Below are positions 1 through 64,000 of a stretch of 64,000 bases of DNA, in pieces. The DNA lies in contig NZ_CP092915.1 in NCBI RefSeq assembly GCF_022557175.1, positions 2,170,001-2,234,000 on the forward strand, in the 5' to 3' direction. Position 1 is the first letter of the stretch. The number at the start of each line of letters is the position of its first letter. The translations under genes were made by a program, and so were the position numbers. The notes below the pieces were generated by a model. That model searched no databases, was not told where the DNA came from, and saw nothing but the letters and a program-made list of their open reading frames with translations. The DNA comes from Mycolicibacterium sp. YH-1 (GTDB taxonomy: Bacteria; Actinomycetota; Actinomycetes; Mycobacteriales; Mycobacteriaceae).

Positions 1-640
1 CGAATGCCGCCCTCTCGTCGGGCCCGTCGGCGGTGGAGTACAGCAGTGTGAAGGCGTGCGCGCTGGTCCCGCGAGCGGGTACGCCGTAGCGCTGTTGTGC
101 GGCGAGGTTGGACGATGCGGCGAATCCGGCGAGGTAGGCGGCGCGCGCGCAGGCGACGGCCGCCTCCTCGTGCGTGCGCCGCGAACCCATCTCGAGCAGC
201 GGCCTGCCATCGGCGGCGCTGACCATGCGGGCCGCGGCCGACGCGATGGCCGAGTCGTGGTTGAGGATCGACAGCGCCAGCGTCTCGAGGATCACGCACT
301 CGCCGAAACTGCCGTGTACCGACAGGACGGGCGAGCCGGGAAAGTACAGCTCACCCTCGGGGTAGCCGTCGATGTCACCGCGAAACCGGTAGTCGGCGAG
401 GTAGGCCAGGGTGGCAGGATCGAGGAACTCGGCGAGCAGCGTCAGCGCGGCGTCGTCGAAGGTGAACTCCGGCAATGCTTCCACCAGCCGAGCGGTGCCC
501 GCGACGACCCCGTAGCGTCGGCCCTCGGGCAGCCGCCGACCGAATACCTCGAACGTCGTGCGACGGTGCGCGGTGCCGTTGTGGAGCGCTGCCGCGAGCA
601 TCGTCAGTTCGTATTTGTCAGTGAGCAACGCCGAGGTCAC
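1..640 (-). CDS. pncB: Nicotinate phosphoribosyltransferase, N-terminal part (runs off the window)
   Basis: Converts nicotinate and phosphoribosyl pyrophosphate to nicotinate mononucleotide in NAD salvage. Reading the reverse strand from a GTG at 640 gives an uninterrupted frame to the window edge (213 codons), beginning VTSALLTDKYELTMLAAAL. The LLTDKYELTM start is characteristic of the family, and further signatures such as FPGSPVLSVHG and LEMGSRRTHEEAA follow. It is divergent from clpS, as Rv1330c is from Rv1331 in M. tuberculosis. The C-terminal half, with most catalytic residues, lies outside the window. The family assignment is secure; pncB1 versus pncB2 rests on synteny only. Confidence 0.9.
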   Translation of the reverse strand, partial: MTSALLTDKYELTMLAAALHNGTAHRRTTFEVFGRRLPEGRRYGVVAGTARLVEALPEFTFDDAALTLLAEFLDPATLAYLADYRFRGDIDGYPEGELYFPGSPVLSVHGSFGECVILETLALSILNHDSAIASAAARMVSAADGRPLLEMGSRRTHEEAAVACARAAYLAGFAASSNLAAQQRYGVPARGTSAHAFTLLYSTADGPDERAAF

Positions 641-671
641 ACGCCCAACCGTAGCCGTTGCAGCGACTCGC

Positions 672-677
672 TATCCT
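672..677 (+). promoter_or_regulatory. Leaderless -10 element (TATCCT) for clpS
   Basis: TATCCT fits the mycobacterial TAnnnT -10 consensus and ends seven bases before the ATG at 685. Transcription would then start at the start codon. No Shine-Dalgarno sequence precedes the ATG, which supports a leaderless mRNA and fixes the clpS start. Confidence 0.6.
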
Positions 678-684
678 TGGCGAC

Positions 685-999
685 ATGGTTACGCCAGCGA
701 GGACCCGGCCGGGGACCCGCGAGGAACACGCGAGTGAGAGTGTTCCGCAAGACGAGGTGGCCACTGACAGCCCGTGGGTGACCATCGTCTGGGACGATCC
801 GGTGAACCTGATGTCGTACGTGACCTACGTGTTCCAGAAGCTCTTCGGCTACAGCGAGCCGCACGCGACGAAGCTCATGATGCAGGTGCACGAAGACGGC
901 AAGGCCGTGGTCTCCGCGGGCAGTCGGGAGTCCATGGAGGTCGATGTGTCCAAGCTGCACGCCGCGGGGCTGTGGGCCTCAATGCAACAGGACCGTTGA
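685..999 (+). CDS. clpS: ATP-dependent Clp protease adaptor ClpS
   Basis: Cytoplasmic adaptor that binds N-degron substrates and delivers them to the ClpC-ClpP protease. The 104-residue protein has the ClpS core: [21 protein letters not shown], then the [15 protein letters not shown] segment that docks on the Clp N-domain. About 30 polar residues precede the core, the flexible tail typical of the family. I chose the ATG at 685 because of the leaderless -10 seven bases upstream; an upstream start at 658 has no such support. The DUF2017 gene follows after eight bases. Confidence 0.93.
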
Positions 1000-1007
1000 G
1001 GCGACGG

Positions 1008-1595
1008 GTGCGTAAGTGGAAGAGGGTCGACACCGTAGACGGCGTGCGGTACCGGTCGGCGATGGCAGCGCACGAGTCGGCACTGTTGCAGAGTCTGGCC
1101 AACTCGATGCTGGAGATGCTCAACGACCGCGAATCTGACTCGCCGACAGACGAACTCGAGGAGCTGACCGGTATGCGTACCGGCAACTCGCGGCCGCCCG
1201 AGGACGAGACGATGCGCCGGTTGCTGCCGGACTTCTACCGCGCCGCCCGAGATCATCCGGCCGGTTCGGGCACCGCGGAGAGCCTGAACAGTGCGCTGCG
1301 CAGCCTGCATGAGCCGGCCATCATCGATGCCAAACGGCAAGCGTGCCAATGTCTGCTGGACACCCTGCCCGCCGCTGGCGGGAAGTTCGAACTCACCGAG
1401 GATGCCGCACACAGCTGGGCCGCGGCGGTCAACGACCTTCGGCTGGCGCTGGGCACCATGCTCGAGATCGGACCGGACGGTCCCGACCGGCTGCCGCCCG
1501 AGCATCCGATGGCCGGGCACCTGGATGTGTACCAGTGGCTGACCGTGCTGCAGGAGTATCTCGTGCTGGGTCTCATGAGCCGAGGGACCCGATGA
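1008..1595 (+). CDS. aosR: DUF2017 family protein (AosR/Rv1332-like regulator)
   Basis: 195-residue cytoplasmic protein of the DUF2017 family. The M. tuberculosis orthologue Rv1332 has been described as a redox-responsive regulator (AosR) that acts with SigH on the neighbouring mec-cysO-cysM genes. I start it at GTG 1008, giving VRKWKRVDTVDGVRYRS, because family members begin with this basic Trp-containing stretch; the internal ATG at 1063 would remove it. The signature SPTDELEELTGM is near residue 50 and RRLLPDFYR follows. Two cysteines occur close together near residue 110 (KRQACQCLL), which would suit redox sensing, but that is inference. Confidence 0.82.
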   Translation: MRKWKRVDTVDGVRYRSAMAAHESALLQSLANSMLEMLNDRESDSPTDELEELTGMRTGNSRPPEDETMRRLLPDFYRAARDHPAGSGTAESLNSALRSLHEPAIIDAKRQACQCLLDTLPAAGGKFELTEDAAHSWAAAVNDLRLALGTMLEIGPDGPDRLPPEHPMAGHLDVYQWLTVLQEYLVLGLMSRGTR

Positions 1596-1623
1596 GCGCT
1601 TGCGCGAAGAGCAGAGGACAGCG

Positions 1624-2664
1624 ATGAGCGGTTCCATCACCGACGTCGCGGGCATTCTCGTCGGGCACCATCAGCGCCTGGACGACGACGCGACGCTGGG
1701 CGCGGGCTGGGCGTGCGGTACCACCGTCGTGCTCACCCCACCGGGCACGGTCGGCGCGGTTGACGTGCGCGGCGGTGCCCCGGGCACCCGCGAGACCGAC
1801 CTGCTCGATCCAGCCAACAGCGTGCGCTACGTCGACGCAGTCGTGCTGACCGGCGGAAGCGCCTACGGGCTCGCCGCGGCGGACGGCGTCATGACGTGGC
1901 TCGAACAGCACGACCGCGGGGTGGTGATGGACGGCGGGCTGGTGCCCATCGTTCCCGCCGCGGTGATCTTCGACCTGCCCGTCGGCGGGTGGCAGTGCCG
2001 CCCGACCGCCGAATTCGGCTTCGCCGCAGCCAACGCCGCGGGGACCGACGTGGCCGTCGGCACCGTGGGTGCGGGCGTCGGAGCACGCGCGGGCGTCCTC
2101 AAGGGCGGCATCGGCACGGCGTCCATCCGGCTCGAGGCCATCGGTGTCACGGTCGGCGCCGTCGTCGCGGTGAACTCGGCGGGCAATATCGCCGATCCGC
2201 GCACCGGGCTGCCGTGGATGGCCGAGTACATCACCGAACTGGACCTGACCCCGCCGCCCGCCGAGCAGATATCGGCCTTCGCGGCGCTCGACGCCGAACT
2301 CTCACCGCTCAACACCACGATCGCTGTCGTCGCCACCGACGCCCTACTGAGCCCCGCCGCCTGCCGCCGGGTCGCGGTCGCCGCACAGGACGGACTGGCC
2401 CGGACCATCCGGCCGGCGCACACCCCGCTCGACGGCGACTCCGTTTTCGTGCTCGCGACAGGCGCGATCGAGGTCGAGCCCGCCAGCGACATTCCTGCCG
2501 CGATGTCGCCCGAGACCAAGCTGACCACCACCATCGGCGCGGCGGCGGCGGACTGTCTCGCGCAGGCGGTGATGGCCGGAATCCTGGCTGCCGAATCGGT
2601 GGCCGGAATACCCACCTACCGCGACATGTTGCCCGGAGCGTTCGCGAACCGAAATGGAGCCTGA
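1624..2664 (+). CDS. P1 family (DmpA-type) peptidase
   Basis: 346-residue member of the DmpA/P1 family, Ntn-fold enzymes that cleave themselves to form an N-terminal nucleophile and then act on short peptides or amides. The N-terminal SGSITDVAGILVGHHQ and the LTGGSAYGLAAADGVMTWLE segment are family signatures. The LNTTIAVVATDA stretch near residue 230 is the expected self-cleavage region, with a Thr as likely nucleophile. The ATG at 1624 has a purine-rich ribosome site. It is the counterpart of Rv1333, between DUF2017 and mec; mec follows three bases after the stop. The natural substrate is unknown. Confidence 0.85.
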   Translation: MSGSITDVAGILVGHHQRLDDDATLGAGWACGTTVVLTPPGTVGAVDVRGGAPGTRETDLLDPANSVRYVDAVVLTGGSAYGLAAADGVMTWLEQHDRGVVMDGGLVPIVPAAVIFDLPVGGWQCRPTAEFGFAAANAAGTDVAVGTVGAGVGARAGVLKGGIGTASIRLEAIGVTVGAVVAVNSAGNIADPRTGLPWMAEYITELDLTPPPAEQISAFAALDAELSPLNTTIAVVATDALLSPAACRRVAVAAQDGLARTIRPAHTPLDGDSVFVLATGAIEVEPASDIPAAMSPETKLTTTIGAAAADCLAQAVMAGILAAESVAGIPTYRDMLPGAFANRNGA

Positions 2665-2667
2665 CCC

Positions 2668-3078
2668 GTGCTGGTGATTCGTAGGGACCTGGTTGACGCC
2701 ATGGTCGCCCACGCCCGCGCCGACCACCCCGACGAGGCGTGCGGCATCATCGCGGGCCCCGAGGGCTCCGACAGGCCTGAGCGCTTCATCGCGATGGAGA
2801 ACGCCGAGCGGTCGCCGACCTTCTACCGATTCGACTCGGGAGAGCAGCTCAAGGTGTGGCGAGCGATGGACGACGCCGACGAGGTGCCCGTGGTCATCTA
2901 TCACTCGCACACCGGCACCGAGGCGTATCCGAGCCGCACCGACATCGCGCTGGCGTCCGAGCCCGACGCCCACTACGTCTTGATCTCCACCCGCGACCCC
3001 GACGAGCATGAGCTGCGGAGCTACCGCATCCGCGAGGGCGTCGTCACCGAGGAACCCGTCAACGTCGTCGAGCAGTAG
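2668..3078 (+). CDS. mec: CysO-cysteine peptidase (JAMM metalloprotease) Mec
   Basis: Zinc hydrolase that frees cysteine from the CysO-cysteine adduct, the last step of the sulfur-carrier cysteine route. The 136-residue protein starts at GTG 2668, three bases after the previous stop. It has the JAMM metal site: Glu near residue 23 (PDEACGII), His79-Ser-His81 (YHSHTGTEAY) and Asp92 (SRTD). It is followed directly by cysO and cysM, its substrate and the cysteine synthase, the same operon as Rv1334-Rv1336. Confidence 0.95.
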   Translation: MLVIRRDLVDAMVAHARADHPDEACGIIAGPEGSDRPERFIAMENAERSPTFYRFDSGEQLKVWRAMDDADEVPVVIYHSHTGTEAYPSRTDIALASEPDAHYVLISTRDPDEHELRSYRIREGVVTEEPVNVVEQ

Positions 3079-3112
3079 ACCCCGAGAAACAGCCCCCGAA
3101 AGGCCGAGCCCC

Positions 3113-3394
3113 ATGACCATCACCGTCTCCATCCCCACCATCCTGCGCACTCACACCGGAGGCGAGAAGCGCGTCAGCGCGTCCGGTGACACGTTGCAGG
3201 CCGTGATCAGCGACCTCGAGGCCAACTACTCGGGCATCTCCGAGCGCCTCATCGACGCCGGTAACGCAGGCAAGCTGCACCGCTTCGTCAACATCTACGT
3301 CAACGACGAGGACGTCCGCTTCTCTGGCGGGCTGGACACCGTGATCTCCGACGGTGACTCGGTCACGATCCTGCCCGCCGTTGCAGGTGGCTGA
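3113..3394 (+). CDS. cysO: Ubiquitin-like sulfur carrier protein CysO
   Basis: 93-residue MoaD/ThiS-like carrier with a beta-grasp fold. Its C-terminal thiocarboxylate donates sulfur to CysM. The protein ends in AVAGG, so the diglycine tail is already exposed and needs no trimming. The central EKRVSASGDTLQAVISDLE and DGDSVTILPAVAGG are typical of the family. It lies 34 bases after mec and three before cysM, which indicates one transcript. Confidence 0.95.
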   Translation: MTITVSIPTILRTHTGGEKRVSASGDTLQAVISDLEANYSGISERLIDAGNAGKLHRFVNIYVNDEDVRFSGGLDTVISDGDSVTILPAVAGG

Positions 3395-4369
<975 letters not shown>

Positions 4370-4400
4370 CGGTCGATCGCGGACAAGGGGCGCACCGGGC

Positions 4401-5066
4401 ATGACGATGCCGGGGTATCCGCCCGCCACCACACCAGGCCCCAGCAAGAGGCCGGCGTGGATGATCGGCGGGGCCACGGTGCTCAGCTTCGTCGCGCTGC
4501 TCTACATCATCGAGATCTGGGACAACATCACCGGACACCGCTTGGACTCCAACGGGATCCGGCCGCTGGAGACCGACGGGCTGTGGGGCATCGTGTTCGC
4601 GCCGCTGCTGCACTCGAACTGGCAGCACCTGATCGCTAACACCGGTCCCGCGCTCGTTCTGGGTTTCCTCATGACGCTGGCCGGGTTGTCACGCTTCATC
4701 TACGCGACGGCGATGATCTGGATCCTCGGCGGTTTCGGGACGTGGCTCATTGGAAACGCGGGCGCGCCCCCGGGCGTGGAGACCAACCACATCGGCGCCT
4801 CGGGCCTCATCTTCGGCTGGCTGACGTTCCTCATCGTGTTCGGCTTCTTCACCCGCAAGGTGTGGGAGATCGTCGTCGGCATCGTCGTGCTGATCGTGTA
4901 CGGCAGCGTGCTGCTGGGCGTGCTCCCCGGCACTTTCGGGGTGTCCTGGCAGGGCCATTTCTGCGGTGCGGTCGCCGGTGTCATCGCCGCCTATCTGCTG
5001 GCCGGCCCGGAACGCAAGGCGCGCGAGCGACGCAAGGGTCCCGCCGCGCCCGCGCTCGGCGTCTGA
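4401..5066 (+). CDS. Rhomboid family intramembrane serine protease
   Basis: Integral membrane protease, counterpart of Rv1337. The 221-residue protein has about six hydrophobic spans. It carries the HSNWQHLIAN loop after the first span, the nucleophile Ser134 in NHIGASGLIFGW and the catalytic His186 in WQGHFCGAVAG, so the Ser-His dyad is intact. I use the ATG at 4401 because it gives a short Pro-rich cytoplasmic tail; upstream in-frame starts overlap cysM. Substrates are unknown. Confidence 0.88.
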   Translation: MTMPGYPPATTPGPSKRPAWMIGGATVLSFVALLYIIEIWDNITGHRLDSNGIRPLETDGLWGIVFAPLLHSNWQHLIANTGPALVLGFLMTLAGLSRFIYATAMIWILGGFGTWLIGNAGAPPGVETNHIGASGLIFGWLTFLIVFGFFTRKVWEIVVGIVVLIVYGSVLLGVLPGTFGVSWQGHFCGAVAGVIAAYLLAGPERKARERRKGPAAPALGV

Positions 5067-5259
5067 GCCGATCGGCGGTCTTGTCGCGGCGGGGCGCCAC
5101 GCTTTGCTGATTGAGGCCTGCGCCACACTTTGGGCTACGGGCGGTCTGCGTCTCAATCGGCGTCTGACCAGGTGAGGCAGCACATCGCGACGAATTGATG
5201 AAACGCGACGCCCAAAGCGCTGATGTTTTCGTCACACGCCCATTGGGCATGGCAAGCTA
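5067..5259 (+). other. Gene-free gap where murI is expected
   Basis: 193 bases between the rhomboid gene and the metallo-hydrolase gene. In M. tuberculosis glutamate racemase murI (Rv1338) sits here. I see no racemase frame or fragment in any frame. The only structure is a weak inverted pair (GATTGAG near 5112 and CTCAATC near 5152). Confidence 0.75.
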
Positions 5260-6033
5260 GTGAATGTGCGAATCACCGTACTGGGTTGCTCCGGCAGTGT
5301 GACGGGGCCTGATTCGCCAGCATCCGGATATTTGGTGACCGCACCCGATACGCCACCGCTGGTGATCGACTTCGGTGGTGGTGTGCTGGGCGCACTCCAA
5401 CGTCATGCCGATCCCGGCACCGTTGGTGTTCTGCTGTCGCACCTTCACGCCGACCACTGCCTGGACCTTCCCGGTCTGTTCGTCTGGCGTCGCTATCACC
5501 CGACCCCGCCGAAGGGGCGTGCCCTGATGTACGGCCCGCAGGCCACCTGGGCCCGGCTTGGCGCCGCGTCCTCTCCCGAGGGCCGCGAGATCGATGACTT
5601 CACCGACATCTTCGACGTCCGCAACTGGGTCGACGCCGAGCCGGTTGAGATCGGCACGCTCACCGTCGAGCCGCGTCTGGTGTGCCATCCCACCGAGTCC
5701 TACGGAATGCGGTTCACCGACCCGTCCGGGGCGGTTTTCGTCTACAGCGGTGACACCGGGTACTGCGACGCGCTCGTCGACCTGGCCCGCGGCGCCGACG
5801 TGTTCCTGTGCGAGGCGTCGTGGACCCACGCGCCGGACCGTCCGCCGAAACTTCACCTGTCGGGAACCGAGGCGGGGCGTGCCGCCGCGAGAGCCGGTGT
5901 GCGCGAGCTGCTCCTGACCCACATCCCGCCGTGGACCTCGCGTGAGGACGTGATCAGCGAGGCCAAGGCCGAGTTCGACGGTCCCGTGCACGCCGTGGTG
6001 TGCGACGAGACGTTCGACGTCACGCCGCGCTGA
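5260..6033 (+). CDS. Metallo-beta-lactamase fold phosphodiesterase (Rv1339-like)
   Basis: 257-residue hydrolase of the RNase Z/PDE branch of the metallo-beta-lactamase fold. The metal-binding motif SHLHADHCLD is at residues 60-69 (His61, His63, Asp65, His66), with later ligands in YSGDTGYCD and LLLTHIPPW. The M. tuberculosis orthologue Rv1339 is reported as an atypical cyclic-AMP phosphodiesterase, so a cAMP role is likely by homology. The start is GTG 5260; another GTG lies six bases later. It precedes rph and rdgB as in other mycobacteria. Confidence 0.85.
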   Translation: MNVRITVLGCSGSVTGPDSPASGYLVTAPDTPPLVIDFGGGVLGALQRHADPGTVGVLLSHLHADHCLDLPGLFVWRRYHPTPPKGRALMYGPQATWARLGAASSPEGREIDDFTDIFDVRNWVDAEPVEIGTLTVEPRLVCHPTESYGMRFTDPSGAVFVYSGDTGYCDALVDLARGADVFLCEASWTHAPDRPPKLHLSGTEAGRAAARAGVRELLLTHIPPWTSREDVISEAKAEFDGPVHAVVCDETFDVTPR

Positions 6034-6063
6034 ACCACGCGCGCCAGAGTTGCCCTGGGCCGA

Positions 6064-6069
6064 TAGGGT
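6064..6069 (+). promoter_or_regulatory. Leaderless -10 element (TAGGGT) for rph
   Basis: TAGGGT ends six bases before the GTG at 6076 and no ribosome-binding site intervenes, so rph is probably translated from a leaderless mRNA. Confidence 0.5.
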
Positions 6070-6075
6070 TGGCCC

Positions 6076-6858
6076 GTGTCCAGACGAGAAGATGGCCGCC
6101 TCGATGACGAGCTGCGACCGGTAACCATCACCCGAGGCTTCACCTCACATCCGGCCGGTTCGGTGCTGGTCGAGTTCGGCCAGACCCGGGTCATGTGCAC
6201 GGCCAGCGTCACCGAGGGCGTGCCCCGGTGGCGCAAGGGGTCGGGCCAGGGCTGGCTGACGGCCGAGTACGCGATGCTGCCCGCGGCCACCCACGACCGC
6301 TCGCAACGTGAGTCGGTGAAGGGCAAGGTCGGCGGGCGCACACAGGAGATCAGCCGGCTCGTCGGCCGATCGCTGCGCGCGTGCATCGACCTGGGTGCGC
6401 TGGGGGAGAACACCATCGCGTTGGACTGCGACGTGCTGCAGGCCGACGGCGGTACCCGGACGGCGGCCATCACCGGCGCCTACGTGGCGCTGGCCGACGC
6501 GGTGACGTATCTGGCCGCGGCGGACAAGCTGTCCGACCCCCGCCCGTTGTCGTGTGCGATCGCCGCGGTGTCCGTCGGCGTGGTCGACGGCCGGGTGCGT
6601 GTGGATCTGCCCTACACCGAGGACTCGCGCGCCGAGGTCGACATGAACGTCGTGGCGACCGACACCGGCACGCTGGTCGAGATCCAGGGCACGGGTGAGG
6701 GTGCGACGTTCCCGCGTTCGACGCTGGACAAGATGCTCGACCTTGCGATGGCCTCGTGCGAGCAGTTGTTCGCGATCCAGAACGCGGCGCTGGAGTTGCC
6801 CTATCCCGGTGTGCTTCCCGAGCCGTCCGGTCCGCCGAAGAAGGCGTTCGGAAGCTGA
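6076..6858 (+). CDS. rph: Ribonuclease PH
   Basis: Phosphorolytic 3'-5' exoribonuclease that trims tRNA 3' ends. The 260-residue protein shows the whole RNase PH pattern: [18 protein letters not shown] near residue 30, the Arg-rich [17 protein letters not shown] with the phosphate-binding arginines near residue 90, and the acidic [19 protein letters not shown] active-site loop near residue 120. The C-terminal KKAFGS ends just before rdgB. Confidence 0.95.
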
Positions 6859-6863
6859 CCGGG

Positions 6864-7463
6864 TTGTCTCGCGTCCTGGTCGCCTCCCGCAACCCCAAGA
6901 AGCTGGCCGAGCTGCATCGTGTGCTCGACACCGCCGGGGTGTCGGGTCTGACGCTGCTGTCACTGGACGACGTGGCGCCCTTCGATGAGGCCCCGGAGAC
7001 GGGTGCGACGTTCGAGGAGAACGCCCTGGCCAAGGCCAGGGATGCCTTTCGCGCCACCGGCTTGGCCTCGGTCGCCGATGACTCGGGGATCACGGTCGAC
7101 GCGCTGAACGGCATGCCGGGTGTGCTGTCCGCACGGTGGTCGGGTGCCCACGGTGACGACGCGGCCAACACCGCGCTCCTGCTGGGCCAGCTGCGGGACG
7201 TGCCCGACGAGCGGCGCGGCGCGGCCTTCGTGTCGGCGTGCGCGCTGGTGTCCCCATTGGGCGAGACAGTGGTGCGCGGCGAGTGGCCGGGCGTGGTGGC
7301 CCACGAACCACGCGGGGCCGGCGGATTCGGTTACGACCCGGTGTTCGTGCCCATCGGGGAGTCACGGTCGGCGGCCGAACTGACCCGCGAGGAGAAGGAC
7401 GCCGCGTCGCATCGCGGACGGGCGCTGGCTCTGTTGCTTCCGGCCCTGCGTGCGCTGGTCTGA
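6864..7463 (+). CDS. rdgB: Non-canonical purine NTP pyrophosphatase (RdgB/HAM1)
   Basis: House-cleaning enzyme that hydrolyses dITP, ITP and XTP to monophosphates and pyrophosphate. The 199-residue protein begins SRVLVASRNPKKLAEL, the family substrate-binding start, and has FEENALAKA and VADDSGITVDALNGMPGV, the metal and catalytic region. The C-terminal SHRGRAL motif contacts the base. I start it at TTG 6864, five bases after the rph stop, to keep the family N-terminus. Confidence 0.93.
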   Translation: MSRVLVASRNPKKLAELHRVLDTAGVSGLTLLSLDDVAPFDEAPETGATFEENALAKARDAFRATGLASVADDSGITVDALNGMPGVLSARWSGAHGDDAANTALLLGQLRDVPDERRGAAFVSACALVSPLGETVVRGEWPGVVAHEPRGAGGFGYDPVFVPIGESRSAAELTREEKDAASHRGRALALLLPALRALV

Positions 7464-7475
7464 GCACCGGGAATC

Positions 7476-7510
7476 AGTAGTTTTATGTAGCGCTACTAAA
7501 CGCGTAGTGT
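7476..7510 (+). promoter_or_regulatory. Promoter and candidate operator of the MFS transporter gene
   Basis: A 10-bp perfect palindrome GTAGCGCTAC (7487-7496) flanked by AGTAG and TAAA precedes a TAGTGT -10 element (7505-7510). The -10 ends seven bases before the GTG at 7518, so the mRNA should be leaderless. The palindrome covers the -35 region, a natural place for a repressor, possibly of the MarR type that resembles the transporter's own C-terminal domain (inference). Confidence 0.5.
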
Positions 7511-7517
7511 TCGCGCG

Positions 7518-9449
7518 GTGTTACGTCGTGCCGCCGCTGGGGCCTCATCCTCGCTGACCCCGCGGCATCCGAGCGTGCTCATCGCCGTGCTGTCGGCGGC
7601 GGGCATCAGCGTGTCCATGATGCAGACGCTGATCATCCCGTTGATCCCCGAGCTGCCGAGGCTGTTGAACACCAGCCCCTCCGATGCGTCCTGGGTGATC
7701 ACCGTGACGCTGCTGACCGCGGCCGTCGCCACACCGGTGTTCGGCCGACTCGGCGACATGTACGGACCCAAGCCGATGCTGATCACGTGCGCGCTGATGT
7801 TGATCGGCGGGTCGGTGCTCGCGGCCTCGACGACGTCGCTGTTGCCGATGATCGTCGGCCGTGGCCTTCAGGGTTTCGGGATTCCGATCATCCCGCTCGG
7901 GATCAGCGTGCTGCGATCATGCGTTCCCGCCGAGCGTGTCGGCAGCGCAATGGGTTTGATGAGCGCATCTCTGGGTGTGGGCGGCGCGCTCGGCCTGCCG
8001 CTGTCGGCCGTGATCGCGGAGCGCTTCGACTGGCACATGCTGTTCTGGTTCGCGACCGGGCTCGGCGTCGCGGCCCTGGTGATGTTCACATTCCTTGTCC
8101 CGCACGTCCCGCCACGCACGGACGACCGGCTCGATCCGCTGGGTGCGCTGCTCCTGGCGGGCGGCCTGGTGACGCTGCTCCTTGGTATCTCGAAGGGCCA
8201 GAGTTGGGGCTGGACAAGCGGTGTGACGTTGGCGATGTTCATCTCGTCGCTGGTGATCTTCGCGGTGTTCGGGTGGTGGCAGCTTCGGGTGTCCTCGCCG
8301 ATGGTCGACCTGCGGACCACCGTGAAGCGGCCGGTGCTGGCCACTAACGTCGCCTCGGTCGCGGTGGCATTCGGCATGTTCGGGCTCACGCTGGTGGCGC
8401 CCCAGATTCTGGAGATGTCGACCGAGACGGGTTACGGACTGGGCCAGTCGATGCTGGCGACGGGCCTCTGGTTGGCGCCCGGTGGCCTGGCCATGATGGT
8501 GACGTCGCCGATCGCGGCGCGAATCGCCGCGGTGCGTGGGCCGCGCTTCACCCTGGTGACCGGAGCGGTGATCATCGCCGTGTCGTACTCCGCCGGGCTG
8601 GTGCTGCTGGCGGCACCGTGGCAGATCATGCTGCTCAACATCGCGGTGTCGGTGGGCGTGGGGTTCGCGTACGCGTCCATGCCCGCCCTCATCAACGCGG
8701 CGGTGCCGGTGTCGGAGACCGCGGCGGCCAACGGCATCAATGCGCTGGCCCGCTCCCTTGGCACGGCGGTGTCCAGCGCGGTGATCGGCGCGATCCTCGC
8801 GGGCATGGTGGTGTCGCACGCCGGCACTCAGGTCCCGACCATGGCCGGCTTCCGGACGGCGCTGGTGGTGGCGGCGTGCGTCGCGGCGTTGGCCGCGGTG
8901 CTGGCGCTGTGGATCCCGGTGGTGCAACCGCCAGGGGCCACCGCCGACCTCGTCGATGACGACGGTCTCGGTGAACCCGTCGCCGACCCCGTCCCGCCCC
9001 ATCGGCTGGAGTCCTCACTGTCGCTGTTGAGCAGACATTCGGAGAAGGGCCCTTACGCCGACGAGTCGGTGGGCATGGATCGCGATTCGCATCAGGTGAT
9101 GAGCCACATCGACGCGGCGGGCTCGATGTCACTGGCGGACCTGGCGGTCGCCATCGGAGGGGACATACCGACCGCGAGCCGACGCGTCGCCGCGCTTCTG
9201 CGCGACGGGCTGGCGTCGGGCACGGGTCGCGTCGAGAGCGGTCGGTCACCGGTGTTCTATCTGACCCCGCGAGGGTGCGAACGGCTGTACCGACAGCGCG
9301 ACGTTCGGGAGTCGTACTCGTCGGAGCACGCCTGGTCCTCGGCACATGTCGAGGCACTATCCGAGTACGTCGATCGGCTGGCGCTGAGCATCGTCGTTGA
9401 CGACGCCGCCGCCGATGTGACCGCGCCGCTCCTGGTGCAGCGCGACTGA
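7518..9449 (+). CDS. MFS drug transporter fused to a C-terminal winged-helix (MarR-like) domain
   Basis: 643-residue inner-membrane transporter. Residues 1-470 form an EmrB/QacA-type 14-span MFS permease with motif A as GRLGDMYGPKPM in the first cytoplasmic loop and GRGLQGFGIPIIP further on. Residues about 510-643 are soluble: DSHQVMSHIDAAGSMSLADL, then a recognition-helix-like stretch TASRRVAALLRDGLAS and a wing, all typical of a MarR/winged-helix domain. The start is a leaderless GTG. It probably exports a toxic small molecule; the extra domain may sense the ligand or bind DNA. It sits where Rv1341 and Rv1342c are adjacent in M. tuberculosis. Confidence 0.82.
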   Translation: MLRRAAAGASSSLTPRHPSVLIAVLSAAGISVSMMQTLIIPLIPELPRLLNTSPSDASWVITVTLLTAAVATPVFGRLGDMYGPKPMLITCALMLIGGSVLAASTTSLLPMIVGRGLQGFGIPIIPLGISVLRSCVPAERVGSAMGLMSASLGVGGALGLPLSAVIAERFDWHMLFWFATGLGVAALVMFTFLVPHVPPRTDDRLDPLGALLLAGGLVTLLLGISKGQSWGWTSGVTLAMFISSLVIFAVFGWWQLRVSSPMVDLRTTVKRPVLATNVASVAVAFGMFGLTLVAPQILEMSTETGYGLGQSMLATGLWLAPGGLAMMVTSPIAARIAAVRGPRFTLVTGAVIIAVSYSAGLVLLAAPWQIMLLNIAVSVGVGFAYASMPALINAAVPVSETAAANGINALARSLGTAVSSAVIGAILAGMVVSHAGTQVPTMAGFRTALVVAACVAALAAVLALWIPVVQPPGATADLVDDDGLGEPVADPVPPHRLESSLSLLSRHSEKGPYADESVGMDRDSHQVMSHIDAAGSMSLADLAVAIGGDIPTASRRVAALLRDGLASGTGRVESGRSPVFYLTPRGCERLYRQRDVRESYSSEHAWSSAHVEALSEYVDRLALSIVVDDAAADVTAPLLVQRD

Positions 9450-9460
9450 CGTCCCATCGA

Positions 9461-9490
9461 CGTTAAAGGCCGACGCGTTAAAGGCCGAAC
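9461..9490. repeat. 15-bp tandem duplication at the DUF3817 stop codon
   Basis: CGTTAAAGGCCGA occurs at 9461-9473 and again at 9476-9488. Each copy contains TTA, which is TAA on the minus strand. The second copy carries the real stop codon of the DUF3817 gene, so the first is a spare stop left by a local duplication. Confidence 0.7.
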
Positions 9491-9873
9491 TGCGCCTTGA
9501 TCTGCTTGGTCTGAAAGTGCTCGACGATGATGCCGAGCAGCGGAATGGTGCCCGCGAGCAGCACACCGATGGTCTTACCGATGGGCCAGCGCACCTTGAC
9601 CGCGAGGTCAAAAGTGAGGAGGACGTAGAGCATGTAGAAGGCGCCATGAGTGATACCGATGTACTTGAACCACTCGTAGTCGAGCCCCACCACATACTTG
9701 GCGACCATCTCAGCGCACAGGACAATCAGCCAGATCCCCGTGATCCACGCCAGCGTCCGGTAGCGCAGCAGGGCCTTGGCGATCGCGTCTTTGGAGATCC
9801 CAGGCGGCGTCGCGGGTGCCGGGTCGGCGGCCTCGGGGCGATCGGCCGGAGCCTCGGGGTCAGGGCTGCTCAT
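9478..9873 (-). CDS. DUF3817 integral membrane protein (Rv1342c-like)
   Basis: 131-residue membrane protein with a Pro/Ala-rich cytoplasmic tail of about 25 residues followed by three hydrophobic spans (around residues 42-58, 70-88 and 97-113). The conserved GITHGAFYMLYVLLTFDLA segment lies between spans, and the family is common in actinobacteria. Its ATG overlaps the lprD stop by four bases (9870-9873), so the two are translationally coupled, as Rv1343c and Rv1342c are. Function unknown. Confidence 0.85.
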   Translation of the reverse strand: MSSPDPEAPADRPEAADPAPATPPGISKDAIAKALLRYRTLAWITGIWLIVLCAEMVAKYVVGLDYEWFKYIGITHGAFYMLYVLLTFDLAVKVRWPIGKTIGVLLAGTIPLLGIIVEHFQTKQIKAQFGL

Positions 9874-10247
9874 GGTGTGGTCCTGTCATCGGTTTCGGAC
9901 TTCGCGAGTTCGGCAAGGTAGGCGTTGTACTCACGCAGGGTGGGATCGTCGTCGTCGCGGGGTGTGGCGGCGCTGGGACGCTCGGGCAGCAGCCCGTCCG
10001 GGATCTCGGTCAGCTCGCCATGGCTCGCCGCAGGAGGCGGGGCCTCCTCATAGCGGACGAACTTGTAGTACGCGTAGAAGCAGAAGCCGGCGAACATGGG
10101 CCACTGCAGTGCGTAGCCGAGATTCACGAAGCTGCCCGAGTTGGACTCATACCGGGTCCACTGCCACCAGGCCAGCGCGAGGCAGCCTGCGGCGCCAAGG
10201 CACACCAGCGCGATGAGCGCCGGTCTCCTACGCCGTGTAGTGGACAT
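9870..10247 (-). CDS. lprD: Membrane-anchored protein LprD
   Basis: 125-residue counterpart of Rv1343c. A basic start (STTRRRRPALIALV) leads into a hydrophobic stretch with a lipobox-like LGAAGC ending at residue 22. A second hydrophobic stretch (ALQWPMFAGFCFYAYYKFV) near residue 50 makes a two-span membrane protein an alternative to a true lipoprotein. The acidic C-terminal tail would be soluble. It forms a two-gene unit with the DUF3817 gene. Its first 20 bases overlap the end of the LAGLIDADG gene upstream. Confidence 0.8.
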   Translation of the reverse strand: MSTTRRRRPALIALVCLGAAGCLALAWWQWTRYESNSGSFVNLGYALQWPMFAGFCFYAYYKFVRYEEAPPPAASHGELTEIPDGLLPERPSAATPRDDDDPTLREYNAYLAELAKSETDDRTTP

Positions 10248-11005
10248 GCCCTAACGGTACCGCGCTGTCCTTCGGTCCGATGAACTCGTCCATGCGTGCG
10301 GTGGCAGCCTTGCGGTAAATGGAGACGATGTACCTAGTCGACCGCGTCCAGGGAATGTCGAGTCGGTCGAGGGCTGCGGTGAACAGGCCGATGATGTCCT
10401 CTGACCTATTCGAGAAGTGGTAGCGGATGCTGCGGACCCCGCGATCGTTGGCGACGACACGGCAGCCGTCGCTGTGGATGAGCCCGCAGATGAACTCCTC
10501 CGTCTCCTGATCGACGAGGGCCTGCTGCCATGGTTCGAGTGCGATACGTCTGTGGTGCTTCCGGCCGGGTCCGTGTTGGGGAAACAGACACGGCCAGTGT
10601 TTGGAGTAGTGGCCAACCTCAACACATCGTGTCGGTCGCCTGACGATTGCTGCTCGCTGCCGAGGCATGACTGCATCTATCGCCTCACGGCAACGGTCGA
10701 TGATCGCCGGATACTTGATGTCGAGAACGATCCTGAGTCGCCACACCCGACCCATTCGGGAAATGCACCCGTCACCGAGGTACAGGCCGAGTAGGTAGCA
10801 GTAGGCCGGGACCGGAAGTGTCGAGAAGTCGTGTAGAACGCCACATGGTGTGGATGCGCCTGCCCGCCTCAGACATTGGGGCGGATTGCTGCGCCAACCG
10901 CGGACGGTCGGTCTCGGCACTCCCGTCTGTCGTGAGATTTTCGCAGTCGTTGAATCCAGCAGCGACAAGGCGCCGTACTTCATCGAATTCCTCCGCTGAC
11001 CTCAT
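10228..11005 (-). pseudogene. Frameshifted HTH-LAGLIDADG endonuclease-like gene
   Basis: Free-standing LAGLIDADG-type protein of a family widespread in actinobacteria. Two motifs are visible: YLLGLYLGDGCIS and FICGLIHSDGCRV. The normal N-terminus (MRSAEEFDEVRRLVAAGFNDC) starts at ATG 11005 in one frame. The rest of the HTH (AKISRQTGVPRPTVRGW) and both motifs are in another frame that opens at an ATG at 10983. The junction is at about 10941-10948 and is repaired by restoring two bases or removing one. Either the gene is dead, a shorter protein is made from 10983, or the sequence has an error there. Its AT content looks higher than its neighbours', suggesting acquisition. Its 3' end overlaps lprD by 20 bases. 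Confidence 0.75.
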
Positions 11006-11093
11006 CTCGTGCCCTCTGCTCGGTGATGACTCCAAGCTATGAATGGCCACCGACAAAATTGCCTGCCACGGGCGCGCTACGATTGGCCCGTTC

Positions 11094-11177
11094 GCGGGCG
11101 TGGCGCAATTGGCTGACGCGCCGGCTTTAGGTGCCGGTGTTCGAAAGAACTTGTGGGTTCGAGTCCCACCGCCCGCA
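11094..11177 (+). tRNA. tRNA-Leu (anticodon UAG)
   Basis: 84 bases with a full cloverleaf and a long variable arm, as expected for leucine. The acceptor stem GCGGGCG pairs with CGCCCGC (11170-11176), the anticodon loop TTTAGGT contains TAG, and the T-arm reads GGGTTCGAGTCCC. The discriminator is A and CCA is not encoded. A TACGAT -10 element lies at 11078-11083. It reads CUA and related leucine codons. Confidence 0.96.
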
Positions 11178-11195
11178 CAATTGGTAGGGGCATCT

Positions 11196-11257
11196 CGCCG
11201 ATTGTGAATCTGGCGACGCAGATCCCTGGTCAGGCGTCTTCAGATTCACAATTGGCG
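11196..11257. terminator. Large hairpin between tRNA-Leu and prfC
   Basis: 17-base arms at 11196-11212 and 11241-11257 are complementary with one mismatch. An inner pair GACGC/GCGTC (11215-11219 with 11234-11238) extends the stem. It sits 18 bases after the tRNA and 25 bases before the convergent prfC stop, so it can end transcription from both sides. There is no U-run, which is usual in mycobacteria. Confidence 0.55.
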
Positions 11258-11282
11258 ATCGCTACGCCCTAAGCGCCACGAC

Positions 11283-12923
11283 CTAGTCGTCGGACGCGGC
11301 CACCAGCGAGTGCAGATGCACGTCGGGGTTGTCGCGTTGGAAGCCCTCAAGCCGCCACTTGGTCGAGAACAGCGCGAGCATGACGCCGTCGGTGCGCGTC
11401 AGAACCTCGGCCGACGGCTGGCGCTGGACGAAGTCGGCGTCCTCGGGATCCACGATGCGCGCCACCGTGTAGGGCAGCGACTCCAGCGAGATCGGCGCAC
11501 TCAGTTCGGTCGCCATCCGGTGGGTGGCCACCTCGAACTGCATGGGTCCGACGGCGGCGAGTACCGGCGCCTGCTCGCCGCGGCGGTCGGAGCGCAGCAC
11601 CTGCACCACGCCCTCCTGCTCCAACTGCTCGATACCGCGGCGGAACTGCTTGTGCTTGCTCGGGTCGGTGCCCCGGGCCACCGAGAAGTACTCGGGGGAG
11701 AAGCTCGGGATCGGTGGGTACTGCACGGGGACATCGCGGAACAGCGTGTCACCCGGTCGCAGGGCGTTGGCGTTGGCCAACCCGATGACGTCACCGGGCC
11801 ACGCGGTGTCCAGAGTGGAGCGCTGCTGGCCGAACACCGACTGCGCGTACTTGGTGACGAACGGCTTGCCCGTCGTCGCATGGGTGAGGACGTCACCCCG
11901 CTCGAATGTGCCCGAGCAGACCCGCGCGTAGGCGATGCGGTCGCGGTGGGACGAGTCCATACCGGCCTGCACCTTGAAGACGAAGGCGCTGAACGGCGCC
12001 ACCGTGGCGCGCCGGTTGCCGTCGACGTCGACCTGTCCGTCGGGCGCCGGAGCGAGTTGGACCAGCACGTCGAGCAGCTGGTTGACGCCGAAGTTCAACG
12101 CCGCCGAGGTGAACAGGACTGGCGTGGACTCACAGCCCAGGAAGGTCTCCTGGTCGTAGTCGGCGCCATCGGCCTCGAGCAGTTCGGACTCCTCGACCGA
12201 GCGGTCCCAGTCGATGCCCGCCGAGGCGTGGGCGTTCTCCGGGGTGATGTGCTCCTCGGGCGCGGCCTTCGCCCCACCGGCCGTGCGGGTGAACCGGATG
12301 AAGTTCCCGGTCCGCCGATCCAGCACGCCCTTGAAGTCACCGGCGATACCGACCGGCCACGTCAATGGCGTTGGGCGCAGCCCGATCCGGGCCGCGATCT
12401 CGTCCATCAGCTCGAGTGGGTCACGACCGGGGCGGTCCCACTTGTTGATCACGGTGATGATCGGGATCCGGCGGTGACGGCAGACCTGAAACAGCTTGAG
12501 GGTCTGTGGCTCGAGGCCCTTGGCGGCGTCGATCAGCATCACCGCGCAGTCGACGGCGGTCAGGACGCGGTAGGTGTCCTCGGAGAAGTCGGCGTGGCCC
12601 GGGGTGTCGAGCAGGTTGATGACGCAGTCGCGCCCCGCTGTCGAGTAGGGGAACTGGAGCGCCGTCGACGTGATGGAGATGCCTCGGGCCTTCTCCATGT
12701 CCATCCAGTCCGACACGGTGGCGCGGCGGCCGGCCTTGCCGTGGATGGCACCGGCCTCGGTGATGGCGTTGGCATGCAGGACGAGCGCTTCGGTGAGCGT
12801 CGACTTGCCTGCGTCGGGGTGGCTGATGACGGCGAACGTCCTGCGCCGCCGGGCCTCGGTGGCTATGCGTTCTGCCGCGCGTCCCTCGGCGGCTGCCGGG
12901 ACGACCGGGGCGTTTTCAATCAT
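11283..12923 (-). CDS. prfC: Peptide chain release factor 3
   Basis: Translational GTPase that removes RF1/RF2 from the ribosome after peptide release. The 546-residue protein has G1 SHPDAGKST near residue 35, ARGISITSTALQF as switch I, G3 DTPGHADF near residue 105 and G4 NKWDRPGRDPLELMDEI near residue 160. The C-terminal half has the RF3-specific FSPEYFSVARGTDPSKHKQF. It is convergent with tRNA-Leu and monocistronic. Confidence 0.95.
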   Translation of the reverse strand: MIENAPVVPAAAEGRAAERIATEARRRRTFAVISHPDAGKSTLTEALVLHANAITEAGAIHGKAGRRATVSDWMDMEKARGISITSTALQFPYSTAGRDCVINLLDTPGHADFSEDTYRVLTAVDCAVMLIDAAKGLEPQTLKLFQVCRHRRIPIITVINKWDRPGRDPLELMDEIAARIGLRPTPLTWPVGIAGDFKGVLDRRTGNFIRFTRTAGGAKAAPEEHITPENAHASAGIDWDRSVEESELLEADGADYDQETFLGCESTPVLFTSAALNFGVNQLLDVLVQLAPAPDGQVDVDGNRRATVAPFSAFVFKVQAGMDSSHRDRIAYARVCSGTFERGDVLTHATTGKPFVTKYAQSVFGQQRSTLDTAWPGDVIGLANANALRPGDTLFRDVPVQYPPIPSFSPEYFSVARGTDPSKHKQFRRGIEQLEQEGVVQVLRSDRRGEQAPVLAAVGPMQFEVATHRMATELSAPISLESLPYTVARIVDPEDADFVQRQPSAEVLTRTDGVMLALFSTKWRLEGFQRDNPDVHLHSLVAASDD

Positions 12924-13013
12924 TGAGTACCGATGATATTGGCGGCGCCCACCAAACCCGTAATCGTGTCGGTCAGGCCACCGCGGTACACGCTGGTCAC
13001 CGCCGGTGAGTGG

Positions 13014-14852
13014 CTACCTCCGCAGGCGCGCAAGCACCTGGCGCACCACCGAGGGCGACGCGCCCACCGGCGGGTGCCGGTCCACATAGGGCCACGGCGT
13101 GTTGCGTTCCGGAACCGAGGATGCCCGCGCCTGCTTGAGCTGCATGCGCAGGTGAGCCCGCAGGTCGTGCAGGTCGGGGTCCGGCCACCGGTTGTCGGCC
13201 TCGACCGGATCGGACGTCAGGTCGTAGAGCTCCCACTGATCGTCGAGGGGATCCGTCCGGTACGCCTCGCCGCCGATCCCGTTCGCCGCCAGGTGACGCA
13301 CACCAGGCTGCGTCCAGGTGGCCGGGTCGTCGAACGTGCGCACCAGCTTCCACAGGTGCCCCGCGCCGCCGGGGGCGTCGACGTCATCGACTCGGACCAC
13401 CAGTCCCTCGAAGTTCGCGCCGACGTGCGCGGGCAGCGTGATGCGCAGCGGTGCGGGCGGGTTCTCGGTGACGCCCAGTTGCCTGGCGCCGCCGGACGCC
13501 CCGGTGTCTCCCTCGAGCACGTTGTCGCGTGTCATCAGGTAGACCGCCCGGCCCTCGTCGGCCGGCGCGCCGTCGACCACCGGCATCAAGTCCGTGCCCG
13601 GGAGCGGATGCACCTCGGTGAACGTCTCGGCGAGCGCCGTGGCCGTCGCGTCGATGTCGACACCCGCCGCCGAGAGCAGTGTCGGCACCAGGTCGACATG
13701 CGATGTCGGCGCGGAGACGGTGCGTGGCTGCGTCGCGTGCGCACCGGTGCGGACGATGACGAACGGCACCCGGGTGGCCTCGTCGTACATGTTGAACCAC
13801 TTCTGGTGCAGCCCGCCGTGTGCGCCGAGCAGCTCACCGTGATCGGACGTGCGGACCAGGACCGCGTCCTCGGAACCGCCGTCGGTGACGGCACGTCGGA
13901 CTCGATCGAGTGGCCCGTCGACCTCGGCGTGCAGGCGGTAGTAGAGGTCGCGGTAGCGCTGCGCGTTGCGCTTGTAGGTGCGCCCGACGACGGGTGCCGG
14001 GCCGTATCCGGAGTAGTAGGTCTCGCGGAAGGCGATCTGCGCGGCCGGTTTGGTCGACAGGTCCTCCCTCGCGGTCGGCGGTGCGGGCACGCTCGGCGGA
14101 TCCAGGGGTGAGGGCTCGATCGGGCTGCGGCGCACCCAGGCGGGGAACAGCACGATGTCGTGCGGGTTGACGAAGCTGGCCACCAGTAGGAACGGGCGCA
14201 GCGCCTCCTCGTCACCGGCGCGGCGACGCTCATAGCGATCGCCCAGCCACGCGACGATCCGGTCGGCGAACAGGTTGTCGCGCCGAAAACCGCTGTTGGC
14301 CATGGCCGCACCGTGTGGCTCCGGGCCCACCCACCCCGAGAAGCCGTAGGGCCCGAGGGGATCGGCCTCGAGGTAGCGGGCGACAGCGGCGGGGTCGATC
14401 ACGCCCTCGTCGTCGTTGGTGGCCAACGGCTCACCGGTCGTCGGATCCTCGAGATCGGCGTGGCTGATGTGCCACTTGCCGTCGTAGTGGGTGTCATAGC
14501 CCGCGGCACGGAACCAGTTGCCCAGGGTGGGCACCTCGCCGCGGCGCAACCAGCGCAGCCGCGAATCGTCGTAGCGCTTGCCGATGCCATCGGTTTGGGT
14601 GACCCCGTGCAGATCCGGGTACTGGCCGGTGAAGATCGTCGGGCGGCTCGGCACGCACGCCAGCGACCCGGTGTAGTGCCTGGTGAAGTTGACGCCGTGC
14701 TCGTCGAACCAGCGTCGGCCGGTCAGCGTGCGCTGCCGCCAGGTGAGCACCTCGTCGGACTCATACGGCGGTGTGGCGCGCTCCTCGTCGGTCATGAGGA
14801 TGACGATGTCGGGGTGCGCACGCGAGGAGCGAATGGTGTCACGGTGAGCCAT
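13014..14852 (-). CDS. Sulfatase (type I, alkaline phosphatase superfamily)
   Basis: 612-residue hydrolase of sulfate esters. The formylglycine motif is C66-V-P-S-R in GSLACVPSRPTIFTGQYP, so it depends on a formylglycine-generating enzyme. DIVILMTDEE supplies the metal-binding aspartates and HGELLGAHGGLHQKWFNMYD is the later sulfatase signature. There is no signal peptide, so it should be cytoplasmic. I start it at ATG 14852, which overlaps the SRPBCC gene by 14 bases; an upstream start at 14915 would extend the overlap. The substrate is unknown; choline-sulfatase- or aryl-sulfatase-like enzymes are the nearest relatives by motif. Confidence 0.88.
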   Translation of the reverse strand: MAHRDTIRSSRAHPDIVILMTDEERATPPYESDEVLTWRQRTLTGRRWFDEHGVNFTRHYTGSLACVPSRPTIFTGQYPDLHGVTQTDGIGKRYDDSRLRWLRRGEVPTLGNWFRAAGYDTHYDGKWHISHADLEDPTTGEPLATNDDEGVIDPAAVARYLEADPLGPYGFSGWVGPEPHGAAMANSGFRRDNLFADRIVAWLGDRYERRRAGDEEALRPFLLVASFVNPHDIVLFPAWVRRSPIEPSPLDPPSVPAPPTAREDLSTKPAAQIAFRETYYSGYGPAPVVGRTYKRNAQRYRDLYYRLHAEVDGPLDRVRRAVTDGGSEDAVLVRTSDHGELLGAHGGLHQKWFNMYDEATRVPFVIVRTGAHATQPRTVSAPTSHVDLVPTLLSAAGVDIDATATALAETFTEVHPLPGTDLMPVVDGAPADEGRAVYLMTRDNVLEGDTGASGGARQLGVTENPPAPLRITLPAHVGANFEGLVVRVDDVDAPGGAGHLWKLVRTFDDPATWTQPGVRHLAANGIGGEAYRTDPLDDQWELYDLTSDPVEADNRWPDPDLHDLRAHLRMQLKQARASSVPERNTPWPYVDRHPPVGASPSVVRQVLARLRR

Positions 14853-15303
14853 GCGTGTTCTCCAGATGTCGAGCCAGCCCAGCGAGCATCGAGTCGGACT
14901 GCTTGACCATGACACGGCACACGATTCGCTCGGCGGTGCGTGCCAGCGGGTTGGCTCCCACCTCGACGGTGCTGGTGAGCGTCACCACCGTTGCCGTGCC
15001 GGCGGGCCGCAGGGTCCAGCGGTTGGCGACGTGGCGCAGTCGGCGTGGCAGTCCCTCGATGTCGTAGGCGAGGGTTTCCGGTGCATCCGCCTCGGTGATG
15101 CGCTCGACCAGGACGTTGCGGCCGACCTGGACGCGGCGGGTCGTGCCCGCTGACACCCCGTCCGCACCGTGGTTCAGGATGCACGAGTGGTCGACGCCGT
15201 CCGCCCAGCTACTGAGCGCACCGAAATCGGCGAGGACGTCCCAGATCGCCTGAGGCGAGGCAGAAATCGTGGCATCGCGGGTGATGACCGACACGGCACC
15301 CAT
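14839..15303 (-). CDS. SRPBCC (polyketide cyclase/START-like) family protein
   Basis: 154-residue ligand-binding protein. The start SVITRDATISASPQAIWDVLADFGALSSWADGV is the classic SRPBCC opening, and the TATVVTLTSTVEVGANPLARTAER segment forms the later strands and the long C-terminal helix. The ATG at 15303 is used; a TTG lies one codon upstream. Its end overlaps the sulfatase start, so the two are probably co-transcribed. Ligand unknown. Confidence 0.8.
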   Translation of the reverse strand: MGAVSVITRDATISASPQAIWDVLADFGALSSWADGVDHSCILNHGADGVSAGTTRRVQVGRNVLVERITEADAPETLAYDIEGLPRRLRHVANRWTLRPAGTATVVTLTSTVEVGANPLARTAERIVCRVMVKQSDSMLAGLARHLENTHGSP

Positions 15304-15355
15304 CAAACACCATCGCGGGTGGTGGTGCGTCCGACTCGCGAATGCCCGGCCCGCC

Positions 15356-17722
15356 TCAGATCATGTCGTTGCGCGTCAGCCACCGCATCACCGGCCATCC
15401 GATGAACACCGGCAGCCAGCAGGTCAGCACGCGGTACAGCAGTACCGACGGAACGGCCACCGCCGCCGGGACCCCGAACGCGGCGAGGCCACCGATCAGC
15501 GCGGCCTCCACAGCGCCGACACCGCCCGGGGTGGGCGCGGCGGAGGCCAGCGTCCCGCCGATCATCGTCACCACGGTGACCGTGACGAACGAGACGTCGC
15601 CACCGAACGCCTCGACGCTGGCCCACAGTGCCAGTGCCGCTCCCAGAGTGGTTGCGCCGCAACCCAGCACGATCAATGCCAGGCGTTTGGGCTCGCGAAC
15701 CAGGTCGGCCAGATCCTGGCCGACCTCCTTGAGTCTCGGCCCCACCTCGGTGCCCAGCCAGCGGCGTGCCTTCGGCACCAGCATGAACGTGCCCACCACA
15801 CCCAGTGCCGCGCCGGCGATCAGGTACAGCACCGTGGCCGATGGCACGAAGTGGGACAGGTTCGCCGATGCCCCCGCCACGGCGCTGAAGAAGATCAGCA
15901 GCGCCACATGGGTGATCACCTGCACCGACTGCTGCAGCGCCACGGCCGCCGTGGCGCGCACCGTGCCGAGGCCGGACTTCTGCAGGAAGCGCGTGCTGAG
16001 CGCAAGGCCGCCAACCCCGGCGGGCGTCGTGGTGGCCGCGAACGTGTTGGCCACCTGCATGATTGTGAGGTTCTTGAAGTTCACCTGTTCCGAGGCGCAG
16101 GCCCACAGAGCGGCAGCCGCGCCGACGTAGGTCAACGCGGACACCGCGAGGCCGAGCAGCGCCCACCACCAGTTCGCGGTCCGGAGTTCGGCGAAGAACG
16201 CGGGCACCGTGCTGATGAACGGATACGCGACGTAGACCAGGGCCACCAGCAGCACCATCTGGATCAACTGGTTTCGGGTGAACCGGGTGATGGTCTCGGT
16301 CTGGATCTGGTCGGCGCCGGTCTGGCGCTTCACCTCGTCTCGCGCGCTGGTGACCGACGTCTTGATATCGATCACAGACTTTCTGATCCGTTGTGGCATG
16401 GCCGATTTGGTCAACCGCCGCGATGCGGTCAAAACGGTGTCACGGCCGAAGGAGGTGATCGCAGCGGTGACCGCCGGTTTCGCGCCGTGCAGCGCCGTCG
16501 TCGTCACCAACAACTGGGCGATATCGGATTGCAGCTGGGTGTCGGATGCGCCGTACTCGGAGTTGTCGAACCCGCCGAAGCGCGCCTTGTCCTCATCGAG
16601 GGTGATCTTCACCGCACGCAGGTCACCGTGGGAGATCTGGTGATCATGCAACTGCCGCAATGACTCCCACGCCGTCTCCACCGGATCATCACCCGACAGT
16701 GCGTCACCGCGGGGCCAGGTGTGCGCGTAGAGCGTCCAGCCACGATCCAGCGCCGCCACCGCCATGGTGGTGGTGTTCGACAGGCCGAGGTCGTCGACGG
16801 CGATCGTCATCAACGCCCGGTGTTCGACGGCGCGGCGCATCGACGTCTGCAGCGGCCCGGTCTCGTTCCTGCGCAGGCGAAGGTAGCGCCAGATCTGCCG
16901 CAACGCGCCGCCGCTGCGCTGATTCGGACCGTACAACTCGACGACGGCGGGGTCGTCGGAGCCCTCGCACGTCGCGGACAGCACCAGGGGCCCCGGCCCG
17001 GCCGGGCGTAGTACCTGCAATGCGGTGACGGTGAATTGGCGCCGTCCCAATGCGCGGACCGCCTCCACGAGTGGCACTTCCAGCGCTGGCGTGCCGACCA
17101 GCAGAACCGTCAACGCGCCGACGAACCAACCGACCGACAGGCCCAACACCGACCTGGCCGGCACGACGGCGCTGACCACCAGGTGGATCGGCACGAATGC
17201 CAGCAGCAGGGTCCACCACCAGCGGCGCCAGCGGGCGGGCACCCAGGGACCCGAGACGGTGAGCATCGCGGCCAGCATGGCGATCCACCGCGGATCGTCG
17301 AGGAACTGCGACAGCGTGGTGTTGAGCCGGTCGAACAGATCGAAATGCCAACGAGGTGCTGCGATGCCGTTCGCCGTGATGGACAGCGCGAGGATCGAGA
17401 CCATCCCGGCCGCCGCGTAGGCCCCGAGCAGTTTGAACTGCCGCGAGATGATCAGCCCGATCAGGATCACGAACGGCAGCGCCAGGATGGTGATGCCGTA
17501 CGCCAGGTACACCAGGTTCGACTGTGTGGGCGTCAGCACTCCCACGATGTTGGAGATCGACTTCTCCAGCCCCACCCAGTCGTTGCGGGTGATCAGGGAG
17601 CTGGTGATCACGACGGCCAGCAGCACCGTCGCGACGGCGAGTCGCAGGATGTCGTTGGTTCGCCGGGTCAGCGGTTGCAGCAGCCTGCCTGCAACTGTGA
17701 TCTCCCGGCCGTCGACTCGCAC
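15356..17722 (-). CDS. Large membrane protein with flippase-like (LPG synthase N-terminal) domain and a degenerate kinase-like middle
   Basis: 788-residue polytopic protein. Residues 25-215 hold about six spans. Residues 235-420 are soluble and contain HGDLR (365-369) followed by RFGGFDN, resembling the catalytic and metal loops of protein-kinase-fold enzymes, but the Asp-Phe-Gly motif is not clearly preserved. From about residue 468 comes an eight-span UPF0104/flippase-like domain with the signature ATTTPAGVGGLALSTRFLQK and a second copy ASAAPTPGGVGAVEAALIGG. Such proteins probably move or modify lipids; the middle may be a regulatory pseudokinase. The start is GTG 17722. Confidence 0.75.
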   Translation of the reverse strand: MRVDGREITVAGRLLQPLTRRTNDILRLAVATVLLAVVITSSLITRNDWVGLEKSISNIVGVLTPTQSNLVYLAYGITILALPFVILIGLIISRQFKLLGAYAAAGMVSILALSITANGIAAPRWHFDLFDRLNTTLSQFLDDPRWIAMLAAMLTVSGPWVPARWRRWWWTLLLAFVPIHLVVSAVVPARSVLGLSVGWFVGALTVLLVGTPALEVPLVEAVRALGRRQFTVTALQVLRPAGPGPLVLSATCEGSDDPAVVELYGPNQRSGGALRQIWRYLRLRRNETGPLQTSMRRAVEHRALMTIAVDDLGLSNTTTMAVAALDRGWTLYAHTWPRGDALSGDDPVETAWESLRQLHDHQISHGDLRAVKITLDEDKARFGGFDNSEYGASDTQLQSDIAQLLVTTTALHGAKPAVTAAITSFGRDTVLTASRRLTKSAMPQRIRKSVIDIKTSVTSARDEVKRQTGADQIQTETITRFTRNQLIQMVLLVALVYVAYPFISTVPAFFAELRTANWWWALLGLAVSALTYVGAAAALWACASEQVNFKNLTIMQVANTFAATTTPAGVGGLALSTRFLQKSGLGTVRATAAVALQQSVQVITHVALLIFFSAVAGASANLSHFVPSATVLYLIAGAALGVVGTFMLVPKARRWLGTEVGPRLKEVGQDLADLVREPKRLALIVLGCGATTLGAALALWASVEAFGGDVSFVTVTVVTMIGGTLASAAPTPGGVGAVEAALIGGLAAFGVPAAVAVPSVLLYRVLTCWLPVFIGWPVMRWLTRNDMI

Positions 17723-17770
17723 GCCCTCAGCATCCCTGGCCGGGCGGTGCTATCGGGTGCGAAACGCCGG

Positions 17771-19561
17771 TCAGGGGATGAGAGCTGGACGCAGGAAGGC
17801 GCCGGAGACCGCGATCGCCGGTGCCGAGGAGTCTCCGCCGACCACCAGCGTCGCGAACGCGATATCACCCGCGATACCGGCGAACCAGCCGTGCGAATGA
17901 GTGTTGTCGCCGAATTCGGCGGTGCCCGTCTTGCCGCCGAGACCGGGCACGTCCCGCAGTTCGGTGGCCGTGCCGTCGGACACGGTCTGCAGCATCATCG
18001 CGCGCAGGCTGTCGGCGATGGCGGGCGGAATCTGCTCCGATGGGGTGTCGGCGGTGGTCTTCTCGTCGATGACCAGGGTCGGGGTGATGGTCGACCCGTG
18101 TCCGAGGCTCGCCTCGGCGACAGCGAGTCCGAACGGGCTGACAGTCACGGTGCCCTGGCCGATCCCGTTCTCCACCTTCAGTGCCGGGGTGTCGGCATTG
18201 GGCACGTTGCCCGTGATGGTGGTCAGCCCCGGGATGACGAAGTCGACACCGATCCCGAACATCCGGGCGGTCTTCGGCAGCGCGTCGGCTGGCAGCTTGT
18301 CAGACATCACCGCCATCGTCGTGTTGCAGGAGTGGGAGAACGCCGTCGTCAACGGCACAGTGCCCAAGTCGAATTCGTCGTCGTTGGGGATGGTGCGGTT
18401 CTCGACGGTGACGCGGCCCGGGCACGGTTCCGGGGTGTCCGGCGTGGCAAGGCCCGCCTGCAACGCCGCCGCGGTGGTGATGGTCTTGAATGTCGAACCC
18501 GGCGGATAGGAGCCGGTGAAGGCGATTGGCCCCTGCGCGTCGGCGGCTGGGTTCTGCGCCGCGGCCAGGATCCCACCCGTCGATGGCGAGATCGCCACGA
18601 CGACCGCGGCCCTCGGCTCAGCGGCCACCGCCTGCTGGGCGAGCATCTGCAACCGGGTGTCGAGGGTGGTGCGGATCGGCTTGGTGTCACCGGGCTGTGC
18701 CGACTCCAGCACGTCGACCGGCTGACCCTCGTCGTCGACCAGGTCCACCGACCACCCGGCGCTCGCGTCGATCGTCTTCTGCCAGATCTCCTGCAGCCCG
18801 CTGATGGCGGGGGAGGACAGCTCGCGGTTGGCGGTGAGCAGGGCGCCCTGCTCGGCCACGCTCACGCCGGGAATCTGGGCGAGTTGGTCGGCCACCAGGT
18901 CCAGGTCGGCCTGCCGCAGCCTGATCACCGTGACGACGTCGTCGGAGTTGCCGTCGAACTGGGCGGTGATGGTCTCGGCGGTGATCGTCGGCTCGAACTG
19001 GGCCAACACCGGCGCGAGCGCGGGTGCGGCGGCAAGGTGCTCGCGCGTCAGGTTGACGACGCCGACGGTCTGCCAGGTCAGTAGGGGTTGGCCGTCTCGG
19101 TCGACGACCGGGGTGAGGAAGTTCTTGTCGTCGCTGTACTGGAACGACACGCCTGGAGCGAGCTTGGGATGCAGTGCGGTGGGTGACCACTGGACGTGCC
19201 AGTCATCACCGCCCTTGGTGGCGGTCGCCGTCGCCTCGTAGTGCAGGGTGCGGTCGGGGCCGAACGTCCACGTGTAGCCGAGCTTGGTCGTTGCCTGGTT
19301 CTCGGCCGGGTCATCCGGCTCGGCGACGTCGACGGTGACCGACGCGTTCTTGCCCATACCGTCGAACATCGATGTGATGACGGGAGTCGCTGCGTCCGGG
19401 TCATCGGTTGCGGCGGCAGCGGCGCCCGCGTCCCTGCGTTGCAGCGCTTCAGCGAATGCCCGCAGTGCATCGTCCGGGCCGCTGCTGGAGAACAGCGAAC
19501 ATCCCGTCGATCCGAGGAGTAGGACACCAATCAGCAGAACCAGCGCGCAACGTTTCGTCAT
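17771..19561 (-). CDS. Penicillin-binding lipoprotein (class B transpeptidase, PBP-lipo-like)
   Basis: D,D-transpeptidase that cross-links peptidoglycan. The 596-residue protein has a lipoprotein signal ending LGSTGC21, an NTF2-like MecA_N domain (residues 25-150) and a dimerisation domain (160-290). The transpeptidase domain carries Ser356-Thr-Phe-Lys359, Ser411-Cys-Asn413 and Lys544-Thr-Gly546, all intact. Domain order and length match Rv2864c of M. tuberculosis, although the neighbours differ from that locus. It acts on the outer face of the membrane. The gap of 48 bases to the flippase-like gene allows co-transcription. Confidence 0.9.
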   Translation of the reverse strand: MTKRCALVLLIGVLLLGSTGCSLFSSSGPDDALRAFAEALQRRDAGAAAAATDDPDAATPVITSMFDGMGKNASVTVDVAEPDDPAENQATTKLGYTWTFGPDRTLHYEATATATKGGDDWHVQWSPTALHPKLAPGVSFQYSDDKNFLTPVVDRDGQPLLTWQTVGVVNLTREHLAAAPALAPVLAQFEPTITAETITAQFDGNSDDVVTVIRLRQADLDLVADQLAQIPGVSVAEQGALLTANRELSSPAISGLQEIWQKTIDASAGWSVDLVDDEGQPVDVLESAQPGDTKPIRTTLDTRLQMLAQQAVAAEPRAAVVVAISPSTGGILAAAQNPAADAQGPIAFTGSYPPGSTFKTITTAAALQAGLATPDTPEPCPGRVTVENRTIPNDDEFDLGTVPLTTAFSHSCNTTMAVMSDKLPADALPKTARMFGIGVDFVIPGLTTITGNVPNADTPALKVENGIGQGTVTVSPFGLAVAEASLGHGSTITPTLVIDEKTTADTPSEQIPPAIADSLRAMMLQTVSDGTATELRDVPGLGGKTGTAEFGDNTHSHGWFAGIAGDIAFATLVVGGDSSAPAIAVSGAFLRPALIP

Positions 19562-19621
19562 GACCCCTCGAGGCTAGCCAGCCGCCTCCCGATCATCGAA
19601 CGTCCTGGCGGTGACGGTGTG

Positions 19622-21163
19622 TCAGGCCCTGATCCACTCCACCGTGAGTTCGTCGCGCTCGCCGAAGCGCTCCAGGTGGCGGCCCACGACATCCTCGTAG
19701 GTGGCGATCGCCTCAGGTGTCGAGCGGATCTCGATGAGCAATGCCGACGGTGACGAGGTCAACGTCACGTGTGCCGCGCCGTCACCCATCTCCAGCGTGC
19801 CGGACTCGGTTGCTTCGTCCCACGCGCCGACCGCCTTGCGGCCCAGGTGCGATACCAACTGCTTGCCGTATCGCGGGGCACGCTCGGTGGCCACCGTCGC
19901 GACACTCGTCACCTCTGACATGTCGTGCTCACTTTCGCTCGTTGACGACCCGCGCCGACCGGCGCAGGCGAAGGCCAGCACGGCGAGCGTGCTCGCGCAG
20001 ACCATGACGATCGCCGCGGGTACGGCCGTGGCCTCGCCTGCGATGCTCACCAGGGGAGTGACCGCAGCGGCGAGTCCGAATTGCGTCGCGCCCAGTGCCG
20101 CCGAGGCCGTGCCCGCAGCGCGGGGTGCCGCGCCCAGTGCCAGCGCGGTGGTGTTGCCGAAGACCAGCCCCATGCTGCCCACCGTCACCAATAGTGGCAG
20201 GGCGAGCCAGCCCGCGGCGACACCCGATGTCGCCAACACCAGCAGCGTCACGGTCGCGTCCAGGCCCAGACCCAGACCGATTCCGGCAAGGCGCCGGACG
20301 TCGTGCCGGGTGGTCAGGCGCGCTGACAGCGCGCTCATGCTCAGCAACGCAAGCGCATTCACGCCGAACATGGCGCCGTACTGGCCGGCGCTGAGTCCCA
20401 TCATGGTCTGGTAGATGAACGGCGACGCGGAGATGTAGGCCATCATCGTGGCGAATGCGCAGCAGAATGCCGCGGCGTTGCCGAGGTAGGTCCGGCTCGT
20501 CAGATCGCGCAGCGGTGACCCCAGTGCGGCACGTGACGATCGCAGTTCGGCGCGCCGATACTCGGTGTGCGTCTCGCGCACGATCGACAGCACCGCCAGC
20601 AGCATCAGCGTCGACAGGGCGAGGATGACGGCCAGCGCCCCGCGCCATCCGATTGGCCCGACCAGGAATCCGCCCGCCAGGGGCGCGATGACCGGTGCGA
20701 CCCCGCCGACGATCATCATCAGGCTGAATGCCCTTGCGGCGGCCTTGCCCGTCGCGAGGTCGGCGATGATGGCGCGTCCGATGACCATGCCCGCCGCCCC
20801 GGCGAAGCCCTGGACGAACCGCGCTCCGATCAGCACCTCGACGGTGGGTGCGAACACGGTTGCGGCACTGGCGACTACGCATACCGTCGCCCCGACGAGT
20901 AGGGGCCGCACCCGGCCGAACCTGTCGGACAACGGGCCGAAGAGAAGTTGGCCGAATGCCAGCCCGAGCAGGAACGCGGTCAGCGTCAGTTGTACGGCCG
21001 TCGCGGAGGTGCCCAGGTCGGTCACCATCGTCGGGAACGCGGGCAGATACAGATCCGTGGCGAAGGGCGCGACCGCGGACAGCAGCGCCAGTGTCACCAG
21101 CAGGGTTGCGGTGATGGTCCGCTCGCGGTCGGTCCGGGGGGACGTGTCTAGGGCCGCTGTCAC
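19622..21163 (-). CDS. Bcr/CflA-type MFS exporter fused to a DUF2218 domain
   Basis: 513-residue protein. Residues 1-405 form a 12-span Bcr/CflA drug-resistance permease, with motif A as GPLSDRFGRVRPLL and ARFVQGFAGAAGMVIGRA in span 4. Residues about 415-513 (TSVATVATERAPRYGKQLVS to the end) form a complete DUF2218 domain, normally a separate protein of about 100 residues. An in-frame ATG at the domain start (near 19923) could allow separate translation. It diverges from a MarR regulator, which probably represses it through the palindrome between them. Confidence 0.83.
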   Translation of the reverse strand: MTAALDTSPRTDRERTITATLLVTLALLSAVAPFATDLYLPAFPTMVTDLGTSATAVQLTLTAFLLGLAFGQLLFGPLSDRFGRVRPLLVGATVCVVASAATVFAPTVEVLIGARFVQGFAGAAGMVIGRAIIADLATGKAAARAFSLMMIVGGVAPVIAPLAGGFLVGPIGWRGALAVILALSTLMLLAVLSIVRETHTEYRRAELRSSRAALGSPLRDLTSRTYLGNAAAFCCAFATMMAYISASPFIYQTMMGLSAGQYGAMFGVNALALLSMSALSARLTTRHDVRRLAGIGLGLGLDATVTLLVLATSGVAAGWLALPLLVTVGSMGLVFGNTTALALGAAPRAAGTASAALGATQFGLAAAVTPLVSIAGEATAVPAAIVMVCASTLAVLAFACAGRRGSSTSESEHDMSEVTSVATVATERAPRYGKQLVSHLGRKAVGAWDEATESGTLEMGDGAAHVTLTSSPSALLIEIRSTPEAIATYEDVVGRHLERFGERDELTVEWIRA

Positions 21164-21230
21164 GGATCACCTCCAATTAGTTATCAAATGATACTTATTA
21201 AAGTACAACAATCGGGGTAGTCTTGGCCAG
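21164..21230. promoter_or_regulatory. Divergent promoter with MarR-type palindrome
   Basis: The AT-rich spacer between the MFS and marR genes holds TATCAAATGATA (21182-21193), two 5-base arms around AA, typical in size for a MarR operator. TAGTCT at 21218-21223 ends seven bases before the marR ATG, a leaderless -10. The region also serves the MFS gene in the other direction. Confidence 0.6.
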
Positions 21231-21677
21231 ATGAGTGAGGGCGATGATGGTCACACCGAGGACCGCATGGCGGACCTGGCCGACCTGATCCTGGCGCTGG
21301 CACGCACGATCAGCACCGAGGCGCATCTGGATGCTCAGGTCGTGGAACTCACGGCAACCGAGATCAACGTCATGCGATTCATCGACCGTCACCCGGGTGC
21401 ATCGCCCACCGCGGTGGCTGCCGCCACCGGCCTGCAGCGCAGCAATCTCAGCCGCGCCGTGCGTTCCCTGGAGGAGAAGGGGCTGGTCTCCAGGTCCGTC
21501 GGCGGGGGTGACGCACGGCAGGCGCAGTTGAACCCGACCCCGCGCGCGGAGGCCAATCTTCGTCGGCTGCGGGCGAATTGGTCGCGGCTGTTGGGCAATG
21601 CCGGCGCGGACCGGCGCAACCTCGATTCGGCGCTGACGCTGCTGGCCGAACTCGAAGTCGGCCTGGCGGAGGGCTGA
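21231..21677 (+). CDS. MarR family transcriptional regulator
   Basis: 148-residue winged-helix regulator. LTATEINVMRFIDRHPGASPTAVAAATGLQRSNLSRAVRSLEEKGLV is the DNA-binding core near residues 40-85, followed by the wing and a dimerising helix. It probably binds the adjacent palindrome and controls itself, the divergent MFS exporter and the MOSC-reductase that starts five bases after its stop. Its ligand is unknown. The leaderless -10 fixes the start. Confidence 0.88.
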   Translation: MSEGDDGHTEDRMADLADLILALARTISTEAHLDAQVVELTATEINVMRFIDRHPGASPTAVAAATGLQRSNLSRAVRSLEEKGLVSRSVGGGDARQAQLNPTPRAEANLRRLRANWSRLLGNAGADRRNLDSALTLLAELEVGLAEG

Positions 21678-21682
21678 CAGCC

Positions 21683-23449
21683 ATGCCCACTCTGCTCTCG
21701 CTGAACGTCGGTACGCCAAAGGACGTCGCGTGGCGGGGCCGGGTCGTTCACACCGGCGCGTGGAAGCAGCCCGTCGATGGTCCTCGAATGGTGCGAAGGC
21801 TCAACGTCGACGGTGATGGCCAAGGGGACCTGGGTGGGCACGGCGGTGAGAATCGGGCCGTCCTGGTGTATCAGGACGCGTCCTACCGCCATTGGACCGC
21901 CGAACTCGGACGTGACGACCTGGCACCGGGACACTTCGGCGAGAACTTCACCGTCGACGGTCTACCCGACGACGAGGTCTGCATCGGCGACCGCTACCGG
22001 ATCGGTGATGCTGTCTTCGAGGTCACCCAGCCCCGGGTCACCTGCTATCGCGTCGGCATGCGACTGGCAGTGCCGAACATGGCCTCGCTGCTGGTGTCTC
22101 ACCGACGCCCGGGCTTCTACCTCCGTGTCGTCACCGAAGGCGAGGTGGCCGCGGGCCAGGAGATCGTGAAGATCGCCGACGGTCCCGAGTCGGTCACCGT
22201 CGCAGAGATCGACGCACTGCTCTACCTGCCCGGTCATCCCCACGACGCCCTCGAGCGCGCACTGCGGATACCCGCGCTGAGTCCGGGGTGGAAGGCCTCC
22301 CTCGAGAACCTGATCAACCAGGGGCAGGGCCCGGCGACATCGAACGGAAACACGGGGCTGACTGGCGCGGCGGCCAGTCCGCCGCCGGCGTGGTCCGGTT
22401 TCCGGCCATTGGTGGTCACCTCGATCAATGACGAGAGCGCCCGTGTCCGATCGGTGGTGCTGGCCGCCCCCGATGGGGCACGGTTGCCGAATTGGCGTGC
22501 TGGCCAGTCAATCGCATTGCGGTTGCGGTCCGAGCCGGATGGCGGCTTCGTGCTGCGCAACTACTCGCTGTCCAACGCGCCGGACTCCGGCGCCTACCGT
22601 ATCGGCGTCAAGCGGGAACCGAACGGGCGCGGCAGCGGATACCTTCACACCCGGGTCGCGGTCGGCGACGTGCTCGACGTCGCCGCGCCGCGGGGCACGT
22701 TCTTTCTCGCCGACGGCGACGGCCCGGTGCTCCTGTTGTCGGCGGGTGTCGGGATCACGCCGGTGCTGTCGATGCTGCACACGCTCGCCGAGTCGGCGTC
22801 GCCGCGGGAGGTCTGGTGGCTGCACGGCGCCAGAGACGGCACGGAGCATCCGTTCGCCGCCGAGTGCCGTGATGTTCTGCGCCAGTTGCCCGGTGGTCAT
22901 CTGCACGTCTTCTACAGCCGTCCCGGTGTCTCCGACCGGCTGGGCTCGGACTACACGGCGCTCGGCCGGCTGTCGTTCGAGGCGCTCGCGACACTGGGAC
23001 CGCCGCGGGACTGCGACGCGTACCTGTGTGGCCCCGCCGACTTCATGGCGGCGCTGAGCACCGGACTGGTGGACTACGGTCTCACTGCCGGCCGCATTCA
23101 CAGTGAGACCTTCGGTGCTGCAGCAGCGCTCACCCCGGGGATCACCGCGACAGCGTCCGTCGCACCGCATACGCCATCCGGTCCTGCAGGGTCGGGCCCC
23201 GGCGTTGGCTTCGCCCGCAGCGGCCTCACGGTGCCGTGGGGTTCGCAGTACGAGAGCCTGCTCGAGTTCGCCGAGGCGTGCGATGTGCCCACCAGGTGGT
23301 CGTGCCGAACGGGGGTGTGTCACAACTGTGAGACAGCGCTGCTGTCGGGGGCGGTTCGCTACGACCCCGAGCCGCTCGAGCCGCCCGCGCAGGGAAACGT
23401 CCTGATCTGCTGCTCGGTTCCCGCCGAGGAGGTCGTCCTCGACCTCTGA
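21683..23449 (+). CDS. MOSC domain - ferredoxin reductase - 2Fe-2S ferredoxin fusion protein
   Basis: 588-residue cytoplasmic redox protein with three modules. Residues 1-215 are a YiiM-like MOSC domain, with the HGGENRAVLVYQDASYRHW motif and a cysteine in VTCYRVGMRL that could bind molybdenum cofactor. Residues 235-480 are an FAD/NAD(P)H reductase (YSLSNAPDSGAYRIGVKRE; VLLLSAGVGITPVLSML). Residues 500-588 are a plant-type 2Fe-2S ferredoxin with CRTGVCHNCE and a later Cys. It may reduce N-hydroxylated compounds through the molybdenum centre, as YiiM/YcbX proteins do. The start at 21683 has a GGCGGAGGG ribosome site inside marR. Confidence 0.85.
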   Translation: MPTLLSLNVGTPKDVAWRGRVVHTGAWKQPVDGPRMVRRLNVDGDGQGDLGGHGGENRAVLVYQDASYRHWTAELGRDDLAPGHFGENFTVDGLPDDEVCIGDRYRIGDAVFEVTQPRVTCYRVGMRLAVPNMASLLVSHRRPGFYLRVVTEGEVAAGQEIVKIADGPESVTVAEIDALLYLPGHPHDALERALRIPALSPGWKASLENLINQGQGPATSNGNTGLTGAAASPPPAWSGFRPLVVTSINDESARVRSVVLAAPDGARLPNWRAGQSIALRLRSEPDGGFVLRNYSLSNAPDSGAYRIGVKREPNGRGSGYLHTRVAVGDVLDVAAPRGTFFLADGDGPVLLLSAGVGITPVLSMLHTLAESASPREVWWLHGARDGTEHPFAAECRDVLRQLPGGHLHVFYSRPGVSDRLGSDYTALGRLSFEALATLGPPRDCDAYLCGPADFMAALSTGLVDYGLTAGRIHSETFGAAAALTPGITATASVAPHTPSGPAGSGPGVGFARSGLTVPWGSQYESLLEFAEACDVPTRWSCRTGVCHNCETALLSGAVRYDPEPLEPPAQGNVLICCSVPAEEVVLDL

Positions 23450-23454
23450 CCGCA

Positions 23455-25083
23455 TCAGGTCAACTTGAAGCCGGTGTAGCCGCCCGCGGCGATCTCATCG
23501 CAGCGTCGCCGGTACTCCGGGATGCCTGCGGTGTAGCCCATGTACATCCGCTTCTTGCCTGGCACGTTGCCGCCGTTGTACCAGGAGTTGCACGACGGAT
23601 CCATGAGCACCGTCGCCTCGACTATCGACGTCGCGTGCTCGATCCACTCGATTTGCGCCTCGGGAAGCGCCTCGATCTCGCGGTACCCGTTGGCGCGCAG
23701 GTGATCGAGGCAGTCCGCGATCCACTCCACATGCTGCTCGAGCGCGGTGAGGAAGTTCGTGGCCGCTGACGGGCTGCCCGGCCCCTGCACGACGAACAGG
23801 TTCGGGAACCCGGCCACCGCGAGGCCGAGGTAGGACAGCGGACCCTCGCTGGCCCAGAAGTCCTTGAGCAGCACGCCGTCTCGGCCGCGAACGTCGATGC
23901 GGGTCAATGCGCCCGTCATGGCGTCGAAGCCGGTGGCGTAGACGATCACGTCGAGGTCGAACGAGCCCTGCTCGGTTGCGATGCCCGTCGGCGTCACCGC
24001 CGTGATCGGCCCCCTGCGCAGGTCGATGAGGGTGACGTTGTCACGGTTGTAGGTCTCGTAATAGCCCTGGTCGATGATCGGGCGCTTGCAGCCGAACGGG
24101 TGCGTGGGCACCAGCGCCGCCGCGGTCTCCGGGTCTGCCACGATGCGGGCGATCGCCTCGCCGTACAGCGCGGTGGCCATCCGGTTGGCCTCGATGTCGA
24201 AGAAGATGTCACCCCAGTTGAGGGCGCCCATAACACCATTCGCCTCGATGGCGGCCAGTTGCTCCTCGCGTGAGGCCGACTTGATGGGCGGCTGGCTGAG
24301 CATGTCGATGAGGACCGAGAACGCCGATAGGCGCGCCGCACCGACGGCGCTGTTGCGCTGCGCCTCCCGGATCTGGCCGTAGTTGGCCTTCATATCGTCG
24401 AGTTCGGCCGGCTCGATCGGTTGCACCGCCCACGGCAGCGTGAAGGCCGGCGAGCGCTGGAACACCGTGAGTTGGCTCGCCTCCTTCGCCACCACCGGGA
24501 TGAGTTGGACTCCGGTGGAACCAGTTCCGATGACACCGACACGCGTGCCGGTGAAGTCGAAGCCGTCGGCGGGCCAACGGCTGGTGTACAAGGAGGTACC
24601 GGCGAACGTGTCCTTGCCATCGATGTCGGGTTCCAGCGGCACCGACAGGATCCCCGATGCGGCGACGACAAACGGGGCGACGACGCGCTGCCCGTCCGCG
24701 GTGTCCAGACGCCACTGCGCGGCGTCCTCATCGAATGTCATCGCGACGACCTCGGTGTGCAACCGAATATCCCTGCGGAGGTCGAGGCGGTCGGCGACGA
24801 AGTTCAGGTAGCGCTCGATCTCGGGCTGCGCAGGCATCGACTCGGTCCAGACCCACTCCTGCTGGATCTCCTCGGAGAAGCTGTAGGAGTACTCGATGCT
24901 CTCGATGTCGCAGCGCGCGCCCGGGTACCGGTTGAACAGCCACGTGCCGCCGACGGCGCCTGCGCGCTCCAGCACGCACGTGCGCAGGCCGCGGCGACGC
25001 AGTTCGTAAAGCATGTAGAGGCCCGAGAAGCCCGCGCCGATGATCACGGCGTCGTACCGGGTGTCGTCGTCGACAGCCGCCAT
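23455..25083 (-). CDS. Flavin-containing (Baeyer-Villiger-type) monooxygenase
   Basis: 542-residue FAD/NADPH monooxygenase. The N-terminal AVIIGAGFSGLYMLYELR binds FAD, ERAGAVGGTWLFNRYPGARCD is the class B signature and GVIGTGSTGVQLIPVVA binds NADPH. The Baeyer-Villiger fingerprint FxGxxxHxxxWP reads FAGTSLYTSRWP, with Tyr in place of His. It likely turns a ketone into an ester or lactone; the substrate cannot be read from sequence. The ATG at 25083 has a strong AGGAGG site; an ORF start at 25203 is unsupported. It is convergent with the MOSC gene, six bases apart. Confidence 0.87.
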   Translation of the reverse strand: MAAVDDDTRYDAVIIGAGFSGLYMLYELRRRGLRTCVLERAGAVGGTWLFNRYPGARCDIESIEYSYSFSEEIQQEWVWTESMPAQPEIERYLNFVADRLDLRRDIRLHTEVVAMTFDEDAAQWRLDTADGQRVVAPFVVAASGILSVPLEPDIDGKDTFAGTSLYTSRWPADGFDFTGTRVGVIGTGSTGVQLIPVVAKEASQLTVFQRSPAFTLPWAVQPIEPAELDDMKANYGQIREAQRNSAVGAARLSAFSVLIDMLSQPPIKSASREEQLAAIEANGVMGALNWGDIFFDIEANRMATALYGEAIARIVADPETAAALVPTHPFGCKRPIIDQGYYETYNRDNVTLIDLRRGPITAVTPTGIATEQGSFDLDVIVYATGFDAMTGALTRIDVRGRDGVLLKDFWASEGPLSYLGLAVAGFPNLFVVQGPGSPSAATNFLTALEQHVEWIADCLDHLRANGYREIEALPEAQIEWIEHATSIVEATVLMDPSCNSWYNGGNVPGKKRMYMGYTAGIPEYRRRCDEIAAGGYTGFKLT

Positions 25084-25126
25084 CTGGTCCTCCTGGGGAC
25101 GAGTTCCGCCCCACCTTATCGAAAGC

Positions 25127-25137
25127 CATACAGTATG
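25127..25137. promoter_or_regulatory. CATACAGTATG palindrome upstream of the monooxygenase
   Basis: Perfect 5-1-5 inverted repeat 44 bases upstream of the monooxygenase ATG, in the spacer shared with the divergent small secreted protein. Size and position fit a TetR-type operator; no regulator gene is adjacent. Confidence 0.4.
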
Positions 25138-25174
25138 CAAGAGGGTTCGGGGGCGCTGGAGTAGTGTGCACGGT

Positions 25175-25489
25175 GTGAGAGCGGCCCTCGGGTGGGGAGT
25201 CATCGCCGCTGCCGCGCTCGGCGCGCTGAGCCCGGCGGTGCCCTCGTGGGCCGATGACTGTGCGGACGGTTACCTCGTGCGGTGTACGGAGAACGGGTCG
25301 TCGCGCCACATCACGAATCCCGGTGTCAGCCGCCCCGTCGGGCAGGTGCCGACCGTGCAGGGCGTGCCATGTACGGGCAATCACCTTGGTGTCTGCATCG
25401 CGCTGACTCAGGCCAGCGGAGGATCGTTTCCCGGTCTGACGACAGGCCCCGTGCTCGGTCCGGGCGCGGTCATCAGAAACAGGCCCTAG
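25175..25489 (+). CDS. Small secreted protein, unknown function
   Basis: 104 residues starting at GTG 25175, where TAGTGT at 25162-25167 ends exactly seven bases upstream and makes a leaderless start. A signal peptide (VRAALGWGVIAAAALGALSP) ends at about SWA, leaving a mature chain of about 75 residues rich in Gly, Thr and Pro. It has four cysteines (DDC, VRC, VPC, GVC), so two disulfides are likely. I recognise no family. Its TAG stop and the TAG of the convergent acyl-CoA dehydrogenase gene share the bases CTAG at 25486-25489. Confidence 0.65.
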   Translation: MRAALGWGVIAAAALGALSPAVPSWADDCADGYLVRCTENGSSRHITNPGVSRPVGQVPTVQGVPCTGNHLGVCIALTQASGGSFPGLTTGPVLGPGAVIRNRP

Positions 25490-26481
25490 CCGTACCGCGC
25501 GGCAAGTCGCCTGCGGTGTTCGGACGGCGACCCGAACAGTGCGCGGTTCAGCGCGGCGCGCTTGAGGTAGACGTGCACACCGCTCTCCCAGGTGTAGCCG
25601 ATTCCGCCGTGCAGCTGCATGGCCTTGCCCGCGACGTCGACCGCCATGGAGGTGGCGTACGACTTGGCCATCGCCGTCGTCACGGCCGCATCGAGTCCCG
25701 CGGCCACGTCCGCCACTGCCGCCTCGACCAACTGTCGTGCCACCGCGATGTGCACCAGCATGTCCGCACACGCGTGCTTGACCGCCTGGAAGGATCCGAT
25801 CGCCCGGCCGAACTGGTTGCGCACGCTGGTGTAGTCGACGGTGCGTGCCAGCATCGCCTCGGCCAACCCAAGGCTGTCGCACGCGACCGAGACCGCCGCG
25901 CGGTGGCCCAGCGCATCGGGATCGACTATCGGGGACCAGGACTGCGACACCGGTGTCCGATCGGTCGTGACGACGGCAAGCGAGCGCGTCTCGTCCAGTG
26001 CCGGTTGTGGCGTGATCGTCGCCGCAGAGGGCACGACGAGAACTTGGGCACCGTCGGGGTCGCGGGCCAGCAGCAGCAGGTGGTCGGCGCCGTCGGCGTC
26101 GAGGACGAACTCCGCCCGTCCCGACACGACGAGGCCATCGGTGCCGTGCTCGAGGGTGAATCCGGATGCCAACGCGGCGCTCTCGCCCGCGGCCAGCCGT
26201 CCCAGCAGTGTGTTCCGGGATTCGTTGGGCGACAGCGCCGTCAGCGCGCCGACGGCCAGCGTGGTGCCGAGAAACCGACTGGCCGTTGCGGCGCGGCCGA
26301 TCTCCTCGAGCACGATCGCGGTCTCGACGAAGGTCGCGCCTGCACCGCCGAACGCCTCCGGAACCTCGAGGCCGGCCCATCCCGCGGCGGTGATCTGCGC
26401 CCAGTCGACTGGGGCGTGGGCGAGCATGTCGCGTGACACGGCCCGCAGTTCGTCGTGGATCTCGCGGAAGTCCTCGCTCAC
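25486..26481 (-). CDS. Acyl-CoA dehydrogenase, small-type subunit (second pair)
   Basis: 331-residue acyl-CoA dehydrogenase fold. It has the C-terminal signature RNQFGRAIGSFQAVKHACADM near residue 220 and QLHGGIGYTWE near residue 290 but lacks the SEPEAGSD flavin loop found in the gene just upstream. This split matches the heteromeric enzymes of actinobacterial sterol side-chain degradation, where two different subunits share the active sites. Its ATG overlaps the previous stop by four bases. It is the last gene of the four-gene operon. Substrate unknown; a branched or cyclic acyl-CoA is likely (inference). Confidence 0.82.
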   Translation of the reverse strand: MSEDFREIHDELRAVSRDMLAHAPVDWAQITAAGWAGLEVPEAFGGAGATFVETAIVLEEIGRAATASRFLGTTLAVGALTALSPNESRNTLLGRLAAGESAALASGFTLEHGTDGLVVSGRAEFVLDADGADHLLLLARDPDGAQVLVVPSAATITPQPALDETRSLAVVTTDRTPVSQSWSPIVDPDALGHRAAVSVACDSLGLAEAMLARTVDYTSVRNQFGRAIGSFQAVKHACADMLVHIAVARQLVEAAVADVAAGLDAAVTTAMAKSYATSMAVDVAGKAMQLHGGIGYTWESGVHVYLKRAALNRALFGSPSEHRRRLAARYG

Positions 26482-27671
26482 TGCGGCACCGGCTCTCGCG
26501 GCAGTCCGAGTCCACGCTCACCGATGATGGTGCGCTGAATCTCGCTGGCCCCGCCGGGAATGGTCCACTCCCACGATCCGATGAAGTCGAGCATCCACGC
26601 GCCCGACTCCCACCCGCTCGACATCGGCTTGGCCAGCACGGTGTGCGCGTGCAGACCACTGATCTCGGCGCCGAAGTCGGTCATGCGCTGCAGCAACTCG
26701 CTGTAGAAGAGCTTCACGATCGACGCGTCGGCGGGACCCACGGCGCTGCCGTCGTGCCCCTCGACGACCTTGCGGCACAGCCCGCGCAACCCGCTGATGT
26801 CGGTCTCGAACCGGGCCAGGGAATCACGTACGGCGGAGTCGTCGAGGGGGCGTGTGCCGTCCTCACGTACGCGCGCGCACTCCTGCACCAACCATCGGAA
26901 GCCGGCGTTGCCGAGCCTCTCGGCCAGTTCCAGCATCGTCGTTCCGCGTTCGGCGCCCAACGTTGCCTGCGCCACCTGCCATCCGTCATTCTCCGGCCCG
27001 ATGAGGTTCTCTGCGGGGATCACCACGTCGTTGAGGAACACCTCGCAGAAGTGTGAGTCACCCACGGCGTTGCGGATGGGGCGTACGTCGATGCCGGGGG
27101 AGGTCATGTCCATCAGGAAGTACGAGATGCCCTTGCGCTTGGCCGCATCCGGATCGGTGCGGGCCAGAAGCAGGCACCAGTCGGCGTGCATTCCGCCGCT
27201 GGCCCACAGCTTCTGGCCGTTGACCACGAAGGTGTCGCCGTCGCGTCTGGCCGTGGTGCGCAGGGCGGCCAGGTCCGAGCCGGCCTCGGGCTCGGAGAAG
27301 CCCTGCACCCAGATCTCGCCATTGAGGATTGCGGGCAGGTGCCGCTCGCGTTGCGCGTCAGTGCCTGCGACCAGCAGAGTGGAGGCGGCATGGTGAATCC
27401 CGACGAACGCCAACACCAGCCGTGGCGCATCGTGCGCTGCGAGTTCCTGGTAGAGCACGATCTGCTCGGCGACCGACATACCGCCACCCCACTCGGTGGG
27501 CCAGTGCGGCACGGCGAAGCCCGCCGTGTGCAGCTCGGCGAACCACGACTTCTGGAACGCGACGAACTCCTCATCGCCGACGCCTGTCTGCCGGGCCCGC
27601 CAGTCAGGCGGAACGTGCTCGACGCACCACTGCCGCACCCGGTTTCGGAACTCCGCAAGGTCGGTTGTCAT
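26478..27671 (-). CDS. Acyl-CoA dehydrogenase, large-type subunit (second pair)
   Basis: 397-residue acyl-CoA dehydrogenase. The flavin loop is QGFSEPEAGSDLAALRTTA near residue 135, and GGASEIQRTIIGERGLGL near the C-terminus is the FAD-contacting end segment. The RxQFG signature is missing and is supplied by the adjacent smaller gene. The start is ATG 27671 (MTTDLAEFRNRVRQWC), overlapping the upstream stop by four bases; a long upstream extension to 27947 is only a shadow of that gene. Together with 25486-26481 it probably forms one alpha2beta2-type enzyme. Confidence 0.85.
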   Translation of the reverse strand: MTTDLAEFRNRVRQWCVEHVPPDWRARQTGVGDEEFVAFQKSWFAELHTAGFAVPHWPTEWGGGMSVAEQIVLYQELAAHDAPRLVLAFVGIHHAASTLLVAGTDAQRERHLPAILNGEIWVQGFSEPEAGSDLAALRTTARRDGDTFVVNGQKLWASGGMHADWCLLLARTDPDAAKRKGISYFLMDMTSPGIDVRPIRNAVGDSHFCEVFLNDVVIPAENLIGPENDGWQVAQATLGAERGTTMLELAERLGNAGFRWLVQECARVREDGTRPLDDSAVRDSLARFETDISGLRGLCRKVVEGHDGSAVGPADASIVKLFYSELLQRMTDFGAEISGLHAHTVLAKPMSSGWESGAWMLDFIGSWEWTIPGGASEIQRTIIGERGLGLPREPVPQ

Positions 27672-28606
27672 CGCGCGACATCCCGCTCGGGTGTGTACAG
27701 GCCGGTCAGGCCGCGGCGGTCGACGCGGGTGGTCAGCAGATCGCGGGTGGCCGAGAGGCCGAGCGGCAGGCGCCGCAGCGGTTGGCTGTGGCGCGACAGC
27801 CACGACAACGTGGTCTCGTCGCAGAAGCCGATGGCACCGTGGAGCTGATGGGTGACGCGGAAGACCACCTCGGCGGCCTCCAGTGCGGCCATCCGCAGGG
27901 CCAGGGCGTCGTCGAGTGCCTCGGGGCGTCCGGTGCCGACGCTCCACAGCGTGTACTTGGCCAGCATGTCGAGGCCCGCGCGCTCCACCTCGGCGTCCGT
28001 CAGCTGAAACTGCACGCTCTGGAATGACGACAGCTGCTGGCCGAACTGCTGGCGCATCTGGACGTGGCTGATGGTGAGTTCGATTGCCCGGTCCAGCATT
28101 CCGAGAAGCGTCCAGCAGGGCAGGGTCAAAGACAGCGGGAGGTCGGCCGCGCCGTCGTCGTCACGTGCGGTCAACTCCAGCACGCTGGTGAAGGCGGGAC
28201 CGGGGTGGGTCGTTCCGGTGACGGTGTGCCTGCGGCCATCCAATGTCACCGCGGCCCAGCGCCCGTCGATACCGGTGACGGTCGCAGTCGGGCGGGGTTG
28301 CGCGACGACGAGTAGGCCGTCAACGTCGAGGTCACTCGGCCGCGCTAGGCGCTCGGCGACGGGGTAGGGGAGCGCCCAGTAGCCCGCGCTGCGGCACAGC
28401 GCGGCGGCGGCCTCCAGGAAGTCGGCATCATCGCGTGGTTCGAGATCCCACGCGCCGAGTTCGGCGAGAACACCGCCGACAAGGGCCTCGCGGATGGTGG
28501 GATCTGCCTCGGCGCGCTGCACCAGGTCGTCGCCGCCCGCGGCCTCGAAGGCGCGGCGGGCCTGCACGCCGTACTCCCTGGCCTCGTCACTCAGATCGAT
28601 GATCAC
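27668..28606 (-). CDS. Acyl-CoA dehydrogenase, small-type subunit (first pair)
   Basis: 312-residue acyl-CoA dehydrogenase fold with RQQFGQQLSSFQSVQFQLTD near residue 190 and the HQLHGAIGFCDE end segment near residue 265. It has no SEPEAGSD flavin loop. It overlaps its neighbours by four bases on each side, the arrangement expected for subunits made in equal amounts. It pairs best with the gene at 28603-29757. Confidence 0.82.
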   Translation of the reverse strand: MIIDLSDEAREYGVQARRAFEAAGGDDLVQRAEADPTIREALVGGVLAELGAWDLEPRDDADFLEAAAALCRSAGYWALPYPVAERLARPSDLDVDGLLVVAQPRPTATVTGIDGRWAAVTLDGRRHTVTGTTHPGPAFTSVLELTARDDDGAADLPLSLTLPCWTLLGMLDRAIELTISHVQMRQQFGQQLSSFQSVQFQLTDAEVERAGLDMLAKYTLWSVGTGRPEALDDALALRMAALEAAEVVFRVTHQLHGAIGFCDETTLSWLSRHSQPLRRLPLGLSATRDLLTTRVDRRGLTGLYTPERDVAR

Positions 28607-29757
28607 TTCGCCGCCAACAGGGTTCGAGCCAACAGGATCCGCTGCATCTCGATGCTGCCCGAGGACACCGTCGAGGCCTGCGAGTAGCGCCAGTGATCCT
28701 CGGCCTCGCCTCGGAATACCGCGGCGATACCGGTTGCCTGGGCCGGGATCTCGGCGCTGATCTCCATCAGTACCTCCGCGCTGTCCTGGTCGAGTTTGGT
28801 GACGGCGATGCGATAGGACGCGGCATCGGTCGGCTTCACCTGGCCGCTGGCCTGCAGTGCCACGACGCGGTAAGCCAGTAGCCGAGCGCGGCGACAGTGC
28901 GTCAGCATGCGCGCCCAGCGGCCCCGCAGTTCGACGGGTAGGCGGTCCCAGTCGTCGCCGAGAGCTTCGGGTGCCATGTGCAGCAGGCGTTCACAGCGGG
29001 CGTACCGGGCGATGCCGACCCGTTCGAAGGCCAGCACGTTCTGCACGATCGACCAGCCGTCGTCGACGGTTCCCAGCACGTCGGCGTCGGTGACGCGAAG
29101 GTCGTCGAAGAACACCTCGTTGAGGTGGTGCGGCCCCAACATGGTGCCGATCGGGCGCACGGTGATCGCCGGATCGGACATCGGGACCAGGAAGATCGTC
29201 AGGCCCTGTTGCTTCTTGGTGACGGCACCCTCACCCACCCGGGTGGTGCGCGCCAGCAGGAAGCACCACTGCGCCATGGTCGCGTACGACGTCCAGATCT
29301 TCTGCCCGTTGATGCGCCAGCCGTCGCCGTCACGGGTCGCGGTGGTCCGCAGCGACGCCAGGTCGGAACCGGCCTCGGGCTCGCTGAAGCCCTGACACCA
29401 GATGACCTCACCGCGTGCGATCGGCGGCAGGTGCTGACGCTGTTGCTCGGGTGTGCCGTGCCGCATCAGGGTCGGGCCCACCCAGTTGACGCCCATGTAC
29501 TGCGCGCCGCGCGGTTCGTGGTGGGCCCACATCTCCTCGCGGACCACGGTCTGCTCCCACGCCGAGGACGCCTTGCCGCCGAACTCCTCGGGCCAGGACA
29601 TGCACAGCAGCCCGCGATCGGCGAGCAGTCGGCAGAATGCCTGTGCCACCTCGAGATCGGCCGGATCGTCGGTGAAGGCGCCGAGGTAACCGTCCGGCAC
29701 GTTGGCGTGTACCAGCTCACGGAGCTCATGGCGAAGTGCGGTGGCCGCGCCGCTCAT
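28603..29757 (-). CDS. Acyl-CoA dehydrogenase, large-type subunit (first pair)
   Basis: 384-residue acyl-CoA dehydrogenase, first gene of the operon. The flavin loop is CQGFSEPEAGSDLASLRTTA near residue 128 and the end segment is SGSIEMQRILLARTLLA. No RxQFG signature is present. I choose ATG 29757 with a GGTGGA ribosome site rather than the TTG at 29787, which lies inside the operator palindrome. Expression is probably repressed by the divergent GntR regulator. Confidence 0.85.
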   Translation of the reverse strand: MSGAATALRHELRELVHANVPDGYLGAFTDDPADLEVAQAFCRLLADRGLLCMSWPEEFGGKASSAWEQTVVREEMWAHHEPRGAQYMGVNWVGPTLMRHGTPEQQRQHLPPIARGEVIWCQGFSEPEAGSDLASLRTTATRDGDGWRINGQKIWTSYATMAQWCFLLARTTRVGEGAVTKKQQGLTIFLVPMSDPAITVRPIGTMLGPHHLNEVFFDDLRVTDADVLGTVDDGWSIVQNVLAFERVGIARYARCERLLHMAPEALGDDWDRLPVELRGRWARMLTHCRRARLLAYRVVALQASGQVKPTDAASYRIAVTKLDQDSAEVLMEISAEIPAQATGIAAVFRGEAEDHWRYSQASTVSSGSIEMQRILLARTLLAAK

Positions 29758-29783
29758 GTCGAAGTCCACCAGCCGATGGTAGG

Positions 29784-29809
29784 GCAATCCTTATAAGGAT
29801 TGCTAGTAT
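29784..29809. promoter_or_regulatory. Perfect 20-bp palindrome and leaderless -10 of the GntR regulator
   Basis: GCAATCCTTATAAGGATTGC at 29784-29803 is a perfect palindrome in the 59-base divergent spacer. TAGTAT (29804-29809) follows at once and ends seven bases before the regulator's ATG. A bound dimer would block the -35/-10 region on this side and lie just upstream of the dehydrogenase operon on the other, so it is the likely GntR operator. Confidence 0.75.
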
Positions 29810-29816
29810 TCTCGAT

Positions 29817-30593
29817 ATGGCCTCTCGGCGGACTCCCCAGCAGCGCATCGCCGAGACCGTCGCGGGCGAACTGCGCGACCGGATCCTGGCGGGCGCCGAT
29901 CGGTTGCCGACCCAGGACCAGCTGGTCACCGAGTTCGGCGTCAGTTATCCGTCGGTGCGGGAGGCGTTGCGGATCCTGGAGACCGAGGGCCTGATCACGG
30001 TTCGCCGCGGCAGCGTCGGTGGCGCCGAGGTGCATCGGCCCGACGAATCGTCTGCGGCGTACCACCTGGGCCTGGCCCTGCAGGGATCCGCCGTACCGCT
30101 CGGCGACCTGGCGGCAGGCCTGCAGTTGCTGGAACCACTCTGCGTCGCCGAGGTCGCACGCCGCGCCGATCGGCTCAAGGTCGTGGTGCCCGTGCTCACC
30201 CGTAGTGTCGATGCGTCCGCGGCAGTCGTCGCCGATGGTGCGGCATTCACCCGGATCGCGCGTGAATTCCATGATCTGGTGGTCGAATACACCCCGAATG
30301 CCACCGTTCGGCATGTGGTGGGCAGCCTGGTGGCGCTGTGGTCGGCGCAGGAGGAGAAGTGGGCCGACTACGTCGTCAAACGGGGGGAGTACCCGTCACC
30401 GGCCGAGGCGCGCGGTGCAGTGCGCACCCACCGTCGCCTCGTCGACGAGATCGCCGCGGGTAATGCCGCCGAGGCCGAACGCATTGCTCGCAAGCACCTA
30501 GCCGCCACCCAGTCGCTGCTGCTGGAACGGTTCACCGACGATGTGGTGCGGGCCGCGCGCGGTGCCAAGTCGCACGAGCGGCGCACCTGCTGA
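29817..30593 (+). CDS. GntR family (FadR/FCD-type) transcriptional regulator
   Basis: 258-residue regulator. The winged helix is QRIAETVAGELRDRILAGADRLPTQDQLVTEFGVSYPSVREALRILETEGLI near residues 8-60. The rest is a helical FCD ligand domain with Asp/His residues suited to a metal site (EFHDLVVEYTP near residue 155). It probably responds to an acyl-CoA or acid and represses itself and the four-gene acyl-CoA dehydrogenase operon. The leaderless -10 fixes the ATG. Confidence 0.88.
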   Translation: MASRRTPQQRIAETVAGELRDRILAGADRLPTQDQLVTEFGVSYPSVREALRILETEGLITVRRGSVGGAEVHRPDESSAAYHLGLALQGSAVPLGDLAAGLQLLEPLCVAEVARRADRLKVVVPVLTRSVDASAAVVADGAAFTRIAREFHDLVVEYTPNATVRHVVGSLVALWSAQEEKWADYVVKRGEYPSPAEARGAVRTHRRLVDEIAAGNAAEAERIARKHLAATQSLLLERFTDDVVRAARGAKSHERRTC

Positions 30594-30620
30594 CCTTGAG
30601 GGTCTGAGCGCGCAGGGCAC

Positions 30621-31055
30621 CTACGCGGGATCCATCCGGAAGATCGGCATCCGCCCCAGTAGCGCCTCGAACTCCTCGGGGCCACCGTCGGTCACCAGCC
30701 CGCCCTGGCGAAGAAAGCCGACCCAGCCGGGAATCAGGCTGGGCAGCAGGCGAAGTAGTGGTCTGGCGTCCTCATCGGAGAGTTCGACCACCCGTACCTG
30801 CTCGACTCGACGACCTCGGCTCAGCGTCGCGGCCTGGTCGGCCCGCACATTGGCGATCCACGCCGCCTCCGGTGCCGCCGCGACGTACTGCTTGCCGTCG
30901 ACGAACATCGGTGTGACCGGTGTCGCGCGGGGTTGCCCGGATTTACGTCCGGTGACGGTGAGGATCACGGGACCCTTTGCGCCGAAGCGGAGTCCGAGCC
31001 GCGACAGCGCGACGATCGCCTTGTTGCCGGGCTTGATGTACCAGGGCAGCTTCAC
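30621..31055 (-). CDS. F420-dependent nitroreductase-fold (Ddn-like) protein
   Basis: 144-residue split beta-barrel protein of the deazaflavin-dependent nitroreductase family. VILTVTGRKSGQPRATPVTPMFVDGKQYVAAA near residues 30-62 is the cofactor-binding part of the family. Typical enzymes use reduced F420 to reduce quinones or nitro compounds at the membrane. The start is GTG 31055 with a GGAG site. It is divergent from a TetR gene, which may control it. Confidence 0.83.
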   Translation of the reverse strand: MKLPWYIKPGNKAIVALSRLGLRFGAKGPVILTVTGRKSGQPRATPVTPMFVDGKQYVAAAPEAAWIANVRADQAATLSRGRRVEQVRVVELSDEDARPLLRLLPSLIPGWVGFLRQGGLVTDGGPEEFEALLGRMPIFRMDPA

Positions 31056-31145
31056 GGTTTCTCCAAGTTGAGGATTGGGCTCAAGTTATGCGGGCCAGCT
31101 TACCGCTATATTGAGGGTGCGTGTCAACTTATTTCTGGAGGTGCG

Positions 31146-31781
31146 ATGCCTACACAACGCGCGTTGCGCGCTGATGCGCGCCGCAATCGCGAGAAGCTGC
31201 TCGAAGCCGCGCAGGTCGAGTTTCAGGAGCGCGGGCTCGGCGCTCCGCTGGAGGCGATCGCGGCGCGCGCCGGGGTCAGTATCGGCACGCTCTACAACCG
31301 ATTCCCGACTCGCGAGGACCTCATCGACGCAGCGTTGCCTGCCCTGCTTGCGCAGACACTGGAGGACCTGACCGAGCGCGCGCTGTCAGCCGACTCGGCG
31401 TGGGATCGCTTCGCCACCTTCATTTTTGGATTGTGTGATCTGCAGGCCGGCGATCATGCCTTCAGCGATGCCATGTGCACCACGCGGTACGCGTCGCCGG
31501 CGATCGAGCAGATCTGCCACGCCAGTCTGGAACTCGGCTCACGGTTGATTGCCGGCGCTCAGGCCGACGGTTCGCTGCGTGCTGACGTCACCGTCGACGA
31601 CGTGTTCACGGCGCTTTGGCTCAATGCCTGCCTGGCCGATCACGGCGGCCCGAATGCCGCTGCGGTCGCCCGCCGCCAGATTGCCCTGCTGCTGGACGGT
31701 CTACGCGCCGCCGCGGCGACTGAACTGCCCGCCGGCGCGGTCGAGGCCGCGGCCGTTGCCGCGAGCCTGATGCAGTCCTAG
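31146..31781 (+). CDS. TetR family transcriptional regulator
   Basis: 211-residue regulator. The HTH is RREKLLEAAQVEFQERG-type: ADARRNREKLLEAAQVEF, then LEAIAARAGVSIGTLYNRFPTREDLIDAAL near residues 30-60. The C-terminal ligand domain is of the SBP/TetR_C type. The ATG at 31146 has a CTGGAGG site. The spacer to the Ddn-like gene holds two CAAGTT elements that may be its operator. It is the nearest TetR gene to the mutase cluster, so it is a candidate for the regulator of the 15-bp motif described there (inference). Confidence 0.85.
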   Translation: MPTQRALRADARRNREKLLEAAQVEFQERGLGAPLEAIAARAGVSIGTLYNRFPTREDLIDAALPALLAQTLEDLTERALSADSAWDRFATFIFGLCDLQAGDHAFSDAMCTTRYASPAIEQICHASLELGSRLIAGAQADGSLRADVTVDDVFTALWLNACLADHGGPNAAAVARRQIALLLDGLRAAAATELPAGAVEAAAVAASLMQS

Positions 31782-31794
31782 TCCCGATGCCGAC

Positions 31795-32097
31795 CTAGTC
31801 GCTGGCGGGCAGCGGCTTGGCCTCCTTGATGGCCAGGGGAGTGGATCCGATGCTGAGCGTGCCCTTGCCTGCCTTGGTGACCAGTACCTCGGCGCCCGCC
31901 TCGTCGACGTAGCGCTTGCCCATCAGGTTGCCCTCGGCCAGCGACTCATCGAGCGACAGGCCGGAATCAACGTCCGAGCCGACCGGGACCAGGGGTGCGC
32001 CGCCAGCACGCAGGTCATCGAGACTGTCGGCGCTGCGCACCACGATCACCTGGGTATCGCAGACCTGGCTCTGGAGGCGGGTGCCGTTCTTGATCAT
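31795..32097 (-). CDS. Small conserved-looking protein coupled to an acyl-CoA ligase
   Basis: 100 residues starting MIKNGTRLQSQVCDTQVIVVRS and ending KPLPASD. Its ATG overlaps the acyl-CoA ligase stop by four bases, so the two are co-translated. The sequence is rich in beta-forming residues with one cysteine, no signal peptide and no membrane span. I do not recognise a family. It may be an accessory or carrier protein for the ligase. Confidence 0.65.
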   Translation of the reverse strand: MIKNGTRLQSQVCDTQVIVVRSADSLDDLRAGGAPLVPVGSDVDSGLSLDESLAEGNLMGKRYVDEAGAEVLVTKAGKGTLSIGSTPLAIKEAKPLPASD

Positions 32098-33617
32098 GCT
32101 GACTCCTTCGAGATGCTCTGTTCGGCGTTGAGTTCGGCGACAAGTTCGCGGCGCAGTACCTTGCCGGTCGCGTTGGTGGGCAGTTCGGTGCGGAACACGA
32201 CTCGGTCGGGAGTGCGCGATCCGCGGAGCTGGCCGCGGACGAAGGACCGTAGATCCTCGGTGTCGGGCGTGCTGTCGGAAGCGGGAACCACGACGGCGAC
32301 GATGATTTGGCCCCACTCCGGGTCCTCGACGCCCACCACGGCGCAGTCGTGCACGTGCGGATGCTCGACGAGGACGTCCTCGATCTCGGCGGGTGCGATG
32401 TTCTCCCCGCCGCGGATGATGGTGTCGTCGGAGCGGCCGCCGATGAACAGGTAGCCCTCGTCGTCGAGGTAGGCGACATCGCGGGTGGGGAACCAGCCCT
32501 GCTCGTCGAGCACCGAGCCGATGCCGGTGTAACGGCCCGAGACCTGCTCGCCACGGACGAAGAGCTCGCCGGTCTCGCCTGCGCCGAGTACCGTGCCGTC
32601 CTCGGCGCGGATCTGCACCTCGATGCTCGGCACCGGTTGGCCCACCGATCCAAGCCGACGAGCAGCGGCCTCGTCGGGCGAGCCCAGCGCGGCGCGGTGA
32701 TCGTCGGGGGTGAGCACCGCGATCGTGGAACTGGTCTCGGTCAGACCGTATGCGTTGACGAATCCGACGTCGGGCAGCAGCGACAACGCCTTGCGCACAA
32801 GGGGCAGTGCAACTTTGGAGCCGCCGTAGGCGAGCGTGCGCAGCGACGGCAGGGTCGCGCGTTCGGTCTCGAGGACCTTGACGATGCGGTCGAGCATTGT
32901 CGGGACGACGGTCGCCGCCGTGACGCCCTCGCCGTCGACCAGCCGCACCCACTGGGCCGCGTCGAAGGCGGTCAGGTACACCATCTTTCGGCCGGCGTAG
33001 GGGTTTGACAGTGCCGCTCCGACGCCCGCGATGTGGTACGGCGGGACGCAGATCAGCGCGGCGTCGCCGTCGGCGGCGGAGTCGAACTCGACGGTGCCCA
33101 TCACGTAGCTGGTGAGATTGTTGTGGGTCAGCTCGACGGCCTTGGGCGCCGAGGTGGTGCCGGAGGTGAACAGCACGACAGCGACCGAGTCGGGATCGGC
33201 GAACTCGGCGGCGGGCTCCGCGGTGCGCGCCGCGGCGAGGAAGTCGGCCGAGGAGAGAACCTGCACACCAGCGTCGCCCACCGCTTCGCGGTACTCGTCG
33301 TCGACGACGACCAACGCATTGGGCAGCCGGTCGATAAGTGCGCGCAACCCGTCAGCGGACAACCGGTAGTTCAGTGGGGTGAGCGGCACGGCCGCCCGCG
33401 CCGAGGAGAACAGCAGCAGTGGCAGCATCGCACCACCGGCACCGACGTAGGCGACGTGCTCAGCGCCCGAGGCGGCGATGACGCCCGCGCCGCCATCGGC
33501 CATCGCGCTCAACTCATCGACGGTCAGCCGTAACTCACCGGACACCACGGCGGTGCGGTCCGGATTGGACGTCATGGCCGCTTCTAGGGCCATTTCCAGC
33601 AACAACGAGATGCTCAT
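32094..33617 (-). CDS. Acyl-CoA synthetase (AMP-forming ligase)
   Basis: 507-residue ANL-superfamily ligase. The P-loop is LFTSGTTSAPKAVELTHNN near residue 150, the adenine-binding motif is YGLTETSS near residue 290, the hinge region GRSDDTIIRGGENIAPAEIE is near residue 400 and the catalytic lysine is in NATGKVLRREL near residue 490. It activates a carboxylic acid through an adenylate to its CoA ester. The ATG at 33617 lies ten bases after the SDR stop. Confidence 0.87.
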   Translation of the reverse strand: MSISLLLEMALEAAMTSNPDRTAVVSGELRLTVDELSAMADGGAGVIAASGAEHVAYVGAGGAMLPLLLFSSARAAVPLTPLNYRLSADGLRALIDRLPNALVVVDDEYREAVGDAGVQVLSSADFLAAARTAEPAAEFADPDSVAVVLFTSGTTSAPKAVELTHNNLTSYVMGTVEFDSAADGDAALICVPPYHIAGVGAALSNPYAGRKMVYLTAFDAAQWVRLVDGEGVTAATVVPTMLDRIVKVLETERATLPSLRTLAYGGSKVALPLVRKALSLLPDVGFVNAYGLTETSSTIAVLTPDDHRAALGSPDEAAARRLGSVGQPVPSIEVQIRAEDGTVLGAGETGELFVRGEQVSGRYTGIGSVLDEQGWFPTRDVAYLDDEGYLFIGGRSDDTIIRGGENIAPAEIEDVLVEHPHVHDCAVVGVEDPEWGQIIVAVVVPASDSTPDTEDLRSFVRGQLRGSRTPDRVVFRTELPTNATGKVLRRELVAELNAEQSISKESA

Positions 33618-33627
33618 GAATGCTCGC

Positions 33628-34476
33628 TCATGGTTTGTCGACGAAGATATCCCACATCGGATCGTCGCCACCGCCGTAGCGCGACAGGTCGGTGACCCCG
33701 GCCGCGGTCAGGACATCGGCGTCGATGTAGGTCTGGCCATTGGACTCGGCGGCGGGCCGGGTCAGGATGTCGACCGCGGCGTCGGCCATGATGTCGGTGC
33801 TACGCGACCTCTGCACCAGGTCATCGCCTTCGGCCAGGTTGGTCACGGCTGATGTCGCGATGTAGGTCTGCGGCCACAGGCAGCTGAATCCGATGGCTGT
33901 TCCGTCTTCCGCGGAGCCGTACTCCGCGGCCCATCCCAGCGACAGCAGGGTCATGCCGTACTTGGACACGGTGTAGGACGGGTGTGCGCCCAGCCAGTGC
34001 GGGTTCATGTTCAGCGGTGGCGCCAGCGTGATCACATGCGCGTCTCTCGACGCGCGCAGGTGCGGCAGCGCTGTCTTGGTGAGCAGGAACGTGCCGCGCA
34101 CGTTGATGTCCATCATCAGGTCGAACTTCTTGGCCGACAGGTGCTCGGTCGGTTCGGTCGAGATGGCGCTGGCGTTGTTCACGACGATGTCGATGCCACC
34201 GAAGTGCGCGACGGCCGCGTCGACCGCGCGTTGCACGTCCTCCTCCCTGCGGACGTCACCGACGACGGCAAGCCCCTTGCCCCCGGCCGCCTCGACGTCG
34301 GCGACCGCGGTGTGCACGGTGCCTGGAAGCCTTGGGTGGGGTTCGGAGGTCTTGGCCAGAAGGACGACGTTGGCGCCGCGCTTGGCGGCGCCAAGGGCTA
34401 TCGCCAGGCCGATGCCACGACTACCGCCGGACACCACCATCGTCCGATCGGCAAGCGAATCTCGCTCGTTTTTCAT
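33628..34476 (-). CDS. Short-chain dehydrogenase (HSDL2-like)
   Basis: 282-residue SDR. The Rossmann motif is SGGSRGIGLAIALGAAKRGA, followed by NNASAIS and a YTVSKYGMTLL catalytic Tyr-Lys pair. The ANVVLLAKTSEPHPRLPGT stretch and the C-terminal half resemble hydroxysteroid dehydrogenase-like protein 2. It is the first gene of a three-gene minus-strand unit with the ligase and small protein, divergent from the mutase. The start at 34476 is uncertain because no clear ribosome site is present. Confidence 0.82.
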   Translation of the reverse strand: MKNERDSLADRTMVVSGGSRGIGLAIALGAAKRGANVVLLAKTSEPHPRLPGTVHTAVADVEAAGGKGLAVVGDVRREEDVQRAVDAAVAHFGGIDIVVNNASAISTEPTEHLSAKKFDLMMDINVRGTFLLTKTALPHLRASRDAHVITLAPPLNMNPHWLGAHPSYTVSKYGMTLLSLGWAAEYGSAEDGTAIGFSCLWPQTYIATSAVTNLAEGDDLVQRSRSTDIMADAAVDILTRPAAESNGQTYIDADVLTAAGVTDLSRYGGGDDPMWDIFVDKP

Positions 34477-34552
34477 GCGCGATCCCGCTGCGCTTCTCGC
34501 TGGTCCGTCATGTGACTCCTCGTGACTCAGGTGCCCCCGATGGTAGCCGACC

Positions 34553-34567
34553 GGCAGTGGCATTCTC
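34553..34567. promoter_or_regulatory. Cluster operator motif, copy 1 (GGCAGTGGCATTCTC)
   Basis: One of seven 15-base elements matching GgnAAnGnCATTCTC in or near the promoters of the 34-51 kb region. It lies 76 bases upstream of the SDR start in the divergent spacer with the mutase. Confidence 0.5.
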
Positions 34568-34690
34568 TTTTTGGGCAAATGTCATGCTCGCACACGGGGC
34601 GTATCGCCTGGCATGCGGGAACGGCACGCGCACCCGCGTGCCTGCTGACGTGCCAATGAATGCCAGGCCTCGGCTGTGTTTCCACTCTGC

Positions 34691-34723
34691 GGTATTGGCA
34701 TTCTCATTTTTTGCAAGTACGTT
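34691..34723. promoter_or_regulatory. Cluster operator motif, copy 2, plus leaderless -10 of the mutase gene
   Basis: GGTATTGGCATTCTC at 34691-34705 is the motif; TACGTT at 34718-34723 is a -10 element ending eight bases before the mutase ATG at 34732. No ribosome site precedes the ATG, so the mRNA is probably leaderless. The motif covers the -35 region, a repressor position. Confidence 0.6.
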
Positions 34724-34731
34724 ATCAACCG

Positions 34732-36309
34732 ATGAGTGACGTCGTTCAAACCCCGTCGGGCATCCCCCTGGAGCCCACGTACGGACCCGGTGACCGCGTG
34801 GGAGATCCCCCGGCACCCGGCGAGTACCCCTTCACCCGTGGCAACTTCGCGTCCGGCTATCGCGGTAAGACGTGGACATTTCGCCAGTATTCGGGATTCG
34901 GCACCGCTGAGGAGAGCAACCGCCGCTACCGGTACCTGCTGGACCAGGGGGGCACCGGGCTGTCGGTGGCCCTCGATCTGCCGACTCAGTGCGGATACGA
35001 CTCCGATGACGAGGAGTACGGCGAGGAGGTGGGTCGAGTGGGTGTTGCGGTGGACACGCTGGCCGACGCCGAGATCCTGTTCGACGGCATCCCGCTGGAC
35101 AGGATCAGCACCAGCTTCACGATCAACGGCACCGCCGCGATACTGCTGGCGCTCTACGTCGCCGCCGCCGAGAAGTCGGGCGTCTCGCGCGAGAGGCTCA
35201 CCGGCACGATCCAGAACGACATCCTCAAGGAGTACGCCTCACGCGGTACCTGGATCTGGCCGCCCGACCCGTCGCTGCGCCTGATCGCCGACACTATCGA
35301 GTTCTGCGCCGCGGAGGTGCCGCGGTTCAACGCAATCTCGGTGGCGGGTGCGCACTTTCGCGATGCCGGCGCCAACGCCGTGCAGGAGATGGCGTTCACA
35401 CTCGCCGACGGCGTCACCTACTGCGACACCGTCGTCGAGCGCGGCCGGATGTCCATCGACAAGTTCGCGCCGCAGATCTCGTTCTTCTTCTACACCCACG
35501 GTGACTTCTTCGAGGAGATCGCCAAATACCGGGCCGGACGTCGGCGGTGGGCCACCATCGTGCGCGAACGCTACGGCTCGACCAGCGACAAGGCGTCGAT
35601 GTTTCGTTTCGGCTGCGTGTCCGGCGGGGCCTCCCTCTACGCGCCGCAGGCGCAGAACAACCTCGTCCGCGTCGCCTATGAGGCGATGGCCTCGGTACTC
35701 GGCGGCGTGCAGTCGATGTTCACCGCCGCCTGGGACGAGCCGTTCGCGCTGCCCAGCGAGGAGTCGGCGACGCTGGCTCTGCGCACCCAGCAGATCCTGG
35801 CCCTCGAGACCGGCGTCACCAAGGTCGCCGACCCGCTCGGCGGCTCCTACTTCGTCGAGGCGCTCACCGACGCGACAGAGGCCAAGATCATCGAGATTAT
35901 GGACGATCTCGAGAAGCACGGCGGCATGGTTCGGTGCATCGAGGACGGCTATCTGCAGGGCTTGATCGCCGATGAGGCATTCAAGATTCACCAGGAGATC
36001 GAGTCGGGGGAGCGCCCGGTGGTGGGCGTCAACAGGTTCGTCGCAGATGAGCCGCCACCGGACATCGACACCTACGAACTCGACGCCGAGGGGCGCGATC
36101 TTCAACTCAAGCGGCTCGGGAGGGTCAAGGCCGACCGGGACCCGGTCGCGGTCAAGGACGCTCTGGCCGCACTGGCACGTTCAGCGGAGGGCACCGACAA
36201 TCTCATGCACAAGCTCATCGACTGTGCCAACGCCTACTGCACGGTGGGCGAGATGGTCTCCACGCTCAAGGCAGTGTGGGGCGAGTTCCAGCAACCGGTG
36301 GTGTTCTGA
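34732..36309 (+). CDS. Coenzyme-B12-dependent acyl-CoA mutase, large subunit (atypical methylmalonyl-CoA mutase family)
   Basis: 525-residue substrate-binding subunit of a two-part mutase that rearranges the carbon skeleton of an acyl-CoA. Family landmarks: WTFRQYSGFGTAEESN, SVALDLPTQCGYDSD, GTIQNDILKEYASRG and KVADPLGGSYFVE. Tyr53 and Arg171 match Tyr89 and Arg207 of Propionibacterium methylmalonyl-CoA mutase, which hold the substrate carboxylate, and the catalytic His is kept (His208). But Tyr243 of the reference is Ala207 here (AGAHFRDAG), the HxQTSG segment reads GCVSGG (294-299) and SLHTN reads SMFTA. I recognise no characterised class with this set. It overlaps the B12 subunit by one base. 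Confidence 0.88.
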   Translation: MSDVVQTPSGIPLEPTYGPGDRVGDPPAPGEYPFTRGNFASGYRGKTWTFRQYSGFGTAEESNRRYRYLLDQGGTGLSVALDLPTQCGYDSDDEEYGEEVGRVGVAVDTLADAEILFDGIPLDRISTSFTINGTAAILLALYVAAAEKSGVSRERLTGTIQNDILKEYASRGTWIWPPDPSLRLIADTIEFCAAEVPRFNAISVAGAHFRDAGANAVQEMAFTLADGVTYCDTVVERGRMSIDKFAPQISFFFYTHGDFFEEIAKYRAGRRRWATIVRERYGSTSDKASMFRFGCVSGGASLYAPQAQNNLVRVAYEAMASVLGGVQSMFTAAWDEPFALPSEESATLALRTQQILALETGVTKVADPLGGSYFVEALTDATEAKIIEIMDDLEKHGGMVRCIEDGYLQGLIADEAFKIHQEIESGERPVVGVNRFVADEPPPDIDTYELDAEGRDLQLKRLGRVKADRDPVAVKDALAALARSAEGTDNLMHKLIDCANAYCTVGEMVSTLKAVWGEFQQPVVF

Positions 36310-36716
36310 TGGCCACCAGAGTGCTTGTGGCCAAGCCCGGTCTGGACGGACACGACAAGGGCGCCAAAATCGTCGCGCGCACGCTGCGTGATGCGGGATT
36401 CGAGGTCATCTATACCGGAATCAGGCAGCGCATCGAGGACATCGTGTCCATCGCGCTGCAGGAGGACGTTGCGCTGGTGGGGCTTTCGATCCTGTCGGGT
36501 GCGCACGTCGCACTGACCACCCGGACAGTCGACGCGCTGCGCGCCGCCGACGCGGGAGACATCGCCGTCGTCGTTGGTGGCACCATCCCCGAGTCCGACG
36601 TGCAGAAGCTGCTCGATGCCGGTGCCGCTGCGGTGTTCCCGACCGGCACCCCGCTCGACACGCTCGTCCGCGACGTGCGGGCCTTGACCGAGTCAGCGGG
36701 GGAGGCGGGCGCATGA
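36309..36716 (+). CDS. Coenzyme-B12-binding small subunit of the acyl-CoA mutase
   Basis: 135-residue Rossmann-like cobalamin domain. The DxHxxG motif that ligates cobalt is D13-G-H15-D-K-G18, and SILSGAH and GGTIPESD complete the corrin site. Its ATG overlaps the large subunit stop in TGATG, giving tight coupling. The separate short subunit is like isobutyryl- and hydroxyisobutyryl-CoA mutases rather than the single long chain of methylmalonyl-CoA mutase. Confidence 0.92.
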   Translation: MATRVLVAKPGLDGHDKGAKIVARTLRDAGFEVIYTGIRQRIEDIVSIALQEDVALVGLSILSGAHVALTTRTVDALRAADAGDIAVVVGGTIPESDVQKLLDAGAAAVFPTGTPLDTLVRDVRALTESAGEAGA

Positions 36717-37669
36717 GACTGGGTGTGATGATCGGGGCCGAGCGCGGCGATATGGCCCGCAAGGTCAAGAAACTCATCGCCGATATCGAGTGGGCCGATT
36801 CGGCGGGCCTGGACACCGCGTGGATGCCACAGGTGCCCGACGACTTCGACCTGCTGACCATGGTGGCGCTGATGGCGGGGCACAGCACTCGGATCGAGCT
36901 CGGTACCGCCGTGGTGCCGCTGCAGGCACAGCACCCGATCGCGTTGGCGCGCCAGGCATTGTCGGTGCACGCTATGTCGGGAGGCCGCCTGGCCCTCGGC
37001 GTCGGCCCCTCGCATCACTGGATCATTCGCGACATGCTCGGCCTGCCCTATGATAAGCCAGCCGCCTACACCCGCGACTACCTGCAGGTGCTCAACGCCG
37101 CGACCGCGGGGCCCGGCCCCGTGGATGTCGAGAACGACAACTTCACGGTGCACAACCCGACAGCTCTCGGCGCCGAGACGCCGATGCCGGTGCTGGTGGC
37201 CGCGCTGGGCCCGGTGATGCTGCAGATCGCCGGCGAGCACGCCGACGGGACGTCGCTGTGGATGGCGGACGAGAAGGCCATCGGCGAGCACATCGCGCCG
37301 AAGATCAACAAGGCCGCTGCGGAGGCGGGTAAGCCCGCGCCACGCATTGTCGCCGGTATCCCGGTCACGCTGTGCGCCAACTCCGAGATCGACGCCGCCA
37401 AGGACCGGGCCAACCGGATTCTGGCCGAGGCCGAGACATCGCCCAACTACCAGAAGCTGCTCGACCGGGGCGAGGCTCGCAACGTCGGCGACCTGTGCGC
37501 CGCGGGGGATGAGGAGTCGATCCTGGCGCGCTTCAAGTCGTTCGCCGACGCCGGTGTGACGGACCTGTCCGTGCGCCTGTTGCCCATCGGCGACACCCGA
37601 GACGAACTCATCGCGTCGAAGTACCGCACGCGTGAGGTGATCGCGGAGTTGGCCAAGGCGGTCAGGTGA
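36713..37669 (+). CDS. LLM-class F420-dependent oxidoreductase
   Basis: 318-residue TIM-barrel enzyme of the luciferase-like family. MRLGVMIGAERGDMARKVKK is the first strand and helix, ALSVHAMSGGRLALGVGPSHHW is the conserved middle and DGTSLWMADEKAIGEHIAPKI the later phosphate-binding part. It resembles the actinobacterial group of predicted F420-dependent oxidoreductases. ATGA overlap with the B12 subunit places it in the mutase operon, so it probably oxidises or reduces a pathway intermediate. Confidence 0.85.
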   Translation: MRLGVMIGAERGDMARKVKKLIADIEWADSAGLDTAWMPQVPDDFDLLTMVALMAGHSTRIELGTAVVPLQAQHPIALARQALSVHAMSGGRLALGVGPSHHWIIRDMLGLPYDKPAAYTRDYLQVLNAATAGPGPVDVENDNFTVHNPTALGAETPMPVLVAALGPVMLQIAGEHADGTSLWMADEKAIGEHIAPKINKAAAEAGKPAPRIVAGIPVTLCANSEIDAAKDRANRILAEAETSPNYQKLLDRGEARNVGDLCAAGDEESILARFKSFADAGVTDLSVRLLPIGDTRDELIASKYRTREVIAELAKAVR

Positions 37670-38739
37670 CGCCGACCGGCGGACCGCTCGAGGGCATCCG
37701 TGTCCTCGAGGTAGGCGTGATGCTCGCAGGCCCCTACGCCACGATGATGTTGGCTGACCTCGGCGCCGAGGTGATCAAGATCGAGCCACCCGGTGGCGAG
37801 ATATCCCGTCAGGTGAGCGACAGCTACTTCGCCAGCCTCAATCGCAACAAGCGCAGCGTGTGCCTCGACCTCACCTCCGATGAGGGTCGACGCAGGCTCG
37901 GCGAGTTGGTCGCGAAATCCCATGCGCTGCTGGTGAACATGAAACCGTCGGTGATCCGCAAGCTCGGCCTCACCTATGACGCGCTATCACAGTTCAACCC
38001 GAGGATCGTCTGTGTGGCGCTGACCGGGTACGGCCTCGAGGGTGGCGACGACCCGGCATTCGACTACGTGGTGCAGGCCGCCACCGGAGTCGCGGCGATG
38101 ACCGGTGACCCCGACGGGCCGCCGACGCTTCCCGGGTATTCGTCGGCGGACAACTCGACGGGACTGACCGCTGCGCTGGGACTGCTCGCACAGGTCGTCT
38201 CGGGCCGCGGCGGGCAGATCGACGTGTCGTTGCGCGATGTGATGCTCTCGCAATTGAACTACCGCGCGGCGGCCTATCTGAACGACGGCGCGGCACCACA
38301 GCGCCACCCGTTCGGCGCACACTCGTACTACGTTCCAGCGCAACTGTTTCCGACCTCGGACGGTTACCTCGCACTCTTCATCACCCACGACGGTTTCTGG
38401 CGTTCGTTCGCGGGGGAGGCGGGTATCGACGGCTTCGAGAAGATGGCTGAGCGCGCCGCGCGCCGCGACGAGGTGCTCGATCTGGTGACCGCGACACTGG
38501 CCAAGGACACCGCACGCAACTGGGAGGCGCGGCTACGCCCGCTCGGAATACCCGCCGCCGCGGTGCGCTCGCTGCCCGAGGCCCTCGAGGCGACGCCGGA
38601 CGTGATCGTGACCGCGGGGGACAAGCGTCTGGTCCGCGGGTCGATCAGGGTCGTTGGCCACGAGGCCGAGTATCGCCCGGCGCCGGCGCTGGACGAGTAC
38701 TCAGCTCAGCCTGACTCGGCTCAGCCTCACTCGTCGTAG
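37666..38739 (+). CDS. CaiB/BaiF family III CoA transferase
   Basis: 357-residue enzyme that moves CoA between acids without an ATP cost. LEGIRVLEVGVMLAGPYATMMLADLGAEVIKIEPP is the family opening and the catalytic Asp is in LPGYSSADNSTGLTAALG near residue 160. The start GTG overlaps the LLM stop by four bases. It may activate the acid substrate using a CoA ester product of the same pathway. Its 3' end overlaps the convergent ferredoxin gene by 13 bases. Confidence 0.88.
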   Translation: MTPTGGPLEGIRVLEVGVMLAGPYATMMLADLGAEVIKIEPPGGEISRQVSDSYFASLNRNKRSVCLDLTSDEGRRRLGELVAKSHALLVNMKPSVIRKLGLTYDALSQFNPRIVCVALTGYGLEGGDDPAFDYVVQAATGVAAMTGDPDGPPTLPGYSSADNSTGLTAALGLLAQVVSGRGGQIDVSLRDVMLSQLNYRAAAYLNDGAAPQRHPFGAHSYYVPAQLFPTSDGYLALFITHDGFWRSFAGEAGIDGFEKMAERAARRDEVLDLVTATLAKDTARNWEARLRPLGIPAAAVRSLPEALEATPDVIVTAGDKRLVRGSIRVVGHEAEYRPAPALDEYSAQPDSAQPHSS

Positions 38740-39035
38740 CTGAACTTGACGCACGAGGTGTCCGGCACGGCTTGGCATGTCAGCACATAGCCGTCGGCGA
38801 CCTCGTCATCGTCGAGGGCGTCATTCACCCGCATCGTCGCGCTGCCCTCGGTGATCTTGGCCATGCATGTGCCGCAGTTGCCCGCCTCGCAGGAGAACGG
38901 TGGGCCCATGCCGGCACGCCTCGCGGACTCGAGGAGTGTCTCGCCCTCGACCATCTTGACGGAGACAGTCTTGCGGTCGAGGACGATCGTCACCTCGTCG
39001 GCGTCCACATCGGACGGCGCGGGGTCTGCGCTCAT
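38727..39035 (-). CDS. Plant-type 2Fe-2S ferredoxin
   Basis: 102-residue electron carrier. The cluster ligands are in CEAGNCGTC (three Cys) plus a distal Cys in VLTCQAVP. The start at 39035 has an AGGAG site eight bases upstream; upstream starts at 39053 and 39089 run towards the operator. It lies between the mutase operon and the ligase operon and probably serves an oxygenase or reductase of the cluster; no obvious oxygenase partner is adjacent. Confidence 0.85.
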   Translation of the reverse strand: MSADPAPSDVDADEVTIVLDRKTVSVKMVEGETLLESARRAGMGPPFSCEAGNCGTCMAKITEGSATMRVNDALDDDEVADGYVLTCQAVPDTSCVKFSYDE

Positions 39036-39106
39036 CGCTCTCACTCCTGACATCACGTTCGGCGGCACGTTCAACATCCCAATCGACATTGAGATTCTGT
39101 ATCTGC

Positions 39107-39121
39107 GAGAATACTATTCTC
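39107..39121. promoter_or_regulatory. Cluster operator motif, perfect copy (GAGAATACTATTCTC)
   Basis: Perfect 7-1-7 inverted repeat in the 150-base divergent spacer between the ferredoxin and FadD-type genes. A second half site TATTCTC follows at 39136-39142. This is the most symmetric copy and shows the motif to be a dimer-binding site. Confidence 0.75.
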
Positions 39122-39185
39122 CATAACAGATAGTCTATTCTCAACTGCAATTGAGTGCGGGCGCCGAGGCAGGAGGGACCGAGAC

Positions 39186-40595
39186 GTGACTGAGCCGGTC
39201 CTCCTTGCGTTCGAGGACCGGGAGTACACCCGATCCGAGCTTGATGCGCTGGTCAGCGGCATGGCGACGCTCCTCGAGGAACGTGGTGTGCGTTCCGGTG
39301 ATCGGGTGGCGCTGATGTCGTCGAACCGACCCGAGTTCGTCGTCGCCCTGCAGGCCATCTGGAGTCTCGGGGCCGCCGTCGTGCTGCTCAGCACCGCGTG
39401 GAGGCGCGCCGAAGTTGACCACGCGCTGGCGCTCACGACACCGTCGCACGCAATCGGAGACAACCCGATGCTGGCCGAGGCAATGCCGATGCTCGACCTC
39501 GACGCGCCCATCACCCCGAGCCCCCGTCGGTTCGCGCCGCCGAGTCTCGACGCCGACGCGCTGTTCGTCTTCAGCTCCGGCACCACCGGCATGCCCAAGG
39601 CCGTCCGGCACACGCATCGGGCGTTCGCGACGGCCGTCGCCCACTGGCGCTCAGCCCTTGGGCTCTCGGCAGACGACCGGATGCAGATCATGACGCCGCC
39701 GTCGCACATCCTCGGTCTGCTCAACATCGCGACAGCGTTCGAGGCCGGCGCATGGCTGCGGCTGCATCGCCGATTCGACGTCGATGCGATGCTGCGCCAC
39801 ATCCAGACCGACCGCATCACGATCGAGATGGCCGTCGCGCCCATCGCGCTGGCGCTCGCCGCGCACCCGAGTCTGGAGAGCTACGACCTGTCGTCGCTGC
39901 GGTATGTCATGTGGTGCGCGACGCCGGTGACCAAGAGCGTGGCCGAGGAGGTCACCGCCCGCGTCGGCATCAACTGGGTGACTGCCTACGGCGCAAGCGA
40001 ACTGCCGGTCATCGCCTGCAACTCCCTGGTGGACGGGCGGCTGGACACCGTCGGCCGCGCGGTGCCGGGTGTGACGATCCGAGTGGTGTCCCTGGAGACC
40101 GGCGAGCCGGTTCCCGTGGACGAGACCGGTGAGATCCAGGTGCGTTCCGCGTCGGTGATGGCGGGCTACCTGCCCGACGACGCGACGGCCGACGCCTTCG
40201 CCGGCCCGGTCGGTGACGGGTGGTACCGCACCGGTGACGTCGGCCATCTGGACGCCGACGGATGGTTGCGGATCACCGACAGGTCCAAGGAGATGATCAA
40301 GGTGCGGGGCTTTCAGGTGGCGCCCGCCGAGATCGAGGCCGTCCTGCACGGACATCCGGCGGTCGCCGACTGCGCCGTGTTCGGGATCCCCGACGCCGCC
40401 AACGGCGAGGCCGTCGTCGCCGCCGTATCACGTTGCCAGGTAGTGGAATCTGATGAGCTGACCGCGCTGGTGGCCGACCGTCTGGCTTCCTACAAGCGAC
40501 CCAGCCGGGTCGTGTTCGTCGAGGAGATTCCCCGACTTCCATCCGGAAAGGTATTGCGCCGAGTGCTCAAGGAGCGGCTGTGGACGTCCGACTGA
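39186..40595 (+). CDS. Acyl-CoA synthetase (FadD-type AMP-forming ligase)
   Basis: 469-residue ligase, shorter than most FadD proteins. The P-loop is FSSGTTGMPKAVRHTH near residue 135, YGASELP is the adenine loop, then GDGWYRTGDVGHLDADG, the hinge DRSKEMIKVRGFQVAPAEIE and the lysine in LPSGKVLRRVLKE at the end. GTG 39186 has a GGAGGG site. It opens an operon with two acyl-CoA dehydrogenase subunits and a crotonase, overlapping the next gene by 16 bases. Confidence 0.88.
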   Translation: MTEPVLLAFEDREYTRSELDALVSGMATLLEERGVRSGDRVALMSSNRPEFVVALQAIWSLGAAVVLLSTAWRRAEVDHALALTTPSHAIGDNPMLAEAMPMLDLDAPITPSPRRFAPPSLDADALFVFSSGTTGMPKAVRHTHRAFATAVAHWRSALGLSADDRMQIMTPPSHILGLLNIATAFEAGAWLRLHRRFDVDAMLRHIQTDRITIEMAVAPIALALAAHPSLESYDLSSLRYVMWCATPVTKSVAEEVTARVGINWVTAYGASELPVIACNSLVDGRLDTVGRAVPGVTIRVVSLETGEPVPVDETGEIQVRSASVMAGYLPDDATADAFAGPVGDGWYRTGDVGHLDADGWLRITDRSKEMIKVRGFQVAPAEIEAVLHGHPAVADCAVFGIPDAANGEAVVAAVSRCQVVESDELTALVADRLASYKRPSRVVFVEEIPRLPSGKVLRRVLKERLWTSD

Positions 40596-41395
40596 CATCC
40601 GAACAACGACAACTACGCGATGCGGCCGCCAAACTGGCCGACGATCTGGGGCCGGGTTCGGTCGCTGATCTCGATGATGACGGCCGCATCGCCCGGCTCG
40701 AGAAGAACGTCGCGGCCACTGGCTGGCGCGCGCTGCGCACCGACGAGGCGTCCGGTGTCGAGGTGGCCATCGTCGCCGAGGAGTTCGCCCGCGGCCTGGT
40801 CGACGTGGCGTTCCTCGGGCCGGTCCTGGCCGACGACCTGAGCCACCGGCTGGGTCGCGAGGTGTCGCCGCCGGCATCCGCACCGAGGTCGGTCGACCTG
40901 ACGAGAAGCCTTGTGGGCGTAGTCGAATCGCCCGACGCCCTCGCCGAACTGTCCGATGAGGATGCCGGCCGCTGGTACGCGCTGGCCCTCACGGCGACCA
41001 CGGCGGACCTGGTGGGTGCCGCGCGCGGCACGCTGGCACTCGCGACCGAGTACGCCAAGGTGCGCGAGCAGTACGGTGCGGCGATCGGCTCGTACCAGGC
41101 CGTGCGGCACATGCTGGCCGAGGGGCAGGCACTCATCGAGGGCTCCATCAGCGTGCTACGCCACGCCGCATGGGCTGTCGACGAACTACCCGCCGTCGAG
41201 GCCATCGAGGCTGCCCGCATCGCCAAGATCTACAGCGCCCGGGCCGCGCTCACCGTGTGCGAGACGTCGATTCAGGTGCACGGCGGAATCGGCAACACCT
41301 GGGACTGCCTCGCGCACGTCTACCTGCGTCGAGTTCTGAGCGCCACCGAGTTGTGGCCAGTGAAGTTGGAGGAGTTGACCGTTGGACTTTCGTGA
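40580..41395 (+). CDS. Acyl-CoA dehydrogenase, small-type subunit
   Basis: 271-residue, short acyl-CoA dehydrogenase fold. It carries REQYGAAIGSYQAVRHMLAEG near residue 155 and QVHGGIGNTWD near residue 230 but no SEPxAGSD loop. GTG start inside the ligase gene and a 14-base overlap with the following large subunit. This size and pairing recall the FadE28/FadE29 heteromers of cholesterol side-chain degradation. Confidence 0.83.
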   Translation: MDVRLTSEQRQLRDAAAKLADDLGPGSVADLDDDGRIARLEKNVAATGWRALRTDEASGVEVAIVAEEFARGLVDVAFLGPVLADDLSHRLGREVSPPASAPRSVDLTRSLVGVVESPDALAELSDEDAGRWYALALTATTADLVGAARGTLALATEYAKVREQYGAAIGSYQAVRHMLAEGQALIEGSISVLRHAAWAVDELPAVEAIEAARIAKIYSARAALTVCETSIQVHGGIGNTWDCLAHVYLRRVLSATELWPVKLEELTVGLS

Positions 41396-42479
41396 CTCTC
41401 CGGAGGAGGCCGCGTTCCGGGACAGGTTGCGCGGCTGGCTGAAGGAACAGAAGGGCAAGTTCCCGACGTCCGGCGACGAGTACTGGGCCAAGGCGGGCGA
41501 GTGGCACGTGGCGCTGTACGAGGCCGGGTTCTTCGGCACGTCCTGGCCCAAGGCGTATGGCGGACAGGACCTGCCGCCGGTATACGACGTCATCGTCGAC
41601 GAGGAGATCGCGAAGGCCGGCGCCCCTGCCCGGCCGGGCCTCGGCTACCTCGTCGTCGGCTTGAGCCACCACGGCAGTGAGGAACTGCGGCAACGGTTTC
41701 TGCCCGGCATGATCAAGGGCACCGAACGCTGGTGTCAGGGCTTCAGCGAACCCGGTGCGGGCTCGGACCTGGCGTCGCTGACGACCACCGCCACTCGCGA
41801 CGGCGACGACTACGTGATTCACGGACACAAGGTCTGGACCAGCTACTCCGATGTCGCCGACTGGTGTCTGGTGCTGGCGCGCACCGACAAGGACGCGCCG
41901 AAGCACAAGGGCATCTCGGCATTCATCGTCTCCATGCATCAACCCGGAATCGAGCAGCGGCCGCTGCAGATGATCAGCGGTGTCACCAAGGAATTCGGTC
42001 AGGTTCTCTTCGATGGCGCCCGGGTGTCCGCCGAGAACATGGTGGGTGAGCCGGGCGATGGGTGGAAGCTGGCGATGACCGTCGTCGGCCACGAGCGCGA
42101 GCCGTCCACCCTGGGATTCTCGGCACGTTACGGAAAGCTGGTGCGTCAGTTGGCCTCCCGTGTGGACGGTGCCGAGGGGCGTGTGCCCGACGAGCTGTCC
42201 TGGGCGTGGGTTCAGACCGAGATGCTGCGCCTGCACGTGCGACGGCGACTGTCCGAACAGCTGGACGGCATCACACACGGGCCGAACGGTTCGTTGGACA
42301 AGCTCCTGATGACCTGGACCGAGCAGGCCGTGGGTCATGCGGCGCTGGCGACCGTCGGAACCACCGACGAGGAGTTGTTCGGCGCCTACCTCTACAGCCG
42401 GGCCCAGAGCGTGATGGGTGGCACATCGCAGATTCAGAAGAACATCATCGCGCAGCGAATTCTCGGATTGGGAGTGTGA
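41382..42479 (+). CDS. Acyl-CoA dehydrogenase, large-type subunit
   Basis: 365-residue acyl-CoA dehydrogenase with the flavin loop CQGFSEPGAGSDLASLTTTA near residue 115 and MGGTSQIQKNIIAQRILGLG at the C-terminus. The start is TTG 41382, overlapping the small subunit. It lacks the RxQYG signature supplied by its partner. The pair should introduce an alpha-beta double bond into the acyl-CoA made by the upstream ligase. Confidence 0.85.
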   Translation: MDFRDSPEEAAFRDRLRGWLKEQKGKFPTSGDEYWAKAGEWHVALYEAGFFGTSWPKAYGGQDLPPVYDVIVDEEIAKAGAPARPGLGYLVVGLSHHGSEELRQRFLPGMIKGTERWCQGFSEPGAGSDLASLTTTATRDGDDYVIHGHKVWTSYSDVADWCLVLARTDKDAPKHKGISAFIVSMHQPGIEQRPLQMISGVTKEFGQVLFDGARVSAENMVGEPGDGWKLAMTVVGHEREPSTLGFSARYGKLVRQLASRVDGAEGRVPDELSWAWVQTEMLRLHVRRRLSEQLDGITHGPNGSLDKLLMTWTEQAVGHAALATVGTTDEELFGAYLYSRAQSVMGGTSQIQKNIIAQRILGLGV

Positions 42480-42543
42480 TGAGCGCTCGCGCCGCGACGA
42501 GCCCTCGGGCGAGGAGCAATGGATGAAGAACGAAGGGAACAGC

Positions 42544-43308
42544 ATGTACGACATGCCAGACGAAATCGACGTCCAGGCCGACGGCGGACTGCGCATCATC
42601 ACGCTCAACCGACCCGATGAGCTCAATGCGGTCAATGACTCGCTGCACGTGGGGCTGGCCAAGATCTGGGAAGCGCTCAACGAGGATGCCGGTGCGCGAG
42701 CGGCGGTGATTACCGGTGCGGGCCGCGCCTTCTCGGCCGGTGGCGACTTCAACTACCTCGACGAGCTGCGCAATGACGAGGCCCTGCGCCAGAAGACCAT
42801 CAAGCACGGCCGCGATCTCGTCATCGGCATGGTGCGCTGCCGCGTCCCCGTTGTCGCGGCGGTCAACGGGCCTGCCGTGGGCCTGGGCTGCAGCCTGGCC
42901 GCATTGAGCGACATCGTCTACATGGCCGAGACCGCGTTCTTCGCCGACCCGCACGTGTCGATCGGTCTGGTGGCCGCCGACGGTGGGCCACTGGTGTGGC
43001 CGTCGCAGATAAGCCTGTTGCAGGCCAAGGAGTTCGCCTTCACCGGTGTGCGGATCAAGGCCGCGCGAGCGCTCGAACTGGGTATGGCCAACCACGTGGT
43101 GGCTGACCCGCTGACCGAGGCGATTGCCTGCGCGAAGAAGATCATGGAGTTGCCGCAGCAGGCGCTCGAGGCCACCAAGCGGCTGATGAACATCCAGCTG
43201 GAGAAGTCGGTGCTGGCGTCGTTGGACTACGCCAACCTGTCCGAGTACGTGTCCTTCGGGACCGCCGACTTCAACCGGATCGTCGACGGTCTGATCGCCA
43301 AGAACTAG
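42544..43308 (+). CDS. Enoyl-CoA hydratase/isomerase family protein
   Basis: 254-residue crotonase. The oxyanion hole is formed by FSAGGD (residues 63-68) and GPAVGLGCSLA (109-119). The two glutamates of classical hydratases are replaced: Ser117 and His137 (ADPHVSIGLVAADGG). Many mycobacterial crotonases with this ADPHVxxGL pattern exist, so another acid/base such as Asp146 may act; hydratase, isomerase or hydrolase activity are all possible. I use ATG 42544 with an AAGGGA site; ATG 42523 with GAGGAG is an alternative. It ends the ligase operon. Confidence 0.83.
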   Translation: MYDMPDEIDVQADGGLRIITLNRPDELNAVNDSLHVGLAKIWEALNEDAGARAAVITGAGRAFSAGGDFNYLDELRNDEALRQKTIKHGRDLVIGMVRCRVPVVAAVNGPAVGLGCSLAALSDIVYMAETAFFADPHVSIGLVAADGGPLVWPSQISLLQAKEFAFTGVRIKAARALELGMANHVVADPLTEAIACAKKIMELPQQALEATKRLMNIQLEKSVLASLDYANLSEYVSFGTADFNRIVDGLIAKN

Positions 43309-43320
43309 CCCGCCCTACTG

Positions 43321-43383
43321 CGCCGAAATCGTCGTCCCTGTCGCTAACTCGACGAGTTAGCGACAGGGACGACGATTTCGGCG
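43321..43383. terminator. 63-base perfect palindrome between convergent genes (bidirectional terminator)
   Basis: Two 31-base arms, 43321-43351 and 43353-43383, match perfectly around one central base. It begins 13 bases after the crotonase stop and ends three bases before the convergent SDR stop. As RNA from either strand it forms a very stable long hairpin. There is no U-run. Perfect conservation of such long arms points to selection or recent origin. Confidence 0.8.
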
Positions 43384-43385
43384 AG

Positions 43386-44132
43386 CTAGGTGGCCAGTGC
43401 CTCGGAGCGCTGGATGGTGCCCGTGGTCCCGCTGGCGTCCTGCCCGGCGAGCCATACCGCGGCGGTACCCATCGCCTCGGGTGGTTCGACCATCTCGGGC
43501 GGGATCTCGAAGCCACCGCCGCCGGCCTGCCAGCCCTCGGTCAGCACGACCCGCGACGGGCTGAGGCAGTTGACGGCGATGTTGTCGGCCCGCAGATCCG
43601 TCGCCAGCCCGAGGTACAGGCGCTCGGCGGCGGCCTTGGACACCCAGTACGCGTTGGCGCCCTGGTCGATCATGTTGACGCCGGTGGTGGTGACCGCGAT
43701 CAGCGAGCCACCGCCACGCTCGCGAACGTGTGGGATCACGGCCTTGGTGGCCAGGAAGACACCCGTCAGGTTGACGTCCAGGCACAGCTGCCAGCGCTTG
43801 AGCGGCGTCGATTCGACTGGGCCGAGCCACAATACGCCCGCGTTGGCGACCAGGATGTCGATGCCGCCGAACTCGGCGACCGTCGCGGCGACGGCGGCGT
43901 TGACGGACTCCTCGCTGGTGACGTCGCACGGAACCGGTATGGCCCGGCCGCCCGCGGCGACGATGTCGTCGGCCACCGAGACGATGGTGCCGGGCAGCTT
44001 GCCCCGCTGCTCGGACCGCGCCGCGACGGCCACCGCGGCGCCCGCCGCGGCAAGCGATTTCGCCACGGTCGCGCCGATACCGCGGCTGGCGCCCGCGACG
44101 AACGCGACCTTGCCTGCGAGGGACTGCGTCAC
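43386..44132 (-). CDS. Short-chain dehydrogenase/reductase
   Basis: 248-residue SDR with AGASRGIGATVAKSLAAAGA as the cofactor motif, VANAGVLWLG and the catalytic AYWVSKAAAERLY. The GKLPGTIVSVADDI stretch resembles HSDL2-type SDRs. Its ATG overlaps the upstream SDR stop by four bases, so the two act together, plausibly on successive hydroxyacyl-CoA or ketone intermediates. Confidence 0.85.
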   Translation of the reverse strand: MTQSLAGKVAFVAGASRGIGATVAKSLAAAGAAVAVAARSEQRGKLPGTIVSVADDIVAAGGRAIPVPCDVTSEESVNAAVAATVAEFGGIDILVANAGVLWLGPVESTPLKRWQLCLDVNLTGVFLATKAVIPHVRERGGGSLIAVTTTGVNMIDQGANAYWVSKAAAERLYLGLATDLRADNIAVNCLSPSRVVLTEGWQAGGGGFEIPPEMVEPPEAMGTAAVWLAGQDASGTTGTIQRSEALAT

Positions 44133-44893
44133 TTCGGCGGGAATCGCAGAGCGCCGTCGAGACGGATGATCTCGCCGTTGAGGTAGTCGTTCTCGATGAT
44201 GCTCTGGGCCAGCTGGGCGTACTCGGTCGAGCGACCCATGCGCTTGGGGAACGGAACCTGCGGGCCCCAGTACTGCTCGAGCTGATCGCCTGCCTTGCCG
44301 TAGGCCGGGGTGTTGATCGTGCCGGGGGCGATGGTGACGACGCGGATACCGAGCGGCGACAGGTCACGCGCGGCGACGAGCGTCATGCCGAGCACCCCGC
44401 CCTTGGCCGCCGAGTAGGGCAGCTGGCCGATCTGGCCCTCGTAACCGGCGATCGAGGCGGTATTGACGATGACGCCGCGGGCCCCCTCGTCGAGGGGGTC
44501 GGTCCTCGCCATGGCAGCCGCCGACAGGCGCATCACGTTGAACACCGCTGTCAGGTAGAACTCGATGGTCTTCTTGAAACCGTCGAGGGCGAGCGGTGAA
44601 CCGTCCTTGCCGATGAGCCGGCCGCCACTGGCCGGACCGCCGTGCGTGTCCACCGAGATGCGCAGCGGACCGAGCGCCTCCGCCTCGGCAATGGCCGCGT
44701 TCACCGACTCCTCAGATGTCGCGTCGGTGTGGACGTAGCGCACGCCCAGTTCGCTCTCCAGCGCGCTGCCCTTGTCGTCGGCCACGTCGGCGATCACGAC
44801 TTTGGCGCCCGCCGCGTGCAAGCGGCGCACCGTCGCCTCTCCCAAACCGCCCGTGCCTCCGACGACGATCGCTGAGCTACCGGCGATTTGCAT
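44129..44893 (-). CDS. Type II 3-hydroxyacyl-CoA dehydrogenase-like SDR (HSD10-like)
   Basis: 254-residue SDR. GGTGGLGEATVRRLHAAGA binds NAD and GQLPYSAAKGG holds the catalytic Tyr/Lys. The C-terminal NDYLNGEIIRLDGALRF is very like human HSD10 (17-beta-HSD type 10), which oxidises 3-hydroxyacyl-CoA, including 2-methyl-3-hydroxybutyryl-CoA. ATG 44893 has an AAGGAG site. An NAD-dependent oxidation of a branched 3-hydroxyacyl-CoA in this cluster is likely. Confidence 0.85.
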   Translation of the reverse strand: MQIAGSSAIVVGGTGGLGEATVRRLHAAGAKVVIADVADDKGSALESELGVRYVHTDATSEESVNAAIAEAEALGPLRISVDTHGGPASGGRLIGKDGSPLALDGFKKTIEFYLTAVFNVMRLSAAAMARTDPLDEGARGVIVNTASIAGYEGQIGQLPYSAAKGGVLGMTLVAARDLSPLGIRVVTIAPGTINTPAYGKAGDQLEQYWGPQVPFPKRMGRSTEYAQLAQSIIENDYLNGEIIRLDGALRFPPK

Positions 44894-44930
44894 GTGGTTC
44901 TCCTTGTTGCAACGCTGACTCTCTTGAGGG

Positions 44931-44945
44931 GAGAATAACATTTTC
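44931..44945. promoter_or_regulatory. Cluster operator motif, copy 4 (GAGAATAACATTTTC)
   Basis: Near-symmetric copy of the motif in the 77-base spacer between the SDR pair and the MeaB gene, so one site can control both directions. Confidence 0.6.
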
Positions 44946-44970
44946 ATGAAGCGGACAGAGGAGTCAGTCG

Positions 44971-45951
44971 ATGCCCGAGGTCGCCCCCGACAGCGCCGAT
45001 AGGCTGACTCGCACGATGACCATCGAAGATCTCCTCGAGAAGGCGCGCAACGGGTCGACCCGTGCGGTCGGCAGACTGCTGAGCCTCGTCGAGAGTCCGC
45101 GCCGCGATGAGGTGCTTGCCGTCATCGGCACGAACACCGCACGTGTCATCGGTGTGACGGGACCGCCCGGTGCCGGAAAGTCGACGACCATCGCCGTACT
45201 GGTGGCGGCCTACCGGCAGCGGGACCTACGCGTCGCGGTGCTCGCCGTGGACCCGTCGTCGCCGTACAGCGGGGGAGCGCTCCTGGGTGACCGAATCCGG
45301 ATGGCCGCCCATATCAACGACGATGACGTGCTGATTCGATCCGTTGCCGCACGCGGACATCTCGGCGGTCTGGCCGCTGCGGTGCCCGCGGCCATCCGTC
45401 TGCTCGCCGAACTTGCCTACGATGTGGTGCTTTTGGAGACCGTCGGGGTCGGGCAGTCCGAGATCGAGATCTCCGCTGTCGCTGATCCCACGGTCGTCAT
45501 CCTCAACCCCGGTGCGGGAGACGCGGTTCAGGCGGCGAAGGCAGGGCTGCTCGAGGTCGCCGACATCGTCGCCATCAACAAGGCCGACCGCGAGGGCGCC
45601 GATCAGACGGTGCGCGACCTGCACGCGGAGACCGATGCGCCCATTCTCAAGATCATCGCAGCGCGCAACGAGGGCATCGAGGAACTCGTCGCGGTGATCG
45701 ATGACTATCACCGCGACGACAGTCCGGGGCGCCGCGCGGCGCGCGCCCGCGCGCAGATCCTGTCGCTGGCCCAGAGTGCGCTGCGCGCGCACGGCGGGTT
45801 GGACGCGCTCGCCGATTCAGTGGCAACCGGCGACCTCGACATCTACGCGGCCACCGCGGCCCTACTCGATCAGGCTGGGTTCGGCACCGGCTCGGTGGCT
45901 TCCGAACAGGCGCGGGGCCAGAATGAGAATGACGTTTCCGCTTTGCAGTAA
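44971..45951 (+). CDS. MeaB/ArgK-type GTPase chaperone of B12-dependent mutase
   Basis: 326-residue G3E GTPase that loads and protects the cobalamin cofactor of acyl-CoA mutases. Walker A is GPPGAGKST at residues 64-72; VDPSSPYSGGALLGDRIRM, ETVGVGQSEIEI and the NKAD base motif follow. The family opening RNGSTRAVGRLLSLVE is present. It lies 8 kb from the mutase genes but shares the operator motif, which ties it to that enzyme. ATG 44971 has a GAGGAG site. Confidence 0.92.
   Translation: MPEVAPDSADRLTRTMTIEDLLEKARNGSTRAVGRLLSLVESPRRDEVLAVIGTNTARVIGVTGPPGAGKSTTIAVLVAAYRQRDLRVAVLAVDPSSPYSGGALLGDRIRMAAHINDDDVLIRSVAARGHLGGLAAAVPAAIRLLAELAYDVVLLETVGVGQSEIEISAVADPTVVILNPGAGDAVQAAKAGLLEVADIVAINKADREGADQTVRDLHAETDAPILKIIAARNEGIEELVAVIDDYHRDDSPGRRAARARAQILSLAQSALRAHGGLDALADSVATGDLDIYAATAALLDQAGFGTGSVASEQARGQNENDVSALQ
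45925..45939. promoter_or_regulatory. Cluster operator motif, copy 5 (GAGAATGACGTTTCC)
   Basis: Copy of the motif in the last codons of the MeaB gene, 75 bases before the DUF35 gene. A second inverted pair AATCGT/ACGATT lies just downstream (45951-45967). Together they suggest a promoter for the DUF35-thiolase unit. Confidence 0.45.
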
Positions 45952-46014
45952 TCGTGTTGTACGATTTCGTGAACGTATTCCGGAGTCGCAACATCTTCAC
46001 CGCGAGGAGCCTCG

Positions 46015-46428
46015 ATGCAGAAGGCGATCGACCCGACGATCTCGACGTGGCCGCAGGAGAATCCGCAGCTGATCGGCAGTTCCTGCGGGGCCTGCTCGGC
46101 GACGGTCTTCCCGGTCCAGAGCCACTGCCCGAAGTGCAGCAAGGCTGAGATGAGCGACGTGCTGCTGCCGCGTCGGGGCACGGTCATCGCCTGGACGACA
46201 CAGGGCTTCGCGCCGGGTGCGCCCTACGCCGGTCCGACGGGCAAGGACTTCGTCCCGTTCGGTGTGGGTCTGGTGCAGCTCGGTGATGTGGTGCGCGTCG
46301 AAGGTCGCCTCACTGAGAGCGATCCGGAGAAGCTCGATTTCGGCATGGACGTCGAACTGACCTTCATCCCGTTCGCCACGGATGCCGACGGCAACGAGAT
46401 CGTCACCTTCGCGTTCCAGCCGGTCTAG
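46015..46428 (+). CDS. DUF35/OB-fold zinc-ribbon protein partnering the thiolase
   Basis: 137-residue acyl-CoA-associated protein. The zinc ribbon uses Cys24, Cys27, Cys38 and Cys41 (CGACSATVFPVQSHCPKC), followed by an OB-fold with KDFVPFGVGLVQLGDVVRVEG. Such proteins form complexes with thiolase-like Ltp enzymes and hydratases, as in the ChsH2-Ltp2 aldolase of sterol side-chain breakdown. It ends 13 bases before the thiolase-like gene. The start has an AGGAG site. Confidence 0.88.
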   Translation: MQKAIDPTISTWPQENPQLIGSSCGACSATVFPVQSHCPKCSKAEMSDVLLPRRGTVIAWTTQGFAPGAPYAGPTGKDFVPFGVGLVQLGDVVRVEGRLTESDPEKLDFGMDVELTFIPFATDADGNEIVTFAFQPV

Positions 46429-46441
46429 AGGGGACTGATTC

Positions 46442-47599
46442 ATGAGCACTTCGAAATCCAATGACGTCGCGATCATCGGTGTCGGGTTGCATCCGTTCGG
46501 CCGGTTCGAGAAGTCCGCAGTTCAGATGGGGGCAGAGGCCATCCATCTCGCACTGGCTGACGCCGGATTGAGCTGGCAGGACATCCAATTCGGGTTCGGC
46601 GGCAGCTATGAGGTGTCCAATCCCGACTCGGTGACGCGACTTGTCGGGCTGACCGGCATCACGTTCACAAACGTGTTCAACGCATGCGCGACCTCGGCCA
46701 GCGCCATCCAGCAGACCGCGGACACCATCCGGCTGGGTAAGTACGACATCGGCATCGCGATAGGGCTGGACAAGCACCCGCGCGGCGCATTCACCGACGA
46801 CCCCGCGAAGCTCGCGCTACCGCAGTGGTACGCCGAGAACGGGCAGTTCGTCACCACCAAGTTCTTCGGGATGAAGGCCAACCACTACCTCCACAAGCAC
46901 AACATCTCGCAGCGGACGCTGGCCAAGGTCGCCGCCAAGAACTTCCGCAACGGTGAACTCAATCCGAACGCGTTCCGCCGCAAGCCGATCTCCGAGGATG
47001 ACATCCTCAACTCGCCGGCCCTGAACTATCCCCTGACGCAGTTCATGTTCTGCGCACCCGACGAGGGCGCGGCTGCGGTCATCATGTGCCGCGCCGATCT
47101 CGCCCACAAGTACACCAAGACGCCGGTCTACGTGCGGGCCAGCGAGATTCGCACCCGAACCTTCGGCGCCTACGAGGTGCACGCCACCTCCGCGCCGCTG
47201 GACGAGGACCCCTCGCCGACGGTGTACGCCGCCAAGGCCGCCTACGAGGCAGCTGGTATCGGGCCCGAGGACGTCGACATCGCGCAGCTGCAGGACACCG
47301 ATGCCGGCGCCGAGGTCATCCACATGGCCGAGACCGGGCTGTGCGCCGACGGTGACCAGGAGAAGCTGCTGGCCGACGGCGCCACCGAGATCGGCGGCTC
47401 GATTCCGGTCAACACCGACGGCGGTCTGATCGCCAACGGTGAGCCCATCGGCGCATCGGGTCTGCGGCAGATGCACGAACTGGTCCGCCAGTTGCGTGGC
47501 GAGGCGGGCGACCGGCAGGTGCCGGGCAACCCGCGCGTCGGATTGGCACAGGTTTACGGCGCGCCGGGTACCGCTTCGGCGACCATCCTGTCGCTCTGA
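46442..47599 (+). CDS. Thiolase-like protein (SCP-x/Ltp2 type), possible retro-aldolase
   Basis: 385-residue thiolase-fold protein. The nucleophile-position cysteine is Cys82 in NACATSASAI. The usual catalytic His motif is replaced by QLQDTDAG near residue 285 and the second thiolase cysteine motif by AQVYGAPGTA with Tyr372. Loss of His and second Cys with a Tyr at the end is the Ltp2 pattern, where a DUF35-bound protein cleaves a tertiary beta-hydroxyacyl-CoA by a retro-aldol reaction. A true thiolase activity is therefore doubtful. Confidence 0.8.
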   Translation: MSTSKSNDVAIIGVGLHPFGRFEKSAVQMGAEAIHLALADAGLSWQDIQFGFGGSYEVSNPDSVTRLVGLTGITFTNVFNACATSASAIQQTADTIRLGKYDIGIAIGLDKHPRGAFTDDPAKLALPQWYAENGQFVTTKFFGMKANHYLHKHNISQRTLAKVAAKNFRNGELNPNAFRRKPISEDDILNSPALNYPLTQFMFCAPDEGAAAVIMCRADLAHKYTKTPVYVRASEIRTRTFGAYEVHATSAPLDEDPSPTVYAAKAAYEAAGIGPEDVDIAQLQDTDAGAEVIHMAETGLCADGDQEKLLADGATEIGGSIPVNTDGGLIANGEPIGASGLRQMHELVRQLRGEAGDRQVPGNPRVGLAQVYGAPGTASATILSL

Positions 47600-47620
47600 A
47601 TCGGCGCCGCGACCCCGCGC

Positions 47621-47648
47621 GGTAACGTCATTCTCATAGGAATAGAGT
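47621..47648. promoter_or_regulatory. Cluster operator motif, copy 6, plus leaderless -10 of the crotonase gene
   Basis: GGTAACGTCATTCTC at 47621-47635 is the motif; TAGAGT at 47643-47648 is a -10 element ending seven bases before the ATG at 47656. On the other strand the motif shares GAGAATGACGTT with copy 5. Confidence 0.6.
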
Positions 47649-47655
47649 GCGATTC

Positions 47656-48564
47656 ATGGCTGACTACCGCTACGTCACATACGAGACGCTCGACGAGGGC
47701 ACCATCGCCCGGATCATGCTGAACCGCCCCGAGCAGCGCAACGCCCAGCAGCGTGGCCTGCTCGTCGAACTCGGTGATGCGTTCCTCAAGGCCGAGGCCG
47801 ATGACAACGTGCGCGTCGTCATCCTCGGTGGCAACGGGCCGATGTTCTCCTCGGGTCACGACCTGGGCTCCAAGGTGATGATGCAGGAGTACCAGCCGGG
47901 TCCGGACCAGCATCCGAGCTTCCGTGAGAACGGGGCGACCCGCGAGGGTGCCGAGAAGCTGATGCTGCAGGAGTGGCATCACTTCTTCGAGAACACCCGC
48001 CGCTGGCGCAATCTGCGCAAGATCACCGTCGCGTCGGTGCACGGTGACGTCTACGCGGCGGCCCTGATGCTGATGTGGTCCTGCGACCTGATCGTGGCGG
48101 CCGACAACACCACCTTCGCCGACGTCGTCGGCACCCGGTTGGGGATGTGCGGCGTCGAGTACTTCGCCCACCCCTGGGAGTTCGGCGCGCGCAAGACCAA
48201 GGAACTCATGCTCACCGGTGATTCACTGTCGGTCGAGGAGGCCCATGCGCTCGGCATGGTGTCCAAGGTCTTCCCCGCCGACGAGTTGGCCGACAAGACA
48301 CTGGAGTTCGCGCGACGCATCGCCAAGGTGCCCACCATGGCCGCGCTGTTGATCAAGGAGTCGGTCAACCAGACCCAGGACAACCAGGGCTTCTACAACT
48401 CCATCAACGCGTGCTTCACGCTGCACCAGCTCAACCACAGCCACTGGTCTCAGGTGCACGGCGGCGGCTTCCCCGTCGGCAACGAGACCGATGGCCTGCC
48501 CAACTGGCGCGAGGCGCCCCCGGTGGTGCCCGCGGTCAAGGACAAGGTCCGGTTCGACGACTGA
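47656..48564 (+). CDS. Atypical crotonase (enoyl-CoA hydratase family)
   Basis: 302-residue crotonase-fold protein. FSSGHDLGSK (residues 65-73) forms the first oxyanion-hole part. The second part reads VHGDVYAAALML instead of a Gly-rich loop, and neither hydratase glutamate is present (FADVVGTRLGM where PE is usual). A 40-residue insertion rich in His, Glu and Trp follows the first loop (EYQPGPDQHPSF to EWHHFF), and the C-terminus is extended. It may catalyse a different CoA-ester reaction. The leaderless -10 supports ATG 47656 over GTG 47647. Confidence 0.78.
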   Translation: MADYRYVTYETLDEGTIARIMLNRPEQRNAQQRGLLVELGDAFLKAEADDNVRVVILGGNGPMFSSGHDLGSKVMMQEYQPGPDQHPSFRENGATREGAEKLMLQEWHHFFENTRRWRNLRKITVASVHGDVYAAALMLMWSCDLIVAADNTTFADVVGTRLGMCGVEYFAHPWEFGARKTKELMLTGDSLSVEEAHALGMVSKVFPADELADKTLEFARRIAKVPTMAALLIKESVNQTQDNQGFYNSINACFTLHQLNHSHWSQVHGGGFPVGNETDGLPNWREAPPVVPAVKDKVRFDD

Positions 48565-48566
48565 GC

Positions 48567-48625
48567 GCGAACGTGAGGAAGTGTGCGAGTTTTGAGCGAG
48601 GTCTCGCACACTTGTTCACGTTCGC
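48567..48625. terminator. Imperfect 23-base inverted repeat between convergent genes
   Basis: Arms at 48567-48589 and 48603-48625 match in 21 of 23 positions around a 13-base loop. It lies between the ends of the crotonase and the flavoprotein genes, so it can terminate both. Similar in placement to the 63-base palindrome at 43321. Confidence 0.65.
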
Positions 48626-48631
48626 CGAGGG

Positions 48632-50239
48632 TTAGTCGGTCGTGACAGCTCGCCCCGCGCGGTAGCCGAACACCATTGCGGGGCCAAGTGTTCCACCCGC
48701 GCCCCCGTAGGCCTTCCCGGTCACGCCCGCCATTGCGTTACCCGCCGCGTACAGCCCGCGGATGGGCTGGCCGCTGACGTGCAGCACGCGTGCGTCACGG
48801 TCGGTGCGTGGCCCGCCCTTGGTGCCCATCGCGCCGACCGTCACCGGCACGGCGAAGTACGGTGCGGTGTCGATCGGGCCGAGAGTCTGCAGTGCGGGCG
48901 TTGCGGCGTTGGTGTCACCCCAGTACCCGTCGTAAGCGCTTGAGCCGCGGCCGAAGTCGAGATCGGTCTCATGGGCGACGTTGCGGTTCCACACCTCCAA
49001 CGTGCGCGCCAGCCCATCCGAGTCGATTCCCGTCTTGGCGCCCAGCTCGGCCAGGTCGGCGGACTTGCAGTACCAGTCGGGCGCCACACCGTCGGGCTCG
49101 ACACCGAGGAAGCCGTACTTCTTCAGGTGCAGCGAGTCGAACACGATCCACGCCGGGTCGTTGAGGTATCCAAATCGCGGGTCGAGGTGGTGGAACGGGC
49201 CCGCCATCGAGTTGTACTCGCCCGCCTCGTTGAGGAAGCGCCTGCCCGCCCGGTTCACGATGATGCTGCGCGGCCTGGTGCGCTCCAGGCGCACACTGCG
49301 GCTGCGTTGATGGCCATCGATGGTGTCGCCGGGGATCTGCACGATCGGCACCCACCATGCCTCACCCATGTTGGCCAGGTCAGCGCCGTGCGCCATGGCC
49401 ATGCGCAAGCCGTCGCCGGTGTTGTTGGGCGGAGACACCGGCCCGTGCATCGGGCCGCGCAGATAGGCGTCGACGAGCTTCTCGTCCCACTCGAAGCCGC
49501 CCGTGCCGAGCACAACGCCGCGGCGGGCGTGCACCCGAAGGTCCCTGCCGCCGTGGCTGATCCGCACACCGACGATCCGCCCGTCGCTGCCGGCGATCAG
49601 CTCGAGCGCGCGGGCCTCGGTCACCGGCGCAACGCCGTGGTCGAGCAACCCCTTGAGCAGTCCGGCGATCAACGCGGTGCCTGCCACGCAGTAGTTCCCG
49701 TCGATGTCGTCGACGGAGGCGTGGATGCGCGCACGTGTCTCGGCGTCGATCCCGACATTGCTGAAGTCGACGGGGAAGGAGGTGATGCGGTCACTCCAGT
49801 CGCCGAGGCGGTCGAGGTCGAACGGCTTGGCGTTGTGCGAGCGGCCCCCCGATGGCCGTCCGCCGGGCAGTTCGGGTTTGTAGTCGGGGAAACCCGCGGC
49901 GACCTCGAACTGCAACTCGCTGTGGCTCTCGACGAAGTCGAGCATCTCGGGCCCAGTGCGGACGAACGTCTCCACCAGGTCGGTGTCCATCGCGCCGAGC
50001 GACTGCGCCTCCAGATAGCGCATGGCGTCGTCGACCGTCAGCTCGCCGTCGGGGGAGCGGTGATGCGCCGGGATCCAGACGATGCCGCCGGACACCGCGG
50101 TCGTGCCACCGACCGTCGGCGCCTTCTCGTACACGGCGACCGAAGCGCCGCCGGTCGCGGCTGTCAACGCGGCGGTCAGCCCCGCACCGCCGGTGCCGAG
50201 CACCACGACGTCGACTTCGTGATCCCATTCGGAACTCAA
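48632..50239 (-). CDS. FAD-dependent oxidoreductase, 3-ketosteroid delta1-dehydrogenase-like
   Basis: 535-residue flavoprotein of the fumarate reductase/KstD family. VVVLGTGGAGLTAALTAATGG binds the ADP part of FAD, followed by KAPTVGGTTAVSGGIVWIP. The C-terminal YAAGNAMAGVTGKAYGGAGGTLGPAM closes the flavin site. KstD enzymes remove hydrogens next to a ring ketone; here the ring substrate is unknown. It lies 34 bases after the IclR gene, apparently in the same unit, and is divergent from the mhp-like operon. Confidence 0.83.
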   Translation of the reverse strand: MSSEWDHEVDVVVLGTGGAGLTAALTAATGGASVAVYEKAPTVGGTTAVSGGIVWIPAHHRSPDGELTVDDAMRYLEAQSLGAMDTDLVETFVRTGPEMLDFVESHSELQFEVAAGFPDYKPELPGGRPSGGRSHNAKPFDLDRLGDWSDRITSFPVDFSNVGIDAETRARIHASVDDIDGNYCVAGTALIAGLLKGLLDHGVAPVTEARALELIAGSDGRIVGVRISHGGRDLRVHARRGVVLGTGGFEWDEKLVDAYLRGPMHGPVSPPNNTGDGLRMAMAHGADLANMGEAWWVPIVQIPGDTIDGHQRSRSVRLERTRPRSIIVNRAGRRFLNEAGEYNSMAGPFHHLDPRFGYLNDPAWIVFDSLHLKKYGFLGVEPDGVAPDWYCKSADLAELGAKTGIDSDGLARTLEVWNRNVAHETDLDFGRGSSAYDGYWGDTNAATPALQTLGPIDTAPYFAVPVTVGAMGTKGGPRTDRDARVLHVSGQPIRGLYAAGNAMAGVTGKAYGGAGGTLGPAMVFGYRAGRAVTTD

Positions 50240-50273
50240 GTGCCCGTTCCCTTTCAGTCGCCGGCTGACGAGG

Positions 50274-50978
50274 TCAGCCGAGGATGTCCGACAGCCTGTC
50301 GGCTGCCATGATCACCGCGTCGCGTCCCTCGATCAGGACGTCCTTGCGGTGGGAGATGAGGTTGATGCATGTCGGTGGGGACGGGGGGCGGCGCCGCACG
50401 GGGACGGCCAATCCGTAGGTGTCGGGCTCGATCTCGCCGTGCGTGATGACCCAACCCTGTTCGCGGGTGAGCGGCACCAGGTCACGCTCATTGGGCCGCG
50501 GCGCCATGCTGGCCAGCAGCGCGATACCTGCGGCGCCCCGGTCCAGCGGGTATCGGCTGCCCTCGTGAAACGACAGTTGGTAGAACACCAGCGTCGGGAC
50601 GATCACCGCGACCGCGACCTGCTGGTCGCCTTCGGCCACCAGCAGTGACACCGATGCGCCGAGGTCGTCGGCCAGGGTGCGCAACGTGGGCACGCTGAGC
50701 TGTCGCAGGTTGTTGTCGAACGACGCTCCGAGCACCGCCAGCGCGGCGGCCGGCCGGTACTTGCCGTCCTCGCCCTTCACCACGAACCGTTGCTGGGCAA
50801 GGGTGCTCAGCAGTCGGTAGGCAATGGTCCGGTGGACCCCGACATGGTCGGCGACCTGTTGTGCCGTCACGCCCGTGGGGGAGTTGGCCACCGCCTGCAG
50901 TGCCGTCAGCCCGCGCGCCAGTGTCTGCGAACCGGCTGTGAGCCGCTCCGCGGGGCCGTCGTCCTTGACAGACGTCAT
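50274..50978 (-). CDS. IclR family transcriptional regulator
   Basis: 234-residue regulator. The winged helix is LARGLTALQAVANSPTGVTAQQVADHVGVHRTIAYRLLSTL near residues 20-60, followed by a GAF-like effector domain with SYRYPLDRGAAGIALLA-type features (SRYPLDRGAAGIALL). IclR proteins commonly control aromatic-acid operons such as mhp. It probably acts on the 51005 palindrome and controls the divergent ring-cleavage operon. Confidence 0.88.
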   Translation of the reverse strand: MTSVKDDGPAERLTAGSQTLARGLTALQAVANSPTGVTAQQVADHVGVHRTIAYRLLSTLAQQRFVVKGEDGKYRPAAALAVLGASFDNNLRQLSVPTLRTLADDLGASVSLLVAEGDQQVAVAVIVPTLVFYQLSFHEGSRYPLDRGAAGIALLASMAPRPNERDLVPLTREQGWVITHGEIEPDTYGLAVPVRRRPPSPPTCINLISHRKDVLIEGRDAVIMAADRLSDILG

Positions 50979-51004
50979 CGTGAGAAGGATGCTCTATAGA
51001 TAGT

Positions 51005-51018
51005 GCACATCGATGTGC
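51005..51018. promoter_or_regulatory. IclR-type palindrome (GCACATCGATGTGC)
   Basis: Perfect 14-bp palindrome, 27 bases upstream of the IclR ATG and 70 bases upstream of the hydrolase ATG. Another pair, TGC...GCA at 51016-51028, overlaps it. It is placed to act on both divergent promoters. Confidence 0.6.
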
Positions 51019-51047
51019 GATATTAGCACACATTGCTCGCGGTACAA

Positions 51048-51062
51048 GAGAATGCGATTTCC
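51048..51062. promoter_or_regulatory. Cluster operator motif, copy 7 (GAGAATGCGATTTCC)
   Basis: Reverse of GGAAATCGCATTCTC, matching the motif of the mutase cluster, 26 bases before the mhpC-like gene. If functional it links the ring-cleavage operon to the same regulator. It is the weakest-supported copy because it lies outside the main cluster. Confidence 0.35.
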
Positions 51063-51087
51063 AACATGGATCTGGAAGGGCGCCGAA

Positions 51088-51966
51088 ATGGCTGAGTCCC
51101 CAGTGTTCGAGAGCGTATGGAGCGACCTCCAGGGCGTCGCGTTCTCGCAGGGTTATCTCGACGCGGGTGGCGTCCGCACGCGGTATCTGCACGCCGGCGA
51201 CGAGACCAAGCCGACCCTGGTGCTGTTGCACGGGTCCGGCGGTCACGCGGAGGCCTACGTCCGCAACCTGGCGTCCCACGCCGAGCACTTCTCGACGTGG
51301 TCGATCGACATGTTGGGGCACGGTTACACCGACAAGCCCGGCCATCCGCTCGAGATCGCGCATTACGTCGACCACCTGCTCGCGGTGTTCGACGCGATCG
51401 GTGCCAAGCGTGTGCACCTGTCGGGCGAGTCGCTGGGTGGCTGGGTGGCGGCCCGCGCCGCATCCGACCATCCCGACCGCATCTACCGCCTGGTGCTCAA
51501 CACCGCAGGCGGGTCACAGGCCGACCCCGAGGTGATGAAGCGCATCATCACGCTGTCGATGGCCGCCGCGGAGAACCCGTCGTGGGACACCGTCCAGGCA
51601 CGCATCAAGTGGCTTATGGCGGATAAGACCAAGGACTACGACGATATCGTCGCGAGCAGGCAGCGCGTGTACCGCCAGCCGGGTTTCATCTCGGCGATGA
51701 GCGACATCATGGCGCTGCAGGATCCCGTGATCCGGGCTCGAAATCTACTCGGTCCCAAGGAGTACGGCGCGATCACCGCACCGACGCTGGTGCTGTGGAC
51801 CAGTGACGATCCCACCGCCGACGTCAGCGAGGGTCATCGCATTGCCACCATGATTCCCGGTGCTCGGTTCGAGGTGATGCCCGACTGCGGTCATTGGCCA
51901 CAGTACGAGGACGCGAAGACGTTCAACCGTCTGCACATCGACTTCCTGCTGGGCACGCCGCAGTGA
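51088..51966 (+). CDS. Alpha/beta hydrolase, MhpC-like meta-cleavage product hydrolase
   Basis: 292-residue C-C bond hydrolase candidate. [17 protein letters not shown] is the oxyanion-hole strand, Ser is in [15 protein letters not shown], Asp in [11 protein letters not shown] and His in [11 protein letters not shown]. MhpC enzymes cleave the ring-fission product of 2,3-dihydroxyphenylpropionate to 2-hydroxypentadienoate and succinate. Here it precedes the MhpA and MhpB relatives, which supports that role. The ATG at 51088 has a GGAAGGG site. GTGA overlap with the next gene. Confidence 0.85.
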
Positions 51967-53660
51967 GCGGGACCGCGAACCAGGTGGACGTGCTCATTGT
52001 CGGGGCCGGGCCGGTGGGTCTGACACTGGCGAACATCCTTGGCCAGCAGGGGGTCGTCACCCGTGTCGTCGACGAGCGGGACAGTCTCATCGACTACCCG
52101 CGTGGTGTCGGCCTGGACGACGAGGCGCTGCGGACGTTTCAGTCCATCGGCCTGGTCGAGCGCATTCTGCCCCACACAGTGCCGAACCAGATCCTGCGCT
52201 TCTTCGACGGCAACCGCAGGCTGCTCGCCGAGATGGCGCCTCCCGATGCACGTTTCGGGTGGCCCAAGCGCAATGGCTTCGTTCAGCCGATGGTCGACGC
52301 CGAACTGCTTCGCGGTCTTGAGCGCTTCGACTGCGTCGAGGTGTCGTGGGACGCGCGCATGGAGTCACTCACAGAGACCGCCGACGGCGTGACTGTCGAG
52401 TTGGCCGGCGCTCCCGCGGTGACTGCCCGCTACGTGGTCGGCTGCGACGGCGGACGAAGTGCGACCCGAAGCCTGATGGGTGTCTCGTTCGAGGGCACCA
52501 CCTCGCCGACGCGCTGGTTGGTCATCGACCTGGCGACCGACCCGCTGGGACACCCCAACAGCGAGGTCGGCGCGGATCCGGCGCGGCCCTACGCCTCGAT
52601 TTCGATCGCGCACGGAATCCGGCGCTTCGAGTTCATGATTCACGCGACCGAGACCGACGAGCAGGTGGAGGAGCCGGAGTTCATCGAGCGGATGCTGGCG
52701 CCGTTCGTGCCGCACCCGGACCGGGTCGACGTGATCCGCCACCGGGTCTACACCCACCACTCGCGCATCGCAGGTGCCTTCCGGCGTGGCCGCACGTTCC
52801 TGGCCGGCGACGCCGCGCACTTGATGCCGGTGTGGCAGGGGCAGGGCTACAACAGCGGCATCCGCGACGCGACGAACCTGGGCTGGAAGCTCGCCGCGGT
52901 GGTCACGGGGCAGGCCGACGACGCGCTGCTGGACACCTACGACGCGGAACGTCGCAAACACGCGCGCGCAATGATCGACCTGTCGACGCTGGTGGGCCGC
53001 GTCATCTCGCCGACGAACGCACGGGTTGCGTCATTGCGCGACGGCGTCATCCGGGCCGCGTCCGTGGTGCCGACGTTGAAGCGCTACATCCTGGAGATGC
53101 GGTTCAAGCCGATGCCGCGCTATGAGCAGGGTGCCATCGCACATGTTGGTCCGCGCTCGAAGACGTCGCCCACCGGCACGTTGTTCATCCAGCCGAGAGT
53201 CGACACCCGCGACGCACAGAATCTGTTGCTCGACGACGTGATCGGTTCCGGCTTCACGGTTCTCAGCTGGAACAACGACCCGCGCAAACTGCTCGGAGAC
53301 CTCGCCTTCGCGCGCTGGAAGGCCCTGGGCGCGACGTTCGTCGCGGTGCGCCCGCTGACCCAGCTGCACTGGACCGGCCAGGACGACCCCGACGTCGTCA
53401 TCGTCGGTGACTGCACCGGCGCCCTCAAGGCCTGGTTCGACGCACACGCCGAATCGGTGTTGTTCCTGCGCCCCGACCGGTGCATCGCAGGCGCCTGTAT
53501 CGCTCAACTCGCTTCCGAGTTGAGCGCGTCATTGTTCGAGGTCCTCTGTCTGAACAAGGGAGGCAATGAAACCCATGATTCCCATGAGCGCGATCGCGCT
53601 GTGCTGCATGTCGCACAGCCCGCTGCTGAATCTTCCGGGACCGTCACCGGAGCTCCTTGA
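51963..53660 (+). CDS. FAD monooxygenase, MhpA-like 3-(3-hydroxyphenyl)propionate hydroxylase
   Basis: 565-residue class A flavin hydroxylase that would put a second hydroxyl next to a phenol. [20 protein letters not shown] binds [16 protein letters not shown] is the DG motif, [21 protein letters not shown] the second flavin motif. The C-terminal thioredoxin-like part follows. The start GTG overlaps the hydrolase stop. The frame runs 95 bases into mhpB, giving a tail of about 35 residues rich in His and Ser that looks unlike a normal MhpA end; a stop in another frame (53552-53554) sits just before mhpB, so an indel may have lengthened it. Confidence 0.86.
53502..53527. repeat. 11-bp perfect hairpin at the mhpA/mhpB junction
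   Basis: CGCTCAACTCG and its exact complement CGAGTTGAGCG enclose a CTTC loop. It lies in the last codons of the hydroxylase gene, about 40 bases before the mhpB start. In mRNA it could slow translation, protect a processed end or act as an attenuator. Confidence 0.7.
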
Positions 53661-54525
53661 GGACGTCGACTCTGCGTTGGCGGGTGCGCGGGACTTCGTG
53701 CGCGACTTCGATCCGGAACTCGTCGTGATCTTCTCGCCGGATCACTACAACGGCTTCTTCTACCGACTGATGCCACCGTTCTGCGTCGGCACCGCGGCCA
53801 CCGGTGTGGGTGACTACGGCACGCACGCGGGTCCACTGAGTGTGCCCGCCGATATCGCGACCGCCTGCGCGGAGGCCCTGTGGGAGGCGGGCGTCGATGT
53901 GGCGATCTCGTCGAGCATGGAGGTCGACCACGGCACGGTCCAGCCGCTTGAGACGTTGTTCGGTGACGCGGCGTCTGTGCCCGTGCTCCCGATCTTCATC
54001 AACTCGGTGGCCACGCCGCTGGGCCCCGTCAAGCGGGCGCGGGCACTCGGTGCTGCCGTCGGGGACTTTCTGGGCACTCTCGGCAAGCGGGTTCTGGTGG
54101 TGGGATCCGGTGGCCTATCACATGATCCGCCCGTACCCACACTGGCCACCGCGCCACCGGCCGCGCTCGGACGCATTGTGCACGGTGAGCCGATGTCGCC
54201 CGAACAGCGGGCAGCCAGACAGAGCGCGGTGATATCCGCCGCACACGACTTCGCCCACGGAGAGAGCCCGTTGCAACCGCTGAACCCCGATTGGGACCAC
54301 GCTCTTCTCGAACTCCTGGACACCAACCGGGTCGCGGACGTCGACGGGTGGTCCAACGCGCAGATCGCCGCCGAGGCCGGTAACTCCGCCCACGAGGTGC
54401 GCACATGGATCGCGGCGTACGCGGCCATGGCAGCGCAGGGGGACTACGACACGGTTCAGCGCTACTACCGGGCCGCGCCCGAGCTGATCGCCGGCTTCGC
54501 CGTCCGCACGGCGGTGGCGCGATGA
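53566..54525 (+). CDS. mhpB: Extradiol dioxygenase, MhpB-like 2,3-dihydroxyphenylpropionate 1,2-dioxygenase
   Basis: 319-residue class III (LigB-type) ring-cleavage dioxygenase using non-haem Fe(II). It tracks E. coli MhpB along its length: CMSHSPLLN with a His ligand, [57 protein letters not shown]. It opens a catechol ring next to one hydroxyl. The start may be 53566, 53575 or 53581; the GGGAGG site is two bases from the first, so I keep 53566 with reserve. The MhpD, MhpE and MhpF functions are not in the window. Confidence 0.92.
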
Positions 54526-56327
54526 CGGGTACCGAGGCGGTGTTCGACCACGAGGCCCCCTTCGATCACGAGGTCGACGTCCTGGTGGTGGGCTCCGGTG
54601 GCGGCGGCATGACGGCCGCATTGGCCGCCGACGAGGCGGGCCTGAGCACGCTCGTCGTCGAGAAGTCACCGCAGTTCGGCGGTTCCACCGCACTGTCCGG
54701 CGGCGGCATCTGGGTACCCGGCGCACCGTCGCAGCGGCGTGCGGGTTATCGCCCCGACCCGGACGCCACCTTCGACTACCTCAAGCGCATCACCGACGGA
54801 CTGGTCAGCGATGCCCGCCTGCGGACGTACGTCGACGCCGCTCCGGAGATGATGGAGTTCCTCGAGAGGTCCAGCTCGTGGTTCGAATTCGTCTGGAAGC
54901 CGGGCTACGCCGACTACTACCCGGAGCTGCCCGGCGGCTCGGAGCGCGGCAGCACGATCAACGTCCCCGAGATCGACCTGCGCAAGCTGGGACCCGAGGA
55001 AGCCGACCTGCTGACCCCGTTGGCGCTGGCGCCCAGGGGAATCTGGTTCGCGCCCAAGGATCTGCGGCTCTTCTACCAGGTGCGGCAGAACTGGCGCGGC
55101 AAGACCGTGCTGCTCAAGCTCATCTGGCGGATGGTCCGCGCGCACGTGTTCGGGGACCGGATGGCCGCCATCGGACAGTCACTGATGGCCCGCATGCGGC
55201 TCGCGCTGAAGGACCACGGCATTCCGCTGTGGCTGAGCGCGCCGATGACCGAGCTCATCACCGACGTCGACGGCAACGTGACGGGCGCCGTCGTGGAACG
55301 CGACGGAAAGTCGCTGCGGGTCCTGGCGCGGCGCGGCGTGATCGTGGCGGCAGGCGGCTTCGACCACGATATGGAGTGGCGCAGGGAGCACCTCCCGGAG
55401 CTGAAGAAGGACTGGAGCTTCGGCAATCCAGCGGCGATGGGGGAGGGCATCCGCGCCGCCGAGAAGGTGGGCGCCGCAACCGACCTGCTCGACGAGGCAT
55501 GGTGGTTCCCTGCGATGTGCTGGCCCGACGGGCGGCTGCAGTTCATGCTCAACGAGCGCATGATGCCCTCGCAGTTCGTCGTCAACGGCGACGGTAAGCG
55601 GTTCATCAACGAGGCCGCGCCGTACATGGACTTCGCCCACGCCATGCTGGACGGTGAGCGCTCCGGTGTCACCCACATACCGTGTTGGCTGATCACCGAC
55701 ATCCATTCGTTCCACCGCTACGTGGTCGGCGGGCATCTCCCGCTCCCGAAGATCCCCTTCGCTCCCGTCCCGACGGGATGGAAGGTCCCACAGGCCTGGC
55801 TGGACTCCGGGATCGTCAAGGAGGGCGCCAGCTTCGAGGAGCTGGCCGTCCAGATCGGTGTTCCCGCAGCGAGCCTGCGCCAGACTGCCGAACGGTTCAA
55901 CGAGCTGGCCAGAAAGGGCCACGACGACGACTTCAATCGCGGCGACAGCGCCTATGACAACTACTACGGCGATCCGACGCTGCCCAACCCCAATCTGCAC
56001 CCGCTCGGCAAGCCGCCGTATTACGCGTTTGAGATCATCCTGGGTGATCTGGGTACGTCCGGGGGCCTGCGCACCGACGAGTTCGCCCGCGTGCTGCGTG
56101 AGGACGACTCGGTGATCGACGGGTTGTATGCGACCGGAAACGCAACCGCGGCCGTGATGGGTCGCAGCTACGCCGGCGCCGGTGCCACCATCGGTCCCGC
56201 GATGACGTTCGGCTACGTGGCGGCCAGACATATCGCCGCCGCGGGAGCCGACCACACCTCAAGCCCCACAACGGATACCCATCCCACTACCGGCACCAGC
56301 CCGACACCTATCGGAGGTACTAAATGA
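54522..56327 (+). CDS. Second FAD-dependent oxidoreductase, 3-ketosteroid dehydrogenase-like
   Basis: 601-residue flavoprotein of the KstD/fumarate reductase family. [23 protein letters not shown] binds [24 protein letters not shown] follows and [26 protein letters not shown] closes the site. It has longer inserts than the enzyme at 48632 and a Thr/Pro-rich tail of about 30 residues. It overlaps mhpB by four bases, so it belongs to the ring-cleavage operon. A role in dehydrogenating an alicyclic ketone towards a phenol is likely. Confidence 0.84.
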
Positions 56328-57643
56328 AGATCTCACTTTTCTACGAGTTCCCGCTGCCTCGTCCGTGGTCGGAGGACGACGAGCACCAGCTGTTCCAGCA
56401 CGGTCTGGACGAGGTCGAGGCCGCCGACAAGGCCGGTTTCTCGACGGTCTGGCTCACCGAGCACCACTTCCTCGAGGAGTACTGTCACTCGACTGCTCCG
56501 GAGATGTTCCTGGCCGCGGCGAGCCAGCGCACCAAGGACATTCGGCTGGGATTCGGCGTGATGCACCTGCCGCCCACGATCAATCACCCGGCCCGCATCG
56601 CTGAGCGCGTCGCCACCCTCGATCACCTGTCCAACGGACGCGTCGAGTTCGGCACCGGTGAGGGCTCGTCGGTCGCAGAACTCGAGGGCTTCAACATCGA
56701 TCCCGCCGACAAGCGCGCACAGTGGGAGGAAGCCCTCGAGGTCGCGATCCGCTGCATGGTCGAGGAGCCCTTCAGCGGATTCAAGGGCGAACACGTCGAG
56801 ATGCCTGCCCGAAACGTGATTCCCAAGCCGCTGCAGAAGCCGCACCCCCCGGTCTGGGTCGCCTGCACCCGCCCGTCCTCGGTGCAGATGGCAGCGCAGA
56901 AGGCCATCGGGGCACTGAGCTTCGCCTACACCGGTCCCGAAGCCCTCAAGGAACGTGTTGACGGCTACTACCGCGAGTTCGAGGAGAAGGGTGCCCCCAT
57001 CACACCCGCCATCAACCCGAATGTGCTCGCCATCGGCGGTGACCTGTCGATGATGGTCGCCAAGAGTGACGACGAGGCGCTCAAGCGGCTTGGCATCGGC
57101 GGCGGCTTCTTCTCCTTCGGCATCATGCACTACTACCTGACCGGCATGCACACACCCGGCCGCACCAAGGTGTGGGAGCGCTACGAGGAGGCCGTGAAGG
57201 AGGATCCGACGCTGGCGTACGGCCCCGGCCGCGGCGCGATCGGATCGCCGGACACTGTTCGGGAGTTCCTTCGCGGCTACGAGGCCAGCGGTGTCGACGA
57301 GATCATCCTGCTGCTCAACCCGCGCAGCCACGAGGGCACGATGGAGTCCATCGAGATCATGGGCAAGGAGATCCTGCCCGAGTTCATCGAGCGCGATGCG
57401 AAGGCGGTTGTGGCCAAGGCCAAGCGGCTCGCGCCGGTGATCGATAAGGTCGAAGCGCGTCGGGAAGGTTCCGATGCGCCGCTGTTCGACGAGACCTATG
57501 CGTTCGGCGGGTTGCCCACCGGTCGCGGTGGAAAGTTCACCGCGGGCGAGATTCCCGAGGCCATGGCCGAGATCAACGAGGGCCGCGTGCATGCCGCGCA
57601 GTTGGCCAAGGAACAAGAGGCGGCTCGCGAGGCGGCCGGCTGA
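56324..57643 (+). CDS. LLM-class flavin/F420 oxidoreductase
   Basis: 439-residue TIM-barrel oxidoreductase of the bacterial luciferase-like family. [51 protein letters not shown] and PPVWVACTRPSS are the usual core elements. The last 60 residues are an extra helical extension rich in Ala and Glu. ATGA overlap with the flavoprotein. It could be an oxygenase with a flavin reductase or an F420 enzyme; sequence alone does not decide. Confidence 0.85.
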   Translation: MKISLFYEFPLPRPWSEDDEHQLFQHGLDEVEAADKAGFSTVWLTEHHFLEEYCHSTAPEMFLAAASQRTKDIRLGFGVMHLPPTINHPARIAERVATLDHLSNGRVEFGTGEGSSVAELEGFNIDPADKRAQWEEALEVAIRCMVEEPFSGFKGEHVEMPARNVIPKPLQKPHPPVWVACTRPSSVQMAAQKAIGALSFAYTGPEALKERVDGYYREFEEKGAPITPAINPNVLAIGGDLSMMVAKSDDEALKRLGIGGGFFSFGIMHYYLTGMHTPGRTKVWERYEEAVKEDPTLAYGPGRGAIGSPDTVREFLRGYEASGVDEIILLLNPRSHEGTMESIEIMGKEILPEFIERDAKAVVAKAKRLAPVIDKVEARREGSDAPLFDETYAFGGLPTGRGGKFTAGEIPEAMAEINEGRVHAAQLAKEQEAAREAAG

Positions 57644-57660
57644 GCGGAACGGGGACGACG

Positions 57661-58515
57661 GTGTCTGAGTATCACGACCTGACGAGCTACGCGGCGCAGC
57701 GCGTCGTGGTGACGGGCTGCGCATCGGGCATCGGCGCGGCGCTGGTGAGCCAGTTGGCTGACCTGGGTGCATACGTTGTTGGCCTCGATGTGTGCCCGCC
57801 GTCGTTCGCGGTCAACGAGTTCCACTCGGTGGACCTGTCGGATCCGGACTCGATCGACGCCGCTATCGAGGCCGTCAACGGCCCGGTGGACCGCCTATTC
57901 AACGTCGCCGGGGTGTCCTCGGGGATCAAGGACCCGCTACGGGTGGTGACGATCAACTTCCTCGGCACCCGACGCCTCACCGAGGGGTTGATACCGGCGA
58001 TGCCACCGGGATCGGCGATCGCCAGCGTCTCCTCGCTCGCGGCCTCGGGGTACCGGGAGAACGCGAGTGTCACCGCAGGCCTGCTGGACACACCTGACAT
58101 GTCTGCGGGCATCGAGTGGTGTGAGCGCCATCCGGAGGCGCTGGCCGACGGCGGCTACCGGCTGTCCAAGGAGGCGCTCATTCTCTACGGCATGGCCAAC
58201 GTGGCCACGCTGGGCGCCAAGGGAATCCGGATCAATGCCACCGCGCCCGGCGTCACGGACACCCCGATCCTGGACCAGTTGCGCGGTGCCTACGGGGAGT
58301 TGTTCCTAAAGGCCTTCCGCACCCCGCTGGGGCGCGTCGCGGAGCCCGCCGAGCAGGCCAGCGTGCTGGTGTTCCTCAACAGTGACGCGGCGAGTTACAT
58401 CACCGGACAGGTCATCTGGGCGGACGGCGGCACGGTGGCGGAGAAGATGTTCGGCGACCTGGCAGACGCCAGAGAGGTCGAGAGACGAAGGACGCAGCAT
58501 GGCCAGCATGGCTGA
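57661..58515 (+). CDS. Short-chain dehydrogenase/reductase
   Basis: 284-residue SDR. TGCASGIGAALVSQLADLGA binds NAD(P), FNVAGVSSG is the NNAG equivalent and DGGYRLSKEALILYG gives the catalytic Tyr/Lys. The substrate-loop insertion (TPDMSAGIEWCERHPEAL) is like that of coniferyl-alcohol and 3-alpha-hydroxysteroid dehydrogenases. GTG start 17 bases after the LLM gene, and its end overlaps the cyclase gene by 17 bases. Confidence 0.86.
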   Translation: MSEYHDLTSYAAQRVVVTGCASGIGAALVSQLADLGAYVVGLDVCPPSFAVNEFHSVDLSDPDSIDAAIEAVNGPVDRLFNVAGVSSGIKDPLRVVTINFLGTRRLTEGLIPAMPPGSAIASVSSLAASGYRENASVTAGLLDTPDMSAGIEWCERHPEALADGGYRLSKEALILYGMANVATLGAKGIRINATAPGVTDTPILDQLRGAYGELFLKAFRTPLGRVAEPAEQASVLVFLNSDAASYITGQVIWADGGTVAEKMFGDLADAREVERRRTQHGQHG

Positions 58516-59494
58516 CTTTCGGCGGGTTGCCGACGACGTCCGCAACTGGGGGCGCTGGGGTGATGACGACGAACTCGGCACGCTGAACCTGATCACCGCG
58601 GACAAGGTGGCGCAGGCTGCGGCGACCGTGCGCAAGGGCAAGGTCATCTCGCTCGGTGGTGACTTCGGCTCCTCGGGTCCCCAAGGCGCCTTCGGCTTCC
58701 GGCAGAACCCCGTGCACGTCATGACTGTCGACGGCGGTGACGCGAACACGCTGTGCCAGTACGCGCCCGGCTGGCTGCGTAACTCCGTGGCCAAGGAGCT
58801 CAGCGGGTTCTTCGTGGACAATCCATTCCGGTTCAACGACGACATGATTGTCATGCCACTGCAGGCGGCGACGCAGTGGGACGCGCTGTCACACGTCTAC
58901 TACGAGGACAAGCTGTACAACGGTTTTCCCGCGGACTCGGTGACGAGTTTCGGTGCGTTTCACCTCGGGATCGAGAAGGTCGACGTCAAGGGCATCACAT
59001 CGCGCGGTGTGCTGCTCGACGTCGTCGCGCATCGCGGCGCAGACGTGTTCTGCGAGCCCGGAAACCCCATCACGCCCGCCGAACTCGACGATATCGCCAA
59101 GGCCCAGGGCATCAGCGTCCAACCCGGTGACGTCGTGGTGGTGCACACCGGATGGTGGACCAGATTCCTGTCCACCGGTGACGGTGCCGAAGCGGGATCC
59201 GGGCTGGACTGGACGTGCGCCTCTTGGCTGCACGACCACGACGTCGCGGCCGTCGCCGCGGACAATCTGATGGTCGAGGACCCTGATCCGGCCAACGGCG
59301 TCGACGGCACGTTCCTCCCGATGCACATGCTGTGCCTGCGCGATATGGGCCTGATGCTCGGTGAGTACTGGGACCTCGGTGGCCTGGCCGCCGACTGCGC
59401 CGCCGACGGCGTCTACGAGTTTCAACTGGTTGCGCCACCGCTGAAGGTGGTCGGCGCCGTCGGTTCCCCGGTCAGCCCGATCGCGATCAAGTAG
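58499..59494 (+). CDS. Cyclase family (kynurenine formamidase-like) metal hydrolase
   Basis: 331-residue member of the cyclase/KynB-like family. The metal motif HxGTHxDxxxH appears as PLQAATQWDALSHVYYE near residue 120, where the first His is absent and Thr-Trp-Asp and the last His are kept, as in the longer subgroup of the family. GDVVVVHTGWWTRF and LPMHMLCLRDMGLMLGEYWDL follow. It probably hydrolyses a lactone, amide or cyclic diketone. ATG 58499 with an AAGGA site; ATG 58508 is an alternative. Confidence 0.83.
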   Translation: MASMADFRRVADDVRNWGRWGDDDELGTLNLITADKVAQAAATVRKGKVISLGGDFGSSGPQGAFGFRQNPVHVMTVDGGDANTLCQYAPGWLRNSVAKELSGFFVDNPFRFNDDMIVMPLQAATQWDALSHVYYEDKLYNGFPADSVTSFGAFHLGIEKVDVKGITSRGVLLDVVAHRGADVFCEPGNPITPAELDDIAKAQGISVQPGDVVVVHTGWWTRFLSTGDGAEAGSGLDWTCASWLHDHDVAAVAADNLMVEDPDPANGVDGTFLPMHMLCLRDMGLMLGEYWDLGGLAADCAADGVYEFQLVAPPLKVVGAVGSPVSPIAIK

Positions 59495-59541
59495 GGCAGC
59501 CACCTCGACATGCGGTACAAACTAAGCACTTCGGACAATTC

Positions 59542-60384
59542 GTGACCAGTACGTTGGCTCCCGTGGAGTTCGAACGGAAGTCCGTTGTCGTCGACGGCCT
59601 CGTCACCGGTTATCTGGAGGCAGGCAGCGGCGACACCGTCATCCTGCTGCACGGCGGCGAGTTCGGCGCCAGTGCGGACCTCGGATGGGAGCGCACAATC
59701 GGGGCGCTGGCCGCGAGGTACCGGGTGCTGGCACCGGACATGCTGGGCTACGGCGAGTCCGCGAAGGTGCTCGACTTCGTCGACGGGCGCGGTATGCGTA
59801 TCCGGCATGTGGCGCGGTTCTGTGACGTTCTGGGCGTCGCGTCCGCGCATTTCGTCGGAAACTCGATGGGTGCAATCAACCTGCTGACCGACACGACGTC
59901 GGAGTCGCCGGTGCTGCCGGTGCGCAGCCTGGCGTTGATCTGCGGCGGCGGACAGATTCAGCGCAACGAGCACGCCGACGCCCTGTACGACTACGACGCG
60001 ACGATTGAGGGCATGCGGCGCATCGTCGTCGCGCTGTTCGCCGATCCCGCCTATCCGGCCGACGACGCCTACGTCCGGCGCCGCTACGACTCGAGCACCG
60101 CACCCGGTGCGTGGGAGGCCGTCGCGGCGGCGCGCTTCCGCAGGCCCGGCGCGATTCCGCCACCGACACCGTCTACCGAACGCGCCTACGAGCGGATTGT
60201 GGTCCCGACGCTGATCCTCGAGGGAGGTGGCGACAAGCTATTGCCCCCGGGGTGGGCCGCCGAGATCGCCACGCATATCGCAGGCGCTCGCTCGGCCGTC
60301 GTCGACGGCGCGGGACACTGTCCCCAATTGGAACGGCCCGACGAGGTCAACGGCCTGTTGCTCGACTTCCTGAGCAAGGCGTGA
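59542..60384 (+). CDS. Alpha/beta hydrolase
   Basis: 280-residue hydrolase. VILLHGGEFGASADLGWERTI is the oxyanion strand, Ser in FVGNSMGAINLL, Asp probably in EGGGDKLLPPG and His in GAGHCPQLERP. It resembles meta-cleavage hydrolases and epoxide/lactone hydrolases; a second C-C hydrolase for another intermediate is possible. GTG start; no clear ribosome site or leaderless -10 at it. It is 15 bases upstream of the next SDR gene. Confidence 0.82.
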   Translation: MTSTLAPVEFERKSVVVDGLVTGYLEAGSGDTVILLHGGEFGASADLGWERTIGALAARYRVLAPDMLGYGESAKVLDFVDGRGMRIRHVARFCDVLGVASAHFVGNSMGAINLLTDTTSESPVLPVRSLALICGGGQIQRNEHADALYDYDATIEGMRRIVVALFADPAYPADDAYVRRRYDSSTAPGAWEAVAAARFRRPGAIPPPTPSTERAYERIVVPTLILEGGGDKLLPPGWAAEIATHIAGARSAVVDGAGHCPQLERPDEVNGLLLDFLSKA

Positions 60385-60399
60385 AAGGGATTCTGCACC

Positions 60400-61218
60400 A
60401 TGGTCAATGAGCTTTCAGGCAAGGTCGCCATCGTGACGGGCGGTGCATCCGGAATCGGCCGCGGGATCGTCGAGCGGTTCCACGGTGAGGGCGCCAAGGT
60501 GGTGATCGCCGACATTCAAGACGATCTCGGCGAGACGCTCGCCGCCGAACTCGGTGGTATGGCGGTCTACCACCACACCGACGTCTCCGATCAGGCACAT
60601 ATCGCCGAGCTCATCGCGGCGACGGTTCGCAAGTTCGGCGCACTGGACGTCATGGTCAACAACGCGGGACGGTCCAGCCCGTTGAAGCGGGGGCTCTTCA
60701 ACGAGGACTTCGAGGAGTTCGACAGCGTCATGCGGATCAACGTGCTCGGCGTGATGGCGGGCACTCGAGACGCGGCGCGGTATATGGCCGAGCACGGCGG
60801 CGGCTCGATCATCAACATGTCATCGATCGGCGGCATCCTGGCGGGCGGGGGAGTGACGAGCTACCGCGCCTCCAAGGCGGCCGTCATTCAGTTCACCAAG
60901 TCTGCGGCGATCGAGTTGGCCCAGTGGGAGATCCGGGTGAACTGCATCGCCCCCGGAAACATCCCGACGCCACTGCTGCAGACCGCGGCCAGCGATGAGG
61001 ATCGCGAGCGGCTCGAGAAGTTCGAGGCCCGGATCCGTCAGCAGATGCGCGACGACCGTCCGCTGAAACGTGAGGGCACGCCCGACGACGTCGCCGAGGC
61101 AACGCTGTACTTCGCCACCGACCGGTCGCGGTACGTCACCGGCACGGTGTTGCCCGTGGACGGCGGCACCGTGGCGGGAAAGGTGATGCCACCTCGTAAG
61201 CCCAAGCAGGACGGCTGA
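60400..61218 (+). CDS. Short-chain dehydrogenase/reductase
   Basis: 272-residue classical SDR: TGGASGIGRGIVERFHGEGA, NNAGRSS, SYRASKAAVIQFTKS with the Tyr/Lys pair, and IAPGNIPTPLL. It is likely NAD-dependent from the acidic residue after the second strand (VVIADIQDD). It closes the ring-cleavage operon. Substrate unknown. Confidence 0.87.
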   Translation: MVNELSGKVAIVTGGASGIGRGIVERFHGEGAKVVIADIQDDLGETLAAELGGMAVYHHTDVSDQAHIAELIAATVRKFGALDVMVNNAGRSSPLKRGLFNEDFEEFDSVMRINVLGVMAGTRDAARYMAEHGGGSIINMSSIGGILAGGGVTSYRASKAAVIQFTKSAAIELAQWEIRVNCIAPGNIPTPLLQTAASDEDRERLEKFEARIRQQMRDDRPLKREGTPDDVAEATLYFATDRSRYVTGTVLPVDGGTVAGKVMPPRKPKQDG

Positions 61219-61296
61219 CGGCCAAACGCCGAGTACCGCCGCGCGGAGCTGCCCGGACGCGTGTCTCAAGCCCACACTCGGCAGCGGTTCACGGCG

Positions 61297-61310
61297 CTGA
61301 TTTAAATCAG
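61297..61310. promoter_or_regulatory. Perfect palindrome CTGATTTAAATCAG upstream of the TetR gene
   Basis: 14-bp perfect palindrome 27 bases before the TetR start codon, in an AT-rich island of an otherwise GC-rich spacer. It is the likely autorepressor site controlling the TetR-ferredoxin-P450 operon. Confidence 0.65.
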
Positions 61311-61337
61311 TCGCTTGACTTAATTGGAGGGACGGCG

Positions 61338-62012
61338 TTGACTGAGCACGTGACCGCAGCCCGGCCATTACGCACCGAACGTGCCAGCAGCACGCGTGAC
61401 GCGATTCTCGCCGCCGCCGAACGGCTCTACGCCGAGCACGGCGTCTACGCCATATCCAACCGCCAGGTGAGTGAGGCTGCGGGGCAAGGGAACAACGCCG
61501 CCGTCGGCTATCACTTCGGCACCAAGACCGACCTGGTCCGGGCCATCGAGGAGCGTCACCGCGCGCCCATCGAGGCACACCGGGAGCGGATGGTCGAGCA
61601 GACCGACGAGACCACCGACATGCGCGGCTGGGTGTCATGCCTGGTCCGCCCGCTGACCGACCACCTCGCCGATCTCGGCAACCCGACCTGGTACGCACGA
61701 TTCGCCGCGCAGGCAATGACCGATCCGGCCTACCACGGCTTTGTCGTCAAGGACGCGCTGAGTTCACCGTCGCTGGTCCAGGTCGTCGACGGCATCAGCC
61801 GATGCCTTCCCGACCTGCCGCTGGACGTCCGGTTCGAGCGCAACATCATGGCCCGAAACCTGTTGATGCACAGCTGTGCCGATCGCGAGCGCGCGCTGGC
61901 CAAGGGCGCCACCGTCGCACGGTCCAGCTGGCGGGAGGCCGGATCCGGGCTCATCGACGCCATCGTCGGTATGTGGCTCGCACCGGTCTCGCCGGAGGGC
62001 CATTCGTCGTGA
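61338..62012 (+). CDS. TetR family transcriptional regulator
   Basis: 224-residue regulator. The HTH is SSTRDAILAAAERLYAEHGVYAISNRQVSEAAGQGNNAAVGYHFGTKTDLV near residues 15-65. The start is TTG 61338 with a strong GGAGGG site seven bases upstream. It probably binds the palindrome just upstream and controls the ferredoxin and P450 genes with which it overlaps. Confidence 0.87.
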   Translation: MTEHVTAARPLRTERASSTRDAILAAAERLYAEHGVYAISNRQVSEAAGQGNNAAVGYHFGTKTDLVRAIEERHRAPIEAHRERMVEQTDETTDMRGWVSCLVRPLTDHLADLGNPTWYARFAAQAMTDPAYHGFVVKDALSSPSLVQVVDGISRCLPDLPLDVRFERNIMARNLLMHSCADRERALAKGATVARSSWREAGSGLIDAIVGMWLAPVSPEGHSS

Positions 62013-62203
62013 GGGTCACGGTGGACCAGGACAAGTGTGTCTCGTCCGGGATGTGCGTGATGAACTCCCCGGACGTCTTCGACCAGCGTGACGACGACGG
62101 TGTCGTCGTACTCCTCATCGAGAGTCCCAGCCCCGACCGGGCCGACAGCACCCGCGATGCAGCAGCGGCATGTCCGGCCCTAGCCATCCACATCGAGGAG
62201 TGA
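62009..62203 (+). CDS. 3Fe-4S-type ferredoxin
   Basis: 64-residue electron carrier. VDQDKCVSSGMCVMNSPDVF has CxxxxxC spacing and CPALAIHIEE the final Cys-Pro, giving three cysteines, as in P450-linked 3Fe-4S ferredoxins. GTG start overlaps the TetR stop by four bases, and the P450 gene follows four bases after its stop. It is the redox partner of that P450. Confidence 0.9.
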   Translation: MRVTVDQDKCVSSGMCVMNSPDVFDQRDDDGVVVLLIESPSPDRADSTRDAAAACPALAIHIEE

Positions 62204-62207
62204 GTCC

Positions 62208-63443
62208 ATGACAGAAACGCTCGCGACAGACGAGGTCTCCGCCGACATCCCCGAGTACCCGATGGAGCGTGAGGCGCGCTGCCCGTTCGCGCCGCCCCGT
62301 CAGATGCTGGAGATGGGCGAGGTCAAACCGCTGTCGCGGGTGCGGATCTGGAACGGCAGCACACCGTGGCTCATCACCGGGTACGAGGTGGCACGGGAGC
62401 TGTTCGCCGACGCCCGCGTGAGCGTCGACGACCGCATCGAGGGATTCCCGCACTGGAACGAGCACATGCTCTCCACCGTCAACAAGCGACCGCGCTCGGT
62501 GTTCACCGCCGACGCCGAGGAGCACACCCGGTTCCGGCGGATGCTGTCCAAGCCGTTCACGTTCAAGCGTGTCGAGGGCCTGCGTCCGGCGATCCAGAAG
62601 ATCACCGACGAGTGCATCGACGAGATCCTGGCCGGGCCGCAGCCCGCCGACATCATCGCGAAGCTCGCGCTGCCGGTCCCCACCGTGGTGATCAGCGAGA
62701 TGCTGGGCGTCCCCTACGAGGACCACGAGTTCTTCCAGGAGCACGCCAACGCCGGCCTGGCCCGCTACGCAGCCGCGGACGCCATGCAGAAGGGCGCGAT
62801 GAGCCTGCACCAGTATCTGATCAACCTCGTCGAGGAGAAGCAGGCCAACCCGTCCGAGGACGCGGTGTCCGACCTTGCCGAACGCGTGACAGCGGGCGAG
62901 ATCAGCGTGAAGGAGGCCGCCCAGTTGGGCACCGGCCTGCTGATCGCCGGCCACGAGACCACCGCCAACATGATCGGCATCGGTGTGCTCGCACTGCTGG
63001 AGAACCCCGAACAGGCTGCCCTGCTTCGTGATTCCGATGATCCGAAGTTCATCGCGAATGCCGCCGAGGAACTGATGCGGTATCTGTCGATCATCCAGAA
63101 CGGTCAGCGGCGTGTGGCCATCGAGGATATCGAGATCGCAGGGGAGACCATCCGCGCAGGCGAGGGCATCATCATCGATCTCGCGCCGGCGAACTGGGAT
63201 GCCGCCGCCTACCCGCGGCCCGACCAGCTTGACTTCACGCGCAGTGCCGGGCAGCAACTCGGCTTCGGCTACGGACGTCACCAGTGCGTCGGTCAGCAGC
63301 TGGCGCGCGCCGAGCTGCAGATCGTGTTCCACACGCTTCTTCGCCGCATCCCCACGCTGCGTCTGGCGATCCCGTTCGACGAGATCCCCTTCAAGCACGA
63401 TCGCCTCGCATACGGCGTCTACGAACTTCCGGTGACCTGGTAG
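62208..63443 (+). CDS. Cytochrome P450
   Basis: 411-residue soluble P450 monooxygenase. The I-helix is LLIAGHETTANM with the acid-alcohol pair, the K-helix ExxR is EELMR, and the haem loop is FGYGRHQCVGQQ with Cys360 as ligand. Its form resembles bacterial CYPs of the terpenoid and steroid-hydroxylating groups, but I cannot assign a family number. It takes electrons from the ferredoxin just upstream. A hydroxylation that opens the ring-degradation route is a reasonable guess. Confidence 0.93.
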   Translation: MTETLATDEVSADIPEYPMEREARCPFAPPRQMLEMGEVKPLSRVRIWNGSTPWLITGYEVARELFADARVSVDDRIEGFPHWNEHMLSTVNKRPRSVFTADAEEHTRFRRMLSKPFTFKRVEGLRPAIQKITDECIDEILAGPQPADIIAKLALPVPTVVISEMLGVPYEDHEFFQEHANAGLARYAAADAMQKGAMSLHQYLINLVEEKQANPSEDAVSDLAERVTAGEISVKEAAQLGTGLLIAGHETTANMIGIGVLALLENPEQAALLRDSDDPKFIANAAEELMRYLSIIQNGQRRVAIEDIEIAGETIRAGEGIIIDLAPANWDAAAYPRPDQLDFTRSAGQQLGFGYGRHQCVGQQLARAELQIVFHTLLRRIPTLRLAIPFDEIPFKHDRLAYGVYELPVTW

Positions 63444-63492
63444 CCCGCCAGCCCAACACCAGCCCGCCCGCAGTCCGATTGGAGTACCAACG

Positions 63493-64000
63493 ATGACTAC
63501 CCCGACCTCATCATGGCCGACCCCAGCCCCAACCTCATCACGGCCGACCCCAGCCCCCACCTCACCGCCGGCATCCCTCTATCCCCCCGAGGGCTGGGGT
63601 GCGCCCAAGTACCGCCACGGTCACTCAACCGGCGGAGTCGTCGGCCTGCCCGCCGACACCGAGATCTTCTCCGCCGACAACCACATCTCGGTGGCCGACG
63701 ACATCTTCTTCGACCGGTTCCCCGAGGAGCTGAAGGGTGCGGCGCCGCGCATCTGGTACGAGGACGGCGCCTACATGGTGGGCATGAAGGGCAAGGCCTG
63801 GACCGGCGGTGACTTCGGCCGGGTGCTCATGCAGTACGACGATCTCGCCGGTGCCGCATCCAACAACATCGAGGCGCGCGTCCGGGAACTCAAAGAGGAC
63901 GGCATCGACAGGGAGCTGGCCTTCCCCAACGCCGTGCTCGCCCTCTTCCACTACCCGGACAAGGCGTTGCGCGAGCGCGTGTTCCGGATCTACAACGAGC
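63493..64000 (+). CDS. Amidohydrolase family 2 protein, N-terminal part (runs off the window)
   Basis: 169 codons of an amidohydrolase_2/ACMSD-type TIM barrel, open to the window end. After a Pro/Thr/Ser-rich start, EIFSADNHISVADDIFFDRFP gives the D-x-H metal motif on strand 1, and ERVRELKEDGID-type text (ARVRELKEDGIDRELAFPN) follows. Such enzymes decarboxylate or hydrate ring-cleavage products. It starts 49 bases after the P450 gene and may share its transcript. The remaining metal ligands are outside. Confidence 0.82.
   Translation, partial: MTTPTSSWPTPAPTSSRPTPAPTSPPASLYPPEGWGAPKYRHGHSTGGVVGLPADTEIFSADNHISVADDIFFDRFPEELKGAAPRIWYEDGAYMVGMKGKAWTGGDFGRVLMQYDDLAGAASNNIEARVRELKEDGIDRELAFPNAVLALFHYPDKALRERVFRIYNE
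63505..63564 (+). repeat. 27-bp tandem repeat in the amidohydrolase N-terminus
   Basis: Two near-identical 27-base units (63505-63531 and 63532-63558) and the start of a third (ACCTCA at 63559-63564). They encode TSSWPTPAP and TSSRPTPAP, a disordered Pro-rich tail. Being a multiple of three, copy number could vary without a frameshift. Confidence 0.75.

Follow-up and report, generated by a model that had tools for sequence, protein, structure and literature searches.

Re-specified AdoCbl-dependent acyl-CoA mutases, such as ethylmalonyl-CoA mutase (ECM, MeaA) and 2-hydroxyisobutyryl-CoA mutase (HCM), have earlier revealed carbon-skeleton steps that had been overlooked. The substrate of ECM carries one methyl more than that of methylmalonyl-CoA mutase (MCM). 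In Escherichia coli, scpABC and argK convert succinate to propionyl-CoA, one operon encoding the mutase ScpA, the MeaB-type protein ArgK, the decarboxylase ScpB and the CoA transferase ScpC.

Two other systems were compared by description. According to an excerpt of PMC8360864, the phenylsuccinyl-CoA transferase IaaL of the indoleacetate pathway of Aromatoleum aromaticum acts with the mutase IaaGH, and the operon includes a decarboxylating acyl-CoA dehydrogenase, IaaF. In an excerpt of PMC5719088, a hexylmalonyl-CoA/pentylsuccinyl-CoA mutase is proposed for the biosynthesis of matlystatin (MatB/MatQ) and actinonin (ActD).

The locus considered here lies in a stretch of 64,000 nucleotides of the genome of Mycolicibacterium sp. 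YH-1, called the window when referred to as a whole. It resembles the E. coli operon in its set of functions and the Aromatoleum pathway in joining a CoA transferase to a mutase, the substrate of that pathway being of the phenylsuccinyl-CoA type, but it has a crotonase as partner where the latter has IaaF (excerpt of PMC8360864). Its mutase, MutLS, shares with MatB/MatQ and ActD the division into a large and a small cobalamin subunit and the large substituent proposed, alkyl in their case; these are, however, biosynthetic, have Ccr in the cluster and are described as belonging to the HCM subclass (excerpt of PMC5719088).

The Mutase Pair and Its Active-Site Residues

The large subunit, MutL (34732..36309, + strand, 525 amino acids), matches PF01642 over its full length with 640 bits. 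An alternative in-frame ATG occurs at 34660, and most of the homologues listed have 525 amino acids. The small subunit, MutS (36309..36716, + strand), is a B12-binding domain with its cobalamin motif DxHxxG intact as DGHDKG, four other small subunits aligned having DGHDxG. With PF01642 and the cobalamin motif both present, the pair belongs to the AdoCbl acyl-CoA mutase family. The genome (7.27 Mb, one contig) contains two further PF01642 genes, adjacent to each other and 1.5 Mb from MutL, which are taken as its ordinary MCM pair.

In the alignment, MutL keeps on the carboxylate side Tyr53 (34888..34890) and Arg171 (35242..35244), which we take to be Y89 and R207 in P. shermanii MCM numbering. 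We likewise assume that positions 243, 247, 328, 330, 363, 364 and 366 of that enzyme are MutL 207, 211, 294, 296, 329, 330 and 332. Compared to E. coli ScpA, which has Y, H, E, H, Q, L, H and N, MutL shows A207, H208, D211, G294, V296, M329, F330 and A332. The main changes are in three places of the same strand: Ala207-His208 (35350..35355; Y243A, with H244 kept), GCVSGG at 294-299 (35611..35628; H328G and Q330V) and SMFTA at 328-332 (35713..35727; L363M, H364F and N366A). Y89, Q197, R207, H244 and E370 (P. shermanii numbering) are retained. A sequence-only reading of the window had already pointed to the conserved Tyr53 and Arg171 and to these three changed segments, and the translation and a scripted check of positions bear it out. 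It had also not expected the enzyme to be of the isobutyryl type (Phe/Gln) or of the 2-hydroxyisobutyryl type (Ile), which agrees with the Tyr/Arg pair of MutL.

The constancy of these residues was examined in 241 proteins: the query, the best 120 of its 7963 homologues and the best 120 of 6341 relatives of the Sulfitobacter homologue. Ala207, His208, Gly294 and Val296 occur in 241/241, Phe330 in 240/241, and Ala or Cys at 332 in all of them, with Tyr53, Gln161, Arg171 and Glu336 retained just as uniformly. Since Ala207, Gly294 and Val296 are invariant in this set, a sequencing error or a pseudogene is ruled out as their origin. The new pocket residues (A, G, V, F, and A or C) are all non-polar, which argues against a polar substituent on the putative substrate. 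The Phe that replaces His at 330 brings more bulk, not more space.

The predicted structure of MutL has a mean pLDDT of 75.9, with low values at 299-309 and 332-353. Its fold matches those of HCM and MCM, and the top PDB match, both by sequence and by fold, is the HCM entry 4r3u. The changed residues sit in, or just past, the barrel strands of this model, the key loops of which are of low confidence.

Comparison with the Described Mutase Classes

At the columns of the MCM residues Tyr243, His328, Gln330, His364 and Asn366, MutL has A, G, V, F and A, while E. coli ScpA, the ordinary MCM of the window genome and another actinobacterial MCM (genome G143) have the normal residues. The pair Phe/Gln at columns 53 and 171, which marks isobutyryl-CoA mutases and IcmF (reference, Ideonella, L040), does not occur in MutL. 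As the HCM reference the mutase of Methylibium petroleiphilum PM1 (L036) was used, which is presumably HCM. The text on HCM in an excerpt of PMC7176365 is consistent with that role. HCM resembles MutLS in its two-subunit layout with MeaB, but it has Ile/Gln at 53/171, so that the Ile marking this class at column 53 is absent from MutL, and it retains Tyr, His, Gln, His and Asn at the columns changed in MutL.

The most telling comparison is with ECM, like MutL an AdoCbl acyl-CoA mutase with the Tyr/Arg carboxylate pair, Gly at column 294 (position 328 of P. shermanii MCM) and replacements at columns 330 and 332. Unlike MutL, the three ECM-type references, two of which have a Ccr gene beside them (TIGR01751 above cut-off) in support of their identity, are single chains of 668-682 amino acids with a fused B12 domain; they retain Tyr207, Glu211 and Gln296, with Gln at 330 and Pro at 332. 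Where ECM has Gln330 and Pro366 in the numbering of P. shermanii MCM, MutL has Val and Ala, and its B12 domain is the separate MutS subunit. The position opened in ECM (294) is thus open in the signature class too, where two further large side chains (207 and 296) are gone, and this combination supports a substituent larger than that of ECM.

The ECM comparison also limits what can be said of novelty. The changed columns had been called near-invariant, which holds for the MCM, HCM and IcmF references but only in part for ECM, with its Gly294, Gln330 and Pro332. Of the claim that the active site is unlike those of the described classes, what remains is the full combination, absent from the aligned MCM, ECM, HCM and IcmF; Gly294 is shared with ECM, and IaaGH and MatB/ActD are set apart by their descriptions only. 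The related suggestion of a bulkier dicarboxylic acyl-CoA gains from ECM as regards the larger substituent, and the usual neighbour genes would fit a dicarboxylic substrate, but the idea that every change is unheard of is weakened by the Gly294 of ECM.

Distribution of the Signature

The signature proteins form one clade, with a support of 100/99 in two trees built from 57 and 34 chosen rows. The clade has an actinobacterial branch, represented by 121 proteins including the query (83-100% identity), and a proteobacterial one, represented by the 120 relatives of the Sulfitobacter homologue (54-59% identity to the query). Its hosts are many soil and marine bacteria of two phyla.

From at least 593 confirmed genome stretches, 80 named loci were kept, and the signature was present in 22 of them: Mycobacteriaceae, Actinomadura, Amycolatopsis, Catenulispora, an Acidimicrobiia MAG, three gammaproteobacteria and a Burkholderiaceae MAG. 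In the remaining 58 loci, with 48-55% identity, one sees the usual Tyr-His, His-x-Gln and Leu-His-x-Asn. The residue table of named loci starts at L034, those below being tabulated separately, and the residue tables comprise tblastn alignments above a minimum length of 300-400 residues. Among 396 genomes drawn across the phylum, 12 gave scores of at least 955 bits and the next match 726 bits, none being listed between; the signature was absent from the 18 next-scoring loci fetched from this sample.

Concerning the relationship to ECM, a grouping of ECM with the signature clade was neither established nor rejected (p-AU 0.621), and in an earlier tree with long branches one ECM adjoins the clade. 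The Gly294 that both have may be either inherited or convergent. Among the titles and abstract beginnings listed from an open-licence library, none pointed to the signature clade, and the existing names of its members, where given, are methylmalonyl-CoA mutase or acyl-CoA mutase only.

Gene Neighbourhood in the Window and in Actinobacteria

MutL, MutS and a CaiB-type gene occur together in 18/18 actinobacterial loci (L042-L059). In the window, CaiB (37666..38739, + strand) is a family III CoA-transferase with relatives of the dicarboxylate type; against known dicarboxylate transferases it scores below cut-off. An Asp of this protein aligns with an Asp of 10uh and is retained in six CaiB proteins; we take it to be the catalytic Asp of family III CoA-transferases. 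Between MutS and CaiB lies an F420-type LLM oxidoreductase gene (36713..37669, + strand; TIGR03564 above cut-off), which is found in this position in 16 of the 18 loci. It was considered as a core member of the cassette and rejected: it is absent beside the module in Amycolatopsis L053 and Acidimicrobiia L058 and is kept in a genome without the module (G660, see below), so it probably lies outside the core.

A MeaB-type GTPase chaperone is encoded at 44971..45951 (+ strand; PF03308, 227.6 bits). Its TIGR00750 score, 232 bits, falls short of the cut-off (240.75), so that automatic annotation may miss the gene. The remaining neighbours belong to a wider, catabolic region: an SDR divergent from MutL (33628..34476, - strand), a 2Fe-2S ferredoxin (38727..39032, - strand), and an AMP ligase, a pair of acyl-CoA dehydrogenases and a crotonase, ECHa (39186..43308, + strand). 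ECHa itself (42538-43308) lacks both glutamates of hydratases, having Ser and His. A close relative of ECHa with a solved structure (3rrv chain) is named only enoyl-CoA hydratase/isomerase.

Further along the window (51894-56327), genes of the MhpA and MhpB types score above their curated cut-offs, and after them comes a ketosteroid-dehydrogenase-like flavoprotein; as far as gene similarity goes, this suggests that the region degrades ring compounds.

Operons in Proteobacteria

In proteobacteria, the genes are gathered in the order crotonase, MutL, MutS, CaiB, GTPase, on plasmids of Sulfitobacter dubius, Marinobacter M3C, Paraburkholderia largidicola and Diaphorobacter HDW4B, and also in Billgrantia pellis. 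The GTPase matches MeaB, though in Marinobacter and Paraburkholderia its sole annotation is 'hypothetical protein'. Carrier genes of the TRAP or tricarboxylate type are directly 3' of the operon in Sulfitobacter, Paraburkholderia and Diaphorobacter, that is, in three of the five loci with context; in Marinobacter and Billgrantia they are some kb off and on the opposite strand. On three of the four plasmids, the crotonase has a regulator of the IclR type next to it, which in Paraburkholderia is KdgR.

CaiB was present in 7/9 proteobacterial signature loci. It was not found on two gammaproteobacterial MAG contigs (L061 and L063, of 9.2 and 5.6 kb), which contain crotonase, MutL, MutS and MeaB, the last directly after MutS; CaiB may thus be dispensable there or encoded elsewhere. 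No CaiB match was seen in the sequence stretches examined of the 58 named loci that lack the signature, the flanks of which differ. Pseudosulfitobacter (L037), with a more distant mutase, has a 34% CaiB 7 kb away.

The Unlinked Crotonase and Its Co-Occurrence with the Mutase

In Actinomadura, a crotonase 40% identical to that of the Marinobacter operon lies 8 kb from the mutase. The window genome has its orthologue at C1:2323232-2323936, 118 kb from MutL start to start, with 71% identity to the Actinomadura protein; the next best crotonase shows 38%. Of the 201 genomes in the window's family, 35 have the mutase (E ≤ 1e-200) and 35 have the crotonase (E ≤ 1e-60), the two sets being identical; these counts are of related genomes, not independent of each other, and both genes lie within one broad region. 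The distance between them was 2.8 to 167 kb in the 22 of these genomes that carry the two on a single contig, a set that leaves aside G116, where the pair spans contig ends, and 12 genomes with the genes on two contigs.

The CaiB gene follows the same pattern. Within 24 chosen genomes of the 201, an orthologue (≥72% identity) was found in 16/16 mutase-positive and 0/8 mutase-negative ones, G552, G619 and G660 among the latter, the best match in the negatives being 43%. ECHa and the amidohydrolase beside the crotonase were rejected as strict partners: ECHa, which also has neither hydratase glutamate, is present in 38/201 genomes, the 35 with the mutase plus G552, G619 and G660, and the amidohydrolase is wider again (44/201). 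Mutase, crotonase and CaiB orthologue are jointly absent from G552, G619 and G660. In G660 (C1:6340000-6359000, L171) the SDR, LLM, ferredoxin, ligase, dehydrogenase and ECHa genes keep their order but MutL, MutS and CaiB are absent, the LLM gene staying although its two usual neighbours are gone. G552, G619 and G660 belong to two genera (g288 and g2) in which mutase-positive genomes occur as well, a distribution suggesting that the module was jointly gained or lost on at least two separate occasions.

The identity of the two 35-genome sets, together with the joint absence, is the best evidence that transferase, mutase and crotonase act together, and it lies beyond the coordinates covered by the sequence-only reading. 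As a separate observation, another crotonase gene directly follows ECHa in G619 (L170:9904-10575) and in G552 (L169:8071-8871); for the one of G619, the best match among the queries is E. coli ScpB, with 28% identity.

Possible Activity of the Partner Crotonase

The two catalytic glutamates of enoyl-CoA hydratases are 20 residues apart (144 and 164 in the rat enzyme). In 17/17 partner crotonases read, which come from the fetched loci and not from all 35 family genomes, the first Glu is kept, within GGGAE, and the second is replaced by Gln. E. coli ScpB, annotated as methylmalonyl-CoA decarboxylase, likewise keeps the first Glu and lacks the second. An ordinary hydratase activity is therefore unlikely for the partner crotonase, judging from these residues. 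The conserved Glu of the ethylmalonyl-CoA decarboxylase ECHDC1 is also in a GGGAE motif, as quoted in an excerpt of PMC6717113; the motif, present in all 17 crotonases, is short and makes a weak test.

It is plausible that the partner crotonase is a decarboxylase, although the missing second Glu, which disfavours a hydratase, is no proof of decarboxylation. The crotonases are 21-27% identical to ScpB and do not reach the cut-off of the methylmalonyl-CoA decarboxylase model NF008506 (257 bits; ScpB scores 487). For two proteobacterial crotonases, the best NCBIfam match was to another model, with 144 bits, and no decarboxylase appeared among the best 25 of 61-63 matches, mostly enoyl-CoA hydratases and all below cut-off. 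Similarly, none of the best 60 of 200 PDB matches of the Sulfitobacter crotonase is named decarboxylase. The cassette differs from scpABC in the mutase, since ScpA has the normal MCM pocket, in the crotonase, and in the transferase, ScpC being annotated as propionyl-CoA:succinate CoA transferase, presumably of another family than the CaiB type.

Proposed Function and Alternatives

The sequence and its signature, the clade, the gene order, the co-occurrence and joint absence of the genes and the missing second Glu of the crotonase are observations; what we infer for the cassette concerns all its reactions, their direction and the substrate class. CoA-transferase, mutase and decarboxylase would together convert succinates substituted with a group larger than methyl to acyl-CoAs, a reading to which we give an even chance of being correct. 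The CaiB protein would put CoA on the carboxyl beside the substituent. MutLS, acting as an AdoCbl radical mutase with its cofactor loaded and protected by MeaB, would interconvert a 2-substituted (possibly 2,2-disubstituted) succinyl-CoA and the matching substituted malonyl-CoA by moving the CO-SCoA group onto the neighbouring CH2 carbon, the substituent being larger than the methyl handled by ECM. The crotonase-fold decarboxylase would take CO2 off the malonyl-CoA, pulling the reversible mutase step, and the product, an ordinary acyl-CoA, would go to beta-oxidation. A 2-substituted succinate would thus pass through R-CH2-malonyl-CoA to a plain acyl-CoA, following the logic of scpABC with a remodelled pocket. 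Several proteobacteria would import the acid by the TRAP or tricarboxylate-type carriers, while in Actinobacteria it would probably arise as a side product of the large catabolic region in which the module lies.

As to the identity of the substituent, a tentative candidate, on the whole unlikely but deserving mention, is the conversion of 2,2-dimethylsuccinyl-CoA to isopropylmalonyl-CoA and of this to isovaleryl-CoA, by a new class of mutase for quaternary or branched succinates. The stepwise emptying of the pocket from MCM to ECM (Gly294) and to the signature class (Gly294, Ala207 and Val296) fits such substrates. A known reaction in new hosts, and the closest one known, that of an arylsuccinyl-CoA/benzylmalonyl-CoA mutase of the IaaGH kind, would make use of a pocket opened at the thioester end, which suits a large R. 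IaaL, which we take to be CaiB-like, would be the counterpart of the transferase, and the hosts of the signature mutase named in this analysis, presumably, are mostly aerobes, which speaks against that reaction. IaaL does act with IaaGH on phenylsuccinyl-CoA, but the iaa operon has the dehydrogenase IaaF (excerpt of PMC8360864) where the constant partner here is the crotonase, and we consider this alternative improbable.

A degradative ECM, by which activated methylsuccinate would give ethylmalonyl-CoA and then butyryl-CoA, appears quite improbable to us: Gly294, the lack of rejection of a joint clade (p-AU 0.621) and the GGGAE motif known from the ethylmalonyl-CoA decarboxylase (excerpt of PMC6717113) are in its favour, but ECM itself has Tyr207, Gln296 and Pro332, and the additional changes would be needless for a methyl group. 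Very improbable is a second MCM in a cycle from succinate to propionate, for although the functional gene set equals that of E. coli scpA-argK-scpB-scpC, the window genome already has an MCM pair and the aligned MCM references keep Y, H, Q, H and N at the changed columns. It is also possible, although unlikely, that the cassette performs other chemistry, on a different substituted dicarboxylate (hydroxylated, or substituted on the carboxylate carbon) and with the crotonase as an isomerase or hydrolase; the Gln at the place of the second Glu would fit several crotonase activities, the further genes at the loci vary and CaiB is missing from two of them, while a polar substituent agrees poorly with the non-polar pocket.

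It is worth considering what the proposed conversion of substituted succinates would mean. A whole clade whose signature is constant and whose partners are usually the same stands, in two phyla, behind generic mutase names; the cassette predicts CoA transfer, rearrangement and decarboxylation, and if this is true many genome annotations need correction. MutLS would also be a possible catalyst for substituted malonyl-CoA building blocks. The 2,2-dimethylsuccinyl candidate, if true, would be the dicarboxylate counterpart of pivalyl-CoA mutase and would provide aerobic, B12-dependent breakdown of gem-dimethyl groups that remain from terpenoid-like compounds.

Other Mutases Encountered

Some mutases outside the signature clade were observed in the fetched loci. 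Another two-subunit type, beside MeaB, is encoded on the Diaphorobacter HDW4B plasmid (L156:1313-2995) and on the Pseudosulfitobacter plasmid (L037:7893-9584); it has Leu, Asn, Gln and Asp where MutL has Tyr53, Arg171, Ala207 and Ala332. The one of Diaphorobacter also adjoins genes for an AMP-binding protein and a branched-chain amino-acid-type ABC transporter. Twelve large subunits from other families of the phylum (L136-L141, L144, L147-L150 and L152) have Phe/Gln at 53/171, as in the isobutyryl-CoA type. On the Sphingobium TomTYG43 plasmid (L041:4857-6578), a mutase with B12 subunit and MeaB has Gln in the place of the catalytic His208 and Met, Ser and Pro at 294, 296 and 332; genes for a P450 and for a putative epoxide hydrolase are nearby.
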